Shown here: one piece after another, positions 1 to 64,000 of the stretch
Numbering within the stretch: the stretch's first letter is position 1
Layout of the letters: every line of letters begins with the position of its first letter
Made by a program: the position numbers and the translations under genes
NCBI GenBank assembly: GCA_900696465.1
Contig: CAADGE010000032.1
Coordinates: 1-64,000, forward strand
Reading direction: 5' to 3'
Length of the DNA: 64,000 nucleotides
Source: an uncultured Planctomycetota bacterium
Lineage (GTDB): Bacteria > Planctomycetota > Phycisphaerae > UBA1845 > UTPLA1
Notes under the pieces: generated by a model
Databases searched by the model: none
The model's input: the letters and a program-made list of their open reading frames with translations, nothing else
What the model was told of the DNA's origin: nothing

Positions 1-98
1 CCAAGCCCCAAGCCCCAAGCCCCAAGCCCCAAGCCCCAAGCCCCAAGCCCCAAGCCCCAAGCCCCAAGCCCCAAGCCCCAAGCCCCAAGCCCCAAGCC
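1..98. repeat. Heptanucleotide tandem repeat (CCCCAAG)n
   Basis: About 14 perfect head-to-tail copies of the 7-bp unit CCCCAAG run from the window edge to position 98, where the pattern breaks into GCCGCGGGCC. The array probably continues upstream of the window. It lies just before the PEP-CTERM gene and has no coding potential. It could be a slippage-prone simple repeat. The units have no distinct spacers, so it is not a CRISPR array. Confidence 0.97.
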
Positions 99-137
99 GC
101 GGGCCTATGATTGGGAAGGAGCCGGGAGTCGAAGCAC

Positions 138-857
138 ATGAACAAATTCATCCACCAAGGCGTGATAACCGTTGGGGTTACGATCCTGCTGACCGCCCTG
201 TCCACCGCAGCCCGTGCGGGGCTTATCGTCGTCGATCACCAGCCGCACAATACGGGCGGCCTCGCATCGGACACCGAGTTCTTCGACCCCAACTTCCCGG
301 GAACCTGGCAGCGCGTGGCGGATGACTTTACGCTCGCTACGCCGGCGACGATCGTGCAGGTCAACTGGTGGGGTTTTTACAACGACGATAATCCACCCTC
401 GTCGGAGACGATGCGCGTCCGCTTCTACGACTCCCGACCCGGCAATGGTCTGCCGGATGACAACAACATCATCCGCGAAGAGTACTTCAATAACCCATCG
501 CGGACTTGGACGGGGCGTCAGGTCCTTACAGGAATTATCCCGCGTGAGTTCTTCTTCGAGGCAGAACTTTCAACGCCGATTCCTCTGGCCGCAAACACGA
601 GATATTGGCTGGAAGTCGTACAGATCGGTGCCCCGGATTCACGGTTTCGGTGGGAGTTCTCTCTTGCTAATTTGAATGGTCAGGCGTTCATCAATCAAAC
701 AACCGGTGATTGGCGACAAACGACAATTGTGGGTGACACGGCTTTTCAACTCTTGATTCCCGAACCGACTACTTCTGTTCTGCTCGCACTCGTCATACTT
801 ACCATTCTGACTCGTCGTCGTATTTCGCTGTCGCAGGACGATTTGAGATTTGAATGA
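138..857 (+). CDS. PEP-CTERM sorting domain protein, secreted
   Basis: This 239-residue protein starts with a classic signal peptide (hydrophobic stretch about residues 9-22, cleavage after ARA near 27). It ends with a PEP-CTERM signal: IPEPTTS, a hydrophobic helix, then three arginines. PEP-CTERM proteins are exported and processed by exosortase in bacteria that make exopolysaccharide. The middle is a beta-rich domain of about 170 residues that I do not recognise. ATG 138 is preferred over the in-frame TTG 111 because it gives a normal signal peptide and has GGGAG upstream. The tail after the arginines is 11 residues, longer than usual. Confidence 0.88.
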   Translation: MNKFIHQGVITVGVTILLTALSTAARAGLIVVDHQPHNTGGLASDTEFFDPNFPGTWQRVADDFTLATPATIVQVNWWGFYNDDNPPSSETMRVRFYDSRPGNGLPDDNNIIREEYFNNPSRTWTGRQVLTGIIPREFFFEAELSTPIPLAANTRYWLEVVQIGAPDSRFRWEFSLANLNGQAFINQTTGDWRQTTIVGDTAFQLLIPEPTTSVLLALVILTILTRRRISLSQDDLRFE

Positions 858-917
858 CCGAGTTAAAGGATAGACACCTGTTCAGTTTCGCAGTCATTGG
901 GGGAAAGGAGACCTTCA

Positions 918-3482
918 ATGCCAAGTCAACATCGTACATCTGGAACGACAACTGGCTTTATTCTCATTGTCTCCCTGACTATCCTCACAGCACTTCCAGA
1001 CGGTTCGATCGCTGAGTGCGACCCGTTGGGTCTCATCACCTACGACGATTATCTCGTCGACGCCGGCTTTCACTACTGGGAGCCGACGGTGGGAATCGAA
1101 GACTGCGGAAGGTTCATCGTCGCCTACAGGGCACGTGTCGGTTGGTCCGCCGATCTTATTCTCGCCAGGCGGTTCCTCCCTGACGGCAGCCCGTGGGGTA
1201 ATGAGCCCATTTTCATCAGCGAGTTCGACGAACAGTTCACTGCCCTCGGCCAGACGCACTCCCAGCCATCCGTCGCCGTCAGTCGTTCGGGAAACGTCCA
1301 TCTGGCCTGGATCACCGCATGCGGCGAGTGCCGATGGCCCCCCTGTCCTGAGGGTCCCTGTGAACAGGTACCCAATGAAGGAGTATTGTTACAGCAAAGC
1401 TTCTTTTCTATTGACTCCCCGCCTAATCCCGTAGGCATTCCTGTCTCGCCGTCCGACACACGAGTGAACTCGGCGCCGTCCGCAGGTGTTTCGAACGGCG
1501 CGTCTCGTGTCGCATGGCAGAACCACGACACTTTCATGTGTCCGCCCACACCGGACGAAAACGCGGCGCTGCACGGCCCGAACCGCGATGAGGGCGATCC
1601 CGTGGAATCATGTGATTGCTCGGTCCTCGGCTTCGGTTGCAGCCGGGCATGGCAGCCGGCCCTGAGCATGAGGTCCGATGGGTACTACGTGGTAAGCTGG
1701 GCGCAGCCGGAGGAACCAAGCGCTGCAGATACTACGTATGATATCATGCTTCATGCCTTCAGCGCGGGAGGAACGCCGATCGGCGATGCCGTCTTGGTCA
1801 ATGACCCTACAACCGAGCTTTTGCTTTCCGATCAAGTTTCCCCCGCCGTCGCCATGGACGACTTCGGCAATGTCGTTGTCGTCTGGGCGGGGTTCAGTCT
1901 CCAGAACTGTTTCCAGATTGCACATATCTACGCCCGCCGCTTCAAGTTCGACCCCATCGCTGGCCTGCGCGACCCGGACCCGGCCGCCGGCGAGGGGCCG
2001 GCCGGGTCGTTTACCGTCGATACCTACTCACTCAGCGGCCTTTCACCGCACGCGCCGGCGGCGGCGCACCCCTCGGTCGCCCTGACGATGGAGGAGGAGC
2101 ACGCCGGGCGATTCATCGTCGTCTGGAATTCAACGGGCGATGCGGTCGGCGTGGCTTCGCAGATTCAAGGAATTTACTTCGATGCTGACGGCCGACCGAT
2201 GGGAAAAGACTTTCGTGTCAACGTCTCCAACCAGCCGATCGGCGATGCCGGCTCTGGAGTAAGGCGGCTCGCGGAAAGTGGCCGACATACCGTCGTCTAC
2301 GGCGCACAGGGGCAGGCAATGGTGGCCTGGGAGGGTCGGGGAGGACTCCATCAAGGCGGATTCTTTCAAGACAACTACAACGAACTGCGCGTCACCATAC
2401 TTCCGGAGTTCATCAGAGAAAATCAGGAGAACGCTTATCCCTGCAACAAGGGCGACGTGAACCGCGACGGCTTTATCAACGGCCTGGATATCCAGCCGTT
2501 CGTTGACTTCCTGCTCGCGACCAACCCGCCCAAGCAGTGTTTCAGTCTGGTGGAATTGTGTCCGTTCGACCTGAATAACGACGGCGACGTGACCGTCGAA
2601 GATATTCCCTGCTTCGTCGCCACACTGCTGATGGGCTTCCACACTTGCGAACTGCCGCCGTTGGAAATCCAGATCATCGACTGCAACGGCAATGAAGTTC
2701 CGGACGACGAGGACATCGCCAACGAGACGAGCGCCGACCTGAACGAGAACGGTATCCCGGACGAATGCGAGCCGGACTGCAATACGAACGGCGTGCCGGA
2801 TGACTACGACATCCTTACGGAGGCCAGCGCCGACTGCAACCAAAACGGCATCCCCGACGAGTGTGAGTACGACTGCAACGAAAACGGCGTGCCGGACGAC
2901 TGCGACGTGGACCCGAGCGACCCCGACGGCGATGAGTGGGTGAGCCCGGATTGCAACGGGAACGAGTATCCCGACGAGTGCGATCTCAAGCTGGGTCCAC
3001 CGTTTGGGAGGTTCGACTGCAACGAGAACGGCATACCTGACGAGTGCGACCTCGCCGATTGTGACAACGATCCCGCCTGCGACGACTGCAACGAGAACGG
3101 GATTCCCGATGGTTGCGACATCGCCGCCGAGATCAGCGAGGATGTCAACGAGAACGGCATCCCCGACGAGTGCGAGGGCGAGTCGTTCATGATGGGCGAC
3201 GGCGAAGGCGGCGGCGAGTCGGCGACGCAATCGGAGCAAAGCGGAGCTCTGCAGTCCCCTGAAGAAGACGCCGTGGACGAAGTCGACACCGGCGATTCGC
3301 CGGTGTCACAGGAGGACGAATTGCCGCTGCCACATGACGAAGACGCCGCGTGGGAGGCCTTCTACGAGTGGGCGTACGAACAATGCTGGGGCGGCGACTG
3401 CGAGGAATCGACGGCGGAACAGTTCCGCCGCATGATCGACAAGAAGCGCGAACTGGGCCTCCCGCTGGACCGTGACTGGTAA
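918..3482 (+). CDS. Large secreted protein with dockerin-like pair and nine DCNxNGxPDEC repeats
   Basis: This 854-residue exported protein has a signal peptide in its first 30 residues. Residues 40-480 hold repeated beta-propeller-like segments (VAWQ, VSWAQ, VVWAG, VVWNS). A dockerin-like pair of calcium loops (GDVNRDGFING and FDLNNDGDVTVED) lies at about 509-571. About nine tandem units of the type DCNxNGxPDEC follow at 588-755, then an acidic tail rich in Glu and Asp. Such EF-hand-like repeats are common in planctomycete exported proteins and probably bind calcium. ATG 918 is chosen because AAAGGAGA lies 7 bases upstream; an in-frame TTG at 897 is weaker. Its binding target is unknown. It converges on the cytochrome gene at 3538. 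Confidence 0.9.
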   Translation: MPSQHRTSGTTTGFILIVSLTILTALPDGSIAECDPLGLITYDDYLVDAGFHYWEPTVGIEDCGRFIVAYRARVGWSADLILARRFLPDGSPWGNEPIFISEFDEQFTALGQTHSQPSVAVSRSGNVHLAWITACGECRWPPCPEGPCEQVPNEGVLLQQSFFSIDSPPNPVGIPVSPSDTRVNSAPSAGVSNGASRVAWQNHDTFMCPPTPDENAALHGPNRDEGDPVESCDCSVLGFGCSRAWQPALSMRSDGYYVVSWAQPEEPSAADTTYDIMLHAFSAGGTPIGDAVLVNDPTTELLLSDQVSPAVAMDDFGNVVVVWAGFSLQNCFQIAHIYARRFKFDPIAGLRDPDPAAGEGPAGSFTVDTYSLSGLSPHAPAAAHPSVALTMEEEHAGRFIVVWNSTGDAVGVASQIQGIYFDADGRPMGKDFRVNVSNQPIGDAGSGVRRLAESGRHTVVYGAQGQAMVAWEGRGGLHQGGFFQDNYNELRVTILPEFIRENQENAYPCNKGDVNRDGFINGLDIQPFVDFLLATNPPKQCFSLVELCPFDLNNDGDVTVEDIPCFVATLLMGFHTCELPPLEIQIIDCNGNEVPDDEDIANETSADLNENGIPDECEPDCNTNGVPDDYDILTEASADCNQNGIPDECEYDCNENGVPDDCDVDPSDPDGDEWVSPDCNGNEYPDECDLKLGPPFGRFDCNENGIPDECDLADCDNDPACDDCNENGIPDGCDIAAEISEDVNENGIPDECEGESFMMGDGEGGGESATQSEQSGALQSPEEDAVDEVDTGDSPVSQEDELPLPHDEDAAWEAFYEWAYEQCWGGDCEESTAEQFRRMIDKKRELGLPLDRDW

Positions 3483-3537
3483 TTGTGGTTTGCCACTTGT
3501 GTTTGGAACATCGGTTGACCGCGTCAAGGGTACGCAC

Positions 3538-5622
3538 TCACTTTGCGTGACACTCGATGCACAGCGTCTCGCTGCCAACGCGAAGCGACGCGTGCGCATC
3601 TTCCGGAGCGGTGGAAACGACATTCATCGGCGAATCGTCGGGAAACAGGCCCGGCTGATGCGGGTTGTGGCAGGTGTAACACGTCACACGGTTCTTCGAG
3701 AGAGGCAGCAACGGGTGCTGCGGCGAACCTGTGTTCGACGGCGTAAATCCGTTGCCGCCGGATGCCGGGCCGCCCTCTGCAGCGCGGGCCTGCATGACGC
3801 AAAGCGTCGCCTCACTTGCGACACGATCAATGTGCCCCAACGGCGATACATCCCAATGCCGACGATGGCAGGTCAGGCAGAGCTGCGAGCCATCGACATG
3901 CAGCATCGGTTCATTGCGACGATGTCCGTCAGAGACAATGGGAGGCGTCTGCGAGTGACAGATCGTGCAGGACGCCCCGATGATCTGACCATCCGCATCC
4001 AGATTTCGATGCGGGTTGGTTCGCCACGATTCGTCGGCCCGATGGCACTGCACGCAAAGTTGCATCGGGTCTGCCGCATCATAAGCGCGGAGCATCGAGG
4101 AGTTCGCCGTCGGCCGGCGAACCGTAGCATCACAGTGCCGCGCGACGTCGTGGCACGTCAGACAGCCCAGCCGACCTTCGACAAGCGGCCAGTCGCGCGG
4201 CGCTTCGGTCATCGCGGTCCGGGCGATACGACCGACCGGATGCGACTCTGCCAGAGCGCGCAAACCGTCGTGACATGAAAGGCACAGCGCATCCGCAGTC
4301 GCGGGAGAGGCGTCGATCGACGCCTCGCTTCCGGCCGGCTGCATGGCATCGGCAAGTAATCGGCGCGGAACGATCTCTCCTCCCTGCACGGCGTGGCAGA
4401 CATGGCAACTTGACGCCGACCAGTGCGGATTGACTGCCTGCCCCTCGCGCCACGGCGCCACGACTTCAGCCGAATGTGCCGCATTGGTATCGCGCTTCGC
4501 TGTACTCGACCCGCCCCATGCGTACACGCGAACGCCCGGCCGCAGCAGTTGCTCGGCAACCAGCACGTAATACGCCGGCTCGAACCCGTCCGGCAGCATG
4601 GGGTCCTGAAGCGGACTCGTCGCGGAGATGCAGATGCCCCCGGGAACCGAAAGCATCCCGATCTGCTGCGCGTCGCTCGATCGCCGACCCGGCTCCGGAA
4701 AGGCCAGTAGTGCCCGACCATCGGCATCGAAGGCGTGCACGCGCTGACTGGCCGCATCGGTCACAAACACCGTGCCGTCCGGTCCCACGGCCACCCCCTT
4801 CGGCCGACCAAAATATCCGACCAGATCACCGGGCCCGCCGATCGTTCGCACATGCTCCCCCATCGGGTTCAGCACCTGCACCCGCGCATTGAGCGCGTCG
4901 ACAACGCAGACGTGGCCGTCGGGCCGTCGCGCCTGACCGAGCGGCGCGCCAAACTCACCTGCCCCACCACCTCGCCGCCCGATCGATCGCAGATAACGCC
5001 CGCTTCCGGCGTCGAAGACCTCGATACGATGTCCCAGCACGTTCGTCACCCAGACTTCGTCACCCACCGACAGCATCGCCGCCGGCCGAAAGTTCGTCGT
5101 TGAATACTGAAGCACAAGCTCGCCACGCGAGTCGTAGCGATACACCGCCGCGTTCCTGGCATCCGCAACGAGAACATCGCCATTCGGGGCGATTTCGGCC
5201 GCCACGGGACGCGCTGGACGTGGCGATAGTCTGGCCGGCTTAAGCTCCGTCGTCCGGCTGTCCCAGCGCAGGACCGCGCCGAGCGCCGCATCGCAGACCA
5301 AAACCCCGCCGCGGTCGAGCCCCACGACCAGTGGACGAACGAAGGCAAGAGGCGACTCGGGTTCTTCGCCGAAGAGTAAGAGAGACATCCGCACTTTCGC
5401 GTCTGAAGGCGCGGGACCACTGCGCAGATTGCCCAGCGCGACCGCACGCGGCGGCTGCGGCGCCGGTGGGTAAGTGGCGCCCGCGAGCGTTGCTCGCATC
5501 CGCGCTTCATCCATCGAACAGGCGCCCAGATGCGACAGCAAGAGGATCGCAAACATCGTCGAGAGCGCAATACCGGCGGCGACGACGGTTTGTGAACGGG
5601 ATGCTCCGGCTCCTGGCTTCAA
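3538..5622 (-). CDS. NHL-propeller / octaheme c-type cytochrome lipoprotein
   Basis: The protein fuses an NHL-type six-bladed propeller (about residues 80-330) to a C-terminal domain with eight CXXCH haem sites: CHVCH, CLSCH, CLTCH, CVQCH, CTICH, CLTCH, CYTCH and CIECH, from about residue 406 to the C-terminus. The N-terminus has a hydrophobic segment ending in LSHLGAC, a lipobox with Cys35, so it is probably a membrane-anchored lipoprotein outside the cytoplasm. TTG 5622 is chosen: it lies 10 bases after the stop of the tetraheme gene, with AGGGG before it. The open frame extends to 5769 but would overlap that gene by 137 bp; ATG 5556 is another option. The likely role is electron transfer, with the propeller as a docking surface. 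This is inferred from context. Confidence 0.88.
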   Translation of the reverse strand: MKPGAGASRSQTVVAAGIALSTMFAILLLSHLGACSMDEARMRATLAGATYPPAPQPPRAVALGNLRSGPAPSDAKVRMSLLLFGEEPESPLAFVRPLVVGLDRGGVLVCDAALGAVLRWDSRTTELKPARLSPRPARPVAAEIAPNGDVLVADARNAAVYRYDSRGELVLQYSTTNFRPAAMLSVGDEVWVTNVLGHRIEVFDAGSGRYLRSIGRRGGGAGEFGAPLGQARRPDGHVCVVDALNARVQVLNPMGEHVRTIGGPGDLVGYFGRPKGVAVGPDGTVFVTDAASQRVHAFDADGRALLAFPEPGRRSSDAQQIGMLSVPGGICISATSPLQDPMLPDGFEPAYYVLVAEQLLRPGVRVYAWGGSSTAKRDTNAAHSAEVVAPWREGQAVNPHWSASSCHVCHAVQGGEIVPRRLLADAMQPAGSEASIDASPATADALCLSCHDGLRALAESHPVGRIARTAMTEAPRDWPLVEGRLGCLTCHDVARHCDATVRRPTANSSMLRAYDAADPMQLCVQCHRADESWRTNPHRNLDADGQIIGASCTICHSQTPPIVSDGHRRNEPMLHVDGSQLCLTCHRRHWDVSPLGHIDRVASEATLCVMQARAAEGGPASGGNGFTPSNTGSPQHPLLPLSKNRVTCYTCHNPHQPGLFPDDSPMNVVSTAPEDAHASLRVGSETLCIECHAK

Positions 5623-5632
5623 CGTGGGGCCC

Positions 5633-6343
5633 CTACAGGCGATGGCAGGCGAGGCAGAGCCGGCTGCCGTCATTCGATCGGACCAGCATACCGCGAACAC
5701 GATGTGTGTTATGAGGATCGTGACAGGAAACGCACTGCACACGGCCATCGGGCAACCTGATCCGACCATCCGAAGTCACCGCAGACGCTGGATGATACGT
5801 ATCCTGCGTCAGCGGATACCTCACGCCGACCGGATGGCTCGACAAGCTGCCGGTGCCGATCCACGACGTTCCCAGCGGGACCGGCGACTGTGTGGCATGC
5901 GCGAAGCTGAAGACATCGCTGGCCATGACGCCGTCATGACAGCTCAGGCAGAGCAGCGAGCTGTCGTCCAGCTCGACACCCAGCGCCTGATACGGCCGAA
6001 GCGCGACGAGATCCTGCGGTCGCTTGTCGAGCAGCGGAGCGCGGCCGACGGCGATGTGTGGAGTATGACATGGCGTGCAGAGGTCCAGCGGGCGACCGTC
6101 GTCCTGCCGAAAATCGTGGGCGCTGCCAATGAGGCCGCGCGCCAGAAGGTTCTGGATTTCGGACACGGATGCGAGACGCGCGGGTGCCGGTTCCGTGTCG
6201 TACTCGGAAATCTCGCTTTGCGACGAGCTATTTTCCGCACACGAGGCGATCAAGGCCGCGACGAGGGCAGCGACGCCGAACATGGCCGCCAGGCGTCGCG
6301 GTCCGGAGATTGCCAGTCGTCGTGGGTGTCGCGCCGGTTGCAT
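5633..6343 (-). CDS. Tetraheme c-type cytochrome lipoprotein (doubled CXXCH type)
   Basis: This 236-residue protein has four CXXCH motifs: CTPCHTPH, CLSCHDG, CVSCHDPHN and CLACH at the extreme C-terminus. The CxxCHxPH and CxxCHDPHN spacing is typical of the doubled-CXXCH cytochrome family. A twin-arginine-rich N-terminus, a hydrophobic segment and the lipobox LIASC (Cys35) indicate a lipoprotein. It lies 10 bp upstream of the NHL-octaheme gene, probably in one transcript, and is divergent from the beta-barrel operon across a 221-bp gap (6344-6564) that should hold both promoters; I see no clear consensus boxes there. Its last haem site is one residue from the C-terminus. It is probably a periplasmic electron carrier. 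Confidence 0.9.
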   Translation of the reverse strand: MQPARHPRRLAISGPRRLAAMFGVAALVAALIASCAENSSSQSEISEYDTEPAPARLASVSEIQNLLARGLIGSAHDFRQDDGRPLDLCTPCHTPHIAVGRAPLLDKRPQDLVALRPYQALGVELDDSSLLCLSCHDGVMASDVFSFAHATQSPVPLGTSWIGTGSLSSHPVGVRYPLTQDTYHPASAVTSDGRIRLPDGRVQCVSCHDPHNTHRVRGMLVRSNDGSRLCLACHRL

Positions 6344-6564
6344 GTGCCGCCGAATATATCGTCCTCGAAAGTCGCTGTTAAGTCACCGGGTATCACATCG
6401 GCGATCGAGGCCGTCGTCCCGCTGGACAGCGTGCGTCCGTGGGCGATACTTTGCGATATCAATCAACCCGACGCACAAGCGAGGCCTGCTCCTGATCTGG
6501 CCGCCTCGTCAGCCCGGGAGGAACCGTACCCGTTGCCCGTCGCTGAGCGACGTCATGGTTGCGC

Positions 6565-8679
6565 ATGAGGTTTCCGACCGCACTTATCTTCCTGGGAGTC
6601 TGCTGCGTCTGCTGGGCTCGACCGGTGCGCGCTGCCGGCCGCGAGCCCTCCGTCGACGATGCATCGAACGGTGAAACGACGGTGCCGGTCGAAGACGCCC
6701 CGCGCCCGACGCACCCGTACATGAGCTTGAACGAATTAACCCTCGAACTCGGCTTCGATGGCGAACTGCAGCGACGGACCGTGCGGACGGACGCACAGGA
6801 TCGTGGCGTGCCACGATTCGCGCAGACCAACAAGCAGTATCTCTTCCAGGAGACGATGAGTCTCACGGGACGTGGAAATATTATCGATGAACGCGTGCTG
6901 CAATACGACGCCATGATACGAGGCGGTCTGTCACAGGAACGCTATACGGAAAGCGGCTCCGGGCTCTTCTTCGACAAGACCAAGACGCCCCACGGCACGA
7001 TTCTCGAGTACGATCTCCGATTGCAGGCCTTTCCCGCCGGCAAAGTCTCCGCCACCGGCTACGCCTCACTCCTGGACGACCGCGTGCCCCGGCCGTTTCT
7101 GCCGAGTCTTGACCGTACGCGCGAGCGCTACGGCGCCGGCGTCTTCTTTAACGATCCGAAACTGCCCATGCGGCTGACATTCGACCATCTTTTCGACAAG
7201 CTCAGCAGCCGCTCGGCCAACTGGTACTTGCAGGATCAGGAGGAGCAGGGTGAGGACACGTTCCGCTACGAAGCCACCTGGCAGCCGACGGACGATCACG
7301 CGCTGAACATCGAGTACGAGTATGAACGGCGCAGCGACCGATACAGCGGAACGAAGACGCGCTTCGATACCACGAGAAACTACTTCGCCCTGTCTGACTC
7401 GATCCAGTTCGGTGTGGACAAGCGCAGCCGCTTCGACACGCTGATACGGCTGGAGGAGGAGCGAGGCGACCTGGCCCGCGACGCGTACGAGTTCTCCCCC
7501 CAGCTCCGGCTTCAGCATACCGATTCGCTCTTCACCACCTACCGCTACCAGTATCTTGATCAGCGCTTCTATGAACTCCGTACGAAGACCCACCGCGGCG
7601 ACTGGGGAATTACGCACCAGCTCGAAAACCTCCTCACCAGTTCGCTGGGAATGTATGGGCTTCGGCAGGACACCGATGAGAATGCCGACTACAAAGAATG
7701 GGGCGGGATTACCAATTTCTCACTCAACAAGGAAAACCGCTGGGGTAACTTCTCCGGCAACCTCTCTTATCTTCATTCCCAGTCCGAAACTAACGACGGC
7801 CGACGTCACGGAGTCGTGCTGGATGAATCCGTCACTTTTCGCGATCCCCTGCCGACCTACCTGGCACAGCGCGAGATCGACCGCTTTTCGATCATCGTCC
7901 GCGATCCGAACGGCATTCGCATCTATCTCGAAGGTCGAGACTACTTTGTCATTCGCACACGCGACCTGACGGCGCTGCAGCGCATCCCCAGCGGCTTCAT
8001 CACCGACCGGCAGACGGTCCTGGTCAGCTACACCTACCGGGCCTTCAACGATTTTCGCGTGGACCGCGATCGGATCGACCTGCGTGTTCAGCAGGCCTTT
8101 GAGATGGGCCTGACTCCTTACTACGCCATGAGCTGGCAGGATGAACGAATCGACCCGCAGCGCTACCTGCTGTTCCGCGATCGCAACGTCAATCGGCACC
8201 GTATCGGTGCGATTTACCGGCAGGAGCGATGGTCGATCGGCCCGGAATACGAGTTCAATGACGACGGCGTCGATCCTTATCACGCCGTCCACGTAAACGG
8301 CGATGTCACGCTCCTGCAGAATGAACAGCACCAGCTCAACGCCCGGGGCGCGACATCCTATTTCAGATTCGAGGGGTTGCGCCCGCTGGAACCGCGCGCG
8401 TCCACGCTGGTCGACCTGGGACTCTCCCATCGCTACGTTCTGGGTCGCAATCTGGAGTCGAACTCCGCGGCGCTGTATCGTTACCAGAATGATTCACTCT
8501 TCGGAGAAACGCAGGGCGTGGACCTGACCACCTCCGTCTCTTATCGCATCGGACTCTTCACGATTCTCGTCGAGGCGGAGTACGACATGCTCGATCTGCC
8601 CACGTCCACCGACAACACGCTCGCGCTGTGGATCAAAGTCCGCCGGGAGATTCCGGTCATCGGGAGGCCGAGAGGATGA
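6565..8679 (+). CDS. Outer-membrane beta-barrel protein, candidate porin of a cytochrome conduit
   Basis: The protein has 704 residues: a signal peptide (about residues 1-25, ending VRAAG) and then a long sequence of alternating polar and aromatic residues (for example YRYQYLDQRFYELR and LNIEYEYERR). This is the usual signature of a large outer-membrane barrel. Length and composition are comparable to MtrB-like porins of porin-cytochrome complexes, but I see no diagnostic CXXC motif, so MtrB homology is only a hypothesis. ATG 6565 is chosen over TTG 6559; no strong Shine-Dalgarno is visible for either. The stop overlaps the start of the NHL lipoprotein (ATGA), so the two are translationally coupled. 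Its neighbours are three multiheme cytochromes. Confidence 0.75.
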   Translation: MRFPTALIFLGVCCVCWARPVRAAGREPSVDDASNGETTVPVEDAPRPTHPYMSLNELTLELGFDGELQRRTVRTDAQDRGVPRFAQTNKQYLFQETMSLTGRGNIIDERVLQYDAMIRGGLSQERYTESGSGLFFDKTKTPHGTILEYDLRLQAFPAGKVSATGYASLLDDRVPRPFLPSLDRTRERYGAGVFFNDPKLPMRLTFDHLFDKLSSRSANWYLQDQEEQGEDTFRYEATWQPTDDHALNIEYEYERRSDRYSGTKTRFDTTRNYFALSDSIQFGVDKRSRFDTLIRLEEERGDLARDAYEFSPQLRLQHTDSLFTTYRYQYLDQRFYELRTKTHRGDWGITHQLENLLTSSLGMYGLRQDTDENADYKEWGGITNFSLNKENRWGNFSGNLSYLHSQSETNDGRRHGVVLDESVTFRDPLPTYLAQREIDRFSIIVRDPNGIRIYLEGRDYFVIRTRDLTALQRIPSGFITDRQTVLVSYTYRAFNDFRVDRDRIDLRVQQAFEMGLTPYYAMSWQDERIDPQRYLLFRDRNVNRHRIGAIYRQERWSIGPEYEFNDDGVDPYHAVHVNGDVTLLQNEQHQLNARGATSYFRFEGLRPLEPRASTLVDLGLSHRYVLGRNLESNSAALYRYQNDSLFGETQGVDLTTSVSYRIGLFTILVEAEYDMLDLPTSTDNTLALWIKVRREIPVIGRPRG

Positions 8680-9698
8680 TTCGCATGTCGACCATCCTGT
8701 TGCTCAGCATGGTGGCCGTCGGCTGCCAGCAGCCGCTGCGTCCGGTCTTCCCCGAAGTCTCACCGTCGCGCGAGTGGCCACCACGGCCGGACATACCGCG
8801 CATCCGCTATATCGGGGAACTCACCGGCGAAGAAAGTCTGGGCAAACCGCAGGCGTGGGGGCTCAAGTCATTGCTGGCCGGGCCCGAACCGCAAGTCGCC
8901 TTTTCCACGCCGACCAGCGTTGTCGCCCATGCGGATCGTGTTTACGTCGCCGACGGCCAGAATCACGCTGTATACATACTGGATATAGTCTCGAGAGATT
9001 TTCGGACGATCACCGGTCCACCCCAGCAGTCCTTCCAGTGGCCGGCATGCGTGACCGTGGTTGACAATCGCATCGCCGTGGCCGACAGCAAAGGGGCGGC
9101 CGTCTTCATCTTCGAAGCCGATGGGCGATTCGTCCGCACCATCGGAACCGGCCTGCTTCAGCGCCCGACCGCCCTCGCATGGAACCCTTCGGCCCGGCAG
9201 TTGTGGGTGCTTGATACCGCACTGCAAGCATGCATCGCCTTCGACGCCGACGGTCGCGAGATGCGTCGCGTCGGCCGGCGCGGCGAAAGTCTGGGAGAGT
9301 TCAACTACCCGGCGGGAATGTGCTGGAGTCCGCAGATCGGTCTGGCCGTGGCAGACTCGATGAACTTCCGTGTGCAGCTTCTTGCCGACGACGGTCAGCC
9401 GCGCCGCATGTTCGGCCGCAAGGGCGATGCCGCCGGCGATTTCTCTCTGCCGCGCGATGTCGCCGTGGACAGCGAGGGGCATCTCTACGTTCTCGACAGC
9501 CAGTTTGAGAATGTGCAGATCTTCGACGAGCAGGGTCGCCTGCTGATGGCCTGGGGGGGCGAGGGACGCGGCCCCGGCGAGTTTTATCTGCCGTCCGGCA
9601 TCTTCATCGACGAACAGGATCGAATCTGGGTGGCGGACACATACAACCGGCGCGTTCAGGTGTTTCAATATCTGCGACAGATGCAGACCCGTGAATGA
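8676..9698 (+). CDS. NHL-repeat (six-bladed propeller) lipoprotein
   Basis: This 340-residue lipoprotein has a short signal and the lipobox VAVGC (Cys17). Five or six NHL repeats follow (for example VYVADGQNHAVYIL, VAVDSEGHLYVLDSQ and IWVADTYNRRVQVF), filling residues about 60-335 and predicted to fold as one beta-propeller. ATG 8676 overlaps the barrel stop as ATGA and has GGGAGG 8 bases upstream, so it is preferred to the in-frame codon at 8628. Its own stop overlaps the next cytochrome gene in the same way. NHL propellers usually mediate protein contacts. Here it may be an accessory subunit that links the barrel to the cytochromes, which is an inference from gene order. Confidence 0.88.
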   Translation: MIRMSTILLLSMVAVGCQQPLRPVFPEVSPSREWPPRPDIPRIRYIGELTGEESLGKPQAWGLKSLLAGPEPQVAFSTPTSVVAHADRVYVADGQNHAVYILDIVSRDFRTITGPPQQSFQWPACVTVVDNRIAVADSKGAAVFIFEADGRFVRTIGTGLLQRPTALAWNPSARQLWVLDTALQACIAFDADGREMRRVGRRGESLGEFNYPAGMCWSPQIGLAVADSMNFRVQLLADDGQPRRMFGRKGDAAGDFSLPRDVAVDSEGHLYVLDSQFENVQIFDEQGRLLMAWGGEGRGPGEFYLPSGIFIDEQDRIWVADTYNRRVQVFQYLRQMQTRE

Positions 9699-11497
9699 CC
9701 ATGAAGGACGTGATGCGCACAAGACGACGATCGATGAAGTCCGATAGCGGCCCGTGCTCACCTGCCAGGCGCACGAAGGCCTGCGGAGTATTCCGACACG
9801 GCTTACTGCTGGCACTGATCGGATCGCTGCGCGTCGTCACGAGCGCCTTCGCTGATGAGAGTGTCCTCCTCTCGCCGCACAATCTCTCTGCATCGGGTCG
9901 CGGCACGGTGCGCGCCCTGAACGAAACCGAAGTCTGCATCTTCTGTCACACACCGCACAACGCCGACCCGCAGGCACCGCTCTGGAACCGTTACAACCCG
10001 ACAACCTACTATCGCATTTACTCCAGCAGCACGCTCGATGCCCGGATGGATCAGCCCGGCGGGGCCAGCAAGATGTGTCTCTCCTGCCACGACGGCAGCA
10101 TCGCGCTCGGCCTCGTACAGAGCCGACCGGCCACGGACCCGATCGTGATGAACCAGACCTTCATGCCCAGCGGCCCGAGCAACCTGACCAACGACCTGTC
10201 GGACGATCACCCCATCGGATTTCGTTTCGACCGTCAGCTCTCCAACCGCGACCGGCAGCTTCGCTCACCCGATCTGGTCAGCGATCGAATCAAGCTCGGC
10301 CCGCGCGGCGAGCTCGAATGCATCGCCTGCCACGATCCGCACAACAATGAGCTGGGCAACTTTCTTCGAATCACCGATCGCCAGGGCGCCCTGTGCAACA
10401 CCTGTCACCGCATGGACGGCTGGAACGCGAGCGCGCACGCCCTGTCCGGCAAAAATGTCCCGGTCACACTGACCAACGGTCAGCAGCTTCCATTCGCGTC
10501 AATGTCCGACGCCGCGTGCAATGCGTGCCACGTCTCGCACAACGCCCCGCACCGCGAGCGTCTCCAGCGGGCACGATCCTTTGATCTATGCATGGATTGC
10601 CACAGCGGCTTCCCGGCCCGCGACATGACCAGCGTGCTCAACCAGCGCAGCGGCCATCGCACCAACCGCTTCATCGACATTCACGACCCCGCTGAAGATC
10701 CCTTGACCATGCGGCCCCATGTCGAGTGCGTCGATTGTCACAACCCGCACGCCGTTCGGGAAAATCCCCTCGGTGCCTCGCGGCAGATCAACGTCCTCGG
10801 CAATCTGGTCCCGCCGGGGATGGATTTCGTCTCCGGCATCACGGCGACAGGCAATCGAACGGATCGGGCGCGGTTCTACTACGAAGTCTGCTTCAAGTGC
10901 CACGCCGATAACCCCGTGCCGGTGCAGCAGCGAATCATTCGCCAGCGCGACGCGATCGGAAACATCCGTCGGCAACTGCTCCCCACGGCGGCATCGGCGC
11001 ACCCGGTCCTGTTCCCATCGCGGAACAGCGCCGACGTTCCCAGTCTGCTGCCGGCAGCACGAAGCAAGCCGGTGATCAATTGCCAGGACTGCCACAACAA
11101 CCCGGACGCCCGCGAACTTGGCGGCTTCGGGCCGAACGGTCCGCACGGCTCGCGATTCAGCTTCCTGCTGAACGCCAACTACGAAACGGCGGACTTCACC
11201 ATGGAATCGCCGCAGGCCTACGCCCTGTGTTACCAGTGCCACGACCGCACGTCGATCCTCAATGACGAAAGCTTCTCATTTCATCGGGTTCACATTGTCA
11301 ACAGTCAGACGCCATGCAGCGCCTGCCATGCGCCGCACGGCGTATCCGGGAGCCCTGCACAGCACAGCGCATTGATCAACTTTGATGTGACGATCGTCGG
11401 CGGTCGCCGATTCTTCAATCGCACCGGCCGATTCACAGGCACGTGCACCCTCGCCTGCCACGGCGTGAACCATGTGAACTTCACGTATGGTCCGTAG
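9695..11497 (+). CDS. Undecaheme c-type cytochrome (11 CXXCH plus one CX3CH)
   Basis: The protein has 600 residues and eleven CXXCH motifs: CIFCH, CLSCH, CIACH, CNTCH, CNACH, CMDCH, CVDCH, CFKCH, CQDCH, CYQCH and CSACH. Several carry the doubled-CXXCH pattern (CHTPHN, CHDPHN, CHNPH, CHAPHG). A twelfth site near the C-terminus reads CTLACH, a CX3CH spacing. A long basic N-terminus precedes a hydrophobic signal segment with cleavage near residue 53 (SAFA). ATG 9695 overlaps the NHL lipoprotein stop as ATGA. It is the third gene of the barrel operon and is probably the terminal or surface cytochrome of the conduit. Substrate is unknown: no catalytic signature of nitrite, hydroxylamine or tetrathionate enzymes is evident. 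Confidence 0.9.
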   Translation: MTMKDVMRTRRRSMKSDSGPCSPARRTKACGVFRHGLLLALIGSLRVVTSAFADESVLLSPHNLSASGRGTVRALNETEVCIFCHTPHNADPQAPLWNRYNPTTYYRIYSSSTLDARMDQPGGASKMCLSCHDGSIALGLVQSRPATDPIVMNQTFMPSGPSNLTNDLSDDHPIGFRFDRQLSNRDRQLRSPDLVSDRIKLGPRGELECIACHDPHNNELGNFLRITDRQGALCNTCHRMDGWNASAHALSGKNVPVTLTNGQQLPFASMSDAACNACHVSHNAPHRERLQRARSFDLCMDCHSGFPARDMTSVLNQRSGHRTNRFIDIHDPAEDPLTMRPHVECVDCHNPHAVRENPLGASRQINVLGNLVPPGMDFVSGITATGNRTDRARFYYEVCFKCHADNPVPVQQRIIRQRDAIGNIRRQLLPTAASAHPVLFPSRNSADVPSLLPAARSKPVINCQDCHNNPDARELGGFGPNGPHGSRFSFLLNANYETADFTMESPQAYALCYQCHDRTSILNDESFSFHRVHIVNSQTPCSACHAPHGVSGSPAQHSALINFDVTIVGGRRFFNRTGRFTGTCTLACHGVNHVNFTYGP

Positions 11498-11580
11498 CAG
11501 AAGAAGGTATTGAAGCGCGAGGCCCGCGTGCTGGTGTTCGGAACAAGTCAAGACCGGCGGATTGCCATTCGTCTGAATTT

Positions 11581-13788
11581 CTACGCGTAACTGTGCAGCC
11601 CGACGATGTAGAAATTCACGAAGCACCAGTTAAAGACCATCATCAGACAGCCGGCAATTGAGAGCCAGGCCGTCCAGAGCCCCTTGTTCTTTGTGACGAA
11701 GCGCATGTGAATCAGGATCGCATAGATGATCCACGTGTTCAGCGCGAAGACTTCCTTGGGGTCCCATCCCCAGGGCCGGCCCCACGAGTAATCCGCCCAC
11801 ACGGCACCGAGGATCGTACCGACAAAGAGCATCACGAAGACCATGTTCAGGATGATCAGATGGCTCCAGTCAGCGTGTTGCAGCCATCGCGGAAGTCCGC
11901 TCGACGGCCCGACCGCTCCACTGCCGCCTGATCCGCCACGCGTCATCGTCGCCGCCTGCTCAATTCGGTCTCCCGGCATTGCCCCGGCAAGCAGCGGCTT
12001 GCGCGCATTCCAGATCGCATCTGTATCGTGCGTCGCGCCGAATTCTGCACCGGCACCGGCAAGTGCGGGCACAGGCCCGCCAATCGCCGACTGACCGCGT
12101 AATACGATTCCCAGTAGGTTTCCACACGTCCAGAGAATCCCGCCGACAAGCATGATCACCGCGATGCCCTGCGCAAAACCATGGCTGCCGATCGCCAGTG
12201 TGAGACTCATCACGAACATGCTGACGAGCAGCGCAATGGCCCGCGGCGATGCCCCCGGCCTCGCCACCAGCGAGAGCATCAGAACACAACCCGCGGCGGC
12301 AAAAAGAAAGGCCCGCGTGGCCTTCGGGTTCTTGACCCACTCCCCGGTTGCATCGAGTGCCGAAGCGAAGACCAGGCCGATCACCAGCCAGAGCGCCAGA
12401 CCAACGACCGCGACGATTCCTCCGAACTCCGCGGAGCGGGCGGCATTGCGATGAAAGTAGTAACCGAAGAGATAAATGACGGCGATCACCGCGGCAAGAA
12501 AGATCAGCGCGTACGAGGCGATGATGAGCACCGTATGAATCCGGAGCATCACGTCATCGAGAATGCCCATGATGGTGGTCAGCGTGCCGCCGCCGGGCAC
12601 CACGTAACCCGCAAGCACCAGGGCGAGAAAGCCCGTGGCGTGTGCTCCGATCAGGGAAAAACGCGTCCGGTAGCGAAACTCCAGCAAAAGCGCGATGACG
12701 ATACCGATCCACGCGGAGCCGACGATCGCCTCGAACATGTTGGCCACAGGAATGCGACCGAGGATGAACCATCGCAGGCCGATGCCCACGGCATGAACCG
12801 ACAGCGCGATCACCAGCAGGGTCATGGCCGCCACCCACGGCGCGCGCCAGCGCGTCACGAGCGCAGGCACCGCGAGCAGAAGCCCCAGCAGGTACAGCCA
12901 GTAACCCCATGTGAACTTACCCCACGCATAGTAGGTCGCCTCAGCGGTGCGCTGCGCAGACGCGGGATAGACACCGTCCGCGGCCAGCGTCGGCAGGATT
13001 TCCGCCAGCGCATTGATGCTGGATTGCACCTTGGACGCATCTCCCTCGCGCCATCCGCGCCAGAGCCCGGCCCACGGCGACATCACGCGCAGCGCCTGCT
13101 CCTGCGAGATGCCCGGCACGGCAAAGCCGAGACCGGCGTGCAGTTGAGAAAACATGCCTCCCTTGGCGAGCAGCTCCGGAGGCAGATTGGCCTGCAATTC
13201 GCCCATTGTGTACCACGGCGCGTCCGCGGATTCATCCGGCGAGGGAACAATCCGCAGCATGCGATCCAGAAAGCGGGCAACGGCCTCCGCGTTGCGCACC
13301 CGGCGCATGGCCGTGACCATCGGCGCCGACGGCTCCAGCTCACCGATCAGCCGCTGCACCATCGGGTCTTCCAGCTCGCGCAGCGTCATCATCCCGGTTT
13401 GCTGAATTCGCTGTCGAGCGGCTTCCGACATGTGCGCCGACAGGTGTATCCGCACGCCCTTGTCCTTGAGGCGAACCACGGGTGTGTCGAGATAGGCATC
13501 ACGATTGAAGATCCACTCGAACAACGATGCCATCGGCGAAAGGCCGGGCAGATGCTCGCGACCGTGCATCGCGGACATCGCCTCGCGCGCGAAGGAATCC
13601 AGCGTCTTGTAGCGCCCCTCGTCCTGCACGGCGATCAGTCTGCCGCGCGACCAGTCGATCTGCCCGTCGATGGCAGCGGCCTGCAAGGAAGGTGTCATCG
13701 GCGTGTCTGCGGCGATGCCCGGCGCGGCAAAGCTGCCGAACACAAATGCAGTGCTTACGAAAATGATCGTCGATCGTACGATATTCAT
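11581..13788 (-). CDS. ccsA: System II cytochrome c biogenesis protein CcsA (ResC-like), with large periplasmic N-domain
   Basis: This 735-residue membrane protein works with ResB to export haem and attach it to CXXCH motifs outside the cytoplasm. Residues about 1-290 follow a signal peptide and form a soluble domain. Residues about 290-735 hold many membrane helices and end with the tryptophan-rich haem-handling motif PWGWDPKEVFALNTW (WGWDPKE near residue 673), which is diagnostic of CcsA/CcmF. ATG 13788 overlaps the ResB stop by ATGA; longer upstream starts would lie inside resB. The extra N-terminal domain makes the protein roughly twice the size of a minimal CcsA. Its placement next to three multiheme cytochromes suggests it serves them. 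Confidence 0.9.
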   Translation of the reverse strand: MNIVRSTIIFVSTAFVFGSFAAPGIAADTPMTPSLQAAAIDGQIDWSRGRLIAVQDEGRYKTLDSFAREAMSAMHGREHLPGLSPMASLFEWIFNRDAYLDTPVVRLKDKGVRIHLSAHMSEAARQRIQQTGMMTLRELEDPMVQRLIGELEPSAPMVTAMRRVRNAEAVARFLDRMLRIVPSPDESADAPWYTMGELQANLPPELLAKGGMFSQLHAGLGFAVPGISQEQALRVMSPWAGLWRGWREGDASKVQSSINALAEILPTLAADGVYPASAQRTAEATYYAWGKFTWGYWLYLLGLLLAVPALVTRWRAPWVAAMTLLVIALSVHAVGIGLRWFILGRIPVANMFEAIVGSAWIGIVIALLLEFRYRTRFSLIGAHATGFLALVLAGYVVPGGGTLTTIMGILDDVMLRIHTVLIIASYALIFLAAVIAVIYLFGYYFHRNAARSAEFGGIVAVVGLALWLVIGLVFASALDATGEWVKNPKATRAFLFAAAGCVLMLSLVARPGASPRAIALLVSMFVMSLTLAIGSHGFAQGIAVIMLVGGILWTCGNLLGIVLRGQSAIGGPVPALAGAGAEFGATHDTDAIWNARKPLLAGAMPGDRIEQAATMTRGGSGGSGAVGPSSGLPRWLQHADWSHLIILNMVFVMLFVGTILGAVWADYSWGRPWGWDPKEVFALNTWIIYAILIHMRFVTKNKGLWTAWLSIAGCLMMVFNWCFVNFYIVGLHSYA

Positions 13789-16175
13789 GCGCGCGTCCCC
13801 GCTGCCGAATGAACCGGCGCTTGCTCCTCTGCGGCCTCGAATTCCTTCTCCATCTCGTCCCAATTCAGGACCGGGTCGATCGTCTCGCGGCAGATGCGGT
13901 GCTGCTCACTCCGCCGACGGATTCGGTTGATCAGAATCGGCTTCACATAGAAGGCAAAAAGACAACCGAGCGTCACCAGTGTGCAGCCGATCACCATCGT
14001 GAAAATGCCGTGCCGATTTCCGACGCCGAGAATCGTAAAGCTCCAGTGATCACCCGCCGCGCCACTCTGATAGAGCGTCCAATCGCCGACGCTGCATGTC
14101 TGGTTGGTGTAGACCGCGCCCGGCACCGGCGGTGCATCGCCCAGCTTCACAAGAAAGTCACTTCGCCAGGACTCCACGTTTCTCCGACCCGGGAAGAACT
14201 TCACGCTCAGCTTGCCGGGAATGATCGTCGCACCCAGATCACGCTCCAGACGTGAATAGATGATCTCGTAGGTATCGCTGCTGCCCGGCAGACGAATCTG
14301 GATCGGATGCGGCTCAGCAAGCGGATACTGGCTGAACATGCACCAGCGCGTAATCGAGTCCGTCTCGCGGCTGCCCTTCGGCGTGATCTCCAGTCGAATC
14401 GCGGAGGCCGACCGCGCCGCGATGTTCGGTCGCCGTCGCTCCAGCGGCTCCACGACCGGCACCGCCACGCTCTCGGCACGGTTCATCAGGGAGATCACCG
14501 AAAAGTTCACCGGCGAACCCATGATCAGCACGCGGTTCGACTCACCGACCGTCAGCGGCTTCACGTCCACCGCCCCGCTGGTGTTGTACACAGCCAGTTG
14601 CGGCACAGCATCCGGCGCGGCTGCAACTGTTACCCAGCCCGCGGCGCTGGTGCGGTAACGAAGAATCAAATTCGGATCGTACGGTCCTTCGCGATGCCGC
14701 ACGCCGGCCTCATCAATATCCTGCGATAGCTCCGGGAAGCGCTGTATCACCGTCCGGTTATACGACTTGCCCTCGCAGGTCACATCGACGGACGCCATCG
14801 GGCTCGAAGCGCCTTCAAACCCCGGCGTCATCAGCGGCCAGTTCGGCTGAATATCCTTGACGACCAGTTGGTAAGTCGTGCCCTCCAGCTTGATTGTCTG
14901 TCCGGTGATGATCGGCAGCGTCTTCTGCAGCGGCGGCTCCTTCACCTCGATGTAAAGCTCATGCGGACCGGCCATCGGCTTGAGCGACTCCGTCATGGCC
15001 TTTTCGTTCTCGAACCAGCGAAACTCAACCGGAATGCCGCGCGGCATCATCGACTGTGCCGGATATAACGCGAACAGTACTTCGTCGATCGTCGTCGTGC
15101 CCACAGCCAGACGAACCTGCGCCGCGGGATTGAGCGCGCCGCCGGAATCGACCGGCTGAAATTGCATTCGGGCGATGTAAGGAAGATAGCCCGTGACCCG
15201 GATATCGAACGGCAATTCAGTGCGTTCCAATTCGACCGGCATTCGCCAGTGTTCGAGCCAGCCGGTCGGCAGCGTGATACCAGCGAACTCGGCGACCGGC
15301 GTCGTCCGCTTCGAATCCACGGGCTGTCCGTTGACATCAAGCACCCCGGCATTCGCCGCAGCACGCGCGCCGACACCCATGTCTGAAACTTCATCGAGAA
15401 ATCGCTCGCGGTAATACGGCAGTCGCTCGATGGGCAACATGGTGTACCAGTCCGCCGCACCGGCGAAAACGCTCGACGGCCTCACCTGCGTCGCCTTGCG
15501 GATGTACAGTGCCGCCGTCTCGTTGTCGTAGAATTTCGTGACCGGACGAGATGGATTGAGTCGCGCGAAGAGCCGTCCGCTGAGCAGTTCCGCATCCATG
15601 CCTGCGCTCGCAATGAGATTCTGCGACTCCGTGCCGATCTTCGCAACGAGCAGAGCATTCGCCGGCAGACCGATCTCGTCGCGATCCACTTCGGCGATAT
15701 CCACTCGAATCTCACCGCCGAACGCCGGCATGTTGCTCGACCACGACTGACCCGCTTCCGCGAGGACCTCGCCGAGGAGGCGCTCCTGCCCACCGGACAC
15801 ACTGAGAATCTGAACCTTCGGCGAAAGGACCAGCGTGTCGCCTTCAATCTTCCTCGCAAAGTAAACGATCGACCCGACCACGAGCATCAGGAGCCCGGTA
15901 TGCACCGTCAGCACACCGAGATTTACCATACGAAATGAAATGCGCAGGAGGGTCGCCAGGATCAGGACAAGGGCGAACAGCACGATCAAACTGGTGAAGA
16001 TCCAGTGACGGAAAATCTGCATCTCCGTCATCTCGACGGCGCCGCGCACCTGCGGCAAGGCCGATGCAAAGCAGGCATAGACCAGAATGGCCACCAGCAG
16101 GCCGACGCCCACGCGAATGCTGGAGAAGAATCGAACCAGCGGATGGCGGCGATAATCAAGCGGCATGTTCAGCAT
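13785..16175 (-). CDS. resB: System II cytochrome c biogenesis protein ResB
   Basis: This 796-residue protein has three N-terminal membrane helices (about residues 15-125), a large periplasmic domain, and a last helix near residues 715-745 followed by a basic cytoplasmic tail. This is the ResB/Ccs1 topology. The start is typical of the family (HPLVRFFSSIRVGVGLL, then ASALPQVRG). ResB and CcsA form the haem channel and cytochrome c synthase of System II. The two genes overlap by 4 bp, so expression is coupled. ATG 16175 or the in-frame ATG 12 bases later are both possible starts. The gene is divergent from the kinase, with a long leader region between. Confidence 0.9.
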   Translation of the reverse strand: MLNMPLDYRRHPLVRFFSSIRVGVGLLVAILVYACFASALPQVRGAVEMTEMQIFRHWIFTSLIVLFALVLILATLLRISFRMVNLGVLTVHTGLLMLVVGSIVYFARKIEGDTLVLSPKVQILSVSGGQERLLGEVLAEAGQSWSSNMPAFGGEIRVDIAEVDRDEIGLPANALLVAKIGTESQNLIASAGMDAELLSGRLFARLNPSRPVTKFYDNETAALYIRKATQVRPSSVFAGAADWYTMLPIERLPYYRERFLDEVSDMGVGARAAANAGVLDVNGQPVDSKRTTPVAEFAGITLPTGWLEHWRMPVELERTELPFDIRVTGYLPYIARMQFQPVDSGGALNPAAQVRLAVGTTTIDEVLFALYPAQSMMPRGIPVEFRWFENEKAMTESLKPMAGPHELYIEVKEPPLQKTLPIITGQTIKLEGTTYQLVVKDIQPNWPLMTPGFEGASSPMASVDVTCEGKSYNRTVIQRFPELSQDIDEAGVRHREGPYDPNLILRYRTSAAGWVTVAAAPDAVPQLAVYNTSGAVDVKPLTVGESNRVLIMGSPVNFSVISLMNRAESVAVPVVEPLERRRPNIAARSASAIRLEITPKGSRETDSITRWCMFSQYPLAEPHPIQIRLPGSSDTYEIIYSRLERDLGATIIPGKLSVKFFPGRRNVESWRSDFLVKLGDAPPVPGAVYTNQTCSVGDWTLYQSGAAGDHWSFTILGVGNRHGIFTMVIGCTLVTLGCLFAFYVKPILINRIRRRSEQHRICRETIDPVLNWDEMEKEFEAAEEQAPVHSAAGTRA

Positions 16176-16809
16176 CCTGTCGACCCGGTCAGCGCCAGAT
16201 CATATATGCACGTAGGTTTCCCGGCACGCCGACCCGGAGGCGCTCGCAGGCGACTGCCCGGCATGCCCGAACACTGGCCTGTTACAGACCGGCAAACTGC
16301 GTGCCAGAATGAGAATCCTTCGGAGTTATATGCGAGGTCGTGCCGCAAAATGTCGTTTTAACGTATTGCACGATGGCTGTAACGAAGTATTTCAGAGCAA
16401 TCTCAACCGACGTATCTGCGGCCCTTTAGCGGCAGGATCGGCTGATTCGGTTTCACACGCCAGGCGGTGGCCTTCTCTCCGTAGCCCCGTCCCGGTCCGG
16501 CAGCCCGTAATTCGAATCCCATGGCTGCGTCACGGCCTTCATGCGACCACCGCGGATGCAATCACAATCTGCGAAGTCTTTCAATCGCATGATAGATACG
16601 CTGACCAGCTGTGTTCGATCTTCATTACTATCGCTTCGTCCACGCCACCCACTCCACGCGAGGCCATCGGGCTGACATCCGACGAGAAATCTGATATCCT
16701 GTATCTCTATCGACGACCGCCGTCTGGCACCCGTCGCTCTGGAAGCCGATCGCTGCAACCGTCGGGCGCATATCGCGACCACGCAGCCGGGCTCGTATCG
16801 GGTTCGTTT
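16176..16809. other. Long intergenic region between resB and the kinase gene
   Basis: These 634 bases must hold the divergent promoters of resB and the kinase. The kinase frame is open through it from 16309, but the peptide there is rich in Arg, Ser and Pro, has no recognisable domain and no second ATG, so I treat it as noncoding. No clear hairpins, tRNA or consensus promoter could be identified by eye. Confidence 0.5.
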
Positions 16810-19059
16810 GTGCCTGAACAGCAATCAACACCGATTGAAACGCGCGAGGTGCGCATCGGCCGGATCCTGTCCGAGCTGCACGACCGCTGCGCTCGAGGAG
16901 AACCCATCGACCATGACCAGATCGCCGCGAAACATCCCGACATTGCGGGCGAGCTGAAGCACCACTTCGCCACGCTCGGGAATCTCCACTGGCAGGATCA
17001 GACCATCGAAGGACTCGTGCGTCAGGGTCTGCTTGCGCCGTCCGCCGATTCCGAGTACCGCGCCGAGCTTGGACCCTACCGCATCATCGAATACTTGGGC
17101 CGCGGCGGCATGGGAATCGTCCTCAAGGCCTACGAACCTGCGCTGCGCCGATTCGTCGCGCTCAAGCTGCTCCGGCCCGAGATGACCGAAGATGCCGTGG
17201 CGCTGGCACGCTTTCAGCGGGAGGCCCAGGCCGCCGCAGGACTGCATCATCCGAACATCCTGACGATCCACGCCGTCGGCCAGCACAACGGTGTTCATTT
17301 CATCTCCATGGAGCATATCGACGGCCCGACCCTGGCGGACATGATCCGTGAGCAGGGGCCCTTGCCGGCGGACGCCATCCGTAAGCTGACGGAACAAATC
17401 CTTTGCGGCCTGGCTGCCGCGCACGAGGCCGGGCTGATCCATCGTGATATCAAGCCCGCGAACCTGTTGCTCGATAAGCCGGCGGGTAATCACGACGAAG
17501 GAGGCGGCATGCTCAAAATCGCCGACTTCGGCCTCGCGCGCGTGCTCTCGTCGCAGACCAAGCTTACCCTGCCGGAGCAATCCTTCGGCACGCCGCAATA
17601 CATGAGCCCCGAGCAGGCGCGTGGCGATGAGGACATCGACCATCGCACCGACCTCTACTCGGCCGGCGTCGTGCTCTACGAAATGCTGACCGGTCGTGTG
17701 CCGTTTCGATCCGAGACGCCGACCGCAGTCATTCATCAAATCCTTAGCAACGATCCCCCCGAACCGACTCTACAAGGCAAGACCTGCGACCCTGCACTGG
17801 CCAGCATCGCGATGCGTCTCTTGGCCAAACGGCGCGAGGACCGCTTCACGACCGCGGCAGAGGTGCTCGCGGCCCTGCGATCCGGTCGGCGCGTGGCATC
17901 CTACGAGCGAAGCCGACGCCGGAGGCGGTTCGCAGGACGCGCGGTCCTTCTGATCGCGGCCATCACCGGAATCGTGTGGCTCTTCTCAGGCCTGGGCAGC
18001 GCGTCTGCACCGATTACGGCCGCCAAGGGAATCGACAATCTTGTGGTTGTGCAGCGGGGCACAAGCTCGCAGTGGCAACCGCTCTATCGATTCAATGAGC
18101 CGAACCACGTCAAGTCCGCCGTTGCCGTCGAACTTGGAGCGACGGGCAAGACCCTTGTCGTCGCCGCGCCGGAGATTCCGCCCGAAGCGCACAAGACCAT
18201 CCTCGCATTTGATGACGACGGGAAGGAGATTTGGGACATGGACCTGTCTTCGGACCTGAACTGGCCCGACTGCGACCTCTCGCGCGGCTGGCGCTGCGAT
18301 GGTCTGATGGCCGCCGATCTGGACGGCCTGCCGGGCGACGAGGTCATTGCCATTGCCAGCGACATCGGGGAATACCCTTCGAGGTTCAGCATCATTGATC
18401 CCGTGGCGCGCACGATTCGAGCGACACTTTGGCACCAGGGCGATCCCCATTGGTCGGACGATAACGTGCATAAAACCATCTGGCTGGAGCGAGACTTCTT
18501 CGGCCCCGGCCACCATGCGATCGTCGCCAAAGGAGTCAATAACAAGCTGGACGGATTCTACGAGCCGCGAGAGACGGACCCGCCGCCGCTGACGAAGTGG
18601 GACATCGTGCCTGACATGATGATCATCGACCCGCGAAAGATGCTCGAAGAAGGCGAGGGCATCGGTCCGCCGTTCTCGCCGCGCGTGCCGTTCAAGCCGT
18701 CGCGGGCGATTCACGCCTATGCCTTCCTCGACCTGTCGACGACGGATGACAACACTTTTGTCAATGATGCCGATGATGTCCGGCGCACGCTGGCAGCGCC
18801 CCGGCTCGACGATGTCGGCTGCATCAATCAACTGGCCCGCTCCTCCGAGAAAGTCACCGACGGGACCGGCCCGTGGTTTATTCTTGACCTCAAGCACTCG
18901 GACAAGCAATGGGGCGCCTTCGTCACCGTGGACCGCGACCTGCAAATCGTCCGCATCCATAAGATGCCCCACGACCCGGCCCCCAAGCCCGATTCCTTCT
19001 GGCGGGAGAAGTGGAAGGTGCTTGTCAGCGAGGATCACGTTGTTTCTCCGACACCTTAA
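16810..19059 (+). CDS. Transmembrane Ser/Thr protein kinase (PknB-like) with extracytoplasmic C-domain
   Basis: The protein has about 749 residues. A helical N-domain (1-85) is followed by a Hanks-type kinase domain (about 88-350) with the glycine loop LGRGGMGIV, VALK lysine, catalytic HRDIKPAN (about residue 210), DFG (about 238) and GTPQYMSPEQARG. A single membrane helix lies at about 375-395. The C-terminal 350 residues are extracytoplasmic, with FG-GAP/VCBS-like hints (LIVVAAPE, DLDGLPGDEVIAIAS), so this may be a sensor. GTG 16810 is my start because the family N-domain begins soon after it, but no good Shine-Dalgarno is seen and the frame is open upstream. The stop codon TAA at 19057-19059 overlaps the left end of a palindromic element. 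Confidence 0.88.
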   Translation: MPEQQSTPIETREVRIGRILSELHDRCARGEPIDHDQIAAKHPDIAGELKHHFATLGNLHWQDQTIEGLVRQGLLAPSADSEYRAELGPYRIIEYLGRGGMGIVLKAYEPALRRFVALKLLRPEMTEDAVALARFQREAQAAAGLHHPNILTIHAVGQHNGVHFISMEHIDGPTLADMIREQGPLPADAIRKLTEQILCGLAAAHEAGLIHRDIKPANLLLDKPAGNHDEGGGMLKIADFGLARVLSSQTKLTLPEQSFGTPQYMSPEQARGDEDIDHRTDLYSAGVVLYEMLTGRVPFRSETPTAVIHQILSNDPPEPTLQGKTCDPALASIAMRLLAKRREDRFTTAAEVLAALRSGRRVASYERSRRRRRFAGRAVLLIAAITGIVWLFSGLGSASAPITAAKGIDNLVVVQRGTSSQWQPLYRFNEPNHVKSAVAVELGATGKTLVVAAPEIPPEAHKTILAFDDDGKEIWDMDLSSDLNWPDCDLSRGWRCDGLMAADLDGLPGDEVIAIASDIGEYPSRFSIIDPVARTIRATLWHQGDPHWSDDNVHKTIWLERDFFGPGHHAIVAKGVNNKLDGFYEPRETDPPPLTKWDIVPDMMIIDPRKMLEEGEGIGPPFSPRVPFKPSRAIHAYAFLDLSTTDDNTFVNDADDVRRTLAAPRLDDVGCINQLARSSEKVTDGTGPWFILDLKHSDKQWGAFVTVDRDLQIVRIHKMPHDPAPKPDSFWREKWKVLVSEDHVVSPTP

Positions 19060-19167
19060 GCCCACGGAACTCGGTCCGGTCTCATGGGGAGGAGTAAACC
19101 CACTTGCATGGATGATCTCCGGCGCGGGGCAGCGCTGTCGAATCAATGGACCGATTTCCGTGGGCTT
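19058..19167. repeat. 110-bp palindromic element, copy 1
   Basis: The element begins AAGCCCACGGAACTCGGTCC and ends in its near-perfect reverse complement (GGACCGATTTCCGTGGGCTT), giving terminal inverted repeats of about 20 bp with one mismatch. Copy 3 at 19884 matches it at all but three of 110 positions. It sits exactly between two convergent genes: its left end contributes to the kinase TAA and its right end (GGGCTTA) contributes to the TAA of the transposase on the minus strand. Confidence 0.93.
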
Positions 19168-19849
19168 ATTGCGGCCGATCCCGAAACGTCCACACCGCGG
19201 CACCGCGCTGCGCGTGTTCGACGATGTACTGGTACACGTTCAGTTGATGGGCGCGATCCTTCACGGACAAGGCGCGGCAGCGCTTGGCCCAGATGCCTCC
19301 GGCTCCCTTTTCGCAGTGCCCCGCCTTCGACAATGCAAGGGCGCTTTCCTTCTTTGCGACACCGACGAGATGGCGAATGACGGCCAGGATGTCGTTGCCG
19401 TCCTTGCGCGTCGGCGCATTCAAGCCCACGGAACTCGGCCCTCGGCCTTGAACCTTTTCCGGCGTTGCGCCGATTACCGAACCTGAAGAAATGTTTCCGC
19501 CCCGATGGACGAGGCCGAATTCCGTGGGCTTGGGGAATCGAGCCAGGATGTGATAGTGATGATCGTCCACGCACAGGGCGATCACCTCGACGCCCCGCCG
19601 AGAGAGAGATTCAACCATAACGTGACAGGCAATGCGCCGTGCGGCAGCATTGAGGCGGATCGGCGATCGCCTCATAAGCGATTGAGACGAGGTGCGAAGC
19701 CGGTCGTACTTTCCCGGTGGGGGTGGACACTTGTAGTCTCCTTCGACGTGCTCTCGGTGATGGCGTGCCCGCCAGCCGCGCGGGTCGCCGCGTAGCCAAG
19801 TCCCATAGGTGTTACCGTTGACGTGGAACCACCCGCTCCATGCGCGCAT
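19166..19849 (-). CDS. RAYT/IS200-like HUH (Y1) transposase carrying an in-frame palindromic insertion
   Basis: This 227-residue protein resembles REP-associated tyrosine transposases (Y1_Tnp). The N-terminus contains WFHVNGNTYGTWLRGDPRGW, followed by RARHHREHVEGDYK, as I recall from planctomycete members. The metal-binding HUH motif is HHYHIL (within VDDHHYHILARF), and the later GVAKKESALALSKAG segment is also family-like. Between ARFP and the APTRKDG segment the sequence is interrupted by a 37-residue insert (KPTEFG ... GPSSVGL) encoded exactly by the 110-bp element at 19422-19531. The frame stays open. Copies of the same element lie just past both ends of the gene. ATG 19849 gives the family N-terminus. 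Whether the enzyme is active with the insert is unknown; I did not identify the catalytic Tyr with certainty. Confidence 0.82.
   Translation of the reverse strand: MRAWSGWFHVNGNTYGTWLRGDPRGWRARHHREHVEGDYKCPPPPGKYDRLRTSSQSLMRRSPIRLNAAARRIACHVMVESLSRRGVEVIALCVDDHHYHILARFPKPTEFGLVHRGGNISSGSVIGATPEKVQGRGPSSVGLNAPTRKDGNDILAVIRHLVGVAKKESALALSKAGHCEKGAGGIWAKRCRALSVKDRAHQLNVYQYIVEHAQRGAAVWTFRDRPQ
19422..19531. repeat. 110-bp palindromic element, copy 2, inside the transposase coding sequence
   Basis: It has the same length (110 bp) and the same ends as copies 1 and 3 (AAGCCCACGGAACTCGG on the left, CCGAATTCCGTGGGCTT on the right), but the interior is strongly diverged. Its reverse complement aligns loosely with copy 1 (shared GGGG..GGA and CGGCGC patches), so it seems inserted in the opposite orientation. 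Translated with the transposase it encodes KPTEFG at one end and GPSSVGL at the other. Copies 1 and 3 read on the same strand give KPTE.G and GPSSVGL, also 37 residues without a stop. Confidence 0.9.
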
Positions 19850-19883
19850 GAGAGGAATTGTGGGTCATATGAGCGCCGCGTTC

Positions 19884-19993
19884 AAGCCTACGGAACTCGG
19901 TCCGGTCTCATGGGGAGGAGTAAACCCACTTGCATGGATGATCTCCGGCGCGGGGCAGCGCTGTCGAATCAATGGACCGCGTTCCGTGGGCTT
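19884..19993. repeat. 110-bp palindromic element, copy 3
   Basis: This copy is 35 bp upstream of the transposase start. It differs from copy 1 at three positions: AAGCCT for AAGCCC near the left end, and CG for GA near the right end. Copies 1 and 3 are in direct orientation and bracket the transposase gene, the layout expected for REP-type elements with their RAYT. The flank TTC before and GGGG after are shared with copy 2. Confidence 0.93.
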
Positions 19994-20103
19994 GGGGCGA
20001 GTTCGGTGGACGGTCGAGGCCTCAAGAGGGAAAAAAGGCAGAGCCCGGAGGATCGAAGGATTCTCCGGGCCTACGCCTTGCCGTTCTCTGGCCGGCTCGA
20101 GAA

Positions 20104-21542
20104 TCATGGCGCCGAGCAAGCGGAGCATCCCGCGAGTACCGCGTCGACGATGAGTTGAATGTCCAAACTGTTGACGTTGCAGTCGCCGTTCATGTCGAGC
20201 CGCGGGCGGCCATCAGGCATCGACTCGCAGTTTGGCGTGTTGGGGCAGACGTCGACTTCGTTGGGAACGCCGTCGCCGTCGATGTCGTCGTCGCAGGCAT
20301 CCCCGATGCCGTCCCCGTCGCAATCCTCCTGATCGGGGTTTGGCGTGAGCGTGCAGTTGTCGATGCAGTCCGGCACCCCGTCGCCGTCCGTGTCGATATC
20401 GGCCACGCCGCAGCCGCAGGCGCCGGGTGCGACCTTGTTCGGATCATCCGGACAACCGTCGCAGGCGTCGATGACGCCGTCTCCGTCGGAGTCGGGCTCG
20501 CATTCGTCAGGCACGCCGTTGCTGTTGCAGTCTTGGCTGGTACCAGCGGTGAGGTTGACCCGGAACACTTGGTTGGAGTATTCACTTGACGGCGTGTACC
20601 AGTCGACAAAGTAAGCATGATGGTTGATCCCGGCAGCGCTGGTGTGGATCCCGTTGTAGAGCGGCCAGCTCAGCGGTTGCTGGCTCCAGGAATCAGCAAC
20701 CGGGTCGTAAATGTCCACTGATTCGTTGTCGACAAACTGGCCCAGACCGTCATCAAACACCCGATGTGCAAATGCAAATATCCTGCTGCCGTAGGCGATG
20801 GCCGTAGCATCGGAATGCTGCCGAGGCATGGCATTGGCAAAGAACTGCCAAGAATTTGTTGCTACATCGTAGACCTGAACGTGGCGAACCCACTCGTTGC
20901 TGGCCTCACTGATCTTGTGATTACCGCCGAAGACAAAAACGCGCCCACCGTAACAGGCTACGCCTGCTTTCATGACGTGATACGGCATCGGCGCGCGAAG
21001 CGACCATGAATCGGTCCCGGGCGAATACTCGTACACATGGTCGTACGTCTGGCCGTAACCATGACGGCCGCCGATCATGAAGGCACGGCCATCGCACACA
21101 GCCGCCTGCGGATCCCAAATGATCGTCGGGAAGTTATTGAGCTGCTGCCAGGTATTGGTGCCGGGATCGTACCGAAGCACCTTGTTGCTAAAGCTGCCCG
21201 ATGGATTCCGCTCGCCGCCGACCGAGTACAAGAGACCATTTAACTCGAATTCACCCATCCCGCGGAGTGCCTCGGGCATCGGCGCTCCGTCTGACCACGT
21301 CTGCGTCCCCTGATCGTAAATCTCTAGACGGGTTGTATTGGTCGTCCCAAAAATCCCGCCCCACAGGTACAGCCTTCCATCATACGCCACAAGACCACCA
21401 TTCGAGTGTGTCTGAACCGAGGGAGTATCCTCACTGAAGGCGAGGCTAGGTGCGGGTGCGCACTCACTTCGTGGCTCTCCAATGGCAGTGTGGGTTGCGA
21501 ATAAAACCACTCCGGCAATGACAATGTGGTAAACCGCTTCAT
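20104..21542 (-). CDS. Secreted Kelch-propeller protein with TSP3-like calcium repeats and C-terminal dockerin-like segment (probable N-terminal frameshift)
   Basis: The body has Kelch repeats (LYLWGGIFGTTNTTRLEIYD, LLYSVGGERN, AFMIGGRHGYG, VFVFGGNHKI), predicted to form a beta-propeller. Thrombospondin type 3-like units follow (DSDGDGVIDACDGC, DTDGDGVPDCIDNC, DCDGDGIGDACDDD), and a last segment, DMNGDCNVNSLDIQLIVDAVL, is half of a dockerin pair. The main frame is open to 21648 but has no convincing start. ATG 21542, with GGAGG 8 bases upstream, lies in another frame; adding one T to the TTT run at 21531-21533 would join it to give MKRFYHIVIAGVVLFATHTA, a good signal peptide. I therefore place the start at 21542 and flag a one-base defect. 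Ligand unknown. Confidence 0.82.
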
Positions 21543-21703
21543 AATCATAGCCTCCATGTCGAAAGACTAAAGCACAGCCACGCGCTACACGCGCGCAGAC
21601 TCGGTCAGTCAAATCAACGTCGTATTGACATGACAAACTACTACTCAACGAATGCCATTAGAGCAGTGAGCTAACGAGGAAAATCCTGAAATGAAGCCGT
21701 CGA

Positions 21704-22354
21704 TTACCGAGGCTGAGGGGCGATTAGGAACTCCGAAACCGTCCCCAGCAGGCGCTGAAGCTCCTTCAGCCCACGGTGGCAGAGCATGTAGATCGCGTCC
21801 GGGGACTTTTCCAGCGTGGCGGCGATATCGGGGACCGGCCGGTCCTGAAGGAACCGCATCCGGATCACCGTCCGCTGGTCGGCGGAGAGCCGGGCAAGGG
21901 AAGTCATGACCGCCGCAGCGGCTTCCGCCCGTGAGAGCTGTCGACTGGGCGTGGAGCCGCCGTCGGAGAGACGTGCGAAGAGGTCGGGATAGGATGAGTC
22001 CGGACTGCGCCAAGCGGGCAACCGCGAGCCGTCGTGAACCTCGCGGCCGATGTCACGTTTCTGCCGGCGCAGGTCGCGCTCGGCCTGGCTGAGCCGCTCG
22101 ACGGCGATGGTCTCCAGCCATTTATAGAAACCGCCCGGCCCGTCGAAGCTGCACGCGCCGATCGACTCAAACGCGGCGATGTAGGCCTGCTGGAGGATGT
22201 CCTCGGCGTCGATGTGTCTGCGGAGCGTGGCCTTGATCCGGCCTTCGATCTTGCCTTGCAGCGGCCCGTGATAGTGCAGGATCAGCTTTTGCAGGGCGTC
22301 GCCGTCGCCGCCTGCCGCCTGCTGCACCAGTTCCGCCCGATCGGCCTCCGTCAT
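21704..22354 (-). CDS. ECF-family RNA polymerase sigma factor
   Basis: The protein has about 216 residues. Sigma region 2 is at about 10-95 (LILHYHGPLQGKIEGRI, then IDAEDILQQAYIAAFESI and the KWLETIAVERL segment), and region 4 is at about 145-205 with the helix-turn-helix LSADQRTVIRMRFLQDRPVP...LEKSPDAIYMLCHRGLKEL. It matches the ECF group common in planctomycetes. It starts 14 bases after the pdhC stop (an in-frame GTG lies 6 bases earlier, at 22360), so it is likely co-transcribed with the pyruvate dehydrogenase genes. No anti-sigma gene is adjacent. Targets are unknown. Confidence 0.9.
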   Translation of the reverse strand: MTEADRAELVQQAAGGDGDALQKLILHYHGPLQGKIEGRIKATLRRHIDAEDILQQAYIAAFESIGACSFDGPGGFYKWLETIAVERLSQAERDLRRQKRDIGREVHDGSRLPAWRSPDSSYPDLFARLSDGGSTPSRQLSRAEAAAAVMTSLARLSADQRTVIRMRFLQDRPVPDIAATLEKSPDAIYMLCHRGLKELQRLLGTVSEFLIAPQPR

Positions 22355-22367
22355 GCCCACCCACGCC

Positions 22368-23774
22368 TTACGAGACCAGCAACAGATTCAGCGGACTTTC
22401 CAGGTAGCCCATGACCGCACGGATGAACCGCGCCCCGTCGGCGCCGTCGATCACGCGATGATCGAACGAGAGAAACAGCGGCAGCATCTTCCGCGGAATG
22501 ACCTGCCCATTCCGAACGACCGGCTTCCAGTCCAGCTTGCCCATGCCGAGGATGGCCAGCTCCGGCCAGTTGATGATTGGTGTGGCCATCGTCCCGCCCA
22601 GCGCGCCGACGTTCGTGACTGTAAAGCTGCCGCCGCGCATGTCGGCGATGTCCAGTTTGAACTCACGGGCACGATCGGCCAGTTCCTTGAGCTCCTTCGA
22701 GATGGTCAGCAGCCCCTTGCGGTCTGCATCGCGCAGCACCGGCACCATCAGCCCCTTGGGCGAATCGACCGCCACGCCGATATGCACATAGTCTTTGTAG
22801 ATCATCTCGCCGGCGGCCTCGTCGAAAGACGCATTGAACTGCGGGAATTGTCGCAGCGCCCCGGCCACCGCCTTGACCACGAACGCCGTCAGCGTCAGCT
22901 TCGCTCCCTTCTCCTCGAAGATCGCGGACTGTTCCTTCCGGAAGGCCTCCAGATCGGTTACGTCGACCTCGTCGGCATGCGTGACATGAGGAATCGTCTG
23001 CACCGAGCGCACCATCGCCCGGGCAATCGTCTTGCGAATCTGCGGGACGGCCTCTCGGCGAACCGATCCCCATTGCGAGAAGTCCGGCATGGCTTCCGCG
23101 CCGGCCTGCAAAGCCACGGGCGGAGCGGTCTGAGATCGGGCAGCCGGCGCAGGCGCTGAAGTGCGCGACGGCGCAGGCGGCGCCATCGTCGGAGCCGCAC
23201 CCTGCCCGCTCGGGCCGGCGATCGAATAGCGCTCAAGGTCTTCGCGGACGATTCGCCCGCCGGGGCCGGTGCCATGGACCTGACGCAGATCGATTCCCAT
23301 CTCCCGTGCCTGTCGGCGAATCGCCGGTGCCGCAGGGATCGGGCCTTCATCGCCACGCGGTGCTTCAGCCACGGCCGCTCCGCGCGACATCGATCCGTCA
23401 CCGCCGCGAGCCGCGCCGGCCGCCGCCTCGCTGCGCATCGAGGGCGCGCTGACCGCGGCCGCAGGGGCACTGGCCTTGCGGGTTTCTGTGGGTGCCTGCG
23501 CCGCCGCCGGCTTTGAAGCCGCGGCCTTCCCACCGCCTGCATCATCAACTTCAAGCAGCACGGCGCCGACCTTGATCGTGTCGCCCGTCTTCACGTTCAG
23601 CTTGGAGACGACGCCGGCGAAGGGAACCGGCAGCTCGACGGCCGCCTTGTCCGTCTCAACCTCCATGATCATCTGATCTTCCTTGACCGTGTCGCCCTCT
23701 TTGATCATCACGTTGACGACCTGGGCCTCGTGAATCCCCTCGCCAAGATCAGGTAGCTTGAATTCCTTTGCCAT
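22368..23774 (-). CDS. pdhC: Dihydrolipoamide acetyltransferase, pyruvate dehydrogenase E2
   Basis: E2 is the core of the pyruvate dehydrogenase complex and moves acetyl groups from lipoate to CoA. The 468-residue protein has one lipoyl domain (1-80) with the lipoylated lysine in ETDKAAVE (K43), a long Ala/Pro linker, the subunit-binding domain (AIRRQAREMGIDL...GTGPGGRI, about 147-183), a second linker, and the catalytic domain (about 225-468) with the active-site HRVIDGADG near the C-terminus. ATG 23774 opens the usual MAKEFKLPDLGEGI. It is third in the order pdhA-pdhB-pdhC. A branched-chain 2-oxoacid dehydrogenase is possible from sequence alone; no E3 gene is in the window. Confidence 0.93.
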   Translation of the reverse strand: MAKEFKLPDLGEGIHEAQVVNVMIKEGDTVKEDQMIMEVETDKAAVELPVPFAGVVSKLNVKTGDTIKVGAVLLEVDDAGGGKAAASKPAAAQAPTETRKASAPAAAVSAPSMRSEAAAGAARGGDGSMSRGAAVAEAPRGDEGPIPAAPAIRRQAREMGIDLRQVHGTGPGGRIVREDLERYSIAGPSGQGAAPTMAPPAPSRTSAPAPAARSQTAPPVALQAGAEAMPDFSQWGSVRREAVPQIRKTIARAMVRSVQTIPHVTHADEVDVTDLEAFRKEQSAIFEEKGAKLTLTAFVVKAVAGALRQFPQFNASFDEAAGEMIYKDYVHIGVAVDSPKGLMVPVLRDADRKGLLTISKELKELADRAREFKLDIADMRGGSFTVTNVGALGGTMATPIINWPELAILGMGKLDWKPVVRNGQVIPRKMLPLFLSFDHRVIDGADGARFIRAVMGYLESPLNLLLVS

Positions 23775-23863
23775 GTTGTGCCTTCTAGCTGTTTTCCACG
23801 GAAGCCGACGGATTGTCCCGGCGCTCCGGGATCGGCTTCAAGATTTCGACGTTTCGACGTTTC

Positions 23864-24844
23864 TTAGTAGTTCACCACTTCTCGAACTGCCGTGATCACC
23901 TTCGTCGGATCCGGCATGTACGGTTTCTCAAGGTTGAAGAACGGCAGCACCAGGTCGTAGCCCGTTACACGCTGGATCGGGGCTTCCAGAAACTCCAGTG
24001 CATTTTCCACGATGCGGGCAATGATCTCCGCCGCCGGTCCGCAGTTCCGCGGCGCCTCGTGCACCACCACGCACCGGCCCGTCTTCTTCACCGACGCGGT
24101 GATCGTCTCCGTGTCCAGTGGAACGAGTGAGAGCAGATCGATGATCTCCGGGTCGAGCTGGTACTCGTCCACCAGTTCATCCACCGCCTCGAGCACCGGA
24201 CGCATCGACGCGCCGTAGGAGATGATGGTCACATCGCTGCCGGCGCGGACGACATGGGCCTTGCCGATCTCCATCGTCTCCGGCTCATCAGGCACTTCTT
24301 CCTTGAAGGCGCGATAGCTTGCTTTCGGCTCGTAGAACATCACCGGATCCGGATCGAAAATCGACGCCCGAAGAAGCGCCCGCGCATTCCGCGGACCTGA
24401 CGGGATGACCACCTTGAGTCCCGGCAGATGCGCCCAGATGGCCTCGCGGCTCTCGCTGTGATGCTCAATCGCCCGGATGCCGCCGCCGTACGGCATGCGC
24501 ACGACCATCGGGCAGGTAAATCGCCCGCGCGTGCGATTGCGAAAGCGACTGGCGTGGTTCTCGATCTGATGAAATGCGTGATAGCCGAAGCCGGAAAACT
24601 GCATCTCGGCGATCGGTTTGTACCCGGCGATGCAAAGCCCGACGGAGACACCGGCAATCGCCGACTCGGCTACGGGAAAATCAATCACCCGTTCAGGGCC
24701 GAACTCCTTGAGCAGCCCTTCGGTAATTCGAAAGACGCCTTCGTCCTGGCCGACGTCCTGCCCGAGAATGAGCACCGTCGGATCCTCCGCGAGCGCCTCC
24801 CGCATCGCGAGATTCAGCGCCTTTGCCATCGTCATCTGTGCCAT
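23864..24844 (-). CDS. pdhB: Pyruvate dehydrogenase E1 component, beta subunit
   Basis: The 326-residue beta subunit pairs with E1 alpha for thiamine-diphosphate-dependent decarboxylation of pyruvate. Family features include MAKALNLAMREAL, ILGQDVGQDEGVFRITEGL, RVIDFPVAESAIAGVSVGL, and the C-terminal transketolase domain from about residue 200 (SDVTIISYGASM, EIIDLLSLVPLD, VVVHEAP). Its stop is about 90 bp upstream of pdhC. ATG 24844 is supported by the family N-terminus; ATG in the next codons (MTMAK) is also possible. Confidence 0.94.
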   Translation of the reverse strand: MAQMTMAKALNLAMREALAEDPTVLILGQDVGQDEGVFRITEGLLKEFGPERVIDFPVAESAIAGVSVGLCIAGYKPIAEMQFSGFGYHAFHQIENHASRFRNRTRGRFTCPMVVRMPYGGGIRAIEHHSESREAIWAHLPGLKVVIPSGPRNARALLRASIFDPDPVMFYEPKASYRAFKEEVPDEPETMEIGKAHVVRAGSDVTIISYGASMRPVLEAVDELVDEYQLDPEIIDLLSLVPLDTETITASVKKTGRCVVVHEAPRNCGPAAEIIARIVENALEFLEAPIQRVTGYDLVLPFFNLEKPYMPDPTKVITAVREVVNY

Positions 24845-24925
24845 AGCGTTGTCACTTTCCTGAATAAGCTGGTTCTGCGGTTGAAGCCGACGGCTTGCCG
24901 CCCGCCGATACTGCCGCCTGTGTCG

Positions 24926-26059
24926 TCAATGCACGTTCTCGGACAGCTCCGAACGCTTGTGATTCGAACGGCCCTCGCCTCCGGAGACGCTCTCCAGATA
25001 CGCCTGAAACTCCTCAAGCTGACCTTCGAGGAAGTTCGGCATCGTCGCGAAGCAGTAGCGCCATGGTTCGAGGACGTCCGGCTCGTAGCGCTCCGCCTTC
25101 TCCACTGCCGCCGTAATCTCCTCGGCGATCTCCTCCTCCATCATGTCGCGTGCCTTGTCATCGAGGATGCCGTGCTTCTTGAGATACTTGTAATAGCGCG
25201 CCAGCGGATCGCGGCACTTCCACGCCTCCACCTCGTCTTCCGTGCGATACTTCTTGGGATCGTCCGCCGTCGTGTGAACGCCCAGCCGATAGGTCACCGC
25301 CTCAATCAGCGTCGGCCCCCCGCCCCGTCGCGCCCGATCGACCGCCTCCCCGGCTGCCGTCAACACGGCGAAGATATCGTTGCCATCGACCTGAATACCG
25401 TTGAATCCGTAAGCCAGCGCCTTCTGTGCCAACGTCGACGAGGCCGTCTGCTTCTTGCGCGGAAGACTGATGGCCCACTGATTGTTCTGAATGACGCAGA
25501 CCAGCGGCAGGTTGAACGCACCCGCCACGTTCATCGCCTCGTGAAAATCCCCTTCGCTGGTTCCGCCATCGCCGACGAAGCAGAGCGCCACCGTGCCGTC
25601 GCCACGGAGCTTGCAGCCCCACGCGACACCTGCACCGTACAAACACTGACTGGCCACCGGGACGCAAATCGGTGTATCGCGAATCCCCTCTGGCACCGAC
25701 GATCCCGTCTCGTTACCCCCCCACCACAGAATCAACTTGTCCATCGGCCAGCCGCGATAGAGCATGCCCGCCGGCTCGCGAAACGACGGAATCATCCAAT
25801 CGTTTTTCGAGAGAACATACGCGGGCCCCAGCGACGCCGCCTCCTGCCCGAGTGCAGGTCCGTAAGTCCCGATTCGCCCCTGTCGCTGAAGCTTGAGCAT
25901 TCGCTCGTCATACCGACGTGCCAGCAGCATCCCGCGAAGCAGCTTCCGCATCTCCGCCGGCTCCAGCTTGGGAACCAGGGACTCGTCCGCATTGCCATCC
26001 GCATCGAGGATGGACAACGACTCGACGTGGTTCTCCAGTTCGATCTTCTTTCGAGGCAC
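24926..26059 (-). CDS. pdhA: Pyruvate dehydrogenase E1 component, alpha subunit
   Basis: The 377-residue alpha subunit carries the thiamine diphosphate motif GDGGTSEGDFHEAMNVAG...NNQWAIS (about residues 160-190) and the phosphorylation-loop region YRLGVHTTADDPKKYR. The family entry motif MLLARRYDERMLKLQRQGRIG is near residue 50. The start is GTG 26059, with GGGAGGG directly upstream. It is the promoter-proximal gene of the pdhA-pdhB-pdhC-sigma cluster, with 81 bp to pdhB. The C-terminal 25 residues after the E1 domain are charged and not conserved as far as I can judge. Confidence 0.93.
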   Translation of the reverse strand: MPRKKIELENHVESLSILDADGNADESLVPKLEPAEMRKLLRGMLLARRYDERMLKLQRQGRIGTYGPALGQEAASLGPAYVLSKNDWMIPSFREPAGMLYRGWPMDKLILWWGGNETGSSVPEGIRDTPICVPVASQCLYGAGVAWGCKLRGDGTVALCFVGDGGTSEGDFHEAMNVAGAFNLPLVCVIQNNQWAISLPRKKQTASSTLAQKALAYGFNGIQVDGNDIFAVLTAAGEAVDRARRGGGPTLIEAVTYRLGVHTTADDPKKYRTEDEVEAWKCRDPLARYYKYLKKHGILDDKARDMMEEEIAEEITAAVEKAERYEPDVLEPWRYCFATMPNFLEGQLEEFQAYLESVSGGEGRSNHKRSELSENVH

Positions 26060-26140
26060 GGTCCCTCCCTTCGGAGTCGATCACCGCGCCGAAGATCTCC
26101 GGCATGCGGTGGTCGTCTGGGTCGTGTATTCCGGCCGTCC

Positions 26141-26159
26141 GGCGGGTAAATTGCCCGCC
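26141..26159 (-). promoter_or_regulatory. Small hairpin in the pdhA leader
   Basis: A perfect GGCGGG/CCCGCC stem closes a 7-base loop (GGCGGG-TAAATTG-CCCGCC) about 80 bases upstream of the pdhA start. A TATATT hexamer lies further upstream near 26200 on the minus strand and could be a -10 box, without a convincing -35. Possible operator or transcript hairpin. It has no U tract, so it is not a terminator. Confidence 0.35.
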
Positions 26160-26307
26160 GCGTCCCCCGTCGGCACTGCTCATTCCACACTAATATAAGC
26201 CCTAACGGCAAAACATTCTAATGGCACCGGGCCGGCGAAGAAACCCGCCGGAGTCGGCTAGAAGACCTGTGAAATGACGCTTGAGAATTGAAAGGCCGTT
26301 CCGCATT

Positions 26308-27570
26308 TCAGGGCGCGGGCTTCTCACGGTTCCGATTGAACCAGTCCCACCAGGCCGACTCGTCGAAGCCGTGATTCACCCCGGTGATGGCGATCAGCGC
26401 CTCCTGCACTTCCGTCCGATGCACCGAGACCGTCTGCACCTGGTCGTAATACACCGTGCCCATCGGGTACGCCGGACCGATCACCCCGATGAACGACGGC
26501 CGATAGTACACCGACCGACCGCCGTAACGATACCGGCACCCGTATCCGAACGTGTCATACACGCTGTCCAGATAGACCGGCAGGGCCACGCGCACCTTTT
26601 GATGTGTCGTCGTCGATAGCAGTGGGATCAGGTCCTCGACCGCTTCCTTCGCACGAAGCACGCCGAGGGCCGAAGCCGCATTCCGCAGAACGAACTCCTC
26701 CTCCGTAGCCAGCGCACCACGCAATTCCCCGATTACCTGTTCACTCTTTCGTGCATCCAGCGCTCGCGCTGCCGCAAGACGTACCTGCGGCGCTCGATCC
26801 AGCACCGCAATCACGATCAGGTTCATCGTCGCCTCGGCCTCGTCGAACTGCGACATCGACTCGACCAGCAGCCGACGGGTGGAGGCCTTGCCCTGCGCCA
26901 GTGTCCGAGCCAGCCCGGGGATTGCCAGCGGGTCGCGAACTTCGAGGATCTGCCGGCGCCCATCGCGGAACTTCTCTGAGACCGGTGGTTCCCCTTCCAG
27001 TCGCCCGCGGTAGATCGCCTGTATCTTCACCGTCCATTCGGCGACCGCTTTGCGAACCAGTTCTTCGTCGCGTCGTGCCTTACGCCGCGCTTCCAGATCC
27101 TCCTCTGACGGCTTGCGTGCCCGCTTTTTCTGCGGCAAGACCCATCGGCCATCCTCTAGCACAAAACCCAGCGATGATCGCGCATCGGCATGATTCGGGT
27201 CCAGCTCGATGGCCCGAGTCAGATGTGTTTTCTGCTCGGCGCGCAACCCGTTCCTGCGGCACCATTGTGCCATTGCAAAATGACCGTCGGCCGTGTCCGG
27301 ATGCTTCGATTTCTCCGCTTCGTATCGCGCCCACGGCGATACCGATATCACCCGCTTGACGACCCGTGCCTTCTCAATGTCGAAGACGCCCATCGAGGTC
27401 CGGATGGTGTAAGTCTCCTCGGTCTCCGAAACGACTTCCCCTTCGATCCGGCCCCCTTCGATCAGGTGAAAATAATCCGCCCGTGCAGCGCCCCCATCGA
27501 CCAGCAGCAGCGCGAAGATCGCGTGAAGCCCCCGAAGATACCAATCTCGCCGTGGATTCATCCACGACAT
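26308..27570 (-). CDS. Exported HEAT-repeat protein
   Basis: This 420-residue protein has a basic N-terminus and a signal segment (about 14-31, ending ARAD). Residues 33-70 form a small beta unit of the type IEGEVVSETEETYTI, seen in planctomycete exported proteins. A TPR-like pair follows (HFAMAQWCRRNGLRAEQKTH, then ELDPNHADARSSLGFV). From about 205 to 330 there are HEAT/PBS-like helical repeats (IPGLARTLAQGKAST, APQVRLAAARALDAR, EFVLRNAASALGVLR). The C-terminal part has a Tyr-rich segment. Both repeat types suggest protein contacts in the periplasm. The specific role is unknown. It is probably monocistronic and lies downstream of nothing on its strand for over 250 bp. Confidence 0.8.
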   Translation of the reverse strand: MSWMNPRRDWYLRGLHAIFALLLVDGGAARADYFHLIEGGRIEGEVVSETEETYTIRTSMGVFDIEKARVVKRVISVSPWARYEAEKSKHPDTADGHFAMAQWCRRNGLRAEQKTHLTRAIELDPNHADARSSLGFVLEDGRWVLPQKKRARKPSEEDLEARRKARRDEELVRKAVAEWTVKIQAIYRGRLEGEPPVSEKFRDGRRQILEVRDPLAIPGLARTLAQGKASTRRLLVESMSQFDEAEATMNLIVIAVLDRAPQVRLAAARALDARKSEQVIGELRGALATEEEFVLRNAASALGVLRAKEAVEDLIPLLSTTTHQKVRVALPVYLDSVYDTFGYGCRYRYGGRSVYYRPSFIGVIGPAYPMGTVYYDQVQTVSVHRTEVQEALIAITGVNHGFDESAWWDWFNRNREKPAP

Positions 27571-27690
27571 TATACACCCCTGTCGGTCCGATCAGCCCGC
27601 CCGCGGATCGGCGCGACACCGAGTCGTACGTCTCCTTTCGACAGCGCGGCCGACCGACCCTTGCAGATTGGCCGAACATTCCCTAACATC

Positions 27691-27699
27691 TGGTATAAG
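27691..27699 (+). promoter_or_regulatory. Possible extended -10 promoter element for the HNH gene
   Basis: TGGTATAAG matches an extended -10 box (TGn plus TATAAT-like) about 110 bases upstream of the HNH nuclease start. No good -35 hexamer is present at 16-18 bases, so support is limited. Confidence 0.35.
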
Positions 27700-27809
27700 A
27701 CACGCTGAGGGCGAGGGTTCAGGGCGCCTCCCCGGCGATCTGCGGATCACTCGCCGGCGATTCCCCCGATCCCACCCCCGATCGCGTGTGCCGTTTTCAG
27801 GACGTCAAG

Positions 27810-28439
27810 ATGATCGCTGCCGCATCGGGAATGAGTTGCAACGTGCTGGTCCTCAACCAGCACTTTCTGGCCGTGCGCGTGGTAAACGTCCGCCGGGCCT
27901 TTTCGCTGCTCTTCCGCGAGCTGGCCGTGGTCGTCCACATCGAGAAGGGGCAGTACATCTCGTACGACTTTTCCGAGTGGTGCGAGCTTTCGGAGCTGGC
28001 CCGCCAGTTCGAGCCGGATGCGCACGACTGGATCCGCACCGTCCGCTTCGATATCGCCGTTCCGCGGATCATTCGCCTCGCGTTTTACGATCGCCTGCCG
28101 CGCCAGCAGGTGAAGTTCAACCGGCGGAATCTGTACGCACGCGACGGCAACCACTGTCAGTATTGCGGCAAGAAGTTCCCGACGACGGAGTTGTCGCTGG
28201 ACCATGTCATTCCGCGCAGCATGGGTGGAAAAACGACCTGGGAGAACATCGTCTGCGCCTGTCTGAAGTGCAACATCCGCAAGGGCGGGCGCACGCCGGA
28301 GCAGGCCGGCCTCAAGCTCATCACCCAGCCGAAGAAGCCGCGCCGCAACCCGGTCATCACCATCAAGCTGTCCGACAATCGCTACGCAAGCTGGAAGGCG
28401 TTTCTGGACAACGCCTACTGGTCGGTGGAACTGAAGTAA
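27810..28439 (+). CDS. HNH endonuclease family protein
   Basis: The protein has about 209 residues. The C-terminal half is an HNH nuclease domain: a zinc-binding CQYCGKKF (about residue 115) and CLKCN, with the catalytic core LDHVIPRSMGGKTTWENIV between them. The N-terminal half (VLVLNQHFLAVRVVNVRRAFSLLF) is the typical partner segment of a stand-alone HNH family that is widespread in planctomycetes and cyanobacteria. The role is unknown; these are not clearly restriction enzymes. ATG 27810 has AGGACG upstream; GTG 27786 and ATG 27831 are alternatives. A strong terminator follows. Confidence 0.88.
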   Translation: MIAAASGMSCNVLVLNQHFLAVRVVNVRRAFSLLFRELAVVVHIEKGQYISYDFSEWCELSELARQFEPDAHDWIRTVRFDIAVPRIIRLAFYDRLPRQQVKFNRRNLYARDGNHCQYCGKKFPTTELSLDHVIPRSMGGKTTWENIVCACLKCNIRKGGRTPEQAGLKLITQPKKPRRNPVITIKLSDNRYASWKAFLDNAYWSVELK

Positions 28440-28503
28440 TTTTCGACCGATACCATCGGTGCGAGTTTACGTCCATCGAACATGAATCAATCCAGCGCCA
28501 TAC

Positions 28504-28541
28504 AAAAGCCCCAGACAGCATGCCTGGGGCTTTTTCTGTTT
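28504..28541 (+). terminator. Rho-independent terminator after the HNH gene
   Basis: AAAGCCCCAG and CTGGGGCTTT form a 10-bp GC-rich stem with an 8-9 base loop (ACAGCATGC), followed by TTTTTCTGTTT. It lies 65 bases after the HNH stop. The A run on the other side may allow it to act on the minus strand too. Confidence 0.88.
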
Positions 28542-28564
28542 CTTCAGTAATTCAAACGGCTGCA

Positions 28565-28790
28565 TCACGGATCAAGAATTGCCGTCGGCGTCTCATTCAG
28601 CGCCAGCCGTCGATAGCTGACCGGTGTATTCTGCAGCGTGCCGGTGAGCGTCTGGAAATCGTTTGACATGGTCGCGTTGGTAAAGCCCACGGGAATGCCC
28701 AGCGTCGTCGTCTCCCAGATGAACAGACTGCCGTTGCGCGACGGTTCCTGCACTGTCTGCCGGAAACTCCGCTGACCAACCACCCCGCAA
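28565..28790 (-). pseudogene. Truncated duplicate of the 3' end of the gene at 30852-31640
   Basis: The frame encodes about 72 residues that match the C-terminus of the 262-residue protein at 30852-31640: ETTTLGIPVGFTNATMSNDF, SYRRLALNETPTAILDP and a looser match upstream (VGQRSFRQTVQEPSRNG against PGQQIHQQSVTEPTRIG). Homology stops near 28790 and an in-frame stop (TAG) lies at about 28804. There is no signal peptide or plausible start, so this is a 5'-truncated remnant. Both copies have the same orientation and bracket about 2 kb. Confidence 0.85.
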
Positions 28791-29166
28791 TTCCAGCCCC
28801 TCTAGAACGACTTGCGAGTGACAAACTTTTCAGGCGTGCGCGCCCCAGTTTTTCGTTTCCAACGCATCGCGCGAATCGTGGGCAAGAAATTCCTCAGTAT
28901 GCGAGGACGAATCTGCACTTGGAGAAAATCGCACCGCCGCAAATTGCCCACGTACACGGGTAAAACCGCCGTTGGGGGCCCACCAGCTTCCTTTAATTCA
29001 AGAGCGATTGGCACGTAAAATGCCACCTATTCAGCGCCGCATGCGCGGGCCTGGCGCGTGGCCAAGGCGGCAGCAGCCGCCTATTCCTCGGAATCGACAC
29101 ATCGCGGTGCGGAAGCATAGCAACCAGCGTAAAAAACGCTCGGGCACACTCCGGAAAGGGCTAAAC
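28791..29166. other. Intergenic region between gene remnant and lipoprotein gene
   Basis: Short open frames exist on both strands (minus 28802-29026, plus 28812-29018), but they overlap each other, have no family match I recognise and no good ribosome site. I see no RNA gene. The GAAAGGG near the right end belongs to the next gene as its ribosome binding site. Confidence 0.5.
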
Positions 29167-29988
29167 ATGGAAACACAACGGCTCCAAACGCGTTCATTCC
29201 CCCGGAATCTTGCCCACAATGCCCTTATTGTTCGCCACCCATGGAACATATTGTTTGTCGTCGCCGTACTTGGCGGTACCTTCGCTGGATGCAATTCAGG
29301 CGCAAGCAAAAGCGGTGACGAGCCAACCGACGCTGACTCAGCTTTCTCGGAGTTCGAGCCCATTGCCGACATCACCCCCCAAGAACTGGCCCGGCGGACG
29401 GCGGAGGCATATCACAGCGCAACATCGCTTGAGTACGAAGTCCGGGTCACCCAGTCGAACTACCCGACGGTTATCGACTGCAAGGTCAAGCATGGCCTGA
29501 ATGAACGAGTTGAACTCGCCGTCTTCGACGATGGCAAGCTCGTCTTTGAACTAAACAAATCCCCTGTAGAAAACGGGGTCAGGGTAGTGGAGATCAATCA
29601 TCGTGGCGAGGAGCGCGCCGATTACGTCGTGACGCTTGCAGAGGCGGCATATGATCGATGGGACTTGCGCTGCAAGCAAGACGTAGATGGTTGCCTTTTC
29701 GGCATGCACTTGCTCTCGTGGGTGGGACCCGGAAGCCACTGGCCTTCTTTTTTTGAGGAGATCGTTTCGACTGCCGAGTCCGTCGGACTCGACGAGATCG
29801 AAGGCCGTCGCTGCTACTCTGTGAAGACCACTCGGATGGCCAACCTCGATGAGAGACTCTGGATCGATACAAGCACGTTTGCGGTGTTGCGGTGGAAGCA
29901 GGTTATTGGTGGCGTCGAAAGGGACCGTATCTTTTCGAACGTTGTACTTCGTAAGGGGGTGATACAGACCGCCAAGAATGCGGATTAA
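29167..29988 (+). CDS. Lipoprotein with LolA-like beta fold, function unknown
   Basis: This 273-residue protein has a signal segment (about 25-41) and the lipobox GTFAGC (Cys42). The rest resembles the LolA/LolB-like outer-membrane lipoprotein-sorting fold: an N-terminal helix ELARRTAEAYHSATSLEYEV, then successive strands ending with RLWIDTSTFAVLRWKQV, a phrase typical of such carriers. The family recall is tentative. ATG 29167 has GAAAGGG 7 bases upstream and gives the signal peptide, whereas the open frame back to 28972 encodes only a basic peptide. Base composition is lower in GC than in the housekeeping genes, which fits an accessory gene. Confidence 0.72.
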   Translation: METQRLQTRSFPRNLAHNALIVRHPWNILFVVAVLGGTFAGCNSGASKSGDEPTDADSAFSEFEPIADITPQELARRTAEAYHSATSLEYEVRVTQSNYPTVIDCKVKHGLNERVELAVFDDGKLVFELNKSPVENGVRVVEINHRGEERADYVVTLAEAAYDRWDLRCKQDVDGCLFGMHLLSWVGPGSHWPSFFEEIVSTAESVGLDEIEGRRCYSVKTTRMANLDERLWIDTSTFAVLRWKQVIGGVERDRIFSNVVLRKGVIQTAKNAD

Positions 29989-30056
29989 ACCATCCTGTCG
30001 TGTATCGGTAAACCTAATGTTTAGGTGGAGTGGGACAACAACTGAGGTAGACTCCC

Positions 30057-30711
30057 ATGTTAAACATGTGTTACATCTTGATATCGCTCCTGTGCATTCC
30101 ACCTGATCCTGTGCCTGAAACGCTTCAATACCTTCGGATCAACGGACAGGCATTCGAAATGACCTGGGCTCAGTCGGCTCCGACGATTGACTCCGTGCTG
30201 GATTCCTACGAAGACCGTCAAAACGGACGCTGCGTCAGTTGCCTCCTTCCTGTCCGCAGTCTCGAATTTCTCGGCCTGGAGTCCCGGTGATGACCCGATC
30301 GAGATCTACGAGATCCAGACCACCATCGAATTCGGGTCCGGTGGCGATCGTGAAACTGTCTGTGCCCGTGCCTTTGTTGGATCACAGCACGCCGAGTTCA
30401 CCCTGTACGTCGAGGATGACCAGTTTCATGTTGACCTGAGCATCGATAATGGTTCGGGACTGTTTCAAGAAGCGCTAGAGTTTGAAGCATTAAGCCCCGT
30501 TGATTGGCAACCTGGAAGTGCTCTACAACCCCTCTATATAGGGTCGCGGATGCATCTCGTTTGTCGTTGCGACACGGCTGGTGGCGGTTCTTGTACCGCT
30601 GCGATGTGTGATAGCATCGCTACATGTCCGCTGAAAAATGGAACTTCATGCGCCTGGATCGGAATGGTGATTGTTCCTTTGGAACCGGTGGAGGTGCCAG
30701 CCCCCGGATGA
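30057..30711 (+). pseudogene. Frameshifted hypothetical gene
   Basis: Two overlapping frames look like one protein. The first (from ATG 30057, with TGAGGT upstream) encodes a hydrophobic start MLNMCYILISLLC and runs to about SVLDSYEDRQ. The second carries on with DAASVASFLSAVSNFSAWSP to a stop at 30711. Removing one A from the AAAA run at 30220-30223 joins them into a protein of about 218 residues. The second half has six cysteines near its end (CRCD, CTAAMCD, CPLKNGTSC), suggesting an exported protein. No family is recognised. This could be a true pseudogene or a homopolymer error. Confidence 0.65.
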
Positions 30712-30851
30712 TTAGATTCGGGATTGAAGTCAAAAGAACGTGCGAAAAGTACGTCCTAACCCAAGATGCAGATTAAACCTGTCTCCGAAGCACCGCAAAC
30801 GAACCGTGGGGCCGTGATCTTCTCGCGATCCCGCGACTTTTCGTACTCTTG

Positions 30852-31640
30852 CTACGGATCAAGAATCGCCGTCGGTGTTTCATTCAGCGCCAGCCGTCGA
30901 TAACTCACCGGTGTTGCCTGTAGCGTACCGTTAAGGTTCTGGAAGTCGTTCGACATCGTTGCGTTGGTAAAGCCCACGGGAATGCCCAGCGTCGTCGTCT
31001 CCCAGTTAAACTGATTACCGATCCGCGTCGGCTCCGTGACGGATTGCTGATGAATCTGCTGGCCGGGCACGCCGCGAATCGGCCGGCCGTTGTATGAAAT
31101 GTAGAAGTTCCCGTCTCCGGCAATTGTGCGGTCCACGAGAATCGCCCCGATGATCTCGCCGCTGTTGCCGAATCGCAGGATCGTGTCGCCGAAGAAGCTG
31201 CTCGTCACCCGCCAGACACCCGCCAGCGCCGCCGCCGTCGTATCCGACTGCATCACCACTTGCACATTCTGCGTCACCGGATGACAACCGGCATCATCAA
31301 TTGGCACGTTCACCGATAGCGTCTGCGGCGCGAAGCCCAGCGCCTGCACATTGATGTCGAACTTCCCGACCACTTCATACGTCAGCACCATGGCACCGCA
31401 GCCGCCCGTGCAGCCGCCCTGCTGGATGGCCCCGTTGTTGACACGGTAGCTCACAATCGCCGACGGCACGACCGCCCCCTGCGTGTCGCGGATGTTCAGG
31501 ATCACCGAGGCCACCGCGATCATCGTGCAGACGCGGCCGCCCGGCGGAAAGTTGATGTTCGAGCAATCGCCGCTCATGGCCGTGGCAAAGGGCAGGGACG
31601 CAGCCAGTAAACACGCCTTGATTCGTCGCATGGGTTTCAT
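30852..31640 (-). CDS. Exported protein with carboxypeptidase-regulatory-like beta-sandwich
   Basis: The 262-residue protein has a signal peptide (about 1-21, ending ATAMSG). A C-containing segment (GDCSNINFPPGGRVC) resembles a lipoprotein-like or disulfide N-terminus. Residues about 40-115 (ASVILNIRDTQGAVVPSAIV...YEVVGKFDINVQALGF) look like a bacterial Ig/carboxypeptidase regulatory domain. The C-terminal half begins LAGVWRVTSSFFGDTILRF, a lipocalin-like or beta-barrel start. The C-terminal third is duplicated at 28565-28790. The start ATG 31640 (MKPMRR) fits the signal peptide. Function unknown. Confidence 0.8.
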   Translation of the reverse strand: MKPMRRIKACLLAASLPFATAMSGDCSNINFPPGGRVCTMIAVASVILNIRDTQGAVVPSAIVSYRVNNGAIQQGGCTGGCGAMVLTYEVVGKFDINVQALGFAPQTLSVNVPIDDAGCHPVTQNVQVVMQSDTTAAALAGVWRVTSSFFGDTILRFGNSGEIIGAILVDRTIAGDGNFYISYNGRPIRGVPGQQIHQQSVTEPTRIGNQFNWETTTLGIPVGFTNATMSNDFQNLNGTLQATPVSYRRLALNETPTAILDP

Positions 31641-31857
31641 TCCATCTGCAGGGTTGGGTGCGGGGCCTGTTTCGTGCGGGCTTGCTACCAGAGCATAGCA
31701 TACGCAGGCCCAAAATCAACGGCTCCCGATAATCTCCGCGCGCACAGCGAGCAAGCAGAAAGATGGTACGCGCCGAATCGACCGCGTGGCCGCTTCTGGC
31801 CGGACATCCTTCCTCGCCGAAGGGGCCGAAGCGGCCGGATATACCAGGGAGAAACTC

Positions 31858-32262
31858 ATGAAAAATGCCGTCTACCACGCGTGCCTCGCATGGCTCATCG
31901 CGCTGTCGGGCTGTTCCCATCTCTTTAACCAGCACGCCCAGATGATGGACGCCATGCGCGGCGTCATGGCCGACACCGCCGCGCGACTCGCCGAAAGCGG
32001 CGCCGGTCAGATCGCCGCCGGAGGTCAGGTCATCAACCCCGGCCTGCGCGTCTCGGGCGGCTTCGAGTACTACGCCGTCGCGCAGTACGAAGGCGTCAGC
32101 GGTCAGGTGATCGCCGCGATGCAGGGCGGTCTCGCGCGGCCGATCTCGCCGGAAGTGCTGGCGCGTATCGACGCCGTCTGGCGAGATGCGTCGCTCACCG
32201 CAGATCGAAAACTCGAACTCATCCGAGCGATGCTCGATGATTCGGCGACGACCGCACCATGA
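31858..32262 (+). CDS. Small lipoprotein, function unknown
   Basis: The protein has 134 residues. It begins MKNAVYHACLAWLIALSGC, a lipoprotein signal with lipobox ALSGC (Cys19). The mature part is helical (MMDAMRGVMADTAARLAESG) with a central beta segment VSGGFEYYAVAQYEGVSGQV. GGGAG lies 9 bases before ATG 31858; the open frame back to 31786 gives no signal. It overlaps the next gene by ATGA, so the two are likely co-translated and functionally linked. No family recognised. Confidence 0.75.
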   Translation: MKNAVYHACLAWLIALSGCSHLFNQHAQMMDAMRGVMADTAARLAESGAGQIAAGGQVINPGLRVSGGFEYYAVAQYEGVSGQVIAAMQGGLARPISPEVLARIDAVWRDASLTADRKLELIRAMLDDSATTAP

Positions 32263-32756
32263 CGAATCACCGAATCAATCGTCCATCGCCTGGGCGATTT
32301 CGTTCAATGGCTGCTCAAGACGGCGGGCGCGCAGACAACATGCCGCGTCCATGGATGCTGCCGCTCGCCGTCATCCTCCTGCTGCCGTCGTGCATCGCTC
32401 CCCACGCCTCGGCCGGGCGCGATGCGGATGCCAGCATCTCTGCCGTTCGCGCGGAAATCGATCGGCTCGATGCCGCGCTGCTTTCCATACAGACCGACCT
32501 CCGCGCCGGACGCGATGTCAATCAGAACGATAAATGGACCCTGCGTCTGCTCGGACTCGCCGTGATGCTGTTGGGCTTATCGTACCCGGTTGGCAAGCTC
32601 ATCTGGATTCGTCTCTCCGGTCTGCGCGGAGACTCCCGCACGAGCGGCAGGGATTCCGAACTCATGACGCCGTTTTCCGCGGGAAGTCCGCGAAGGGATG
32701 TGTCGTCGATTGATGCCTTCGGGCAACACCGGCCGGCAACCACGCGCAGAAAGTAA
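32259..32756 (+). CDS. Small membrane protein with coiled coil, function unknown
   Basis: The protein has 165 residues. A first hydrophobic segment (PWMLPLAVILLLPSC) ends in a lipobox-like Cys, then a short coiled coil (ISAVRAEIDRLDAALLSIQT), then a clear membrane helix LLGLAVMLLGLSYPVGKLIW, and a polar Ser/Arg-rich tail. The start ATG 32259 overlaps the preceding lipoprotein stop; ATG 32340 (MPRPWM) is a shorter alternative that would make the first segment a signal peptide. The layout of a lipoprotein paired with a coiled-coil membrane protein recalls envelope-spanning pairs, but this is only an analogy. Confidence 0.65.
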   Translation: MTNHRINRPSPGRFRSMAAQDGGRADNMPRPWMLPLAVILLLPSCIAPHASAGRDADASISAVRAEIDRLDAALLSIQTDLRAGRDVNQNDKWTLRLLGLAVMLLGLSYPVGKLIWIRLSGLRGDSRTSGRDSELMTPFSAGSPRRDVSSIDAFGQHRPATTRRK

Positions 32757-32757
32757 A

Positions 32758-32792
32758 TCGGGCGCGAAGATCGGATCGACCCTCGCGCCCGA
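32758..32792. terminator. Hairpin between convergent genes
   Basis: TCGGGCGCGA and TCGCGCCCGA form a perfect 10-bp GC-rich stem around a 15-base loop, starting 2 bases after the stop at 32756 and 30 bases before the stop of the convergent glycine-rich gene. There is no T run on either side, so it is a possible bidirectional or Rho-assisted terminator, not a canonical one. Confidence 0.6.
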
Positions 32793-32821
32793 CATGATTG
32801 CATCACCGTGTGAATGCTCGA

Positions 32822-36925
<4,104 letters not shown>

Positions 36926-37382
36926 GGTCCACTCCTTGCAGACAGCCAAAAATGAGTTGCATACACGCTGTCGTCTGCATCTCACAAAGGAAATGCGAAA
37001 CAACGTTTGATGGCAGCAGACTGGGTTGAGGATCGGGCCCAGCGCGAATTGAAACGGCCCGATCGCTGCCAAGATATCAAATCCGGCGCGAAGTTATCCC
37101 GGAAACCATCGGCCGAACAGAAACGATGGTTCCTAAGCTACCGAATACCATTGTAAACCAGCGGTCGGATTCAATACAAGACTTGCCGCACCCAACCAGT
37201 GATTTTTCGCACCCTCTTGATACTCCGGACTCCGTTTAGACATGCCCTCGAATCGCGTAAGATGAGTTCACGGAGTGCCCCCTTACCGAGGGTAAACCCC
37301 GAAGCAGCCCGTTGGTCGATGCAAAGTGCCCGCTCCGATTCTACCGCGTCGATCGGGAATCACGACGAACGAAACCGCGCTG
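36926..37382. other. Intergenic region upstream of the glycine-rich gene and downstream of ppdK
   Basis: These 457 bases hold the leader and promoter of the glycine-rich gene. An imperfect inverted repeat at 37101-37133 (GGAAACCATCG ... CGATGGTTCC, 10 paired bases with one bulge) is the only clear structure and may be an operator or hairpin. No open frame with coding character was seen. Confidence 0.5.
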
Positions 37383-40160
37383 TTACTTGCGTCTGGCCTT
37401 GCCCGACGGCTTTGACTTGCCACCGGCCTTTTCGAAGATCATCGCCTGTGCCGCAGCCAGACGGGCAATGGGCACGCGGTACGGAGAGCAGCTCACGTAT
37501 TCCATGCCGACCTGATGACAGAAGTGCACGCTCTTGGGGTCGCCGCCGTGCTCGCCGCAGATACCGATCTTGATCTGCTTCTTCGCCTTGCGGCCTTCAC
37601 GGATGGCGTGTTCGACCAGCCGACCGACTCCCTCGCGATCGAGCGTCTGGAATGGATCGTCGCGGAAGATCGCGGTCTTGTCCTGATTGATGTAATCCGG
37701 AAGGAAGCGACCCGCATCGTCGCGTGAGAGCGCCATGACCGTCTGAGTCAGGTCATTGGTGCCGAAGGAGAAGAAATCAGCCACCTCGGCCACCTTGTCA
37801 GCGGTCAACGCTGCCCGCGGCGTCTCAATCATGGTACCGACGAGGTAGGGAATCTTCACGCCGGCCGCGTGAAGGATTTCCTCGGCGACCTCTCGCGTAC
37901 GATCCGTGAGGATCTTCAGCTCCTTCGCGTCGATGGTCAGCGGAATCATGATCTCCGGGGCGACCTTGATGCCACGACTGCGGCACTCCACGGCGGCCTC
38001 AATGATCGCCCGGACCTGCATCTCCAGAATCTCCGGATAGGTGATGCACAGCCGGCAGCCGCGATGGCCGAGCATCGGGTTGGCCTCGTGTAGCATCTCC
38101 ACACGGCGGCGGACGACCTCGAAATCCACACCCAGCCGCCTGGCCAGTTCGCGCTGCTTGGCTTCCTCGTGCGGAACGAATTCATGCAGCGGCGGATCGA
38201 TCAACCGGATGGTGACGGGGCGGCCATTCATCGCTTCGAAGATGCCGATGAAATCCTGCCGCTGGAAGGGGAGCAGGCGGTCGAGGGCCGCACGACGCTG
38301 CGATTCACTCTCGGCGACGATCATCTCCTGAATGGCGAAGCGACGCTCCTCGGTGTCGAAGAACATGTGTTCGGTGCGACAGAGGCCGATGCCCTCAGCG
38401 CCCATCTTGACGGCGTTCTCGGCGTCGTATGGCGTATCCGCATTGGTACGCACCTTCAGCCGACGGCGTTCGTCGCACCACTTCATGAGCGTGTAATATT
38501 CCGCAGGCAGGGTCGGCGTGACCAGGTCAATCTGCCCCTCGTAGATCGTGCCGCTCGAACCATCCAGCGTGACGTAATCGCCCGCGCGAAGCGTCCGGCC
38601 GTTGATGGACATCTGCTCGGCGCGTTCGTCGATCTGCAATGCCTCGCAGCCGACGATGCAGCACTTGCCCCAGCCGCGGGCCACGACGGCCGCGTGAGAT
38701 GTCTTGCCGCCGGTCGCCGTCAGAATGCCCTGCGCGGCATGCATGCCGCCGACGTCTTCGGGGCTCGTCTCCTTGCGGACGAGGATCACCTTCCTGCCTT
38801 CGGCGCCCCACTGCTCGGCCATCGGCGCGGTGAACACAATCTGACCGCAGGCGGCGCCGGGCACGGCGTTGATGCCGAGACCCAGTTGCCGCGTGGAAAG
38901 CGAGCGGGAATCGAACTGCGGATCGATGATCGGGTAGAAGAGCCGCTCAATGTCGGCGCCCTTGATCCGGCGGATGGCATCTTCCTTACTGATAACCGGC
39001 TTCGTCGCCGCGGCGGCGTAGCGCTTCGGCAGGTACTTCTTCTTCACCAGTCGCGCGGCCTCGCTCCGCGAGAGCAGGGGTTTCGTTGCCTGATCGACGG
39101 CGATTTTGAAGGTCGCCGCGGGGCTGCGCTTGCCGGTGCGACACTGGAGCATGTAGAGCTTGCCCTGTTCGACGGTGAACTCCAAGTCCTGCATTTCCTT
39201 GTAGTGCGTCTCGAGGATGACGCGGACACCGCAAAGCTGCTCATAGACTTCTGCGTTGTAATCTTCCAGTTCACGAAGCGGGATCGGCGTGCGGATGCCG
39301 GCGACGACGTCCTCGCCCTGGGCGTTCATCAGCAGATCGCCGTAGAAGATGTTCTCGCCGGTGTTCGGGTCGCGCGTGAAACACACGCCGGTGCCGCTGT
39401 CCTCGCCCATGTTGCCGAAGACCATCTGGCAGATGTTCACCGCCGTGCCGGGCAGGCCGTGCAGCTTCTCGACTTCGCGATACTTGACGGCCTTTTCGGC
39501 CATCCACGATCCGAAGACGGCGTTGATCGCGCCGCAGAGCTGTTCCCATGGATCCTGCGGGAACTCATGGCCGGTCTCGCCGCGGAAGAATTGCTTGTAC
39601 TGCCCGCAGAGCTCGCGGAAGTTGTCGGCGGAGAGGTCCATGTCCTGCCGGACGCCGAGCCGGTGCTTCATGTCGTGCAGTTTGCTCTCCAGCACTTCCT
39701 TGGAGAGACCAACGACGACCGTGCTGTACATCTGGATGAAGCGGCGGTAGGAATCCCACGCGAAGCGCGGGTTGTTCGTCGCGGATGCCAGCCCTTCGAC
39801 ACTTCGATCGTTCAAGCCGAGGTTGAGAACGGTCTCCATCATGCCGGGCATGCTGGCGGCGGCGCCGCTTCGGACGGAGACGAGCAGCGGGTTCTTCGCG
39901 TCACCCAGCTTCTTTTTGCACGCCTTCTCCAGCTTCGCCAGACCTTCGCGGACCTGCTTGTCGAGACCCTTCGGCCATTTGTTGCCGCTTTCGTAATACA
40001 GCTTGCACGCCTGAGTGGTAATGGTGAAACCGCCGGGGACCGGAAGACCGATGTTGGTCATCTCGGCCAGCCCCGCGCCCTTGCCGCCGAGCAGCTCACG
40101 CTGATCGCCGCGTCCTTCTGCCTTCCCCTTACCAAAAAAGTAAACAAACTTGGTCGCCAT
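37383..40160 (-). CDS. ppdK: Pyruvate, phosphate dikinase
   Basis: PpdK interconverts pyruvate, ATP and phosphate with phosphoenolpyruvate, AMP and diphosphate, linking glycolysis and gluconeogenesis. The 925-residue protein has the N-terminal ATP-binding domain (LLGGKGAGLAEM, VSVRSGAAASMPGMMETVLN), the swivelling domain with catalytic His489 in GGKTSHAAVVARGWGK, and the C-terminal PEP-binding barrel (LCRTEHMFF, LVGTMIETPRAAL, FSFGTNDLTQ, CGEHGGDP). Length is close to the family's usual 880-930. ATG 40160 has AGGAAAGG upstream. It is flanked by unrelated genes, so it is probably monocistronic. Confidence 0.97.
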   Translation of the reverse strand: MATKFVYFFGKGKAEGRGDQRELLGGKGAGLAEMTNIGLPVPGGFTITTQACKLYYESGNKWPKGLDKQVREGLAKLEKACKKKLGDAKNPLLVSVRSGAAASMPGMMETVLNLGLNDRSVEGLASATNNPRFAWDSYRRFIQMYSTVVVGLSKEVLESKLHDMKHRLGVRQDMDLSADNFRELCGQYKQFFRGETGHEFPQDPWEQLCGAINAVFGSWMAEKAVKYREVEKLHGLPGTAVNICQMVFGNMGEDSGTGVCFTRDPNTGENIFYGDLLMNAQGEDVVAGIRTPIPLRELEDYNAEVYEQLCGVRVILETHYKEMQDLEFTVEQGKLYMLQCRTGKRSPAATFKIAVDQATKPLLSRSEAARLVKKKYLPKRYAAAATKPVISKEDAIRRIKGADIERLFYPIIDPQFDSRSLSTRQLGLGINAVPGAACGQIVFTAPMAEQWGAEGRKVILVRKETSPEDVGGMHAAQGILTATGGKTSHAAVVARGWGKCCIVGCEALQIDERAEQMSINGRTLRAGDYVTLDGSSGTIYEGQIDLVTPTLPAEYYTLMKWCDERRRLKVRTNADTPYDAENAVKMGAEGIGLCRTEHMFFDTEERRFAIQEMIVAESESQRRAALDRLLPFQRQDFIGIFEAMNGRPVTIRLIDPPLHEFVPHEEAKQRELARRLGVDFEVVRRRVEMLHEANPMLGHRGCRLCITYPEILEMQVRAIIEAAVECRSRGIKVAPEIMIPLTIDAKELKILTDRTREVAEEILHAAGVKIPYLVGTMIETPRAALTADKVAEVADFFSFGTNDLTQTVMALSRDDAGRFLPDYINQDKTAIFRDDPFQTLDREGVGRLVEHAIREGRKAKKQIKIGICGEHGGDPKSVHFCHQVGMEYVSCSPYRVPIARLAAAQAMIFEKAGGKSKPSGKARRK

Positions 40161-40271
40161 GAATTCGCCTTTCCTGACACGTTTCTCTCAGGTCACAAAA
40201 ACCCCGCAGTGTATGCTGTATCCGTCGAAAAGAAAAGCACCCCCGCTTTCGCAGTGGATCGCGCCGGATTG

Positions 40272-41195
40272 TTAAGAACGCGCTTGCGGCCCAATGGATC
40301 GGGACCGGCGGCCGCGAACCGTCTGCGTCTCGGCATCCGCGATGCGCCGCGTTGCGATGCGCACGGCCTGCGCGGAGACATCGCAACCGACAATGCGTCT
40401 CCCGAGCCGTCGGGCCGCCACCAGGGTGGTGCCGCTTCCACAGAAGAAGTCGGCCACCACGTCGCCCTTGCGGCTGCTGACGCGAAGGATGCGATCGAGC
40501 AGCGCCAGCGGTTTCTGGGTGGGCCAGTCAACTCGCTCCGACGAAACGGTGGAAAGAAACGGGATGTCCCAGACATCAGTCAGGGCCGGACCGTCGGCGT
40601 GAAAGTATAACCGGCCTTTGCGGGTCATCTTGTAGGGACGACCTGATTCATCATGTTTGAGGCCATCGGTTCGGTAGAGACCCTCGCGCAATACGTTGAA
40701 CCGGTGGCGCCCGGCCTGCCTGGCGTACAACAGGATGGTATCGTGCTTCCTTCCGAACCAGCGCGAGGCGACACCGCCGGTGCGATAGTGCCAGACGATT
40801 TCGTTGAGAAAGTTTGCCTCGCCGAAGATCGTATCAAGCTGAACGCGAAGGTAGTGCGCGGCCCGCCAGTCGAGATGCACGTACAGACTGCCGTGCGCGG
40901 CCAGCAATCGGTGGCACTCCACCAACCGCGGATGCATGAACGCGAGATAGGACTTCAGTCCACCTGTCCAGCGGTCGGAATATCCATTGGACGGCCCATC
41001 ACTTCGATTGCTGAGGCGCTGTCGACCAGTGAAGAACGGTGGGTCCAAGTAGATCAGATCGCAGCAGCCGTCCGGCAGGCGCTGCATGAATGCCAGATTT
41101 TCGGCGCAATGTGCCCGATCGATCCAGTCCGGCTTTCGGCCGGATGAAGTGCGAGAGCGAGCGCTCCGACCGGAGCGCCGTGGTCGTGGTTTCAA
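40272..41195 (-). CDS. Orphan site-specific DNA methyltransferase (N6-adenine/N4-cytosine type)
   Basis: The 307-residue enzyme has the amino-methyltransferase motif DPPF (LIYLDPPFFTG, about residue 50) before the AdoMet motif DFFCGSGTTLVAARRLG (about 250), an order found in beta-class enzymes of Pfam N6_N4_Mtase. The segment WPTQKPLALLDRIL is also diagnostic. The recognition site cannot be deduced. There is no restriction gene or specificity subunit nearby, so it is probably a solitary methyltransferase. Its start ATG 41195 overlaps the stop of the PAS-Fis regulator by 4 bp, so the two are expressed together. Confidence 0.92.
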   Translation of the reverse strand: MKPRPRRSGRSARSRTSSGRKPDWIDRAHCAENLAFMQRLPDGCCDLIYLDPPFFTGRQRLSNRSDGPSNGYSDRWTGGLKSYLAFMHPRLVECHRLLAAHGSLYVHLDWRAAHYLRVQLDTIFGEANFLNEIVWHYRTGGVASRWFGRKHDTILLYARQAGRHRFNVLREGLYRTDGLKHDESGRPYKMTRKGRLYFHADGPALTDVWDIPFLSTVSSERVDWPTQKPLALLDRILRVSSRKGDVVADFFCGSGTTLVAARRLGRRIVGCDVSAQAVRIATRRIADAETQTVRGRRSRSIGPQARS

Positions 41196-41908
41196 GCCAG
41201 GTCGCCGGGATGAATCCCCAACGCCTCCATGCGTCGATACAACCGGCTGCGCGAGATGCCCATCCGTGTCGCGGCCTTGTTGCGATGCCAGCCCGCTTCA
41301 CGCAGGGCCTTGAGAATCAACTCTTTCTCAACGCGCTCAAGGACCGTGTCCAGCTTCTGCGGATGAGCCTCCGTCGACGTGCGGCTACCGCCGGCGGCGG
41401 TGGTGTAATCATTCGCAGTCTGCGAATGATTCGCAAAGGCCTGAGCCGTCGCTTCCCGGGCTTGTTGAACGGCCGTCGAGAGCTGGTTTCGCAACTCGTC
41501 CTCGCGCTGTTTGGCCTCGCTTACATCCCGGACAACACCGAGGATACACTCGACATGGCCGCTGCGGTCGCGGACCGGTGTGTAGATGGTCTCCACCCAG
41601 GTGGCCGAGCCATCCTTGCGACGGAGCTGCATCCGCTGTCGGGCCACATCGGTCGAGCCCTCGAAAAGGTCGTGTGTGGGACACAAAGCGCCCCAAAGCG
41701 GGCGCCCGTAATCATCGCGGCACCCGATCAGATCGCCGCACTGGCATTCCCGGCCGAGGACCTCGTCTACCCGATAGCCGGTGATGCGCTCACACCCCTC
41801 GTTGAAGATGACATAGCGCCGATTTCGGTCTATGACGAAAACGCCGTCCATGGCATTCTCGAGGACTTCGTCGAGAGAAATGGTTCTTGCGAGTGCGGTG
41901 CCGTTCAT
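41192..41908 (-). CDS. PAS-domain regulator with Fis-type helix-turn-helix
   Basis: This 238-residue protein has a PAS domain at about 8-130 (VLENAMDGVFVIDRNRRYVI, ITGYRVDEVLG) that contains cysteines (GRECQCGDLIGC, ALCPTH). A helical linker follows (DELRNQLSTAVQQAREATAQ), and a C-terminal Fis-like DNA-binding helix-turn-helix lies at about 195-230 (ELILKALREAGWHRNKAATR, then MGISRSRLYRRMEALG). This is the output part of NtrC-type activators, but the AAA+ domain is absent. It probably senses a small ligand or redox state and binds DNA. ATG 41908 is preferred over 41947 because AAAGGGGTG lies just upstream. Its stop overlaps the methyltransferase start. Confidence 0.87.
   Translation of the reverse strand: MNGTALARTISLDEVLENAMDGVFVIDRNRRYVIFNEGCERITGYRVDEVLGRECQCGDLIGCRDDYGRPLWGALCPTHDLFEGSTDVARQRMQLRRKDGSATWVETIYTPVRDRSGHVECILGVVRDVSEAKQREDELRNQLSTAVQQAREATAQAFANHSQTANDYTTAAGGSRTSTEAHPQKLDTVLERVEKELILKALREAGWHRNKAATRMGISRSRLYRRMEALGIHPGDLA
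41407..41431. repeat. 25-bp perfect palindrome inside the regulator gene
   Basis: AATCATTCGCAG and its exact reverse complement CTGCGAATGATT are separated by a single T. It lies in the linker coding region of the PAS-Fis gene (encoding NHSQTANDY). Perfect 12-bp arms are rare by chance in coding DNA, so it may be a binding site. Confidence 0.85.
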
Positions 41909-42065
41909 GGGTTCACACCCCTTTCGGTTCTGACTCGCCTGCGCCACGCAACTCTCACCCGCCTAGATATTTTCCCTCCTAACGCGGGAACGGGCAAGTA
42001 AAATCGGCGCAGAAACTGTGTCCCGAATCGGCGCGCACCGCGCATAATTTCTTTCAAGAAACCAG

Positions 42066-43010
42066 TTAAGGCGATTTACCTGTCGGCTTCGCGGGTGGAT
42101 CGTCGTCGCGACCGGTTCCAGAGAACCACGTATTCGTCGGACGCTCAAGCCCTGAAACGGGCTCATCTACAAAAGATCCATCGGTCCGCTGACGGTACCC
42201 GATGGCTTGCGGAAGCATGCTCTCGCCGTGCCCGTCACAGAAGATGACGTTCGTCTTGCTTAGGTGCCGCGCATCGACGGCCGTGTGCGGGCTGCCTGCG
42301 TCGCCGGTGCCGCGATCAGACTGCGGCGTCAGTCGAGGCGGATCGAGCGTGTAACCATGGTTGCCGATCTCGGCGAAGTTAGTTCCGCGTTTGCGATAGG
42401 AGAGCCGCTCGCTCGTCGGACGTGAAGCCGCCGTACCCAGTGCATCCGCAGCGAGAACCGTACCGGCGAAGCTGGCGATGGCGGAGCGATTGACGGGGAA
42501 GTTATGAAAGCGACCGGCGGTCTGCCGAGAATTTCCCAGAAACTGGTGGTTGTAACCGTACGCGTGGTTTCGTTCGTCGGTCCATTCCGGCACGACGGGG
42601 CACTGGTATGCCTTGCTGTCGTAATCGGTGCGATCGACGTCGCGCGTGGGGTCATTGAAGGCCATGATGCCGACGTACTTCCCCATTGTGGCGATCCAAC
42701 GCGGCCGGTATCGCAGGCCGTTGCCGACGTCGTACCAGTTTGCGGGGTTCGCTACGCCGCCGGGCTGATTGTACATCCGGCCGGGAACGGCGATGTCATC
42801 GTTGTCATCGGCGTACATGTGCCAGCCCTGCGACAAGCTTCGCAGTCGGGTCAGACACAGGGTGGACTGGCTTTGTTGCCGCGCGCCCGAGAGCGACGGC
42901 AGCAGGATCGCCAGCAGCAGCGCGATGATGGAGATCACTACAAGCAACTCGATCAGTGAGAATCCGTCCCGACGATCAGAGTACGAGTGCAAAATCATCC
43001 GTTCCTTCAT
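42066..43010 (-). CDS. Type II secretion-like pseudopilin
   Basis: The 314-residue protein has a short leader and a type IV prepilin cleavage site (RRDG|FSLIELLVVISIIALLLAI), with Glu at position +5, followed by a hydrophobic helix and an exported beta domain (TLCLTRLRSLSQGWHMYADDND). A planctomycete-type GNHGYTLDP segment, as in the DUF1559/H-X9-DG family, precedes the C-terminal HLSKTNVIFCDGHGESM (H-X8-DGH). These are numerous in planctomycetes and may form pseudopili. ATG 43010 overlaps the mqnD stop (ATGA); ATG 42998, with AAGGAA before it, is an equally good start. The frame open upstream to 43337 lies inside mqnD and is spurious. Confidence 0.9.
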   Translation of the reverse strand: MKERMILHSYSDRRDGFSLIELLVVISIIALLLAILLPSLSGARQQSQSTLCLTRLRSLSQGWHMYADDNDDIAVPGRMYNQPGGVANPANWYDVGNGLRYRPRWIATMGKYVGIMAFNDPTRDVDRTDYDSKAYQCPVVPEWTDERNHAYGYNHQFLGNSRQTAGRFHNFPVNRSAIASFAGTVLAADALGTAASRPTSERLSYRKRGTNFAEIGNHGYTLDPPRLTPQSDRGTGDAGSPHTAVDARHLSKTNVIFCDGHGESMLPQAIGYRQRTDGSFVDEPVSGLERPTNTWFSGTGRDDDPPAKPTGKSP

Positions 43011-43864
43011 CCGATGAATTCGATTTCGCCCGGGTCCGGCACCAGGCCCGCCTCGTGCGCCGTCGCGAGCAGCTTGCGCACGGCAGCGCGGCCGCGCTCG
43101 CCATAATCGAGCGTCCACTTGTTGACGTACATCTCCACGAAGCGGTCGGTCAGTTGCGTATCGAGCCCGCGGCCGAAGGTAAGGGCATATTCGACGGCCT
43201 CGCGCCGATGATCGAGCCCGTACTGAATGGAGGCCTTGAGCAGTGCGGCCACTTCGGACATGCGCTGGCGGCCCAGGTCGCGACGGATGACATTGCCACC
43301 CAACGGCAGCGGCAGGTCCGTTTGCTCCATCCACCACTCGGCCAGGTCCACCACTTTGTGCAGCCCATCGCGTGCGTAGGTCAACTGGGCTTCGTGGATG
43401 ATGAGCCCGGCATCCACCTCGCCGCGCAGGACCGCAGCAGGAATTTCATCGAACATCACGACCTTGTGCCGAAAGCTGCCGCGTCTCAGGCAGAGATTCA
43501 GTGCGAGAAAGGCCGTGGTTCGCTCGCCGGGCACGGCGATCAGCTTGCCGGAAAGATCGGCGATGCTTCGCGGCTCACGTGTGATGACCATCGGCCCGTA
43601 ACCGTCGCCCATGCTGCAGCCACAGGCAAGCAGTGCATACTTGTCGCGCACGAACGGATAGCTGTGAATACTGATAGCGGAGACCTCCAGTTCTCCGGCT
43701 TCGGCGCGCCGATTGAGCGATTCGATGTCGGCCATCTCGTGCGTGAACACATACGGGCTGGCCACGATCTTCTCGCGCGCGAGGGCATAGAACATGAAGG
43801 CATCGTCGGGGTCCGGCGAATGTCCGACACGAATCTGGATGGGGCTGGTGGCGGCTTCGCTCAT
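43007..43864 (-). CDS. mqnD: 1,4-dihydroxy-6-naphthoate synthase (MqnD), futalosine menaquinone pathway
   Basis: The 285-residue protein has the periplasmic-binding-like fold of the MqnA/MqnD family. Near the N-terminus it reads GHSPDPDDAFMFYAL, which fits the MqnD SPCPND-like motif better than MqnA. Further features are SIHSYPFVRDKYALL, GERTTAFLALNL and GEVDAGLIIHEAQLTY. MqnD converts cyclic de-hypoxanthinyl futalosine to 1,4-dihydroxy-6-naphthoate for menaquinone. A menaquinone pool would be a sensible electron donor for the multiheme cytochromes in this window. ATG 43864; it is translationally coupled to the pseudopilin by a 4-bp overlap, with no obvious functional link. Confidence 0.85.
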   Translation of the reverse strand: MSEAATSPIQIRVGHSPDPDDAFMFYALAREKIVASPYVFTHEMADIESLNRRAEAGELEVSAISIHSYPFVRDKYALLACGCSMGDGYGPMVITREPRSIADLSGKLIAVPGERTTAFLALNLCLRRGSFRHKVVMFDEIPAAVLRGEVDAGLIIHEAQLTYARDGLHKVVDLAEWWMEQTDLPLPLGGNVIRRDLGRQRMSEVAALLKASIQYGLDHRREAVEYALTFGRGLDTQLTDRFVEMYVNKWTLDYGERGRAAVRKLLATAHEAGLVPDPGEIEFIG

Positions 43865-44060
43865 ACTGCACGCTGCTTCGGGGGTCTTAGCCGCGCTGCG
43901 ATTGCGGCAATAGACCGATTATAGATGCAGGACGTGAGACATGCGAGCAAGCCGCAACGCGCCGATTCTTTCAGCGCGATTGCAAAGAAAGAGAGCGGCG
44001 GTTTGGATTCCACCGGCTTTGCTGAGGGCAATGTCTGATCGGCAATCGCCGGGGGATAAG

Positions 44061-44606
44061 CTAACGCGTCGGGCTGCTGAGCATTTCATTCACAACGCGG
44101 ACAAGCAACTCTCGGTTGGCGTCATCGAGGTTATCCAGGGCGCTGTCGAAGCGATCCAGCCGGCACTTTTCGTCCATGTAAGCGCGAATGCTCGGCAACA
44201 GTCGAGCGGCATCACGAACGACGCCCCGCAGTTCACCCAGTGCCCGTGCCGACGTTGCGCCGGCCAGTCGATGCATCTCACCAGCAAGCCGCTGCAATTC
44301 CGTCAGCCAGTCGTTGAGGTTGTTTTCCATGTGCAGGTAGCTTTCCGCATCGCCCACGACCAGCGCACGAAGCACGGCCCGCTGTTCAGGCGTGAGGTCT
44401 TTGCCGGACTTGAGGGCGGTCAGTGCCCGACGGGCATCGTCTGTTACAAGCGCCTGCTGCATCTCGCGGACTTCGATCTCGAGACGGCCGACCTGCTGCT
44501 CAAGCCCCTCGAAGGAAGCGGCCGAGGGTCGTCGCATCGCATCCTCGATCAGGAGGCAGATCCCCTCTGTTTTCACCACGAGTCGGTCGGTTGCAATGGC
44601 GGGCAT
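44061..44606 (-). CDS. Helical hypothetical protein
   Basis: This 181-residue protein is almost all predicted helix, with heptad-like stretches (FEGLEQQVGRLEIEVREMQQ, YLHMENNLNDWLTELQRL, LPSIRAYMDEKCRLDRFD). It has no signal peptide, so it is cytoplasmic. AGGAG lies upstream of ATG 44606. It has no recognised family and stands alone between mqnD and a divergent acetyltransferase. Confidence 0.75.
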   Translation of the reverse strand: MPAIATDRLVVKTEGICLLIEDAMRRPSAASFEGLEQQVGRLEIEVREMQQALVTDDARRALTALKSGKDLTPEQRAVLRALVVGDAESYLHMENNLNDWLTELQRLAGEMHRLAGATSARALGELRGVVRDAARLLPSIRAYMDEKCRLDRFDSALDNLDDANRELLVRVVNEMLSSPTR

Positions 44607-44788
44607 GGGCGTTCTCCTGCGAGCGAAGTCGACGGCCGTGACGGTGGACAGTCACCACCCCCCTCGGCTATCGGTTGCGTCGAAATGTGACTTGGAGAGA
44701 ATCCCGTATGATGCATTTGCCTGCGGCACGACCCTGCCGCGCGGAGCTTCCGATTATTGTTACTCGTTCGGTAGGCAGTGAAAGCGGC

Positions 44789-45301
44789 ATGATTATCCGG
44801 GCCATCGACACGACCGATATCCCCGACATCGCGGCGCTGCATCTGGCTTCATGGCGTGCCGCCTATGACGGCATCATGCCGGCCGCAGCGCTGGCTGCGC
44901 TGAGCACAGTGGAGTTCGAGGCATCGTGGCGATCTCAACGATCAGATGCACAACGTACCCATCTGCTGTGCGAGTCGCAGGGAATGATCGCGGGCTTCGT
45001 CGGCTGTGGCCCGTGTCGCGACCGAGAGGTCGGCGGCCGACCGATCGGTGAAATCTACGAGCTTTATACCCACCCAATTCGATGGAAGCAGGGAATCGGC
45101 CGCGCCCTTTGTGAAGCGGCGCTGGCCGTCCTGGAACAGAAGCATTTTGCCGAGATCACGCTCTGGGTGCTGCGTGAAAACAAGCGGGCGCGACAGTTCT
45201 ACGAAGTCATGCAGTTTGTGCAGGATTCGGTCGCGTACAAAACTCTCCGCCGATTCGACATGGACCTCGTCCATGTGCGCTATCGACGAACAATCCGCTG
45301 A
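44789..45301 (+). CDS. GNAT-family N-acetyltransferase
   Basis: The 170-residue enzyme starts MIIRAIDTTDIPDIAALHLASWRAAY, typical of the RimI/PhnO-like GNAT fold. The acetyl-CoA binding motif A is IYELYTHPIRWKQGIGRALCEAAL (R/Q-x-x-G-x-G/A), followed by LWVLRENKRARQFYEVMQF. It transfers an acetyl group from acetyl-CoA to an unknown amine. ATG 44789 is chosen; the frame back to 44675 encodes no family sequence. Confidence 0.88.
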   Translation: MIIRAIDTTDIPDIAALHLASWRAAYDGIMPAAALAALSTVEFEASWRSQRSDAQRTHLLCESQGMIAGFVGCGPCRDREVGGRPIGEIYELYTHPIRWKQGIGRALCEAALAVLEQKHFAEITLWVLRENKRARQFYEVMQFVQDSVAYKTLRRFDMDLVHVRYRRTIR

Positions 45302-45322
45302 TTGGAACGAGCGTACAAAGGG

Positions 45323-45502
45323 CTACTGAGCCGTTTCGCCGCCGCCGAAGAGATTGCCGAAAAGGTCGAAGTCGCCCAGCACACCGTTCAGATTTCCGCT
45401 GACGAGCTGAATGACCAGGTTGATCATGAAGAGGATGCCGTAGATCGGCAGGAAGCTGCCGAAGTTGCCAAAACCGCCGAAGCCGCCAAGAAAAGGTAAC
45501 AT
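45323..45502 (-). CDS. Small Phe/Gly-rich hydrophobic protein (59 residues)
   Basis: This ORF encodes MLPFLGGFGGFGNFGSFLPI, then a membrane-helix-like segment (YGILFMINLVIQLVSGNL), then LNGVLGDFDLFGNLFGGG, ending ETAQ. GAGGAG lies about 10 bases upstream of ATG 45502. It follows mraY on the same strand by 174 bp and may be the distal gene of that cluster. The overlapping plus-strand frame (45302-45499) is Glu/Ala-rich and has no ribosome site. The function is unknown. It may be a small membrane or self-assembling protein. Confidence 0.65.
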   Translation of the reverse strand: MLPFLGGFGGFGNFGSFLPIYGILFMINLVIQLVSGNLNGVLGDFDLFGNLFGGGETAQ

Positions 45503-45675
45503 GGTGTCGCACTCCTCAAACGTTCAAGTTGTTCATTTCGCGAGGGCTACGCAAGCGAAGATAATAGTGAAACGTCGCGTAGCGTCAAGCGGCCCCCGCA
45601 CCGGCTTAATGGCTAGCGACACGCCCTGCCGGTGCAGGATTCCGCAGTCGTTGCAAAGATCGAATCGCTCGGGCC

Positions 45676-46809
45676 TTAGCGCAGCTTGGTCGTGGCCAGG
45701 GCCAGCGCCGCGAAGAGCGCCGCCAGCAGCCAGAACCGGGTGACGACCTGCGTCTCGGTCCAGCCGCCGAGGTTGAAGTGATGATGGATGGGGGCCACCC
45801 TGAAGATGCGCTTGCCGGTCAGCTTGAAAGCGCCGACCTGCAGCATGACGGAGACGGCCTCCATGACAAACACGCCACCGACGATCAGCAGCAGCAACTC
45901 CTGGCGGATGACGATGGCGACAAATCCGATCAATCCGCCGAGCGGCAAGGAACCGGTATCGCCCATGAAGACCTGTGCCGGGTGGCAGTTGTACCAGAGG
46001 AAGCCCAGGCAGGCACCCATCATGGCGCCGCAGAGTACGGACAACTCGCCGGCCTCCGGGATGTGCGGAAAGAGCAGATAATTGGCCAGTCCCTCGTCGC
46101 CCACGGCATACGCCAGCAGCATGAAGACCATGCAGCACAGGGCAGTGCAACCGCTGGCGAGGCCGTCCATGCCGTCGGTGAGATTCACGGCGTTTGACGT
46201 ACCTGCCACCACGAGCACGGTGATTACAAAATAGAGCGGAAGAGAAAGCAGGATGCCATAGGCCTGTTCGCCCTTGAAGAACGGCAACGTCAGAATGCGA
46301 TAGGTCAGGATGTCCGTCTCGGCGAAGGTCTGCTCTCCCCGCTTGTAGATGAAGTACGCCAGTATCACACCGAGGGCAAACTGAAAGAGCAGCTTCTGGT
46401 AGAACTTGAGACCGTCGCGCGTGCCCTCGCGCCCTTTCGATGTGAGCTTGATCCAGTCGTCGATACTGCCGAGGGCGGCCAACCAAGCCATGCAGAAAAA
46501 GGCCAGCACGATGTAGAAGACCTTCAGATTGGCCAGCAGGAAAACCGACATCGCGATTGAAAACAGGATGAGCACGCCGCCCATCGTCGGGATGTTGGTC
46601 TTGTGCTGCGTCAACTCGTTGAGCGCCTTGTGATCAAAGTCCGGCACGTCGCCGAGGCGTTTCTGAATCAGAAACCGGATCACACGTTCACCCAGCAGCC
46701 AGACAATAAAAAAAGCCAAGAGCAGTGCAATCACACCGCGAAAGAGCGGATTCTCATATCCGTAATGACCGTGCGGCCCGAGGTAGTATTCGAGAAGGTG
46801 ATAAATCAT
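45676..46809 (-). CDS. mraY: Phospho-N-acetylmuramoyl-pentapeptide transferase
   Basis: MraY makes lipid I from UDP-MurNAc-pentapeptide and undecaprenyl phosphate at the inner membrane. The 377-residue protein has about ten membrane helices and the family motifs KTNIPTMGGVLIL, GSIDDWIKL (about residue 115, catalytic Asp pair), NAVNLTDGMDGLA (about 208), VFMGDTGSLPLGG, and PIHHHFNLGGW (about 342). ATG 46809 opens the usual MIYHLLEYY; the longer open frame to 46950 overlaps murF and is rejected. It is the last cell-wall gene of the cluster. Confidence 0.96.
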   Translation of the reverse strand: MIYHLLEYYLGPHGHYGYENPLFRGVIALLLAFFIVWLLGERVIRFLIQKRLGDVPDFDHKALNELTQHKTNIPTMGGVLILFSIAMSVFLLANLKVFYIVLAFFCMAWLAALGSIDDWIKLTSKGREGTRDGLKFYQKLLFQFALGVILAYFIYKRGEQTFAETDILTYRILTLPFFKGEQAYGILLSLPLYFVITVLVVAGTSNAVNLTDGMDGLASGCTALCCMVFMLLAYAVGDEGLANYLLFPHIPEAGELSVLCGAMMGACLGFLWYNCHPAQVFMGDTGSLPLGGLIGFVAIVIRQELLLLIVGGVFVMEAVSVMLQVGAFKLTGKRIFRVAPIHHHFNLGGWTETQVVTRFWLLAALFAALALATTKLR

Positions 46810-46903
46810 GGATTGCGTGGTCGGTGATCCGTCTGGAACGGATCGGTGATCCCTTCCCGGCGGCCTATCCGAAGCCATCGGGGCTGTATGTCTGCCGTTC
46901 TCA

Positions 46904-48304
46904 TCAACCGCACGGGGCAACGCCGCGCGCGGCATTGCGAATCGGCTCAATCAGACGTTCGAGCTTCATGCCCCGCGAGGCCTTCAGCAACACCAGATCG
47001 CCCGGCTCCAGGAGACTGCCGATCTTCTCGGCCGCGGCCTCCACGGTTGGAAACGCATAGATTCGCTTGTTCGTGCCCGCCACGGCTGTCGCGCCGTCCG
47101 TGACGATCCGCGCATAGGCGCCGACGGCGATCACGAGTCGGGCGGTCGATCGACCGGCATCCTGTCCGAGGGCCTGGTGGCAGCGGGTGGATTCGGCGCC
47201 GAGCTCGCGCATGTCGCCCAGCACGACCACTTTGCGGCCGGTCGTCGCGATACCGTCCAGCACACCCAGAGCGATGCGCATGCTCGACGGGTTGGCGTTG
47301 TAGGCATCGTTAATCACGGTGATCTCGCCGAATTGTGAACGCTCCATCCGCATCGGCGGTAGCTTCACCGCCGCCAGACCGGCGGCGATTTCTTCCGGCG
47401 TCATGCGAAATCGCATGGCGATCGCAATGGCCCCGAGGGCGTTTGCGACGTTGTAACGGCCGAGCACCGGCAGTTCGTACTGCGTACCGTCGTTGATGCG
47501 GAAGCGATGACCCCGTGCGTCGGAAGTGATGTCCACCGCGCGAAGATCGGCCGCTTCATCGAGACCGAATGTCAGATTGGTGATGTTCTTCAGGACCGCC
47601 ACGGGTGCGTGCGCGGCCGCCTCGACATTGACGGCCACGAACGGCCGAGCGGCCATGCACGACAGCAGCGAGAACTCCTCCCGGGCGACGGTCCGAACGT
47701 CGCCGAAGAACTCGAGATGCTCCTCGCCGATGCTCGTCACCACGGCCATGTCGGGCTGGGCGATTCGCCCGAGATGGGCGATCTCGCCGGGATGGTTCGT
47801 ACCGATCTCGACGACGACAAACTCATCGGCCGGCTCGACGGAGAGCAGCGTCAGCGGCACACCGATGTGATTGTTGAAACTGGCCTTCGCCCAGCGGCCG
47901 GTCCGCTTGACCGAAAGGACCGCGGCGATCATGTCCTTGGTGGTGGTCTTCCCGTTGCTGCCGATGACCGCGATCACCTGCGCCGCGAACTGCCGCCGGT
48001 ACCACGCGGCGAGCCGTCCGAGGGCGGCGACCGTATCAGGTACATGGATGATCCGACCCAAAGTCAGCAGCTTCCTGTCGATGCGATCGAGATCACGCAC
48101 CACGGCGCAGGCCGCGCCCTTGCTGAGGGCCTCAGCGACGAACGCATGACCGTCGAAGTTCTCTCCCTCGATGGCAAAATACATCGCGCCGGGATCGATG
48201 CTGCGTGAGTCCGTGGATACCCCGGTTACCCGCGGCGCAGCGATCTCGCCGTAGAGCCGGCCGCCCATGGCGATGACCATTTCATGCAACGTCAGCGGCC
48301 GCAT
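46904..48304 (-). CDS. murF: UDP-N-acetylmuramoyl-tripeptide--D-alanyl-D-alanine ligase
   Basis: MurF adds D-Ala-D-Ala to the UDP-MurNAc tripeptide in the cytoplasm. The 466-residue protein has the N-terminal substrate domain (VSTDSRSIDPGAMYFAIEGE), the ATP loop GSNGKTTTK (about residue 115), EIGTNHPGEI, the catalytic-domain segment GRYNVANALGAIA, and the C-terminal NDAYNANPSSMR and VLGDMRELG motifs. ATG 48304 (MRPLTLHEM) lies inside the last 23 bp of murE, a coupling overlap typical of mur clusters. Confidence 0.96.
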   Translation of the reverse strand: MRPLTLHEMVIAMGGRLYGEIAAPRVTGVSTDSRSIDPGAMYFAIEGENFDGHAFVAEALSKGAACAVVRDLDRIDRKLLTLGRIIHVPDTVAALGRLAAWYRRQFAAQVIAVIGSNGKTTTKDMIAAVLSVKRTGRWAKASFNNHIGVPLTLLSVEPADEFVVVEIGTNHPGEIAHLGRIAQPDMAVVTSIGEEHLEFFGDVRTVAREEFSLLSCMAARPFVAVNVEAAAHAPVAVLKNITNLTFGLDEAADLRAVDITSDARGHRFRINDGTQYELPVLGRYNVANALGAIAIAMRFRMTPEEIAAGLAAVKLPPMRMERSQFGEITVINDAYNANPSSMRIALGVLDGIATTGRKVVVLGDMRELGAESTRCHQALGQDAGRSTARLVIAVGAYARIVTDGATAVAGTNKRIYAFPTVEAAAEKIGSLLEPGDLVLLKASRGMKLERLIEPIRNAARGVAPCG

Positions 48305-49838
48305 GGACCTTCGCCTCCCTGCTCTGGACAGCCGCATGGGCCGTTTCCACATCGTCAAAATGAATCTTCGTCGTGCCGATCTCCTGGTAGTCCTCGTGTC
48401 CCTTGCCGGCGATGATCAGCGTGTCGCCCGGCTCCAATTGACGGATCGCGCGGATAATCGCCTGCCGTCTGTCGGGAATCGTCTCCCGGCGGGACGTCTC
48501 CTCGGGGCGCAGCCCGCGCTCGATCTCGGCGATGATCGCCAACGGGTCTTCCCGTCGCGGGTTGTCGCTGGTGATGATGAACCGGTCAGCCAGCTCGGCA
48601 ACCGCGCGGGCCATGAGCGGCCGCTTGGGGCGATCACGCTCTCCGCCGCAACCGAACACACACCAGAGCCGTCCCTTCGTCAACGGTCGCGCGGCGCTCA
48701 GCACGTTACGCAGCGCGTCATCGGTATGGGCATAATCGACGTAGACATCGAAACCCAGTTCGCCCGTCGGCACGCGTTGCATCCGGCCCGGCACTCGATC
48801 CACTTCGGCCAGACCGCGGCGGATCACGGAAAGCTGGATGCCCATGGCGCGGGCAGCGCCGGCCGCGGCCAGGCAGTTGTAAACATTGTGCCGACCGACG
48901 AGAGGGGTGCTCACCTCCATCGCAACGCCTTCATGCTGCAACACGAACCGCGTGCCATAGCGATCTTCCCGCAGGGACACGGCGCGAAGGTCCGCGGGCT
49001 GATCGATGGCATAGCGGAACACGCGGGCAGGACAGTGCTCGACCATTCGCTCGCCGGCCGGATCGTCCACGTTGACGACCGCGGCGGCGCGTTCATCGAG
49101 CAGGTCGAAAAGTCGGCGCTTGGCGAGCAGGTAGCGCTCCATGGTGCCGTGATAATTGAGATGATCGCGCGTCAGATTGGTGAAGACACCGACGTCGAAA
49201 CGAATGCCATCCGTGCGGCACTGATCCAGACTGTGCGACGAGGCCTCCATGACGAAACAGTCGGCATCGAAGGATCGTGCCTCCATCAGATAACGAGCCA
49301 GCACGACGGGGTCCGGCGTGGTCAGGTCCGAGACGACGCGCCGCCCGACCAGGTCGTACTCAACCGTGCCCAGCATGGCGGGGCGACGACCGGCCGCTCG
49401 CAGGATGCCGCGCTGAAGATACGCCGTCGTGCTCTTGCCGTTCGTACCGGTGATGCCCACGGCCGGGTAGCTCCCCTCGGCCTGAAGCGCATCAAGCCCG
49501 TGAAAGACGGAGGCCAGCCGGGCCAGCGCACGGCGTACGTCCTGCGTGCGGATGACGGTGACGGGGCTTCCCGACGGAGTGCGAAGTGCGGCGCCATTCA
49601 TGACGGGCAGCGATGCTTTTTCATCGAGAACGACGGCGCCGGCGCCGGCGGCGATCGCGCCGGGGATGTAGTCCGCACCGTCATGCTGGGCGCCGGGCAC
49701 CGCGACAAACAGACTTCCCGGCGCCACCCTTCGGGAATCATGGCAGACGTCGACGATCTCGAGTTGATGTGCCGGGGACGGTTCGACGATGATTCCGAGG
49801 GCGCGCGTGATAAGGGCACCGAGCTGCACGGCGGTCAC
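48282..49838 (-). CDS. murE: UDP-N-acetylmuramoyl-tripeptide synthetase, meso-DAP type
   Basis: MurE adds the third stem-peptide residue. The protein has about 518 residues, with the N-domain motif CHDSRRVAPGSLFVAVPG, the ATP loop GITGTNGKSTTAY (about 130), EASSHSLDQ, FTNLTRDHLNYHGTMERYL and the C-domain motif TSDNPRREDP (about 422). DNPR marks specificity for meso-diaminopimelate rather than lysine, so the wall is Gram-negative in type. GTG 49838 is the best start by family length, although AAGGAT sits close to it; GTG 49829 is an alternative. The frame open back to 49991 lacks family sequence. Confidence 0.95.
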   Translation of the reverse strand: MTAVQLGALITRALGIIVEPSPAHQLEIVDVCHDSRRVAPGSLFVAVPGAQHDGADYIPGAIAAGAGAVVLDEKASLPVMNGAALRTPSGSPVTVIRTQDVRRALARLASVFHGLDALQAEGSYPAVGITGTNGKSTTAYLQRGILRAAGRRPAMLGTVEYDLVGRRVVSDLTTPDPVVLARYLMEARSFDADCFVMEASSHSLDQCRTDGIRFDVGVFTNLTRDHLNYHGTMERYLLAKRRLFDLLDERAAAVVNVDDPAGERMVEHCPARVFRYAIDQPADLRAVSLREDRYGTRFVLQHEGVAMEVSTPLVGRHNVYNCLAAAGAARAMGIQLSVIRRGLAEVDRVPGRMQRVPTGELGFDVYVDYAHTDDALRNVLSAARPLTKGRLWCVFGCGGERDRPKRPLMARAVAELADRFIITSDNPRREDPLAIIAEIERGLRPEETSRRETIPDRRQAIIRAIRQLEPGDTLIIAGKGHEDYQEIGTTKIHFDDVETAHAAVQSREAKVHAAADVA

Positions 49839-50062
49839 ATCCTTGTTGCGAGGTCTGATTGATCCTTCAACGAAGCCGATGGCAGACGGCTGCCTGCCGC
49901 ATGTCCCCGGCGGAAATCCATCACGCTGTCGCCGACAGCCATCGACGACTCGATGATTATACAGTCTGTGTGGTCGACGGCGACGGTGCAAGCAGCGAAA
50001 GACGGATGCGCCACGAAAAGCTCGACCCCCGAATCAATATGCCCGGCAACCGCCCCGCCGGC

Positions 50063-51823
50063 TCAATCCTGCGGAACATCAGCGAAGTTCGAAAAGGCAG
50101 CGGAAGTCAGCGTGGCAGGATTCTTATCCGGCGGCACCTGGAGATAAGCCAGCGCGTGCTTGAGAATCTCGCGAACTACCGGCGCGGCGACCGTGCCCCC
50201 GTAGTAACCGATGCTCTTCTTCGGACGATAAACAGCGACCAGGACGACCAGTTCCGGATCGGTGGCCGGCGCTCCGGCGATGAAGGAACTGACATAGGCA
50301 TCTTTCTCATAACCGCCGCCGCCCTTGCGAGCGATCTGGGCCGTGCCCGTCTTGCCAAAGACCCGATAGCCGTCCAGTTTCGACTGCTGACCCGTACCCA
50401 CCTCCACGACCGCGCTGAGCACTTTGTCGCGCATCTCGACGGCCACGTTTTCAGGAACGGCCTGGCCGGCCGGCGGCGGGTTGGAAAAATCACTGACCAG
50501 CCGGCCGTCCGGCGTCATCACCGCCCGGATGAGATAGGGCTGCACAAGCCGTCCGCCGTTGGCCAGCGCGCAGAAGGCGCGCGCCATCTGTAACGGAGTC
50601 GCCGCCAGTTCCTGGCCGATCGGAATGCTCGTGGTTGTAAACGGCCCCCATCGAGCAAAAGGCAGCACGATGCCCGGGTCTTCGCCGATCAGGTCGATGC
50701 CGCTCTTGCTGCCGAAGCCGAAGGCCTTCACATAGTCGTAGAGCTTTCGATTGCCCAGCCGCTTGCCGACCTTGGCCATGCCGACGTTGCTCGACTTGAT
50801 CATCACCTCGTCGAAACGCAGTGCGCCGTAGGGATGATGATCGTGGAGCACGCGGATGCCGTCGGTCCACTGGCCGTTTTCGCAATGAATAACCTCATCC
50901 CAGCGGACTACGCCTTCGGCCAGCGCCGCCGCGGCGATGAACGGCTTGAAGGTGCTGCCCGGTTCATAGGGATCGGTGATGGTCCGATTGCGGTAACGGT
51001 TGGCGCCGTAGTCCTGGTAATGATTGGGGTCGAAACTCGGCACGTTGGCCATGGCGAGGATCGCCCCGCTCTTCGGGTGCATCACCACGGCCACACCGCT
51101 CTGCGCCTGGTACTTCTCCACGGCGGCCATGAGCTGTCGCTCAACGTTCGCCTGAATCTCTGCGTCCAGCGTGAGCACGACGTGAAAACCGTCGCGCGGC
51201 GGTCGATAGCCGCCATCCGCCAGCCAGAAGGCCTTGCGGCGTGCATCGCGGATCAGCGTCTTGATGCCGTTTTCCCCGCGGAGCCACGGCTCACACTGAT
51301 ACTCAATGCCGCTGACGCCGACGCCGTCCGGCGCGACGAAGCCGATCAGCGCCGCCGCGAGCGTGTTCATCGGATAGGTGCGATACGGCTCGTCGAAAAC
51401 GCCGAGCCCGTAAATGCCGGCGCCTTCGATGGCTCGGGCATGTTCCTCGGACACGCCGCGGCGGATCACGAAAAAGCGACGATCGCCAGCGGCCAGCAGA
51501 TCGGGAACAATTTCATTGGAAGATACGCCGAGAATGCGGCTGACAGTATCCGCGGCGGATTCCTTGTCCGCAATCACCTTCGGGTCGGCGAAGACGCTCT
51601 TGTGGAGCATCGTTCCCGCGATGACACGGCCCTGGCAATCGACGATCAGCCCGCGGCGATGCCGCAGCGGCACGACGCTGCGTTGCTGGCGATCCGCCCG
51701 TGCGAGCAGGCGCGTGCTGTCGGCGGCATTGATGTAAACGAGCCGCCCGGCCAGGGCGATGAGGGAGCAGAGCAGCAGCCCGATGAGCAGTTGGCCCGCC
51801 AGAATGGAACGGCTCGAACGCAC
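50063..51823 (-). CDS. ftsI: Division-specific peptidoglycan transpeptidase FtsI (PBP3)
   Basis: FtsI cross-links septal peptidoglycan. The 586-residue protein has an N-terminal membrane anchor (about 8-30), a dimerisation domain starting RRGLIVDCQGRVIA, and the transpeptidase domain with active-site serine in GSTFKPF (about residue 288), the SSN motif in KSSNVGMAKVG (about 342) and KTGTAQ (about 490). ATG 51823 fits the anchor. The gene lies between ftsL and murE in the standard order; the 224-bp gap to murE contains no other gene that I can support. Confidence 0.95.
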   Translation of the reverse strand: MRSSRSILAGQLLIGLLLCSLIALAGRLVYINAADSTRLLARADRQQRSVVPLRHRRGLIVDCQGRVIAGTMLHKSVFADPKVIADKESAADTVSRILGVSSNEIVPDLLAAGDRRFFVIRRGVSEEHARAIEGAGIYGLGVFDEPYRTYPMNTLAAALIGFVAPDGVGVSGIEYQCEPWLRGENGIKTLIRDARRKAFWLADGGYRPPRDGFHVVLTLDAEIQANVERQLMAAVEKYQAQSGVAVVMHPKSGAILAMANVPSFDPNHYQDYGANRYRNRTITDPYEPGSTFKPFIAAAALAEGVVRWDEVIHCENGQWTDGIRVLHDHHPYGALRFDEVMIKSSNVGMAKVGKRLGNRKLYDYVKAFGFGSKSGIDLIGEDPGIVLPFARWGPFTTTSIPIGQELAATPLQMARAFCALANGGRLVQPYLIRAVMTPDGRLVSDFSNPPPAGQAVPENVAVEMRDKVLSAVVEVGTGQQSKLDGYRVFGKTGTAQIARKGGGGYEKDAYVSSFIAGAPATDPELVVLVAVYRPKKSIGYYGGTVAAPVVREILKHALAYLQVPPDKNPATLTSAAFSNFADVPQD

Positions 51824-51907
51824 GGGAAGATGCCCCTTGGGGACGCAGTTAGCTCATATCACCTTTATGCTCACGCGGCGATCGCGCCGGATGCAACCAT
51901 GAACCGG

Positions 51908-52189
51908 CTATCGCGATGCAGCCGTCGGCGGGATCAGGTCCAGCCCCAGCTCCGATGCGCGGCGGCGAATCTCGTCCGGTCCGCGAAGCCGGGCCAGTTC
52001 CATCTCCCGCGACCAGAGTTTGTGCTCGAGCAAGACCTTCTTCTGATGGAGACGCTGCACGCGATTGGCGGCCTTGGCCGACTCACCGCGCAGGGCGACG
52101 ATCACCAGGCCGATCGCGACCATCATGCCGATCACCAGAAGCACGCGTGAAACGGTCATTCCGCAAACGTCCTTCGGATTCTCGATCAA
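51908..52189 (-). CDS. ftsL: FtsL-like cell division protein
   Basis: The 93-residue bitopic protein has one membrane helix (VLLVIGMMVAIGLVIVAL, about 15-32) and a periplasmic coiled coil (ANRVQRLHQKKVLLEHKLWS). Size, topology and position directly upstream of ftsI are those of FtsL; sequence similarity in the family is naturally low. ATG 52189 overlaps the stop of the LysM gene by 4 bp; ATG 52159 (MTVSRV) is a shorter option. Confidence 0.8.
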   Translation of the reverse strand: MIENPKDVCGMTVSRVLLVIGMMVAIGLVIVALRGESAKAANRVQRLHQKKVLLEHKLWSREMELARLRGPDEIRRRASELGLDLIPPTAASR

Positions 52190-53394
52190 TCCCCGCTGCC
52201 CAGGCCGTTGCTCGACAGCACGGTCCGCGCATCCGCCGCGGACGCGCTCGGTACCGGCAGCCGCAGTTTCATGCCCGGCCTGATCGAGTTCTTGTTGGCG
52301 AGGACGTCCTTGTTGAGCTTGTAGATTTCGTGGTGGTAGCGCTCGCTGCCGAGTTCGCGTCGCGCGATTCCGCTGAGTGTGTCGCTCGGACGCACCTCAT
52401 ACATGCGGAAGTTGACCTCGTTCGCGGGCACGCGGCGCAGGCCGCCGGCCTCCGCCGGACGGGCATTCGCCAAGTCGCGGAACGCCGGCTGTTCCGAACC
52501 GCTCCGTACCGGATTTGTGGCCGAACCCTGCTGATCGGCGATGGGTATCGGAATGCGAATCAGGGCATCCTTCTGCGAGGCCAATCGCGTGGTTGCCGGT
52601 TCGGAGCGCGGCGCTTCAGCGCTGAGGGCGAAATCAGGCGCCGGCTCAAAGGAGGAATTCGCCTCTCCCAGGTCGGGAATCTTGAGCTTTTGACCTGCTT
52701 TGACGGAATGAACACCCGAGAGCGTATCGCGGTTCGCCTCGTAGATGGCCTCGACCCGCGCGGGCGTGCTTCGTTCATAGTACTTTGCGGCAATCTTGCC
52801 GAGACTCTCGCCCTTCTCGACCGTGTGAACCGTTCGAATGGTCAGAAACTGCGTCTGTGCAGAAGCCGGCAGGACGGTCGGAGAGGACGCATCGTTCGAG
52901 GCCAGCATGGTCTGTGACTGGCTAAGTTGCGCGGTCGCGTTCTCGCTTGCCGAACGGGTCGGGTTCACCGGGACCGCCACGATGGACGAATCGTTGATCG
53001 GTGCATCGTGCTGGGCGATCGCGCTTTGGGCCGGCTGCTCAGCCGGTAGGGTGCCGTTGATCAGACTGATGACCGAATCAGGCAACGGCGGCAGCTCGCC
53101 TTCGGCCACTGTCACCGGCTGGAGCACTTCTTCCTCCCGCATCGGCAGGTTCGGGTTGGCACCGACGGCCGGTTGAACGATGGGCGGCAACTGGGCATCC
53201 ACCGGCAGACGGCCGGCGTTGTTCAGCGGCTGCGGAGAGGGCGCCCCGCCGGTCCCGGTTCGTGTGCTGTCCACCACGGTGAACGCGGGCAGCGTCGAAT
53301 TGCGGGTCGACGGACCTTTCTCAGAAAGAATAATCGCAAATACGATGATGAATGCGAGGCCGACAAGCAGACCGATCTTCGTCTCCTTGGTCAT
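52186..53394 (-). CDS. Membrane-anchored protein with two LysM domains
   Basis: The 402-residue protein has an N-terminal membrane helix (IGLLVGLAFIIVFAIILS), a long low-complexity linker (Pro, Ser, Ala), and two LysM peptidoglycan-binding domains: HTVEKGESLGKIAAKYYERS ... VKAGQKLKIP (about 187-245) and YEVRPSDTLSGIARRELGSE ... IRPGMKLRLP (about 330-382). It is inserted between rsmH and ftsL and coupled to ftsL by a 4-bp overlap, so it may be a division-associated cell-wall protein. ATG 53394 has GGGAGG a few bases upstream. No catalytic domain is visible. Confidence 0.88.
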   Translation of the reverse strand: MTKETKIGLLVGLAFIIVFAIILSEKGPSTRNSTLPAFTVVDSTRTGTGGAPSPQPLNNAGRLPVDAQLPPIVQPAVGANPNLPMREEEVLQPVTVAEGELPPLPDSVISLINGTLPAEQPAQSAIAQHDAPINDSSIVAVPVNPTRSASENATAQLSQSQTMLASNDASSPTVLPASAQTQFLTIRTVHTVEKGESLGKIAAKYYERSTPARVEAIYEANRDTLSGVHSVKAGQKLKIPDLGEANSSFEPAPDFALSAEAPRSEPATTRLASQKDALIRIPIPIADQQGSATNPVRSGSEQPAFRDLANARPAEAGGLRRVPANEVNFRMYEVRPSDTLSGIARRELGSERYHHEIYKLNKDVLANKNSIRPGMKLRLPVPSASAADARTVLSSNGLGSGD

Positions 53395-53499
53395 CGGGTG
53401 GCACCTCCCTGTGCTGCGGCGATCTACGTTAACAGATTCTGCAAAGTTCTCAAGTACGCGCGGCGATGTTTTTAAGTTTTCTTTCCCGCTCCGATATCA

Positions 53500-54447
53500 T
53501 CACGCGACTGCTCCGACGCGCTCCGCCACGCGAAGCTTCGCGCTGCGGCTTCGCGGGTTCGCCGCACACTCGACTTCCGACGCTACGGCGGGCTTCTTCG
53601 TCAGCAGCCGGTACACGCCGGACTGTGCCCGGGCGCGAAAGTCTTCCTTGACGATCCGATCCTCTCCACTGTGGAAGCTGATGATCGCGAGGCGCCCCCC
53701 GGCCGACAGGCAATCCGGCGCCTGTTCAAGCAGGCGGCGCAGCGACTGCAATTCCCGGTTCACCGACATGCGCAGGGCCATGAAGGTACGCGTCGCCGGA
53801 TGAATCCGGCTCCGTCGCGCATCGGGGTCCTGCCCGAGCGCCGAGGCCACCAGCCGCGCAAGGGCGACCGTGCTGTCCAGCCGGCCCTGACGGCGCGCCT
53901 GGCAGATCCGCTTTGAAATCTTTCGGCTCCCGTGCTCCTGACTCTGCATGTAAAGTAAATCTGCCAGTTCTCCCTCCGAGAGCCCGTTGACCAGGTCCGC
54001 CGCCGTCAGCGTTTGTGTGCGATCCAACCGCATGTCCAGCGGTCCGTCCCGATCGAAGCTCAGCCCCCGGGCTGCGTCCTCAATCTGATTGCTGCTGACC
54101 CCCAGGTCCGCGAGGATGGCCCCGACCGGCCCCCAGCCGACCTCTCGAAGGACCGCCGACAGGTCGGCAAAATTCGCCTGCCGCAACACCACGCGGTCCC
54201 CATAACCCGCAAGCCGCTGCCCGGCGATTCGAAGATTATCCTCGTCGAGGTCCAGCCCCAGCAGGCGGACCCCCGCGCTTTTTTCCAGGATCAACCGACT
54301 GTGCCCCCCCAGCCCTAGCGTGCAATCGACGACCAGCCGAGGATTGCCCTCCAGCAGGAATGTGCAGACCTCCTCCGGCATGACCGGCTGATGAACCGGA
54401 GATCCGAAAGCTGTCTGCGCTTCCCCGGATGGTTGGTTCTTCGACAT
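53500..54447 (-). CDS. rsmH: 16S rRNA m4C1402 methyltransferase RsmH (MraW)
   Basis: RsmH methylates N4 of C1402 in 16S rRNA. The 315-residue protein starts the conserved core with HQPVMPEEVCTFL, has the AdoMet loop DCTLGLGGHSRLIL, GAILADLGVSSNQIEDAARG, FDRDGPLDMRLD, and IHPATRTFMALRMSVNREL. Near the end it has IISFHSGEDRIVKEDF, where most homologues read HSLEDRIVK. ATG 54447 (MSKNQP) is preferred over 54543 because the family core starts soon after. It is the first gene of the cluster; mraZ is absent. The divergent gap to the phosphatase (54448-54671) should hold both promoters. Confidence 0.95.
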   Translation of the reverse strand: MSKNQPSGEAQTAFGSPVHQPVMPEEVCTFLLEGNPRLVVDCTLGLGGHSRLILEKSAGVRLLGLDLDEDNLRIAGQRLAGYGDRVVLRQANFADLSAVLREVGWGPVGAILADLGVSSNQIEDAARGLSFDRDGPLDMRLDRTQTLTAADLVNGLSEGELADLLYMQSQEHGSRKISKRICQARRQGRLDSTVALARLVASALGQDPDARRSRIHPATRTFMALRMSVNRELQSLRRLLEQAPDCLSAGGRLAIISFHSGEDRIVKEDFRARAQSGVYRLLTKKPAVASEVECAANPRSRSAKLRVAERVGAVA

Positions 54448-54671
54448 GGCGCCGCATCTTAGCGACGATTTGCAAGGTCTGCTTCGACCTCCGGACTGTG
54501 CGATCCGACTTTGCTTCGAGTCGCTTCGCTTCACGCTTCCCATTACTTAACCATGCCCATCCAGCAACCGAATAACGAGGGGGGCGGCGTTCGGTCGGTT
54601 CCGATGCGGCGAGGCCGTAAACCCTCAGACGATTCACACGATCGACCGGCATTCAGAACACGGAAGCATTC

Positions 54672-55943
54672 ATGGCGATCACCACGACGACACAGGTCCG
54701 CACCGGCGCGGGTCGATCGCGCGCTACCGAACCGAGTCGTCCGATATTGCGTGTCGCCGTGCTGGGTGATTATCGACCTGCCGAAGTCCTGGTCCGGCAA
54801 CTCCTCTCCGATCGTGAGTCCTTTCACACCCGAACGATCGATCTGCCCGCCGCACCTTCATCGGGCTGGTCGCTTTCAGGTTTTGATGTCGCCGTCTGGG
54901 CGGATCACGCAACCGAAGAAATCGGCAAGGACCACGCCTCCAAACGACGCCTCAGCGAGATCATCGAGGCCCTCGGCGAACTGCAGATCGGCGTCGTCGT
55001 GCTCACCTCGCGGCCGGAGCGCTTCGCCCACGTCGGTGTCGGTTTCGTCTGCCTGCCGCCCACATCTTCCTTCGACATGTTGCGCGGCGCGATGCTCGCA
55101 CTGCATCAGTGCCAGCCGACCCTCCAGGCGCTGGCGCGCGAATTGTCCGGCATGGATCGGGTCCACAAGAGCTTTCAGCGGCACTTCGACGCCATCGATC
55201 GTGAACTGCACCTGGCGTCCCGCCTGCAGCGCGACTTTCTCCCGCGCGAGCTCCCCGAGGACGGGCCGCTGCGTTTTTCCGCCTTCTTCCGCCCCTGCGG
55301 GTGGGTCAGCGGTGACATCTTCGACATCTTCCGGCTCGACGAGACCCGATACGGCTTCTACCTCGCCGACGCGGTCGGCCACGGCGTCGCCGCCGGGCTG
55401 CTCACCATGTACATCAAGCACGCCATCAAGCCCAAGCGGATCACCCAAGGCGGTTACGAACTCGTCGCACCGTCCGAGGTGCTCGCTGCCCTGAACGATC
55501 AGCTTGCTTCGCAGGACCTGCCCGATTCACAGTTCATCACTGCATGGTACGGCATCATCAACCGGGAAACACTGCGTCTCGAGTATGCCGTCGCCGGGCA
55601 CCCCCCGCCCATGCTGATGGATGCGTCCGGCTTCGTCGGCGAACTCCACGGCGAAGGCGGCCTGCTCGGATTGTCACAGGGACAGAAATTCACCGACGAG
55701 ACGATCCAGCTCAAACCCGGACAGCGTGTTATCGTCTACAGTGACGGTGTCGAGGCCTTGTTGCTCGAGGATCGTCCGCCGCTGCCGGAAATGCCGCGCC
55801 TCCGCGACGGCATGCAGGAGATTCTTCGGGCCGATCCGGACGCGCTGCGCCGGCACATCATCGACCTGCTGGATACTCGACCGGGAAGTCTCTTCGAAGC
55901 GGACGATGCGTCGATGGTCCTGCTGGATATCCGCCGCGGCTGA
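54672..55943 (+). CDS. SpoIIE-type (PP2C-like) serine phosphatase with N-terminal receiver-like domain
   Basis: The 423-residue protein has an N-terminal alpha/beta domain (about 24-150; RVAVLGDYRPAEVLVRQLL, IGVVVLTSRPERF) that resembles a receiver but shows no clear phospho-acceptor Asp, and a linker helix (HFDAIDRELHLASRLQRDFL). The PP2C/SpoIIE domain (about 185-423) has GWVSGDIFDIF, FYLADAVGHGVAAGLL (metal-binding DxxGHG-like), YAVAGHPPPML and VIVYSDGVEALL. Such enzymes typically act in anti-sigma partner switching. GGAAGC-type weak ribosome site; ATG 54672. It is divergent from rsmH. No anti-sigma kinase is adjacent. Confidence 0.88.
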   Translation: MAITTTTQVRTGAGRSRATEPSRPILRVAVLGDYRPAEVLVRQLLSDRESFHTRTIDLPAAPSSGWSLSGFDVAVWADHATEEIGKDHASKRRLSEIIEALGELQIGVVVLTSRPERFAHVGVGFVCLPPTSSFDMLRGAMLALHQCQPTLQALARELSGMDRVHKSFQRHFDAIDRELHLASRLQRDFLPRELPEDGPLRFSAFFRPCGWVSGDIFDIFRLDETRYGFYLADAVGHGVAAGLLTMYIKHAIKPKRITQGGYELVAPSEVLAALNDQLASQDLPDSQFITAWYGIINRETLRLEYAVAGHPPPMLMDASGFVGELHGEGGLLGLSQGQKFTDETIQLKPGQRVIVYSDGVEALLLEDRPPLPEMPRLRDGMQEILRADPDALRRHIIDLLDTRPGSLFEADDASMVLLDIRRG

Positions 55944-55970
55944 TCCCAAAGCATCTACTTGCCGCGTCGA

Positions 55971-56597
55971 TTACCGCCATTGCGCAAACATGTCTCGGAT
56001 AAGCTCCATCGGCAGGCCGACGACGTTCGAGAAACTGCCGTCGTAACGTTCCACGAACGCATCGCCGTGATCCTGTATGCCGTAGGCGCCTGCCTTGCCC
56101 TGCCACTGACCGGTATCCAGATAGGACTCGAGCTGATCACTCTCCAGCCGACGCATGTAGATCGTGCTCACGGCATGGCCCATCAACCGTTGATCCGTCT
56201 CCGGATGCAACAGCACGACGCCCGTGATGACGTGGTGACAGGTGCCGCACAATCGAGAGAGAATCCGCCGCGCGTCATCGCGATCGGCCGGCTTACCGAA
56301 AATCTCGTTGTCGAGGACCGAGATGGTGTCCGCGGCGAGGATGGTGTCTTCGGGCTGATCGTCCGCGATGCTGCGGGCTTTGAAATACGCCAGCGACTTG
56401 GCATACGCGGCCGGTTCAACATGCGGATGCCGTTCGTCCGGCTCGGCAAAGGGCGGCTCGACCACCCGGAACCGGTAGCCCGCTTCGCGCAGCAGTTCCG
56501 CCCGCCTCGGACTCGACGAGGCCAGCACCAGTCGGTCCGGCTGAATGGGCAGCTGTGCCACTTTCTCACGCTCGCTTCGGAAGTGTTGAAAAGTCAT
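55971..56597 (-). CDS. maf: Maf-like nucleoside triphosphate pyrophosphatase
   Basis: Maf proteins hydrolyse noncanonical or canonical dNTP/NTP to the monophosphate and diphosphate and are linked to septum control. The 208-residue protein has the signature LVLASSSPRRAELLREAGY (about 22-40), the catalytic segment ILAADTISVLDNEIFGKPAD, HHVITGVVLL, and the C-terminal KAGAYGIQDHGDAFVERYDG ... NVVGLPMELI. ATG 56597 opens MTFQHF; the upstream open frame overlaps the divergent gene and is discarded. Confidence 0.95.
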   Translation of the reverse strand: MTFQHFRSEREKVAQLPIQPDRLVLASSSPRRAELLREAGYRFRVVEPPFAEPDERHPHVEPAAYAKSLAYFKARSIADDQPEDTILAADTISVLDNEIFGKPADRDDARRILSRLCGTCHHVITGVVLLHPETDQRLMGHAVSTIYMRRLESDQLESYLDTGQWQGKAGAYGIQDHGDAFVERYDGSFSNVVGLPMELIRDMFAQWR

Positions 56598-56703
56598 AGT
56601 ATGGTACGGCGCGCCGCGTCGATGTAAAGGCGGCGACCCGGACGTTGCCCGCCGCGGCTTGGTGACGGTCCGACGGCGGCTCGATCGTGAGGATGAACCT
56701 TTC

Positions 56704-58218
56704 ATGTCGGATACTCCGCAGCATGTAACGCCGGGCGCGATGCCGACGGCGGACACAAAGCCGATATCGCTGCACGACGGCGAAACCCCGCGCCATCTGA
56801 GTGCCGCATTGATGGCCCTGCTCCTGGCCGCATACGGACTGGGTATGGCGCGCGACTTGTCCGCGCCCTGGATCGGCCTTCACGACTGGAACGGTGCGTT
56901 CTACTCGCAGCTCGCACGAAACATGATCCGCTACCCGTTCGAGGATCATCGCGCCATGCCGCTCGTCGCGGTCGGCGATGCCGCACCGGCGAATGAGCGA
57001 TCGATCTATGCGACGCATCCCGCAGGACTGGTCTGGCTGCTGGCCGCTGCGTTTCGAATTGCGGGCGAAAGCGAAGCCGTCGGCCGGGCTGTGGCGATCT
57101 TTGCATCACTCATGGCCATGTTGCTCTGGATCGATCGGGTTCGACGTCGCCACGATCGTGAGACCGCGCTGTTGACCGGACTGATCTACGCTGTCCTGCC
57201 GCTGTCTGTGTACTACGGGCGGATGGTCAATCATGAGGCCTTCTGCCTGCTTGCAATGACTCTGGCCCTGGCCTTCTGGGATCGATGGAATCTGTTAAAA
57301 GGGCGTGTTTCCGGTCGATTGCTCGCCGCCGTCGGCTGGTGCGCAGCGGTGCTCCTGGGGATCATGATCGACTGGCCGATGATGCTCTTCGCGGGCCTGT
57401 TCTGCCTCCATGCAAGCTGGCATTGGAATACCGGCCGAATCCCCGGCAGTCGGCTCATCTGCTGCTGGGCCGTCTTCATCGGCGGCGTCCTGCTGGTGCT
57501 CCTGCACATGGTCTATGGCGGCCTCGAAGGTCGATGGGCGGACCTGATCGCCATCTTCACCTCACGGACGACGCCGGCTGCCGCCGGTCTGGCGGCCCGT
57601 GCCTGGTCACATACGATCGAGAACTTCACGCTGCCGGTGCTGGCCCTGGCCGCGATTCACCTGCTCTACGGCGCGCAGCATCTCCTTCGCCGATCCCGCC
57701 TGCCCACAGCCAGACGTGGTGACTTGCCGCTGGCGTCCGGCGACGCTGCCTGGGTGCTTCATGCCACAGGTGTCATATGGCTGGCACTCTTCTTACGACA
57801 ATATCAGATGCATCAGTACTGGGTGTTTTACCTGGGTCCGGCTGTCGCCCTCGCCGCAGCACGGGGGCTGCTCCTCCTGCGCGATCTGGCCGGCCGCGCC
57901 GGTACAAGAACCGCACACGGCATCGCAGGTGTGCTGGTGCTGCTGATTCTCTACGCCGGCACGGACGGCAGCGATGCAATTTTTCGCCGCATCCAATGCC
58001 CGCCGGAATACATCGCCGTCTGGAAGTTTCTGCGCGAAGCGACGCCGCCGGATCAGATCGTGGAACTGCCCTGGAACCCGATTCAGACCGAAACCTTCGG
58101 CGGTTACACCTTTCGCAACATCACGCCCCCGCAACTGGCCTACTACCTTGATCGCGCCTTCGCGTATCACCCTTCGCCATCATCCTCAGCCCCTCCATCT
58201 TCGAATCTTCCCGATTGA
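56704..58218 (+). CDS. Membrane glycosyltransferase of the GT-C (PMT/ArnT) superfamily, candidate
   Basis: The 504-residue protein has about ten membrane helices. The first periplasmic loop carries HDWNGAFYSQLARNMIRY and YATHPAGLVWLLAAAFRIAG, which match the GT-C pattern of an acidic residue in loop 1 followed by an H-x-P motif. This family transfers sugars from polyprenyl phosphate donors to lipids, proteins or glycans outside the membrane. Substrate is unknown. ATG 56704, with GAGGATG upstream, is chosen over 56659. It lies alone after the divergent maf gene. Confidence 0.75.
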   Translation: MSDTPQHVTPGAMPTADTKPISLHDGETPRHLSAALMALLLAAYGLGMARDLSAPWIGLHDWNGAFYSQLARNMIRYPFEDHRAMPLVAVGDAAPANERSIYATHPAGLVWLLAAAFRIAGESEAVGRAVAIFASLMAMLLWIDRVRRRHDRETALLTGLIYAVLPLSVYYGRMVNHEAFCLLAMTLALAFWDRWNLLKGRVSGRLLAAVGWCAAVLLGIMIDWPMMLFAGLFCLHASWHWNTGRIPGSRLICCWAVFIGGVLLVLLHMVYGGLEGRWADLIAIFTSRTTPAAAGLAARAWSHTIENFTLPVLALAAIHLLYGAQHLLRRSRLPTARRGDLPLASGDAAWVLHATGVIWLALFLRQYQMHQYWVFYLGPAVALAAARGLLLLRDLAGRAGTRTAHGIAGVLVLLILYAGTDGSDAIFRRIQCPPEYIAVWKFLREATPPDQIVELPWNPIQTETFGGYTFRNITPPQLAYYLDRAFAYHPSPSSSAPPSSNLPD

Positions 58219-58543
58219 ACGGCTGGATCAGTGCCCGAATTGACCGGAATCGTCAATTCATGAGCAACTCCGTCGCGTTCCCACAGATACAAGCGAATCC
58301 AACGGCCTCTAGGGGCACATCTCGATGACATTAAGTGATTGTAAATGAATAACTTATATGCCTACCAAGCGCAGGCATGCAACCAACGCTTTCCACACGG
58401 ACCGAAAGCGCTACTGGCATTGACGCCGTACGCCAACGCCTTATACTGACCGGTCTTACTCGCAGGGCTGGCGCGCGACCCTCGAACCAGGCGACCGTCG
58501 TGCTGGGCCGTGGCGGCAAATTGCGGACGCGCATCGGCACCGT
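58219..58543. other. Intergenic region before the tRNA-Thr/tuf transcription unit
   Basis: This AT-richer 325-bp stretch carries no gene. It contains the strong promoter described at 58420-58447; otherwise nothing clear is seen. No terminator for the glycosyltransferase was found. Confidence 0.6.
58420..58447 (+). promoter_or_regulatory. Sigma-70-type promoter for tRNA-Thr and tuf
   Basis: TTGACG and TATACT are separated by 16 bases, a near-consensus housekeeping promoter. The predicted start of transcription near 58454 is about 90 bases upstream of tRNA-Thr. Confidence 0.8.
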
Positions 58544-58615
<72 letters not shown>

Positions 58616-58913
58616 TTATTGAAAGCTGCGCCGGCCAGATGACGGACGGACGCGTGTCTCGTTCGCAAGCCGTGCCACGTCGGCGGCTCGATCAGTGCGA
58701 GTGAGGTTCTCGCGGACGCGCCAGTCACGGGTCGTCGCCCCCGAGTATTGTATCAACGCCGTTTGATCGGACGGGTGAATGGGACCGAACGTCGGCTGTA
58801 AAAGCCGTCGATTGGTCGGCTCGTCCGTGATGTTTGTCGTGAATCGAGTGGAATCGGTTGTTTAACGGAGACTTCCAACCAGACTTCAGGTAGGACGCGG
58901 AGGAATCGCTGGC

Positions 58914-60122
58914 ATGGCCAAGGAAAAATTTGAACGAAAGAAACCACACGTAAACGTCGGCACGATCGGCCACGTCGACCATGGCAAGACCACGTTGACC
59001 GCAGCGATCACCGCGGTGCAGGCGGCCAAGGGCCTTGCCAAGTTCAAGGCCTACGACGAAGTCGCCAAGGCCTCCGAGAAGGACGGCCGGCGCGACCCGA
59101 CGAAGATTCTGACCATCGCAACGAGCCACGTGGAATACGAGTCGGAGAATCGCCACTATGCACACGTCGACTGTCCCGGTCACGCCGATTATGTGAAGAA
59201 CATGATCACCGGCGCAGCCCAGATGGACGGCGCTATTCTCGTCGTCAGCGCAGCAGACGGCCCGATGCCCCAGACGCGCGAGCACGTCCTGCTGGCCCGC
59301 CAGGTCAACGTGCCCGCCCTCGTCGTCTTCCTGAACAAGGTCGACCTGCTCGACGACCCCGAGTTGCTCGAACTCGTCGAGCTGGAGGTCCGTGAGCTGC
59401 TCAACAAGTACGGCTTCCCCGGTGACAACACGCCGATCATCCGCGGTCAGGCCAATGCGGCCCTGGCCAATCCCAAGGACCCGAAGGCGATCGAGTGCAT
59501 CAACAAGCTCATGGAAGCGCTCGACACCTTCATCCCCGAGCCGGTCCGCGATTCTGACAAGCCCTTCCTGATGCCTGTCGAAGACGTCTTCAGCATCAAG
59601 GGCCGCGGCACGGTCGGCACCGGCCGAATCGAGCGCGGCATCATCAAGGTCGGCGAGGAAGTCGAGATCATCGGACTCGCCAAGGAAACGCGCAAGACCG
59701 TCGTCACCGGCGTCGAAATGTTCAACAAGACGCTGGACGAAGGCCACCCCGGCGACAACGTCGGCCTGCTCCTCCGCGGTGTGGAAAAGGAAGAACTCGA
59801 GCGCGGCCAGGTGCTCGCCAAGCCCGGCTCCATCACCCCGCACACCCGGTTCGAGGCCGAGGTGTACGTGCTGACCAAGGAAGAGGGCGGCCGGCACACG
59901 CCGTTCTTCAACAATTACCGCCCGCAGCTCTACGTCCGAACGACGGACGTGACCGGCAGTCTGAAGTTGCTCGGGGGCGCCGAGATGTGCATGCCCGGCG
60001 ACAACGTAACACTGGAAGTGACCCTGATCTCCCCGATCGCTCTGGAAGAGGGTGTCCGCTTCGCTGTCCGCGAGGGCGGTCGAACGGTCGGATCGGGCGT
60101 GGTCACGAAGGTTCTCGAATAA
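58914..60122 (+). CDS. tuf: Elongation factor Tu
   Basis: EF-Tu delivers aminoacyl-tRNA to the ribosome. The 402-residue protein has all GTPase motifs: [10 protein letters not shown] (G1), DCPGHADY (G3), NKVD (G4) and [13 protein letters not shown], and the C-terminal domains with [26 protein letters not shown] and [16 protein letters not shown]. The length includes a short insertion of the kind [17 protein letters not shown] in the switch region. GGAGG lies upstream of ATG 58914. It is followed by rpmG, 105 bp downstream. Confidence 0.99.
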
Positions 60123-60227
60123 GGACCTTCACTACAATAGATACCGAAGCTGACGGCCGGATCGTCGGGTCCCGACATGGGGCCTTCCGGTCCGGCTGGC
60201 TGGCTTCCGATAGAGCGGAATGAACCA

Positions 60228-60404
60228 ATGGCCAAGTCAAGCAAACGTGAGTGGGTCTGGCTGGAATGCACTGAGACGGGGGATCTTAATTATCGCACGA
60301 CGATCAACGTCCTGCAGGGCATTCCCGAGAAGCTCAAAGCCGGACTGAAGAAGTATTGTCCGCAGCTTCGCCGGCATACGCTCCATAAGATCAAGCGGAA
60401 GTGA
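60228..60404 (+). CDS. rpmG: 50S ribosomal protein L33
   Basis: This 58-residue protein carries the L33 core WLECTETGDLNYRTTINV and KKYCPQLRRHTLHKIKRK. Only one cysteine remains of each zinc-binding pair (LECTE and KYCPQ), so it is a form without a full Zn ribbon. ATG 60228 (MAKSSKREW) is chosen over 60177. It sits between tuf and tRNA-Trp, as in many bacteria. Confidence 0.95.
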   Translation: MAKSSKREWVWLECTETGDLNYRTTINVLQGIPEKLKAGLKKYCPQLRRHTLHKIKRK

Positions 60405-60481
60405 CCAGTAAAGGTCCAAGAGGCTCAGGAACCAGGGGTCAGGTAGGCACAAGTGACAACAGACCCTCGGTCCCTTCTTTT

Positions 60482-60554
60482 AGGAGCGTAGCTCAATTGG
60501 CAGAGCACCGGTTTCCAAAACCGGCGGTTGGGGGTTCGAGTCCCTCCGCTCCTG
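60482..60554 (+). tRNA. tRNA-Trp (CCA anticodon)
   Basis: A cloverleaf is formed by acceptor AGGAGCG/CGCTCCT, D-arm AGCTCAATTGGCAGAGC, anticodon stem CCGGT/ACCGG with loop TTCCAAA (anticodon CCA), and T-arm GGGGGTTCGAGTCCCTC, with G as discriminator. It is directly upstream of secE, the common bacterial order. Confidence 0.97.
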
Positions 60555-60705
60555 TCCTGCAAGCTCGCCTTTGACGGCGCGTGACGGAATTCAGGCAGCG
60601 GATCAGGGTGCCGATATGGCCAAGCGTGACGATAAAACATCCAGACGGTCCGAGGGCTCCGAGGGGAGTACGGCCCTGGCCGACCGGCAGACGAAGGAGT
60701 CTTCC

Positions 60706-61230
60706 ATGGCCGATGTGGCCGCCAATGAGCGAAATCGCAATCAACCCCTCGACAGTGGCTCGGCTGAAGAGTCTGTTTCGCGCGAAGTGCGCGGCGGCTT
60801 TTTCGACATTTACAAGCCGTCTCAGGGCTACCACACACGCGTCTGGACCGGTGTCGCCGCGGGCGCGATGATCTGCTGGTTCGCACACTTTCTCTATGAG
60901 AAGTTTGAGCTGGTCGGCTCCGGCGCCAAGACGCAGTACATCCAGGTCGGCGTCGCCGTCGCGACGATCGTCAGTCTCGGCCTACTGACCTACTGGCTCC
61001 TGGCTCTCAACCGCCGGGTGTGCGACTTTCTCATCGCCACCGAAGGCGAAATGAAAAAGGTCAACTGGACGAGCCGCAAGGAAATCTTCGGCTCCACCAA
61101 AGTGGTCATCTTCGTCCTGATCTTCATGAGCATCGTGCTCTTCGTCGTGGATGTGCTGTTCATGCTGTTCTTCAACGCCATCGGCGTCCTCAAGACCGGC
61201 GTGACCGGTGTCATCGGGGATCTGTTCTGA
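60706..61230 (+). CDS. secE: Preprotein translocase subunit SecE with extra membrane helices
   Basis: SecE stabilises SecY in the Sec channel. The 174-residue protein ends with the conserved SecE core: an amphipathic segment EGEMKKVNWTSRKEIFGSTK and a last membrane helix (VVIFVLIFMSIVLFVVDVLFM). Two more helices precede it (WTGVAAGAMICWFAHFLY and YIQVGVAVATIVSLGLLTY), so there are three instead of the usual one. ATG 60706 has AAGGAG 7 bases upstream; ATG 60616 is a possible longer form. The stop overlaps the nusG start. Confidence 0.93.
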   Translation: MADVAANERNRNQPLDSGSAEESVSREVRGGFFDIYKPSQGYHTRVWTGVAAGAMICWFAHFLYEKFELVGSGAKTQYIQVGVAVATIVSLGLLTYWLLALNRRVCDFLIATEGEMKKVNWTSRKEIFGSTKVVIFVLIFMSIVLFVVDVLFMLFFNAIGVLKTGVTGVIGDLF

Positions 61231-61958
61231 TGATCGAATCCCAGGAAGATGGAGTCCGAGTGATGAGCGACGTGGCGCCGATGGATCACAATCACGAGAT
61301 GGGCGACGACGGCGCGCCGCCACCCGAGACCGATACGGCCGCATCTGCGGAGACGGCCCCGGAAGCGGCCGCCCCGGCCCGCAGCAAGCCGGCTACCGGC
61401 GGGCGCTCGATGCAGTGGTATGTGCTGCGCGTCGCCAGCAACTGCGAGGACCGCGTCTGCGAGGCCCTAACTCGCAAGGTCAAGATCGAGCATCTCGACG
61501 ACCGCATCGGCCGTATCCTCGTGCCCACGCAGCGTGAGAAGCGGATGCGCGGCGGCGTCGCCCGGGTCTTTGATCGCAAGCTCTACCCCGGTTACGTCTT
61601 CGTGGAGATGGCCACCGAGGAGGACGGCAGCATCCCCGAGGATGTCTGGTTTCTCGTCCGCGAGACGATGAGCGTCGGCGATTTCATCGGCTCCGACGGC
61701 AAGCCGACCGCCATGAAGCCCCACGACGTCGAGAAGATGCTCGCCGTCGTCGAGAAGTCCGCCGAGCAGCCCACGCTGGCAGGCATGGCCGGCATGAAGA
61801 AAGGCGACGCGATCAAGGTCAAGGAAGGCCCGTTTGAGAATTTTGAAGGCGAAATCGACGAGGTCTTCCCGGACAAGGGTCAGGTTCGCGTAATCGTGAC
61901 CATCTTCGGCCGGGCCACCCCGATCGAGCTTGAATACTGGCAGATTGAACAGGCCTGA
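61230..61958 (+). CDS. nusG: Transcription termination/antitermination protein NusG
   Basis: NusG binds RNA polymerase and couples transcription with translation or Rho. The 242-residue protein has an acidic Ala/Glu-rich N-terminal extension of about 60 residues, then the NGN domain (MQWYVLRVASNCEDRVCEAL, YPGYVFVEM), and the C-terminal KOW domain (KKGDAIKVKEGPFENFEGEI). ATG 61230 overlaps the secE stop (TGATG); ATG 61263, with GGAG 8 bases upstream, is a close alternative. rplK follows 55 bp later. Confidence 0.96.
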   Translation: MIESQEDGVRVMSDVAPMDHNHEMGDDGAPPPETDTAASAETAPEAAAPARSKPATGGRSMQWYVLRVASNCEDRVCEALTRKVKIEHLDDRIGRILVPTQREKRMRGGVARVFDRKLYPGYVFVEMATEEDGSIPEDVWFLVRETMSVGDFIGSDGKPTAMKPHDVEKMLAVVEKSAEQPTLAGMAGMKKGDAIKVKEGPFENFEGEIDEVFPDKGQVRVIVTIFGRATPIELEYWQIEQA

Positions 61959-62013
61959 GCGGCCGCTGACGGCTGCGAGCGGCCGATCGGATCAACAGTG
62001 AGGCGATAACACC

Positions 62014-62448
62014 GTGGCAAAGAAGAAGAAAATCCCGACGGCGACGTTCAAGGTTCAGGGCCCTGGCGGTCAGGCGACGCCTGCTCCGCCCATCGGCCCG
62101 GCCTGCGGTCAGTATGGCGTGAACCCCGGTCAGTTCGTCCAGCAGTTCAACGAACGAACCAAGCACCTCAACGGCATGCCCGTCACCGCCGTGGTGAATG
62201 TCTATGCCGACCGTACGTTCGATTTTGTTATCAAGAGCCCGCCCGCCTCGGTGCTGCTCAAGGATGCGGCCAAGGTCGCCAAGGGCAGCGGCGTCCCGCA
62301 CAAGGAAAAGGTCGGCAAGGTCACCATGAACCAGGTCGAGGCCATCGCCAAACAAAAGCTACCCGACCTTAACTGCTTCGACATCGAAGCCGCCAAGCGC
62401 ATCGTCATGGGCACCGCCCGCAACATGGGCATCGAAGTTGAGGGCTGA
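62014..62448 (+). CDS. rplK: 50S ribosomal protein L11
   Basis: The 144-residue L11 has the N-domain motif ATPAPPIGPACGQYGVNPGQF and the rRNA-binding C-domain (KSPPASVLLKDAAKV, KVTMNQVEAIAKQKLPDLN, MGTARNMGIEV). It starts with GTG 62014 (MAKKKKI). In most bacteria rplA follows at once; here the next gene is on the opposite strand and the ribosomal cluster ends. I see no terminator between. Confidence 0.98.
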   Translation: MAKKKKIPTATFKVQGPGGQATPAPPIGPACGQYGVNPGQFVQQFNERTKHLNGMPVTAVVNVYADRTFDFVIKSPPASVLLKDAAKVAKGSGVPHKEKVGKVTMNQVEAIAKQKLPDLNCFDIEAAKRIVMGTARNMGIEVEG

Positions 62449-62542
62449 GTTGCCCACTGACCCCGCGCCCGCAATCTGCTGGCCACATTGAGCCGACACG
62501 CCCCGTCCTGAAATAACGAACATTTACACACCGGCGAAATCA

Positions 62543-63190
62543 CTACACTGTGCGCGTCGCGGAGATCTTCTTCGCAAACGATTCGCGCATGCTCTGCGCC
62601 AGCTCAGGAAGCGCAGCCAGTCGAGCGGCGAGTTCGGCGTCGATGGTCGATGCCTGCTTGAGTTGCAACAGTTTCGCCACGGTCAGGTCGGAGTGGCGAC
62701 GCTCCTGCAACACGATGTCGTCGCCCGCACGGACCTTACCCCCCGCTAACACACGGAAGTAAAAGCCGCTATAGCCGGTCTCGTAAATGGCCGAGATGGT
62801 ATTCGGGTAGTTGAGCTTGTGAGCCAGCTTGAAACACGGACCCCGCGGCTGGGAGATCTGCACGGTCGCCGATCCGATCCGAAAGACATCACCCATGCAG
62901 ACCTCGTGCTCCAGCAGGCCGACCGTGGTGAAGTTTTCGCCGAAAGCCGGAAATTCCGGCTCTGCGCCAAGCTGATCCTTCCAGAAAGCGTAGTGCTCGT
63001 GCGGATAGCAGCAGACCGCCTTGTCCGGTCCGCCGTGAACGGTATCGTCGCTCACCCGGTCACCGACCAGCCCCAACGTCGTCAGCTCGATCGGCCCTTC
63101 GACGGTGCGACGGTTGATCGCGGTGCTGTATTGCCGCCCGCCGCGCAGGACGATCTGCGGCCGGCCGATGCTGATCGCATGCACACGCAT
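62543..63190 (-). CDS. MOSC domain protein (YiiM-like)
   Basis: The 215-residue protein has a MOSC domain: GLVGDRVSDDTVHGGPDKAVCCYPHEHYAFW, GENFTTVGL, GDVFRIGSATVQISQPRGPCFKLAHK with the conserved Cys. MOSC proteins act on molybdenum-cofactor-linked reactions, such as reduction of N-hydroxylated compounds. YiiM-like length and C-terminal helical extension (DLTVAKLLQL) support that subfamily. ATG 63190 (MRVHAISIG) is preferred over 63286, which would overlap the peptidase gene. It lies 34 bp after the M3 peptidase stop. Confidence 0.88.
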   Translation of the reverse strand: MRVHAISIGRPQIVLRGGRQYSTAINRRTVEGPIELTTLGLVGDRVSDDTVHGGPDKAVCCYPHEHYAFWKDQLGAEPEFPAFGENFTTVGLLEHEVCMGDVFRIGSATVQISQPRGPCFKLAHKLNYPNTISAIYETGYSGFYFRVLAGGKVRAGDDIVLQERRHSDLTVAKLLQLKQASTIDAELAARLAALPELAQSMRESFAKKISATRTV

Positions 63191-63224
63191 GTGCAACGTG
63201 CTTCTCCGGGAGGAAACTTGCCCG

Positions 63225-64000
63225 TCACTTCGACGCCTTCGCCGCATGCTTTGCGTGCAGTTGCTCGAATTCATCGAGCAGCTCATCGAAGAGCGCCATC
63301 GTGTCCTCGATCGGGCGAGGCGTGGTCATATCCACGCCGGCCAGCATCAGTATCTCCAGCGGGTATTTACTGCTGCCTGCCGAGAGGAACTTCATCAGGC
63401 CGTCCACCGCCTCCTTCTCACCGCCGATGATCCGTCGGCCGATGTTGGTCGCGGCGCAGTGACTGGTGGCATAGGTATAGACGTAGAAATTGCTGTAGAA
63501 ATGAGGGATGCGCAGGCCCTCGGCGCCGACACAGGCGTCATTCACGCAATCGGGACCGTAGTACTTCGCCACGATCGCCGCGTACTCCTTCATGAGCAGC
63601 TCACCGGTCAGCGGCGTCCCTGATTCAGCCAGCTGGTGATAGTGCTGCTCGAACTCGGCGAACATCGTCTGCCGAAAGACCGTCGTTCGAATGCTCTCGA
63701 TCTGCTGCTGAAGGATCAGCATCCGCTGGATGTCATTTTCCGCATGGTTCAACAGGTAATGAGCGAGCAGCACCTCGTTGACTGTGCTGGCGACCTCGGC
63801 ACAGAAGGTGGCGTAGTCGCCGTAGACGATCGGCTGGTTCTTCACCGTGTACCACGAGTGCATCGCATGGCCCATCTCGTGGGCGACGGTCGAACGATCG
63901 TTCATTGTGCCGGTGTAATTCAGCAGCAGGTACGGATGCGTCAGATAGCTGCCCCAGCAGTACGCCCCGCTTCGTTTGTTCGGCGTCTCGTAAACGTCGA
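63225..64000 (-). CDS. pepF: Oligoendopeptidase F-type M3 metallopeptidase (partial at window edge)
   Basis: The C-terminal 258 residues are present; the gene runs off the right edge of the window. The zinc-binding motif HEMGHAMHSW is clear, preceded by NDRSTVA and followed by the third ligand in the EVAST region. The upstream segment reads GAYCWGSYLTHPYLLLNYTGT, typical of PepF, where GAYCxxx precedes the active site. It is a cytoplasmic oligopeptide endopeptidase. The C-terminal AKHAAKASK is short and charged. The true start lies outside. Confidence 0.93.
   Translation of the reverse strand, partial: DVYETPNKRSGAYCWGSYLTHPYLLLNYTGTMNDRSTVAHEMGHAMHSWYTVKNQPIVYGDYATFCAEVASTVNEVLLAHYLLNHAENDIQRMLILQQQIESIRTTVFRQTMFAEFEQHYHQLAESGTPLTGELLMKEYAAIVAKYYGPDCVNDACVGAEGLRIPHFYSNFYVYTYATSHCAATNIGRRIIGGEKEAVDGLMKFLSAGSSKYPLEILMLAGVDMTTPRPIEDTMALFDELLDEFEQLHAKHAAKASK

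Follow-up and report, generated by a model that had tools for sequence, protein, structure and literature searches.

REP and REPIN elements are widespread bacterial repeats, and REP-type transposases are thought to spread such short palindromic DNA, in a mode which for the RAYTs is unsettled. Rickettsia palindromic elements are in-frame palindromes lying in various protein genes.

A REPIN consists of two inverted REPs and a highly diverse spacer, with spacings of 71 and 110 bp in P. fluorescens as described in PMC8049555 and PMC3116915. In-frame REPs inside the tnpA-REP genes themselves, generally between the HuH and Y motifs, have been described for TnpAY1 subclass 2.4 (Quentin et al. 2018, PMC6006769), and the same description places internal REPs in some members of another TnpAY1 subclass. 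Class 2 is there given the signature Y---NP, and subclass 2.4, which is abundant in Cyanobacteria and Bacteroidetes, the motifs WQ and YIxNNP; class 3 is given Y----Q, with NHVH as its HuH motif (PMC6006769).

The window analysed here (the whole stretch of DNA, 64,000 nucleotides, from an uncultured Planctomycetota bacterium) holds a palindromic element tied to a RAYT-like HUH transposase gene, which it flanks and within which it also lies in frame, as the initial annotation had proposed. REPs within such genes are already known from subclass 2.4; what is new, going by the descriptions in PMC6006769, is their occurrence in a family outside its class signatures, and insertion of a palindrome into its cognate transposase reaches beyond the published TnpAY1 subclass or subclasses.

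As subclass 2.4 is described, the present family resembles it in having REPs both beside the gene and, in frame, within it, together with a variable insertion between β3 and αC; it differs in having Y-I-x-x-H, W-A/G in most members, AAGCCC...GGGCTT palindromes and, in the window, a REPIN-sized insert of 110 bp. The likeness to class 3 lies in occurrence in Planctomycetes, extended N-terminal conservation and atypical flanking structures (PMC6006769), whereas Y-I-x-x-H and a variable HxH set the present family apart. With the REPIN-RAYT system (Bertels and Rainey 2011, PMC3116915) the locus shares inverted conserved ends, a diverse spacer, a hairpin, a spacing of 71 or 110 bp and clustering beside a cognate RAYT; the elements were studied there in extragenic space and number hundreds of copies, whereas here there are three, one of them in the RAYT coding sequence. 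TIRtrons, or TIRYTs, likewise combine a RAYT-like gene with long flanking repeats that are inverted or self-complementary and in some cases overlap an end of the gene, but the account of them in PMC3733652 mentions no internal copy, and in the present family the ends are found again in relatives as short REPs. Rickettsia palindromic elements, which are also mentioned in PMC3733652, had been offered as the parallel; they too are in-frame palindromes in protein genes, although in various genes rather than in a cognate transposase, and the parallel is looser than that with REP/REPIN-RAYT systems, where in-frame REPs are already described (PMC6006769).

The 110-bp elements and the transposase gene

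Three copies with inverted ends of about 20 bp, two bracketing the HUH transposase gene and the third inside it, encoding 37 residues without a break in frame, had been annotated from the sequence, and both coordinates and lengths proved exact (Table 1). The ends of each copy are complementary at 18-19 of 20 positions and pair in a fold computed with RNA parameters. Copies 1 and 3 differ at only 3 of 110 positions, and the ends of copy 1 supply the "AA" of two TAA stops, those of a kinase-like ORF (16309-19059, plus strand) and of the transposase ORF (minus strand). Compared in both orientations, the 70-bp middles of copies 1 and 2 had no detectable similarity (p = 0.65 and 0.38; 500 shuffles), and a common origin of the two spacers was rejected on that ground. 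With ends conserved in all three copies and a spacer that diverges in one of them, the elements fit the definition of a REPIN as given in PMC8049555 and PMC3116915, namely two inverted conserved ends, a diverse spacer and the capacity to form a hairpin, and equal length with unlike spacers is compatible with REPINs, in which length and pairing are apparently kept (PMC3116915).

Table 1. Features of the transposase locus (positions in the window)
Feature	Position	Strand	Basis or context
Copy 1, REPIN-like palindromic element, 110 bp	19058..19167	.	Between convergent ORFs, on the downstream side of the transposase gene
Copy 2, 110-bp element within the transposase coding sequence	19422..19531	-	Ends of copy 1, other 70-bp spacer; alignment with insert-free homologues
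37-residue in-frame insert, codons 107-143 (K107 to L143)	19421..19531	-	ORF translation
Copy 3, 110-bp element	19884..19993	.	Upstream of the transposase gene
HUH/Y1 (TnpA-REP/RAYT-like) transposase, 227 aa, open ORF	19166..19849	-	Weak profile scores, fold, 17-row alignment
HUH motif H98-Y99-H100	19550..19558	-	H98 and H100 invariant in 17-row alignment
Presumed catalytic Tyr208 of Y-I-x-x-H	19226..19228	-	Y208, I209 and H212 invariant in 17-row alignment

As had been observed, a frame of 37 residues is open in copies 1 and 3 too; this is unremarkable, since 9 of the 18 frames across the three copies are open, and we rejected on the same count the suggestion that the element is built to be translated.

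The encoded protein has a Y1-type core, that is, an HUH motif and a single catalytic tyrosine, for which we take Tyr208 by analogy with IS608/TnpA-REP. Profile scores were below the curated cut-offs (Pfam Y1_Tnp, 19.2 bits against 23; NCBIfam REP_Tyr_transpos, 20.9 bits against 80), and a search of PHROGs gave no match. An AlphaFold2 model built from a two-row alignment had a mean pLDDT of 60.8; values fell below 50 at residues 110-147, between the strand 98-104 and the helix 148-175, and also at 1-5, 16-43, 54-63 and 181-185. With this low-confidence model as query, the first 16 Foldseek matches were IS608, ISDra2 and, in sixteenth place, E. coli TnpA-REP 4er8 (E 1.7e-3 to 5.8e-3, none at E <= 0.001; probability 0.99-1.0).

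Eleven of 13 genomes carrying the family belong to one class and two lie elsewhere in the phylum. Both HxH and Y-I-x-x-H are invariant in 17/17 aligned rows; by a rough regular-expression count, which left 14 further members unscored, the fourth residue after the tyrosine is histidine in 82 of 97 members, and tryptophan precedes A or G in 71 of 97 and Q in 7. Neither Y---NP with the YIxNNP and WQ of subclass 2.4 nor the Y----Q of class 3 describes the family; as the classes are described in PMC6006769, Y-I-x-x-H fits none of their signatures.

Palindromes inside and beside related genes

Homologues were retained when alignments spanned at least 120 model positions; weak matches were mostly left out. 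The loop holding the insert has 14 or 16 residues in most insert-free members, 28-62 in those with a hairpin, 84 in L074 and 62 in the window; the cut point for these lengths was not found in 8 rows and was mis-set in some (e.g. L062, L138, L086 and L083). Since insert-free homologues exist, the 37 residues are not native to all homologues; compared with 14 or 16 residues, the window has some 46-48 extra codons, not 37, and no insert-free slot among the relatives aligned base for base with that of the window.

Hairpins (arm of at least 10, loop of at most 12) were sought in 114 genes with cores of at least 120 aa in which HxH was found, a set that leaves out the truncated L221. Sixteen occurred, in 15 of the genes, all of them 13-57 residues after HxH and none elsewhere in the gene; codon-shuffled controls had hairpins in 9 of 575 genes. 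L211 has two, its loop position being taken from the protein sequence. The window's 110-bp copy (loop too long), L056 (arm of 9) and L216 (one mismatch) fall outside the 16. L054, L055, L061, L063 and L084 have long loops that hold no hairpin, and L066, from the same genus, lacks one too. Where relatives have such elements, these are in most cases hairpins of 27-32 nt, and the internal palindrome occurs in two reading phases.

The window gene and relatives are flanked by REP-like palindromes; a flanking hairpin of any sequence was found at 42 of the 114 genes, on both sides in 17. Internal palindromes differ between genomes while matching their own flanks: in 12 of 13 loci the internal arm had 0-1 mismatches in 7 positions with its own flank, and 0 of 20000 permutations did as well, L201 being the locus that mismatched. 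The 13 loci include L221 and the window, and exclude L074 and L211 (unlike hairpins), L056 and loci without flanking hairpins; up to 3 of 33 other loci matched an internal arm as well as its own flank did, and related loci are not independent. At L213 one palindrome lies at left, inside and right; L199 comes close to this, except for an outer base of the internal copy. At L056 an identical 27-mer occupies all three places in unlike surroundings. Four pairs had changed on both sides within the internal palindromes, a number reached by 40 of 500 shuffles, and such covariation is partly built in, the sequences having been picked for being palindromes.

The slot of L215 holds a different REP, read in another phase, while the sister clade has the KPT type there; the REP of the slot is found again in the upstream flank of L215. 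L224, a sister of L056, has a slot without a REP. The trees were built on 47 and 45 rows selected among the closer members of the family; the internal palindrome is kept by 7 of the 8 rows in one starred clade. Gain and loss of the insert are indistinguishable from the tree, and the starred branches in one tree force only a single change.

Probable filling and refilling of the internal slot

We consider it likely that the locus represents a REPtron, in which a TnpA-REP (RAYT)-type gene is accompanied by its cognate palindromes, and that its slot is filled, emptied and refilled, mostly with its own REP type. The enzyme would recognise the palindrome in single-stranded, hairpin form and would move or copy it, chiefly to places near its own gene; one copy occupies the β3-αC loop of the enzyme itself, which is apparently exposed and disordered and where frame-keeping insertions could survive. 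Over time the slot would be filled, emptied and refilled, its occupant usually being of the same REP type as the flanks. The sequences themselves show the anatomy of the locus, the preserved frame, the restriction to one loop in the genes examined, the flank match and the two phases, as well as the insert-free relatives and the one relative with a different REP in its slot. Given the match with the flanks in 12 of 13 loci and the two phases, the slot seems to have been filled repeatedly with the cognate REP; we infer that the REPs are copied or exchanged by the transposase, which would be active while carrying the insert.

A less probable reading, though one to be reckoned with, is survivorship: REPs land at random in the neighbourhood of the gene and are tolerated in one loop only, the nearby copies being kept alike through gene conversion or recombination with one another rather than by the transposase. 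That all internal copies found sit in one loop predicted to be disordered agrees with this, as do the mismatched copy and the emptied slot. Hairpins of 27-32 nt, however, are short for ordinary gene conversion, the slot of L215 shows a switch both of REP type and of phase, and the identical 27-mers of L056 stand at three places with unlike surroundings.

More doubtful is a selected self-recognition site, serving expression feedback or a joint swap of specificity and target, with the peptide as its price; the enzyme would read one hairpin at both borders of its gene and within the coding sequence. As a kept cis-element, the internal REP would let the transposase curb its own synthesis by binding a hairpin in the gene or mRNA that encodes it, the peptide being tolerated because the control is useful; were such a site selected, a change in the enzyme's REP preference would exchange all three copies together. 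The agreement of internal palindromes with flanks over deep protein divergence and their retention by most of the starred clade speak for it; against it, an internal hairpin of the strict kind occurs in just 15 of the 114 genes, L224 lacks one within that very clade, L216 is mismatched, and re-copying by the enzyme would yield the same pattern without function. This reading is compatible with a refilled slot, and the likelihoods we give to the two overlap. A stand-alone MITE, unrelated to the transposase and at the locus by chance, is very improbable: three copies of 110 bp with inverted ends do look MITE-like, but in many genera homologous transposases have beside them palindromes that share the end motif and track them locus by locus, and the cognate flank match also disfavours it.

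The family offers a set of natural triplets (left, inside, right). As the internal copy is bound to the frame and usually matches the flanks, co-evolution of enzyme and target becomes testable.

Distribution among genomes and insertion sites

In the genome of the window (4.14 Mb, 48 contigs, 97% complete), paired ends of the 110-bp form were found only in the three copies of the locus (reversed control, 0); the 110-bp element was there found at a single locus only, and so is not a dispersed REPIN population. A loose search for single ends (17 bases, at most 3 mismatches) gave 41 matches against 7 in the control, comprising the 6 ends of the known copies (0-1 mismatch) and 35 others (2-3 mismatches), so diverged single ends may exist elsewhere in this genome. 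The short pattern AAGCCCA-N6-18-TGGGCTT has 5 other sites there, not all good palindromes, and from 0 to 102 sites per genome in 33 further genomes (control, 0-2), being multi-copy in many genomes of the family. The refuting outcome named at annotation, absence of the repeat from the rest of the genome, gave a mixed picture: the 110-bp form was found at this locus alone, but the short pattern was not. Exact-end searches found the 110-bp form in 0 of 16 other family genomes; a looser search matched 3 of 397 genomes of the class, its own included, with the control matching in one genome, and the other two, G693 and G542, look unrelated by eye (an unlike pair; half-sites in an array).

Short REPs gave 63 matches in G258; among the 25 listed, 21 lay within 20 regions looked at, and the other 4 at or near the transposase locus. 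None of 10 frames scanned in this genome had Pfam domains on both sides of a REP; long frames there cross several REPs, and in 3 of the 10 a Pfam domain is present, each time starting after the REP.

No empty site was found: matches to the kinase-like neighbour protein in 16 other family genomes were partial, the best (G007, 40-44%) covering the C-terminal part. Around 41 elements the palindrome extends outward by about 1 base, with no other consensus by eye. A shared insertion target, as had been envisaged, is to that extent not apparent, but G005 (L123), of the same family, carries a 28-nt REP whose left junction is that of the window.

Three palindromic elements at the transposase locus

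Three 110-bp copies of a palindromic element lie exactly where the initial annotation had placed them, and copy 2 is, as it had also proposed, inserted in frame in the transposase gene, where it encodes residues 107-143. The ends of the copies are complementary at 18-19 of 20 positions, and when the element was folded as a single strand (RNA parameters) its two ends paired. Copy 3 departs from copy 1 at 3 of its 110 positions; between copies 2 and 1, relatedness of the 70-bp spacer was not detectable. A search of the 4.14-Mb genome of the window recovered no additional paired-end copy, and a loose single-end search gave 35 extra matches with 2-3 mismatches, versus 7 in the control. Copy 1 is situated between convergent ORFs and its two ends supply the AA of the TAA stops of both the transposase ORF and the protein-kinase-like ORF, the stop of the latter using the first two bases of copy 1; copy 1 may have set the end of this kinase-like gene.

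Elsewhere in the window, each copy of a 227-bp duplication (80% identity, spacing 2.3 kb) carries AAGCCCACGGGA, which has one mismatch to the end of the 110-bp element. The contig begins in a heptamer array, perhaps an assembly break in simple repeat, and long low-complexity repeats occur further on.

Coordinates of the features (window positions unless a genome is named)
Feature	Location	Strand	Description
Copy 1	19058-19167
Copy 2	19422-19531
Copy 3	19884-19993
Transposase ORF	19166-19849	minus	227 codons, between outer copies 1 and 3
Protein-kinase-like ORF	16309-19059	plus
227-bp duplication	28567-28793, 30854-31080
Tandem array	1-105		7-mer CCAAGCC
Low-complexity repeats	34631-36052		GCC-rich
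L139	G000:C29:66291-66593		Y1-like stretch
L123	G005:C38:70272-70860		Homologue with internal REP
L211	G757, near match 1501-1836		Post-HxH loop
L140	G258, oriented ~3385-3399		End of transposase ORF
L230	G542:C197:35426-35537		Half-site array

Transposase family and relation to known systems

Pfam Y1_Tnp and NCBIfam REP_Tyr_transpos matched the window transposase weakly, under cut-off; when 17 relatives were scanned singly, the two models matched 8 and 11, respectively (E up to 0.1), and the motifs HxH and Y-I-x-x-H were invariant in their alignment. An AlphaFold2 model from a two-row alignment (mean pLDDT 60.8) placed the insert between the HUH strand (98-104) and helix 148-175, with pLDDT below 50 in the insert and in four other stretches. 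Foldseek returned zero matches to this model at E <=0.001; its top ranks were IS608, ISDra2 and then E. coli TnpA-REP (E 1.7e-3 to 5.8e-3). The window's genome has one more, distant stretch of Y1-like sequence (L139), which contains TYGTWLPGD and lies inside an 855-codon open frame.

Published REPINs comprise two inverted conserved ends and a diverse spacer beside a RAYT gene (PMC8049555, PMC3116915), with spacings of 71 and 110 bp described in P. fluorescens SBW25 (PMC3116915). Because the window element fits this definition in ends, spacer and RAYT neighbour, the locus is best read as a REPtron with one copy inside its transposase gene. Central deletion in such doublets could have given the 27-32-nt hairpins of relatives, a route suggested by Quentin et al. 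2018 for 'double foot' REPs (PMC6006769). That study describes REPs inserted in frame, between the HuH and Y motifs, as a feature unique to subclass 2.4, with some in 2.8 as well, and gives the TnpAY1 signatures Y---NP (class 2) and Y----Q (class 3); since the family of the window transposase instead has Y-I-x-x-H (17 of 17 aligned; 82 of 97 members by rough count), we file it in neither class. Another study (PMC3733652) reports REPs located within genes, planctomycete REP families, and TIRtrons, in which long inverted repeats border a RAYT-like gene; its tables may list relatives of this family's repeats. No title or abstract in the literature searched dealt with the Y-I-x-x-H family.

A recurrent insertion slot among relatives

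Matches were obtained in 13 of 392 genomes of the phylum, 113 of 397 of the class, and 26 of 51 and 6 of 6 in the families of two members, searches whose E cut-offs were unequal and whose genome sets, mostly drafts in which cut contigs may hide copies, overlap. Under a criterion of arm >=10 and loop <=12, on which the counts depend along with the choice of matches fetched, 15 of 114 examined genes contained 16 internal hairpins, versus 9 of 575 codon-shuffled controls. All 16 lay 13-57 residues past HxH, and none elsewhere in the 114 genes; flanking hairpins of any sequence accompanied 42 genes, on both sides in 17. The stretch from HxH to the helix measured 28-62 residues with a hairpin and 14 or 16 in most insert-free members, one hairpin-free clade having 33.

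In L034, a homologue from a Phycisphaerales MAG (49% identity), the same place holds, in frame, a perfect hairpin that differs from the window element. In L123, of the same family as the window, a 28-nt REP follows FP with the junction of the window's element, TTCCCC/AAGCCCACGGA; its frame is broken upstream of the REP, marking a pseudogene or an assembly error. The L211 loop, in which two dissimilar hairpins accompany a repeated GGLSD peptide, perhaps reflects several insertions into one slot. In L140 the final residues KKPTP and the stop come from a downstream REP.

Agreement with the flanks and change of slot content

The internal arm agreed with the palindrome flanking its own locus, with 0-1 mismatch over the 7 bases after GCCC, in 12 of 13 loci, L201 being the exception; an internal arm was matched equally well by as many as 3 of the 33 other loci. 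Permutation among loci gave 0 of 20000 as good, related loci not being independent. One palindrome is common to left, inside and right in L213, and likewise in L199 except for an outer base of the internal copy. Across seven internal 27-nt palindromes there were four stem pairs in which both bases had changed, with a covariation score of 0.377 versus 0.093 shuffled (reached in 0 of 500 shuffles), a signal partly built in, as the palindromes were picked for pairing and 40 of 500 shuffles also gave four such pairs.

Slot content also changes. The slot of L215 is occupied by a palindrome that is also present in its upstream flank and that differs, in type as well as in reading phase, from the KPT type filling the slot in its sister clade; L224 lacks an insert and its sister L056 has one. 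Starred branches of a 45-row tree force at least three changes for each of two phases, gain and loss not being separable; those of an earlier 47-row tree force only one. In 16 other family genomes the neighbouring kinase-like protein gave partial matches at best (in G007, 40-44% across the C-terminal part), and no empty site was found.

We infer that the transposase drives exchange of REPs: it would act on its own hairpins close to its own gene, the exposed loop would be where the coding sequence tolerates an insertion that keeps the frame, and refilling of the slot would keep the internal palindrome matched to the flanks. The internal palindrome might alternatively, with low probability, be a retained self-regulatory site, which could hold together with this reading. 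That ordinary conversion between nearby copies keeps the palindromes alike is rather unlikely, and was made slightly more so by L056, outside the 13-locus test, where an identical 27-mer occurs upstream, inside and downstream. A BIME-like array of AAGCCCACGG half-sites was seen at L230.
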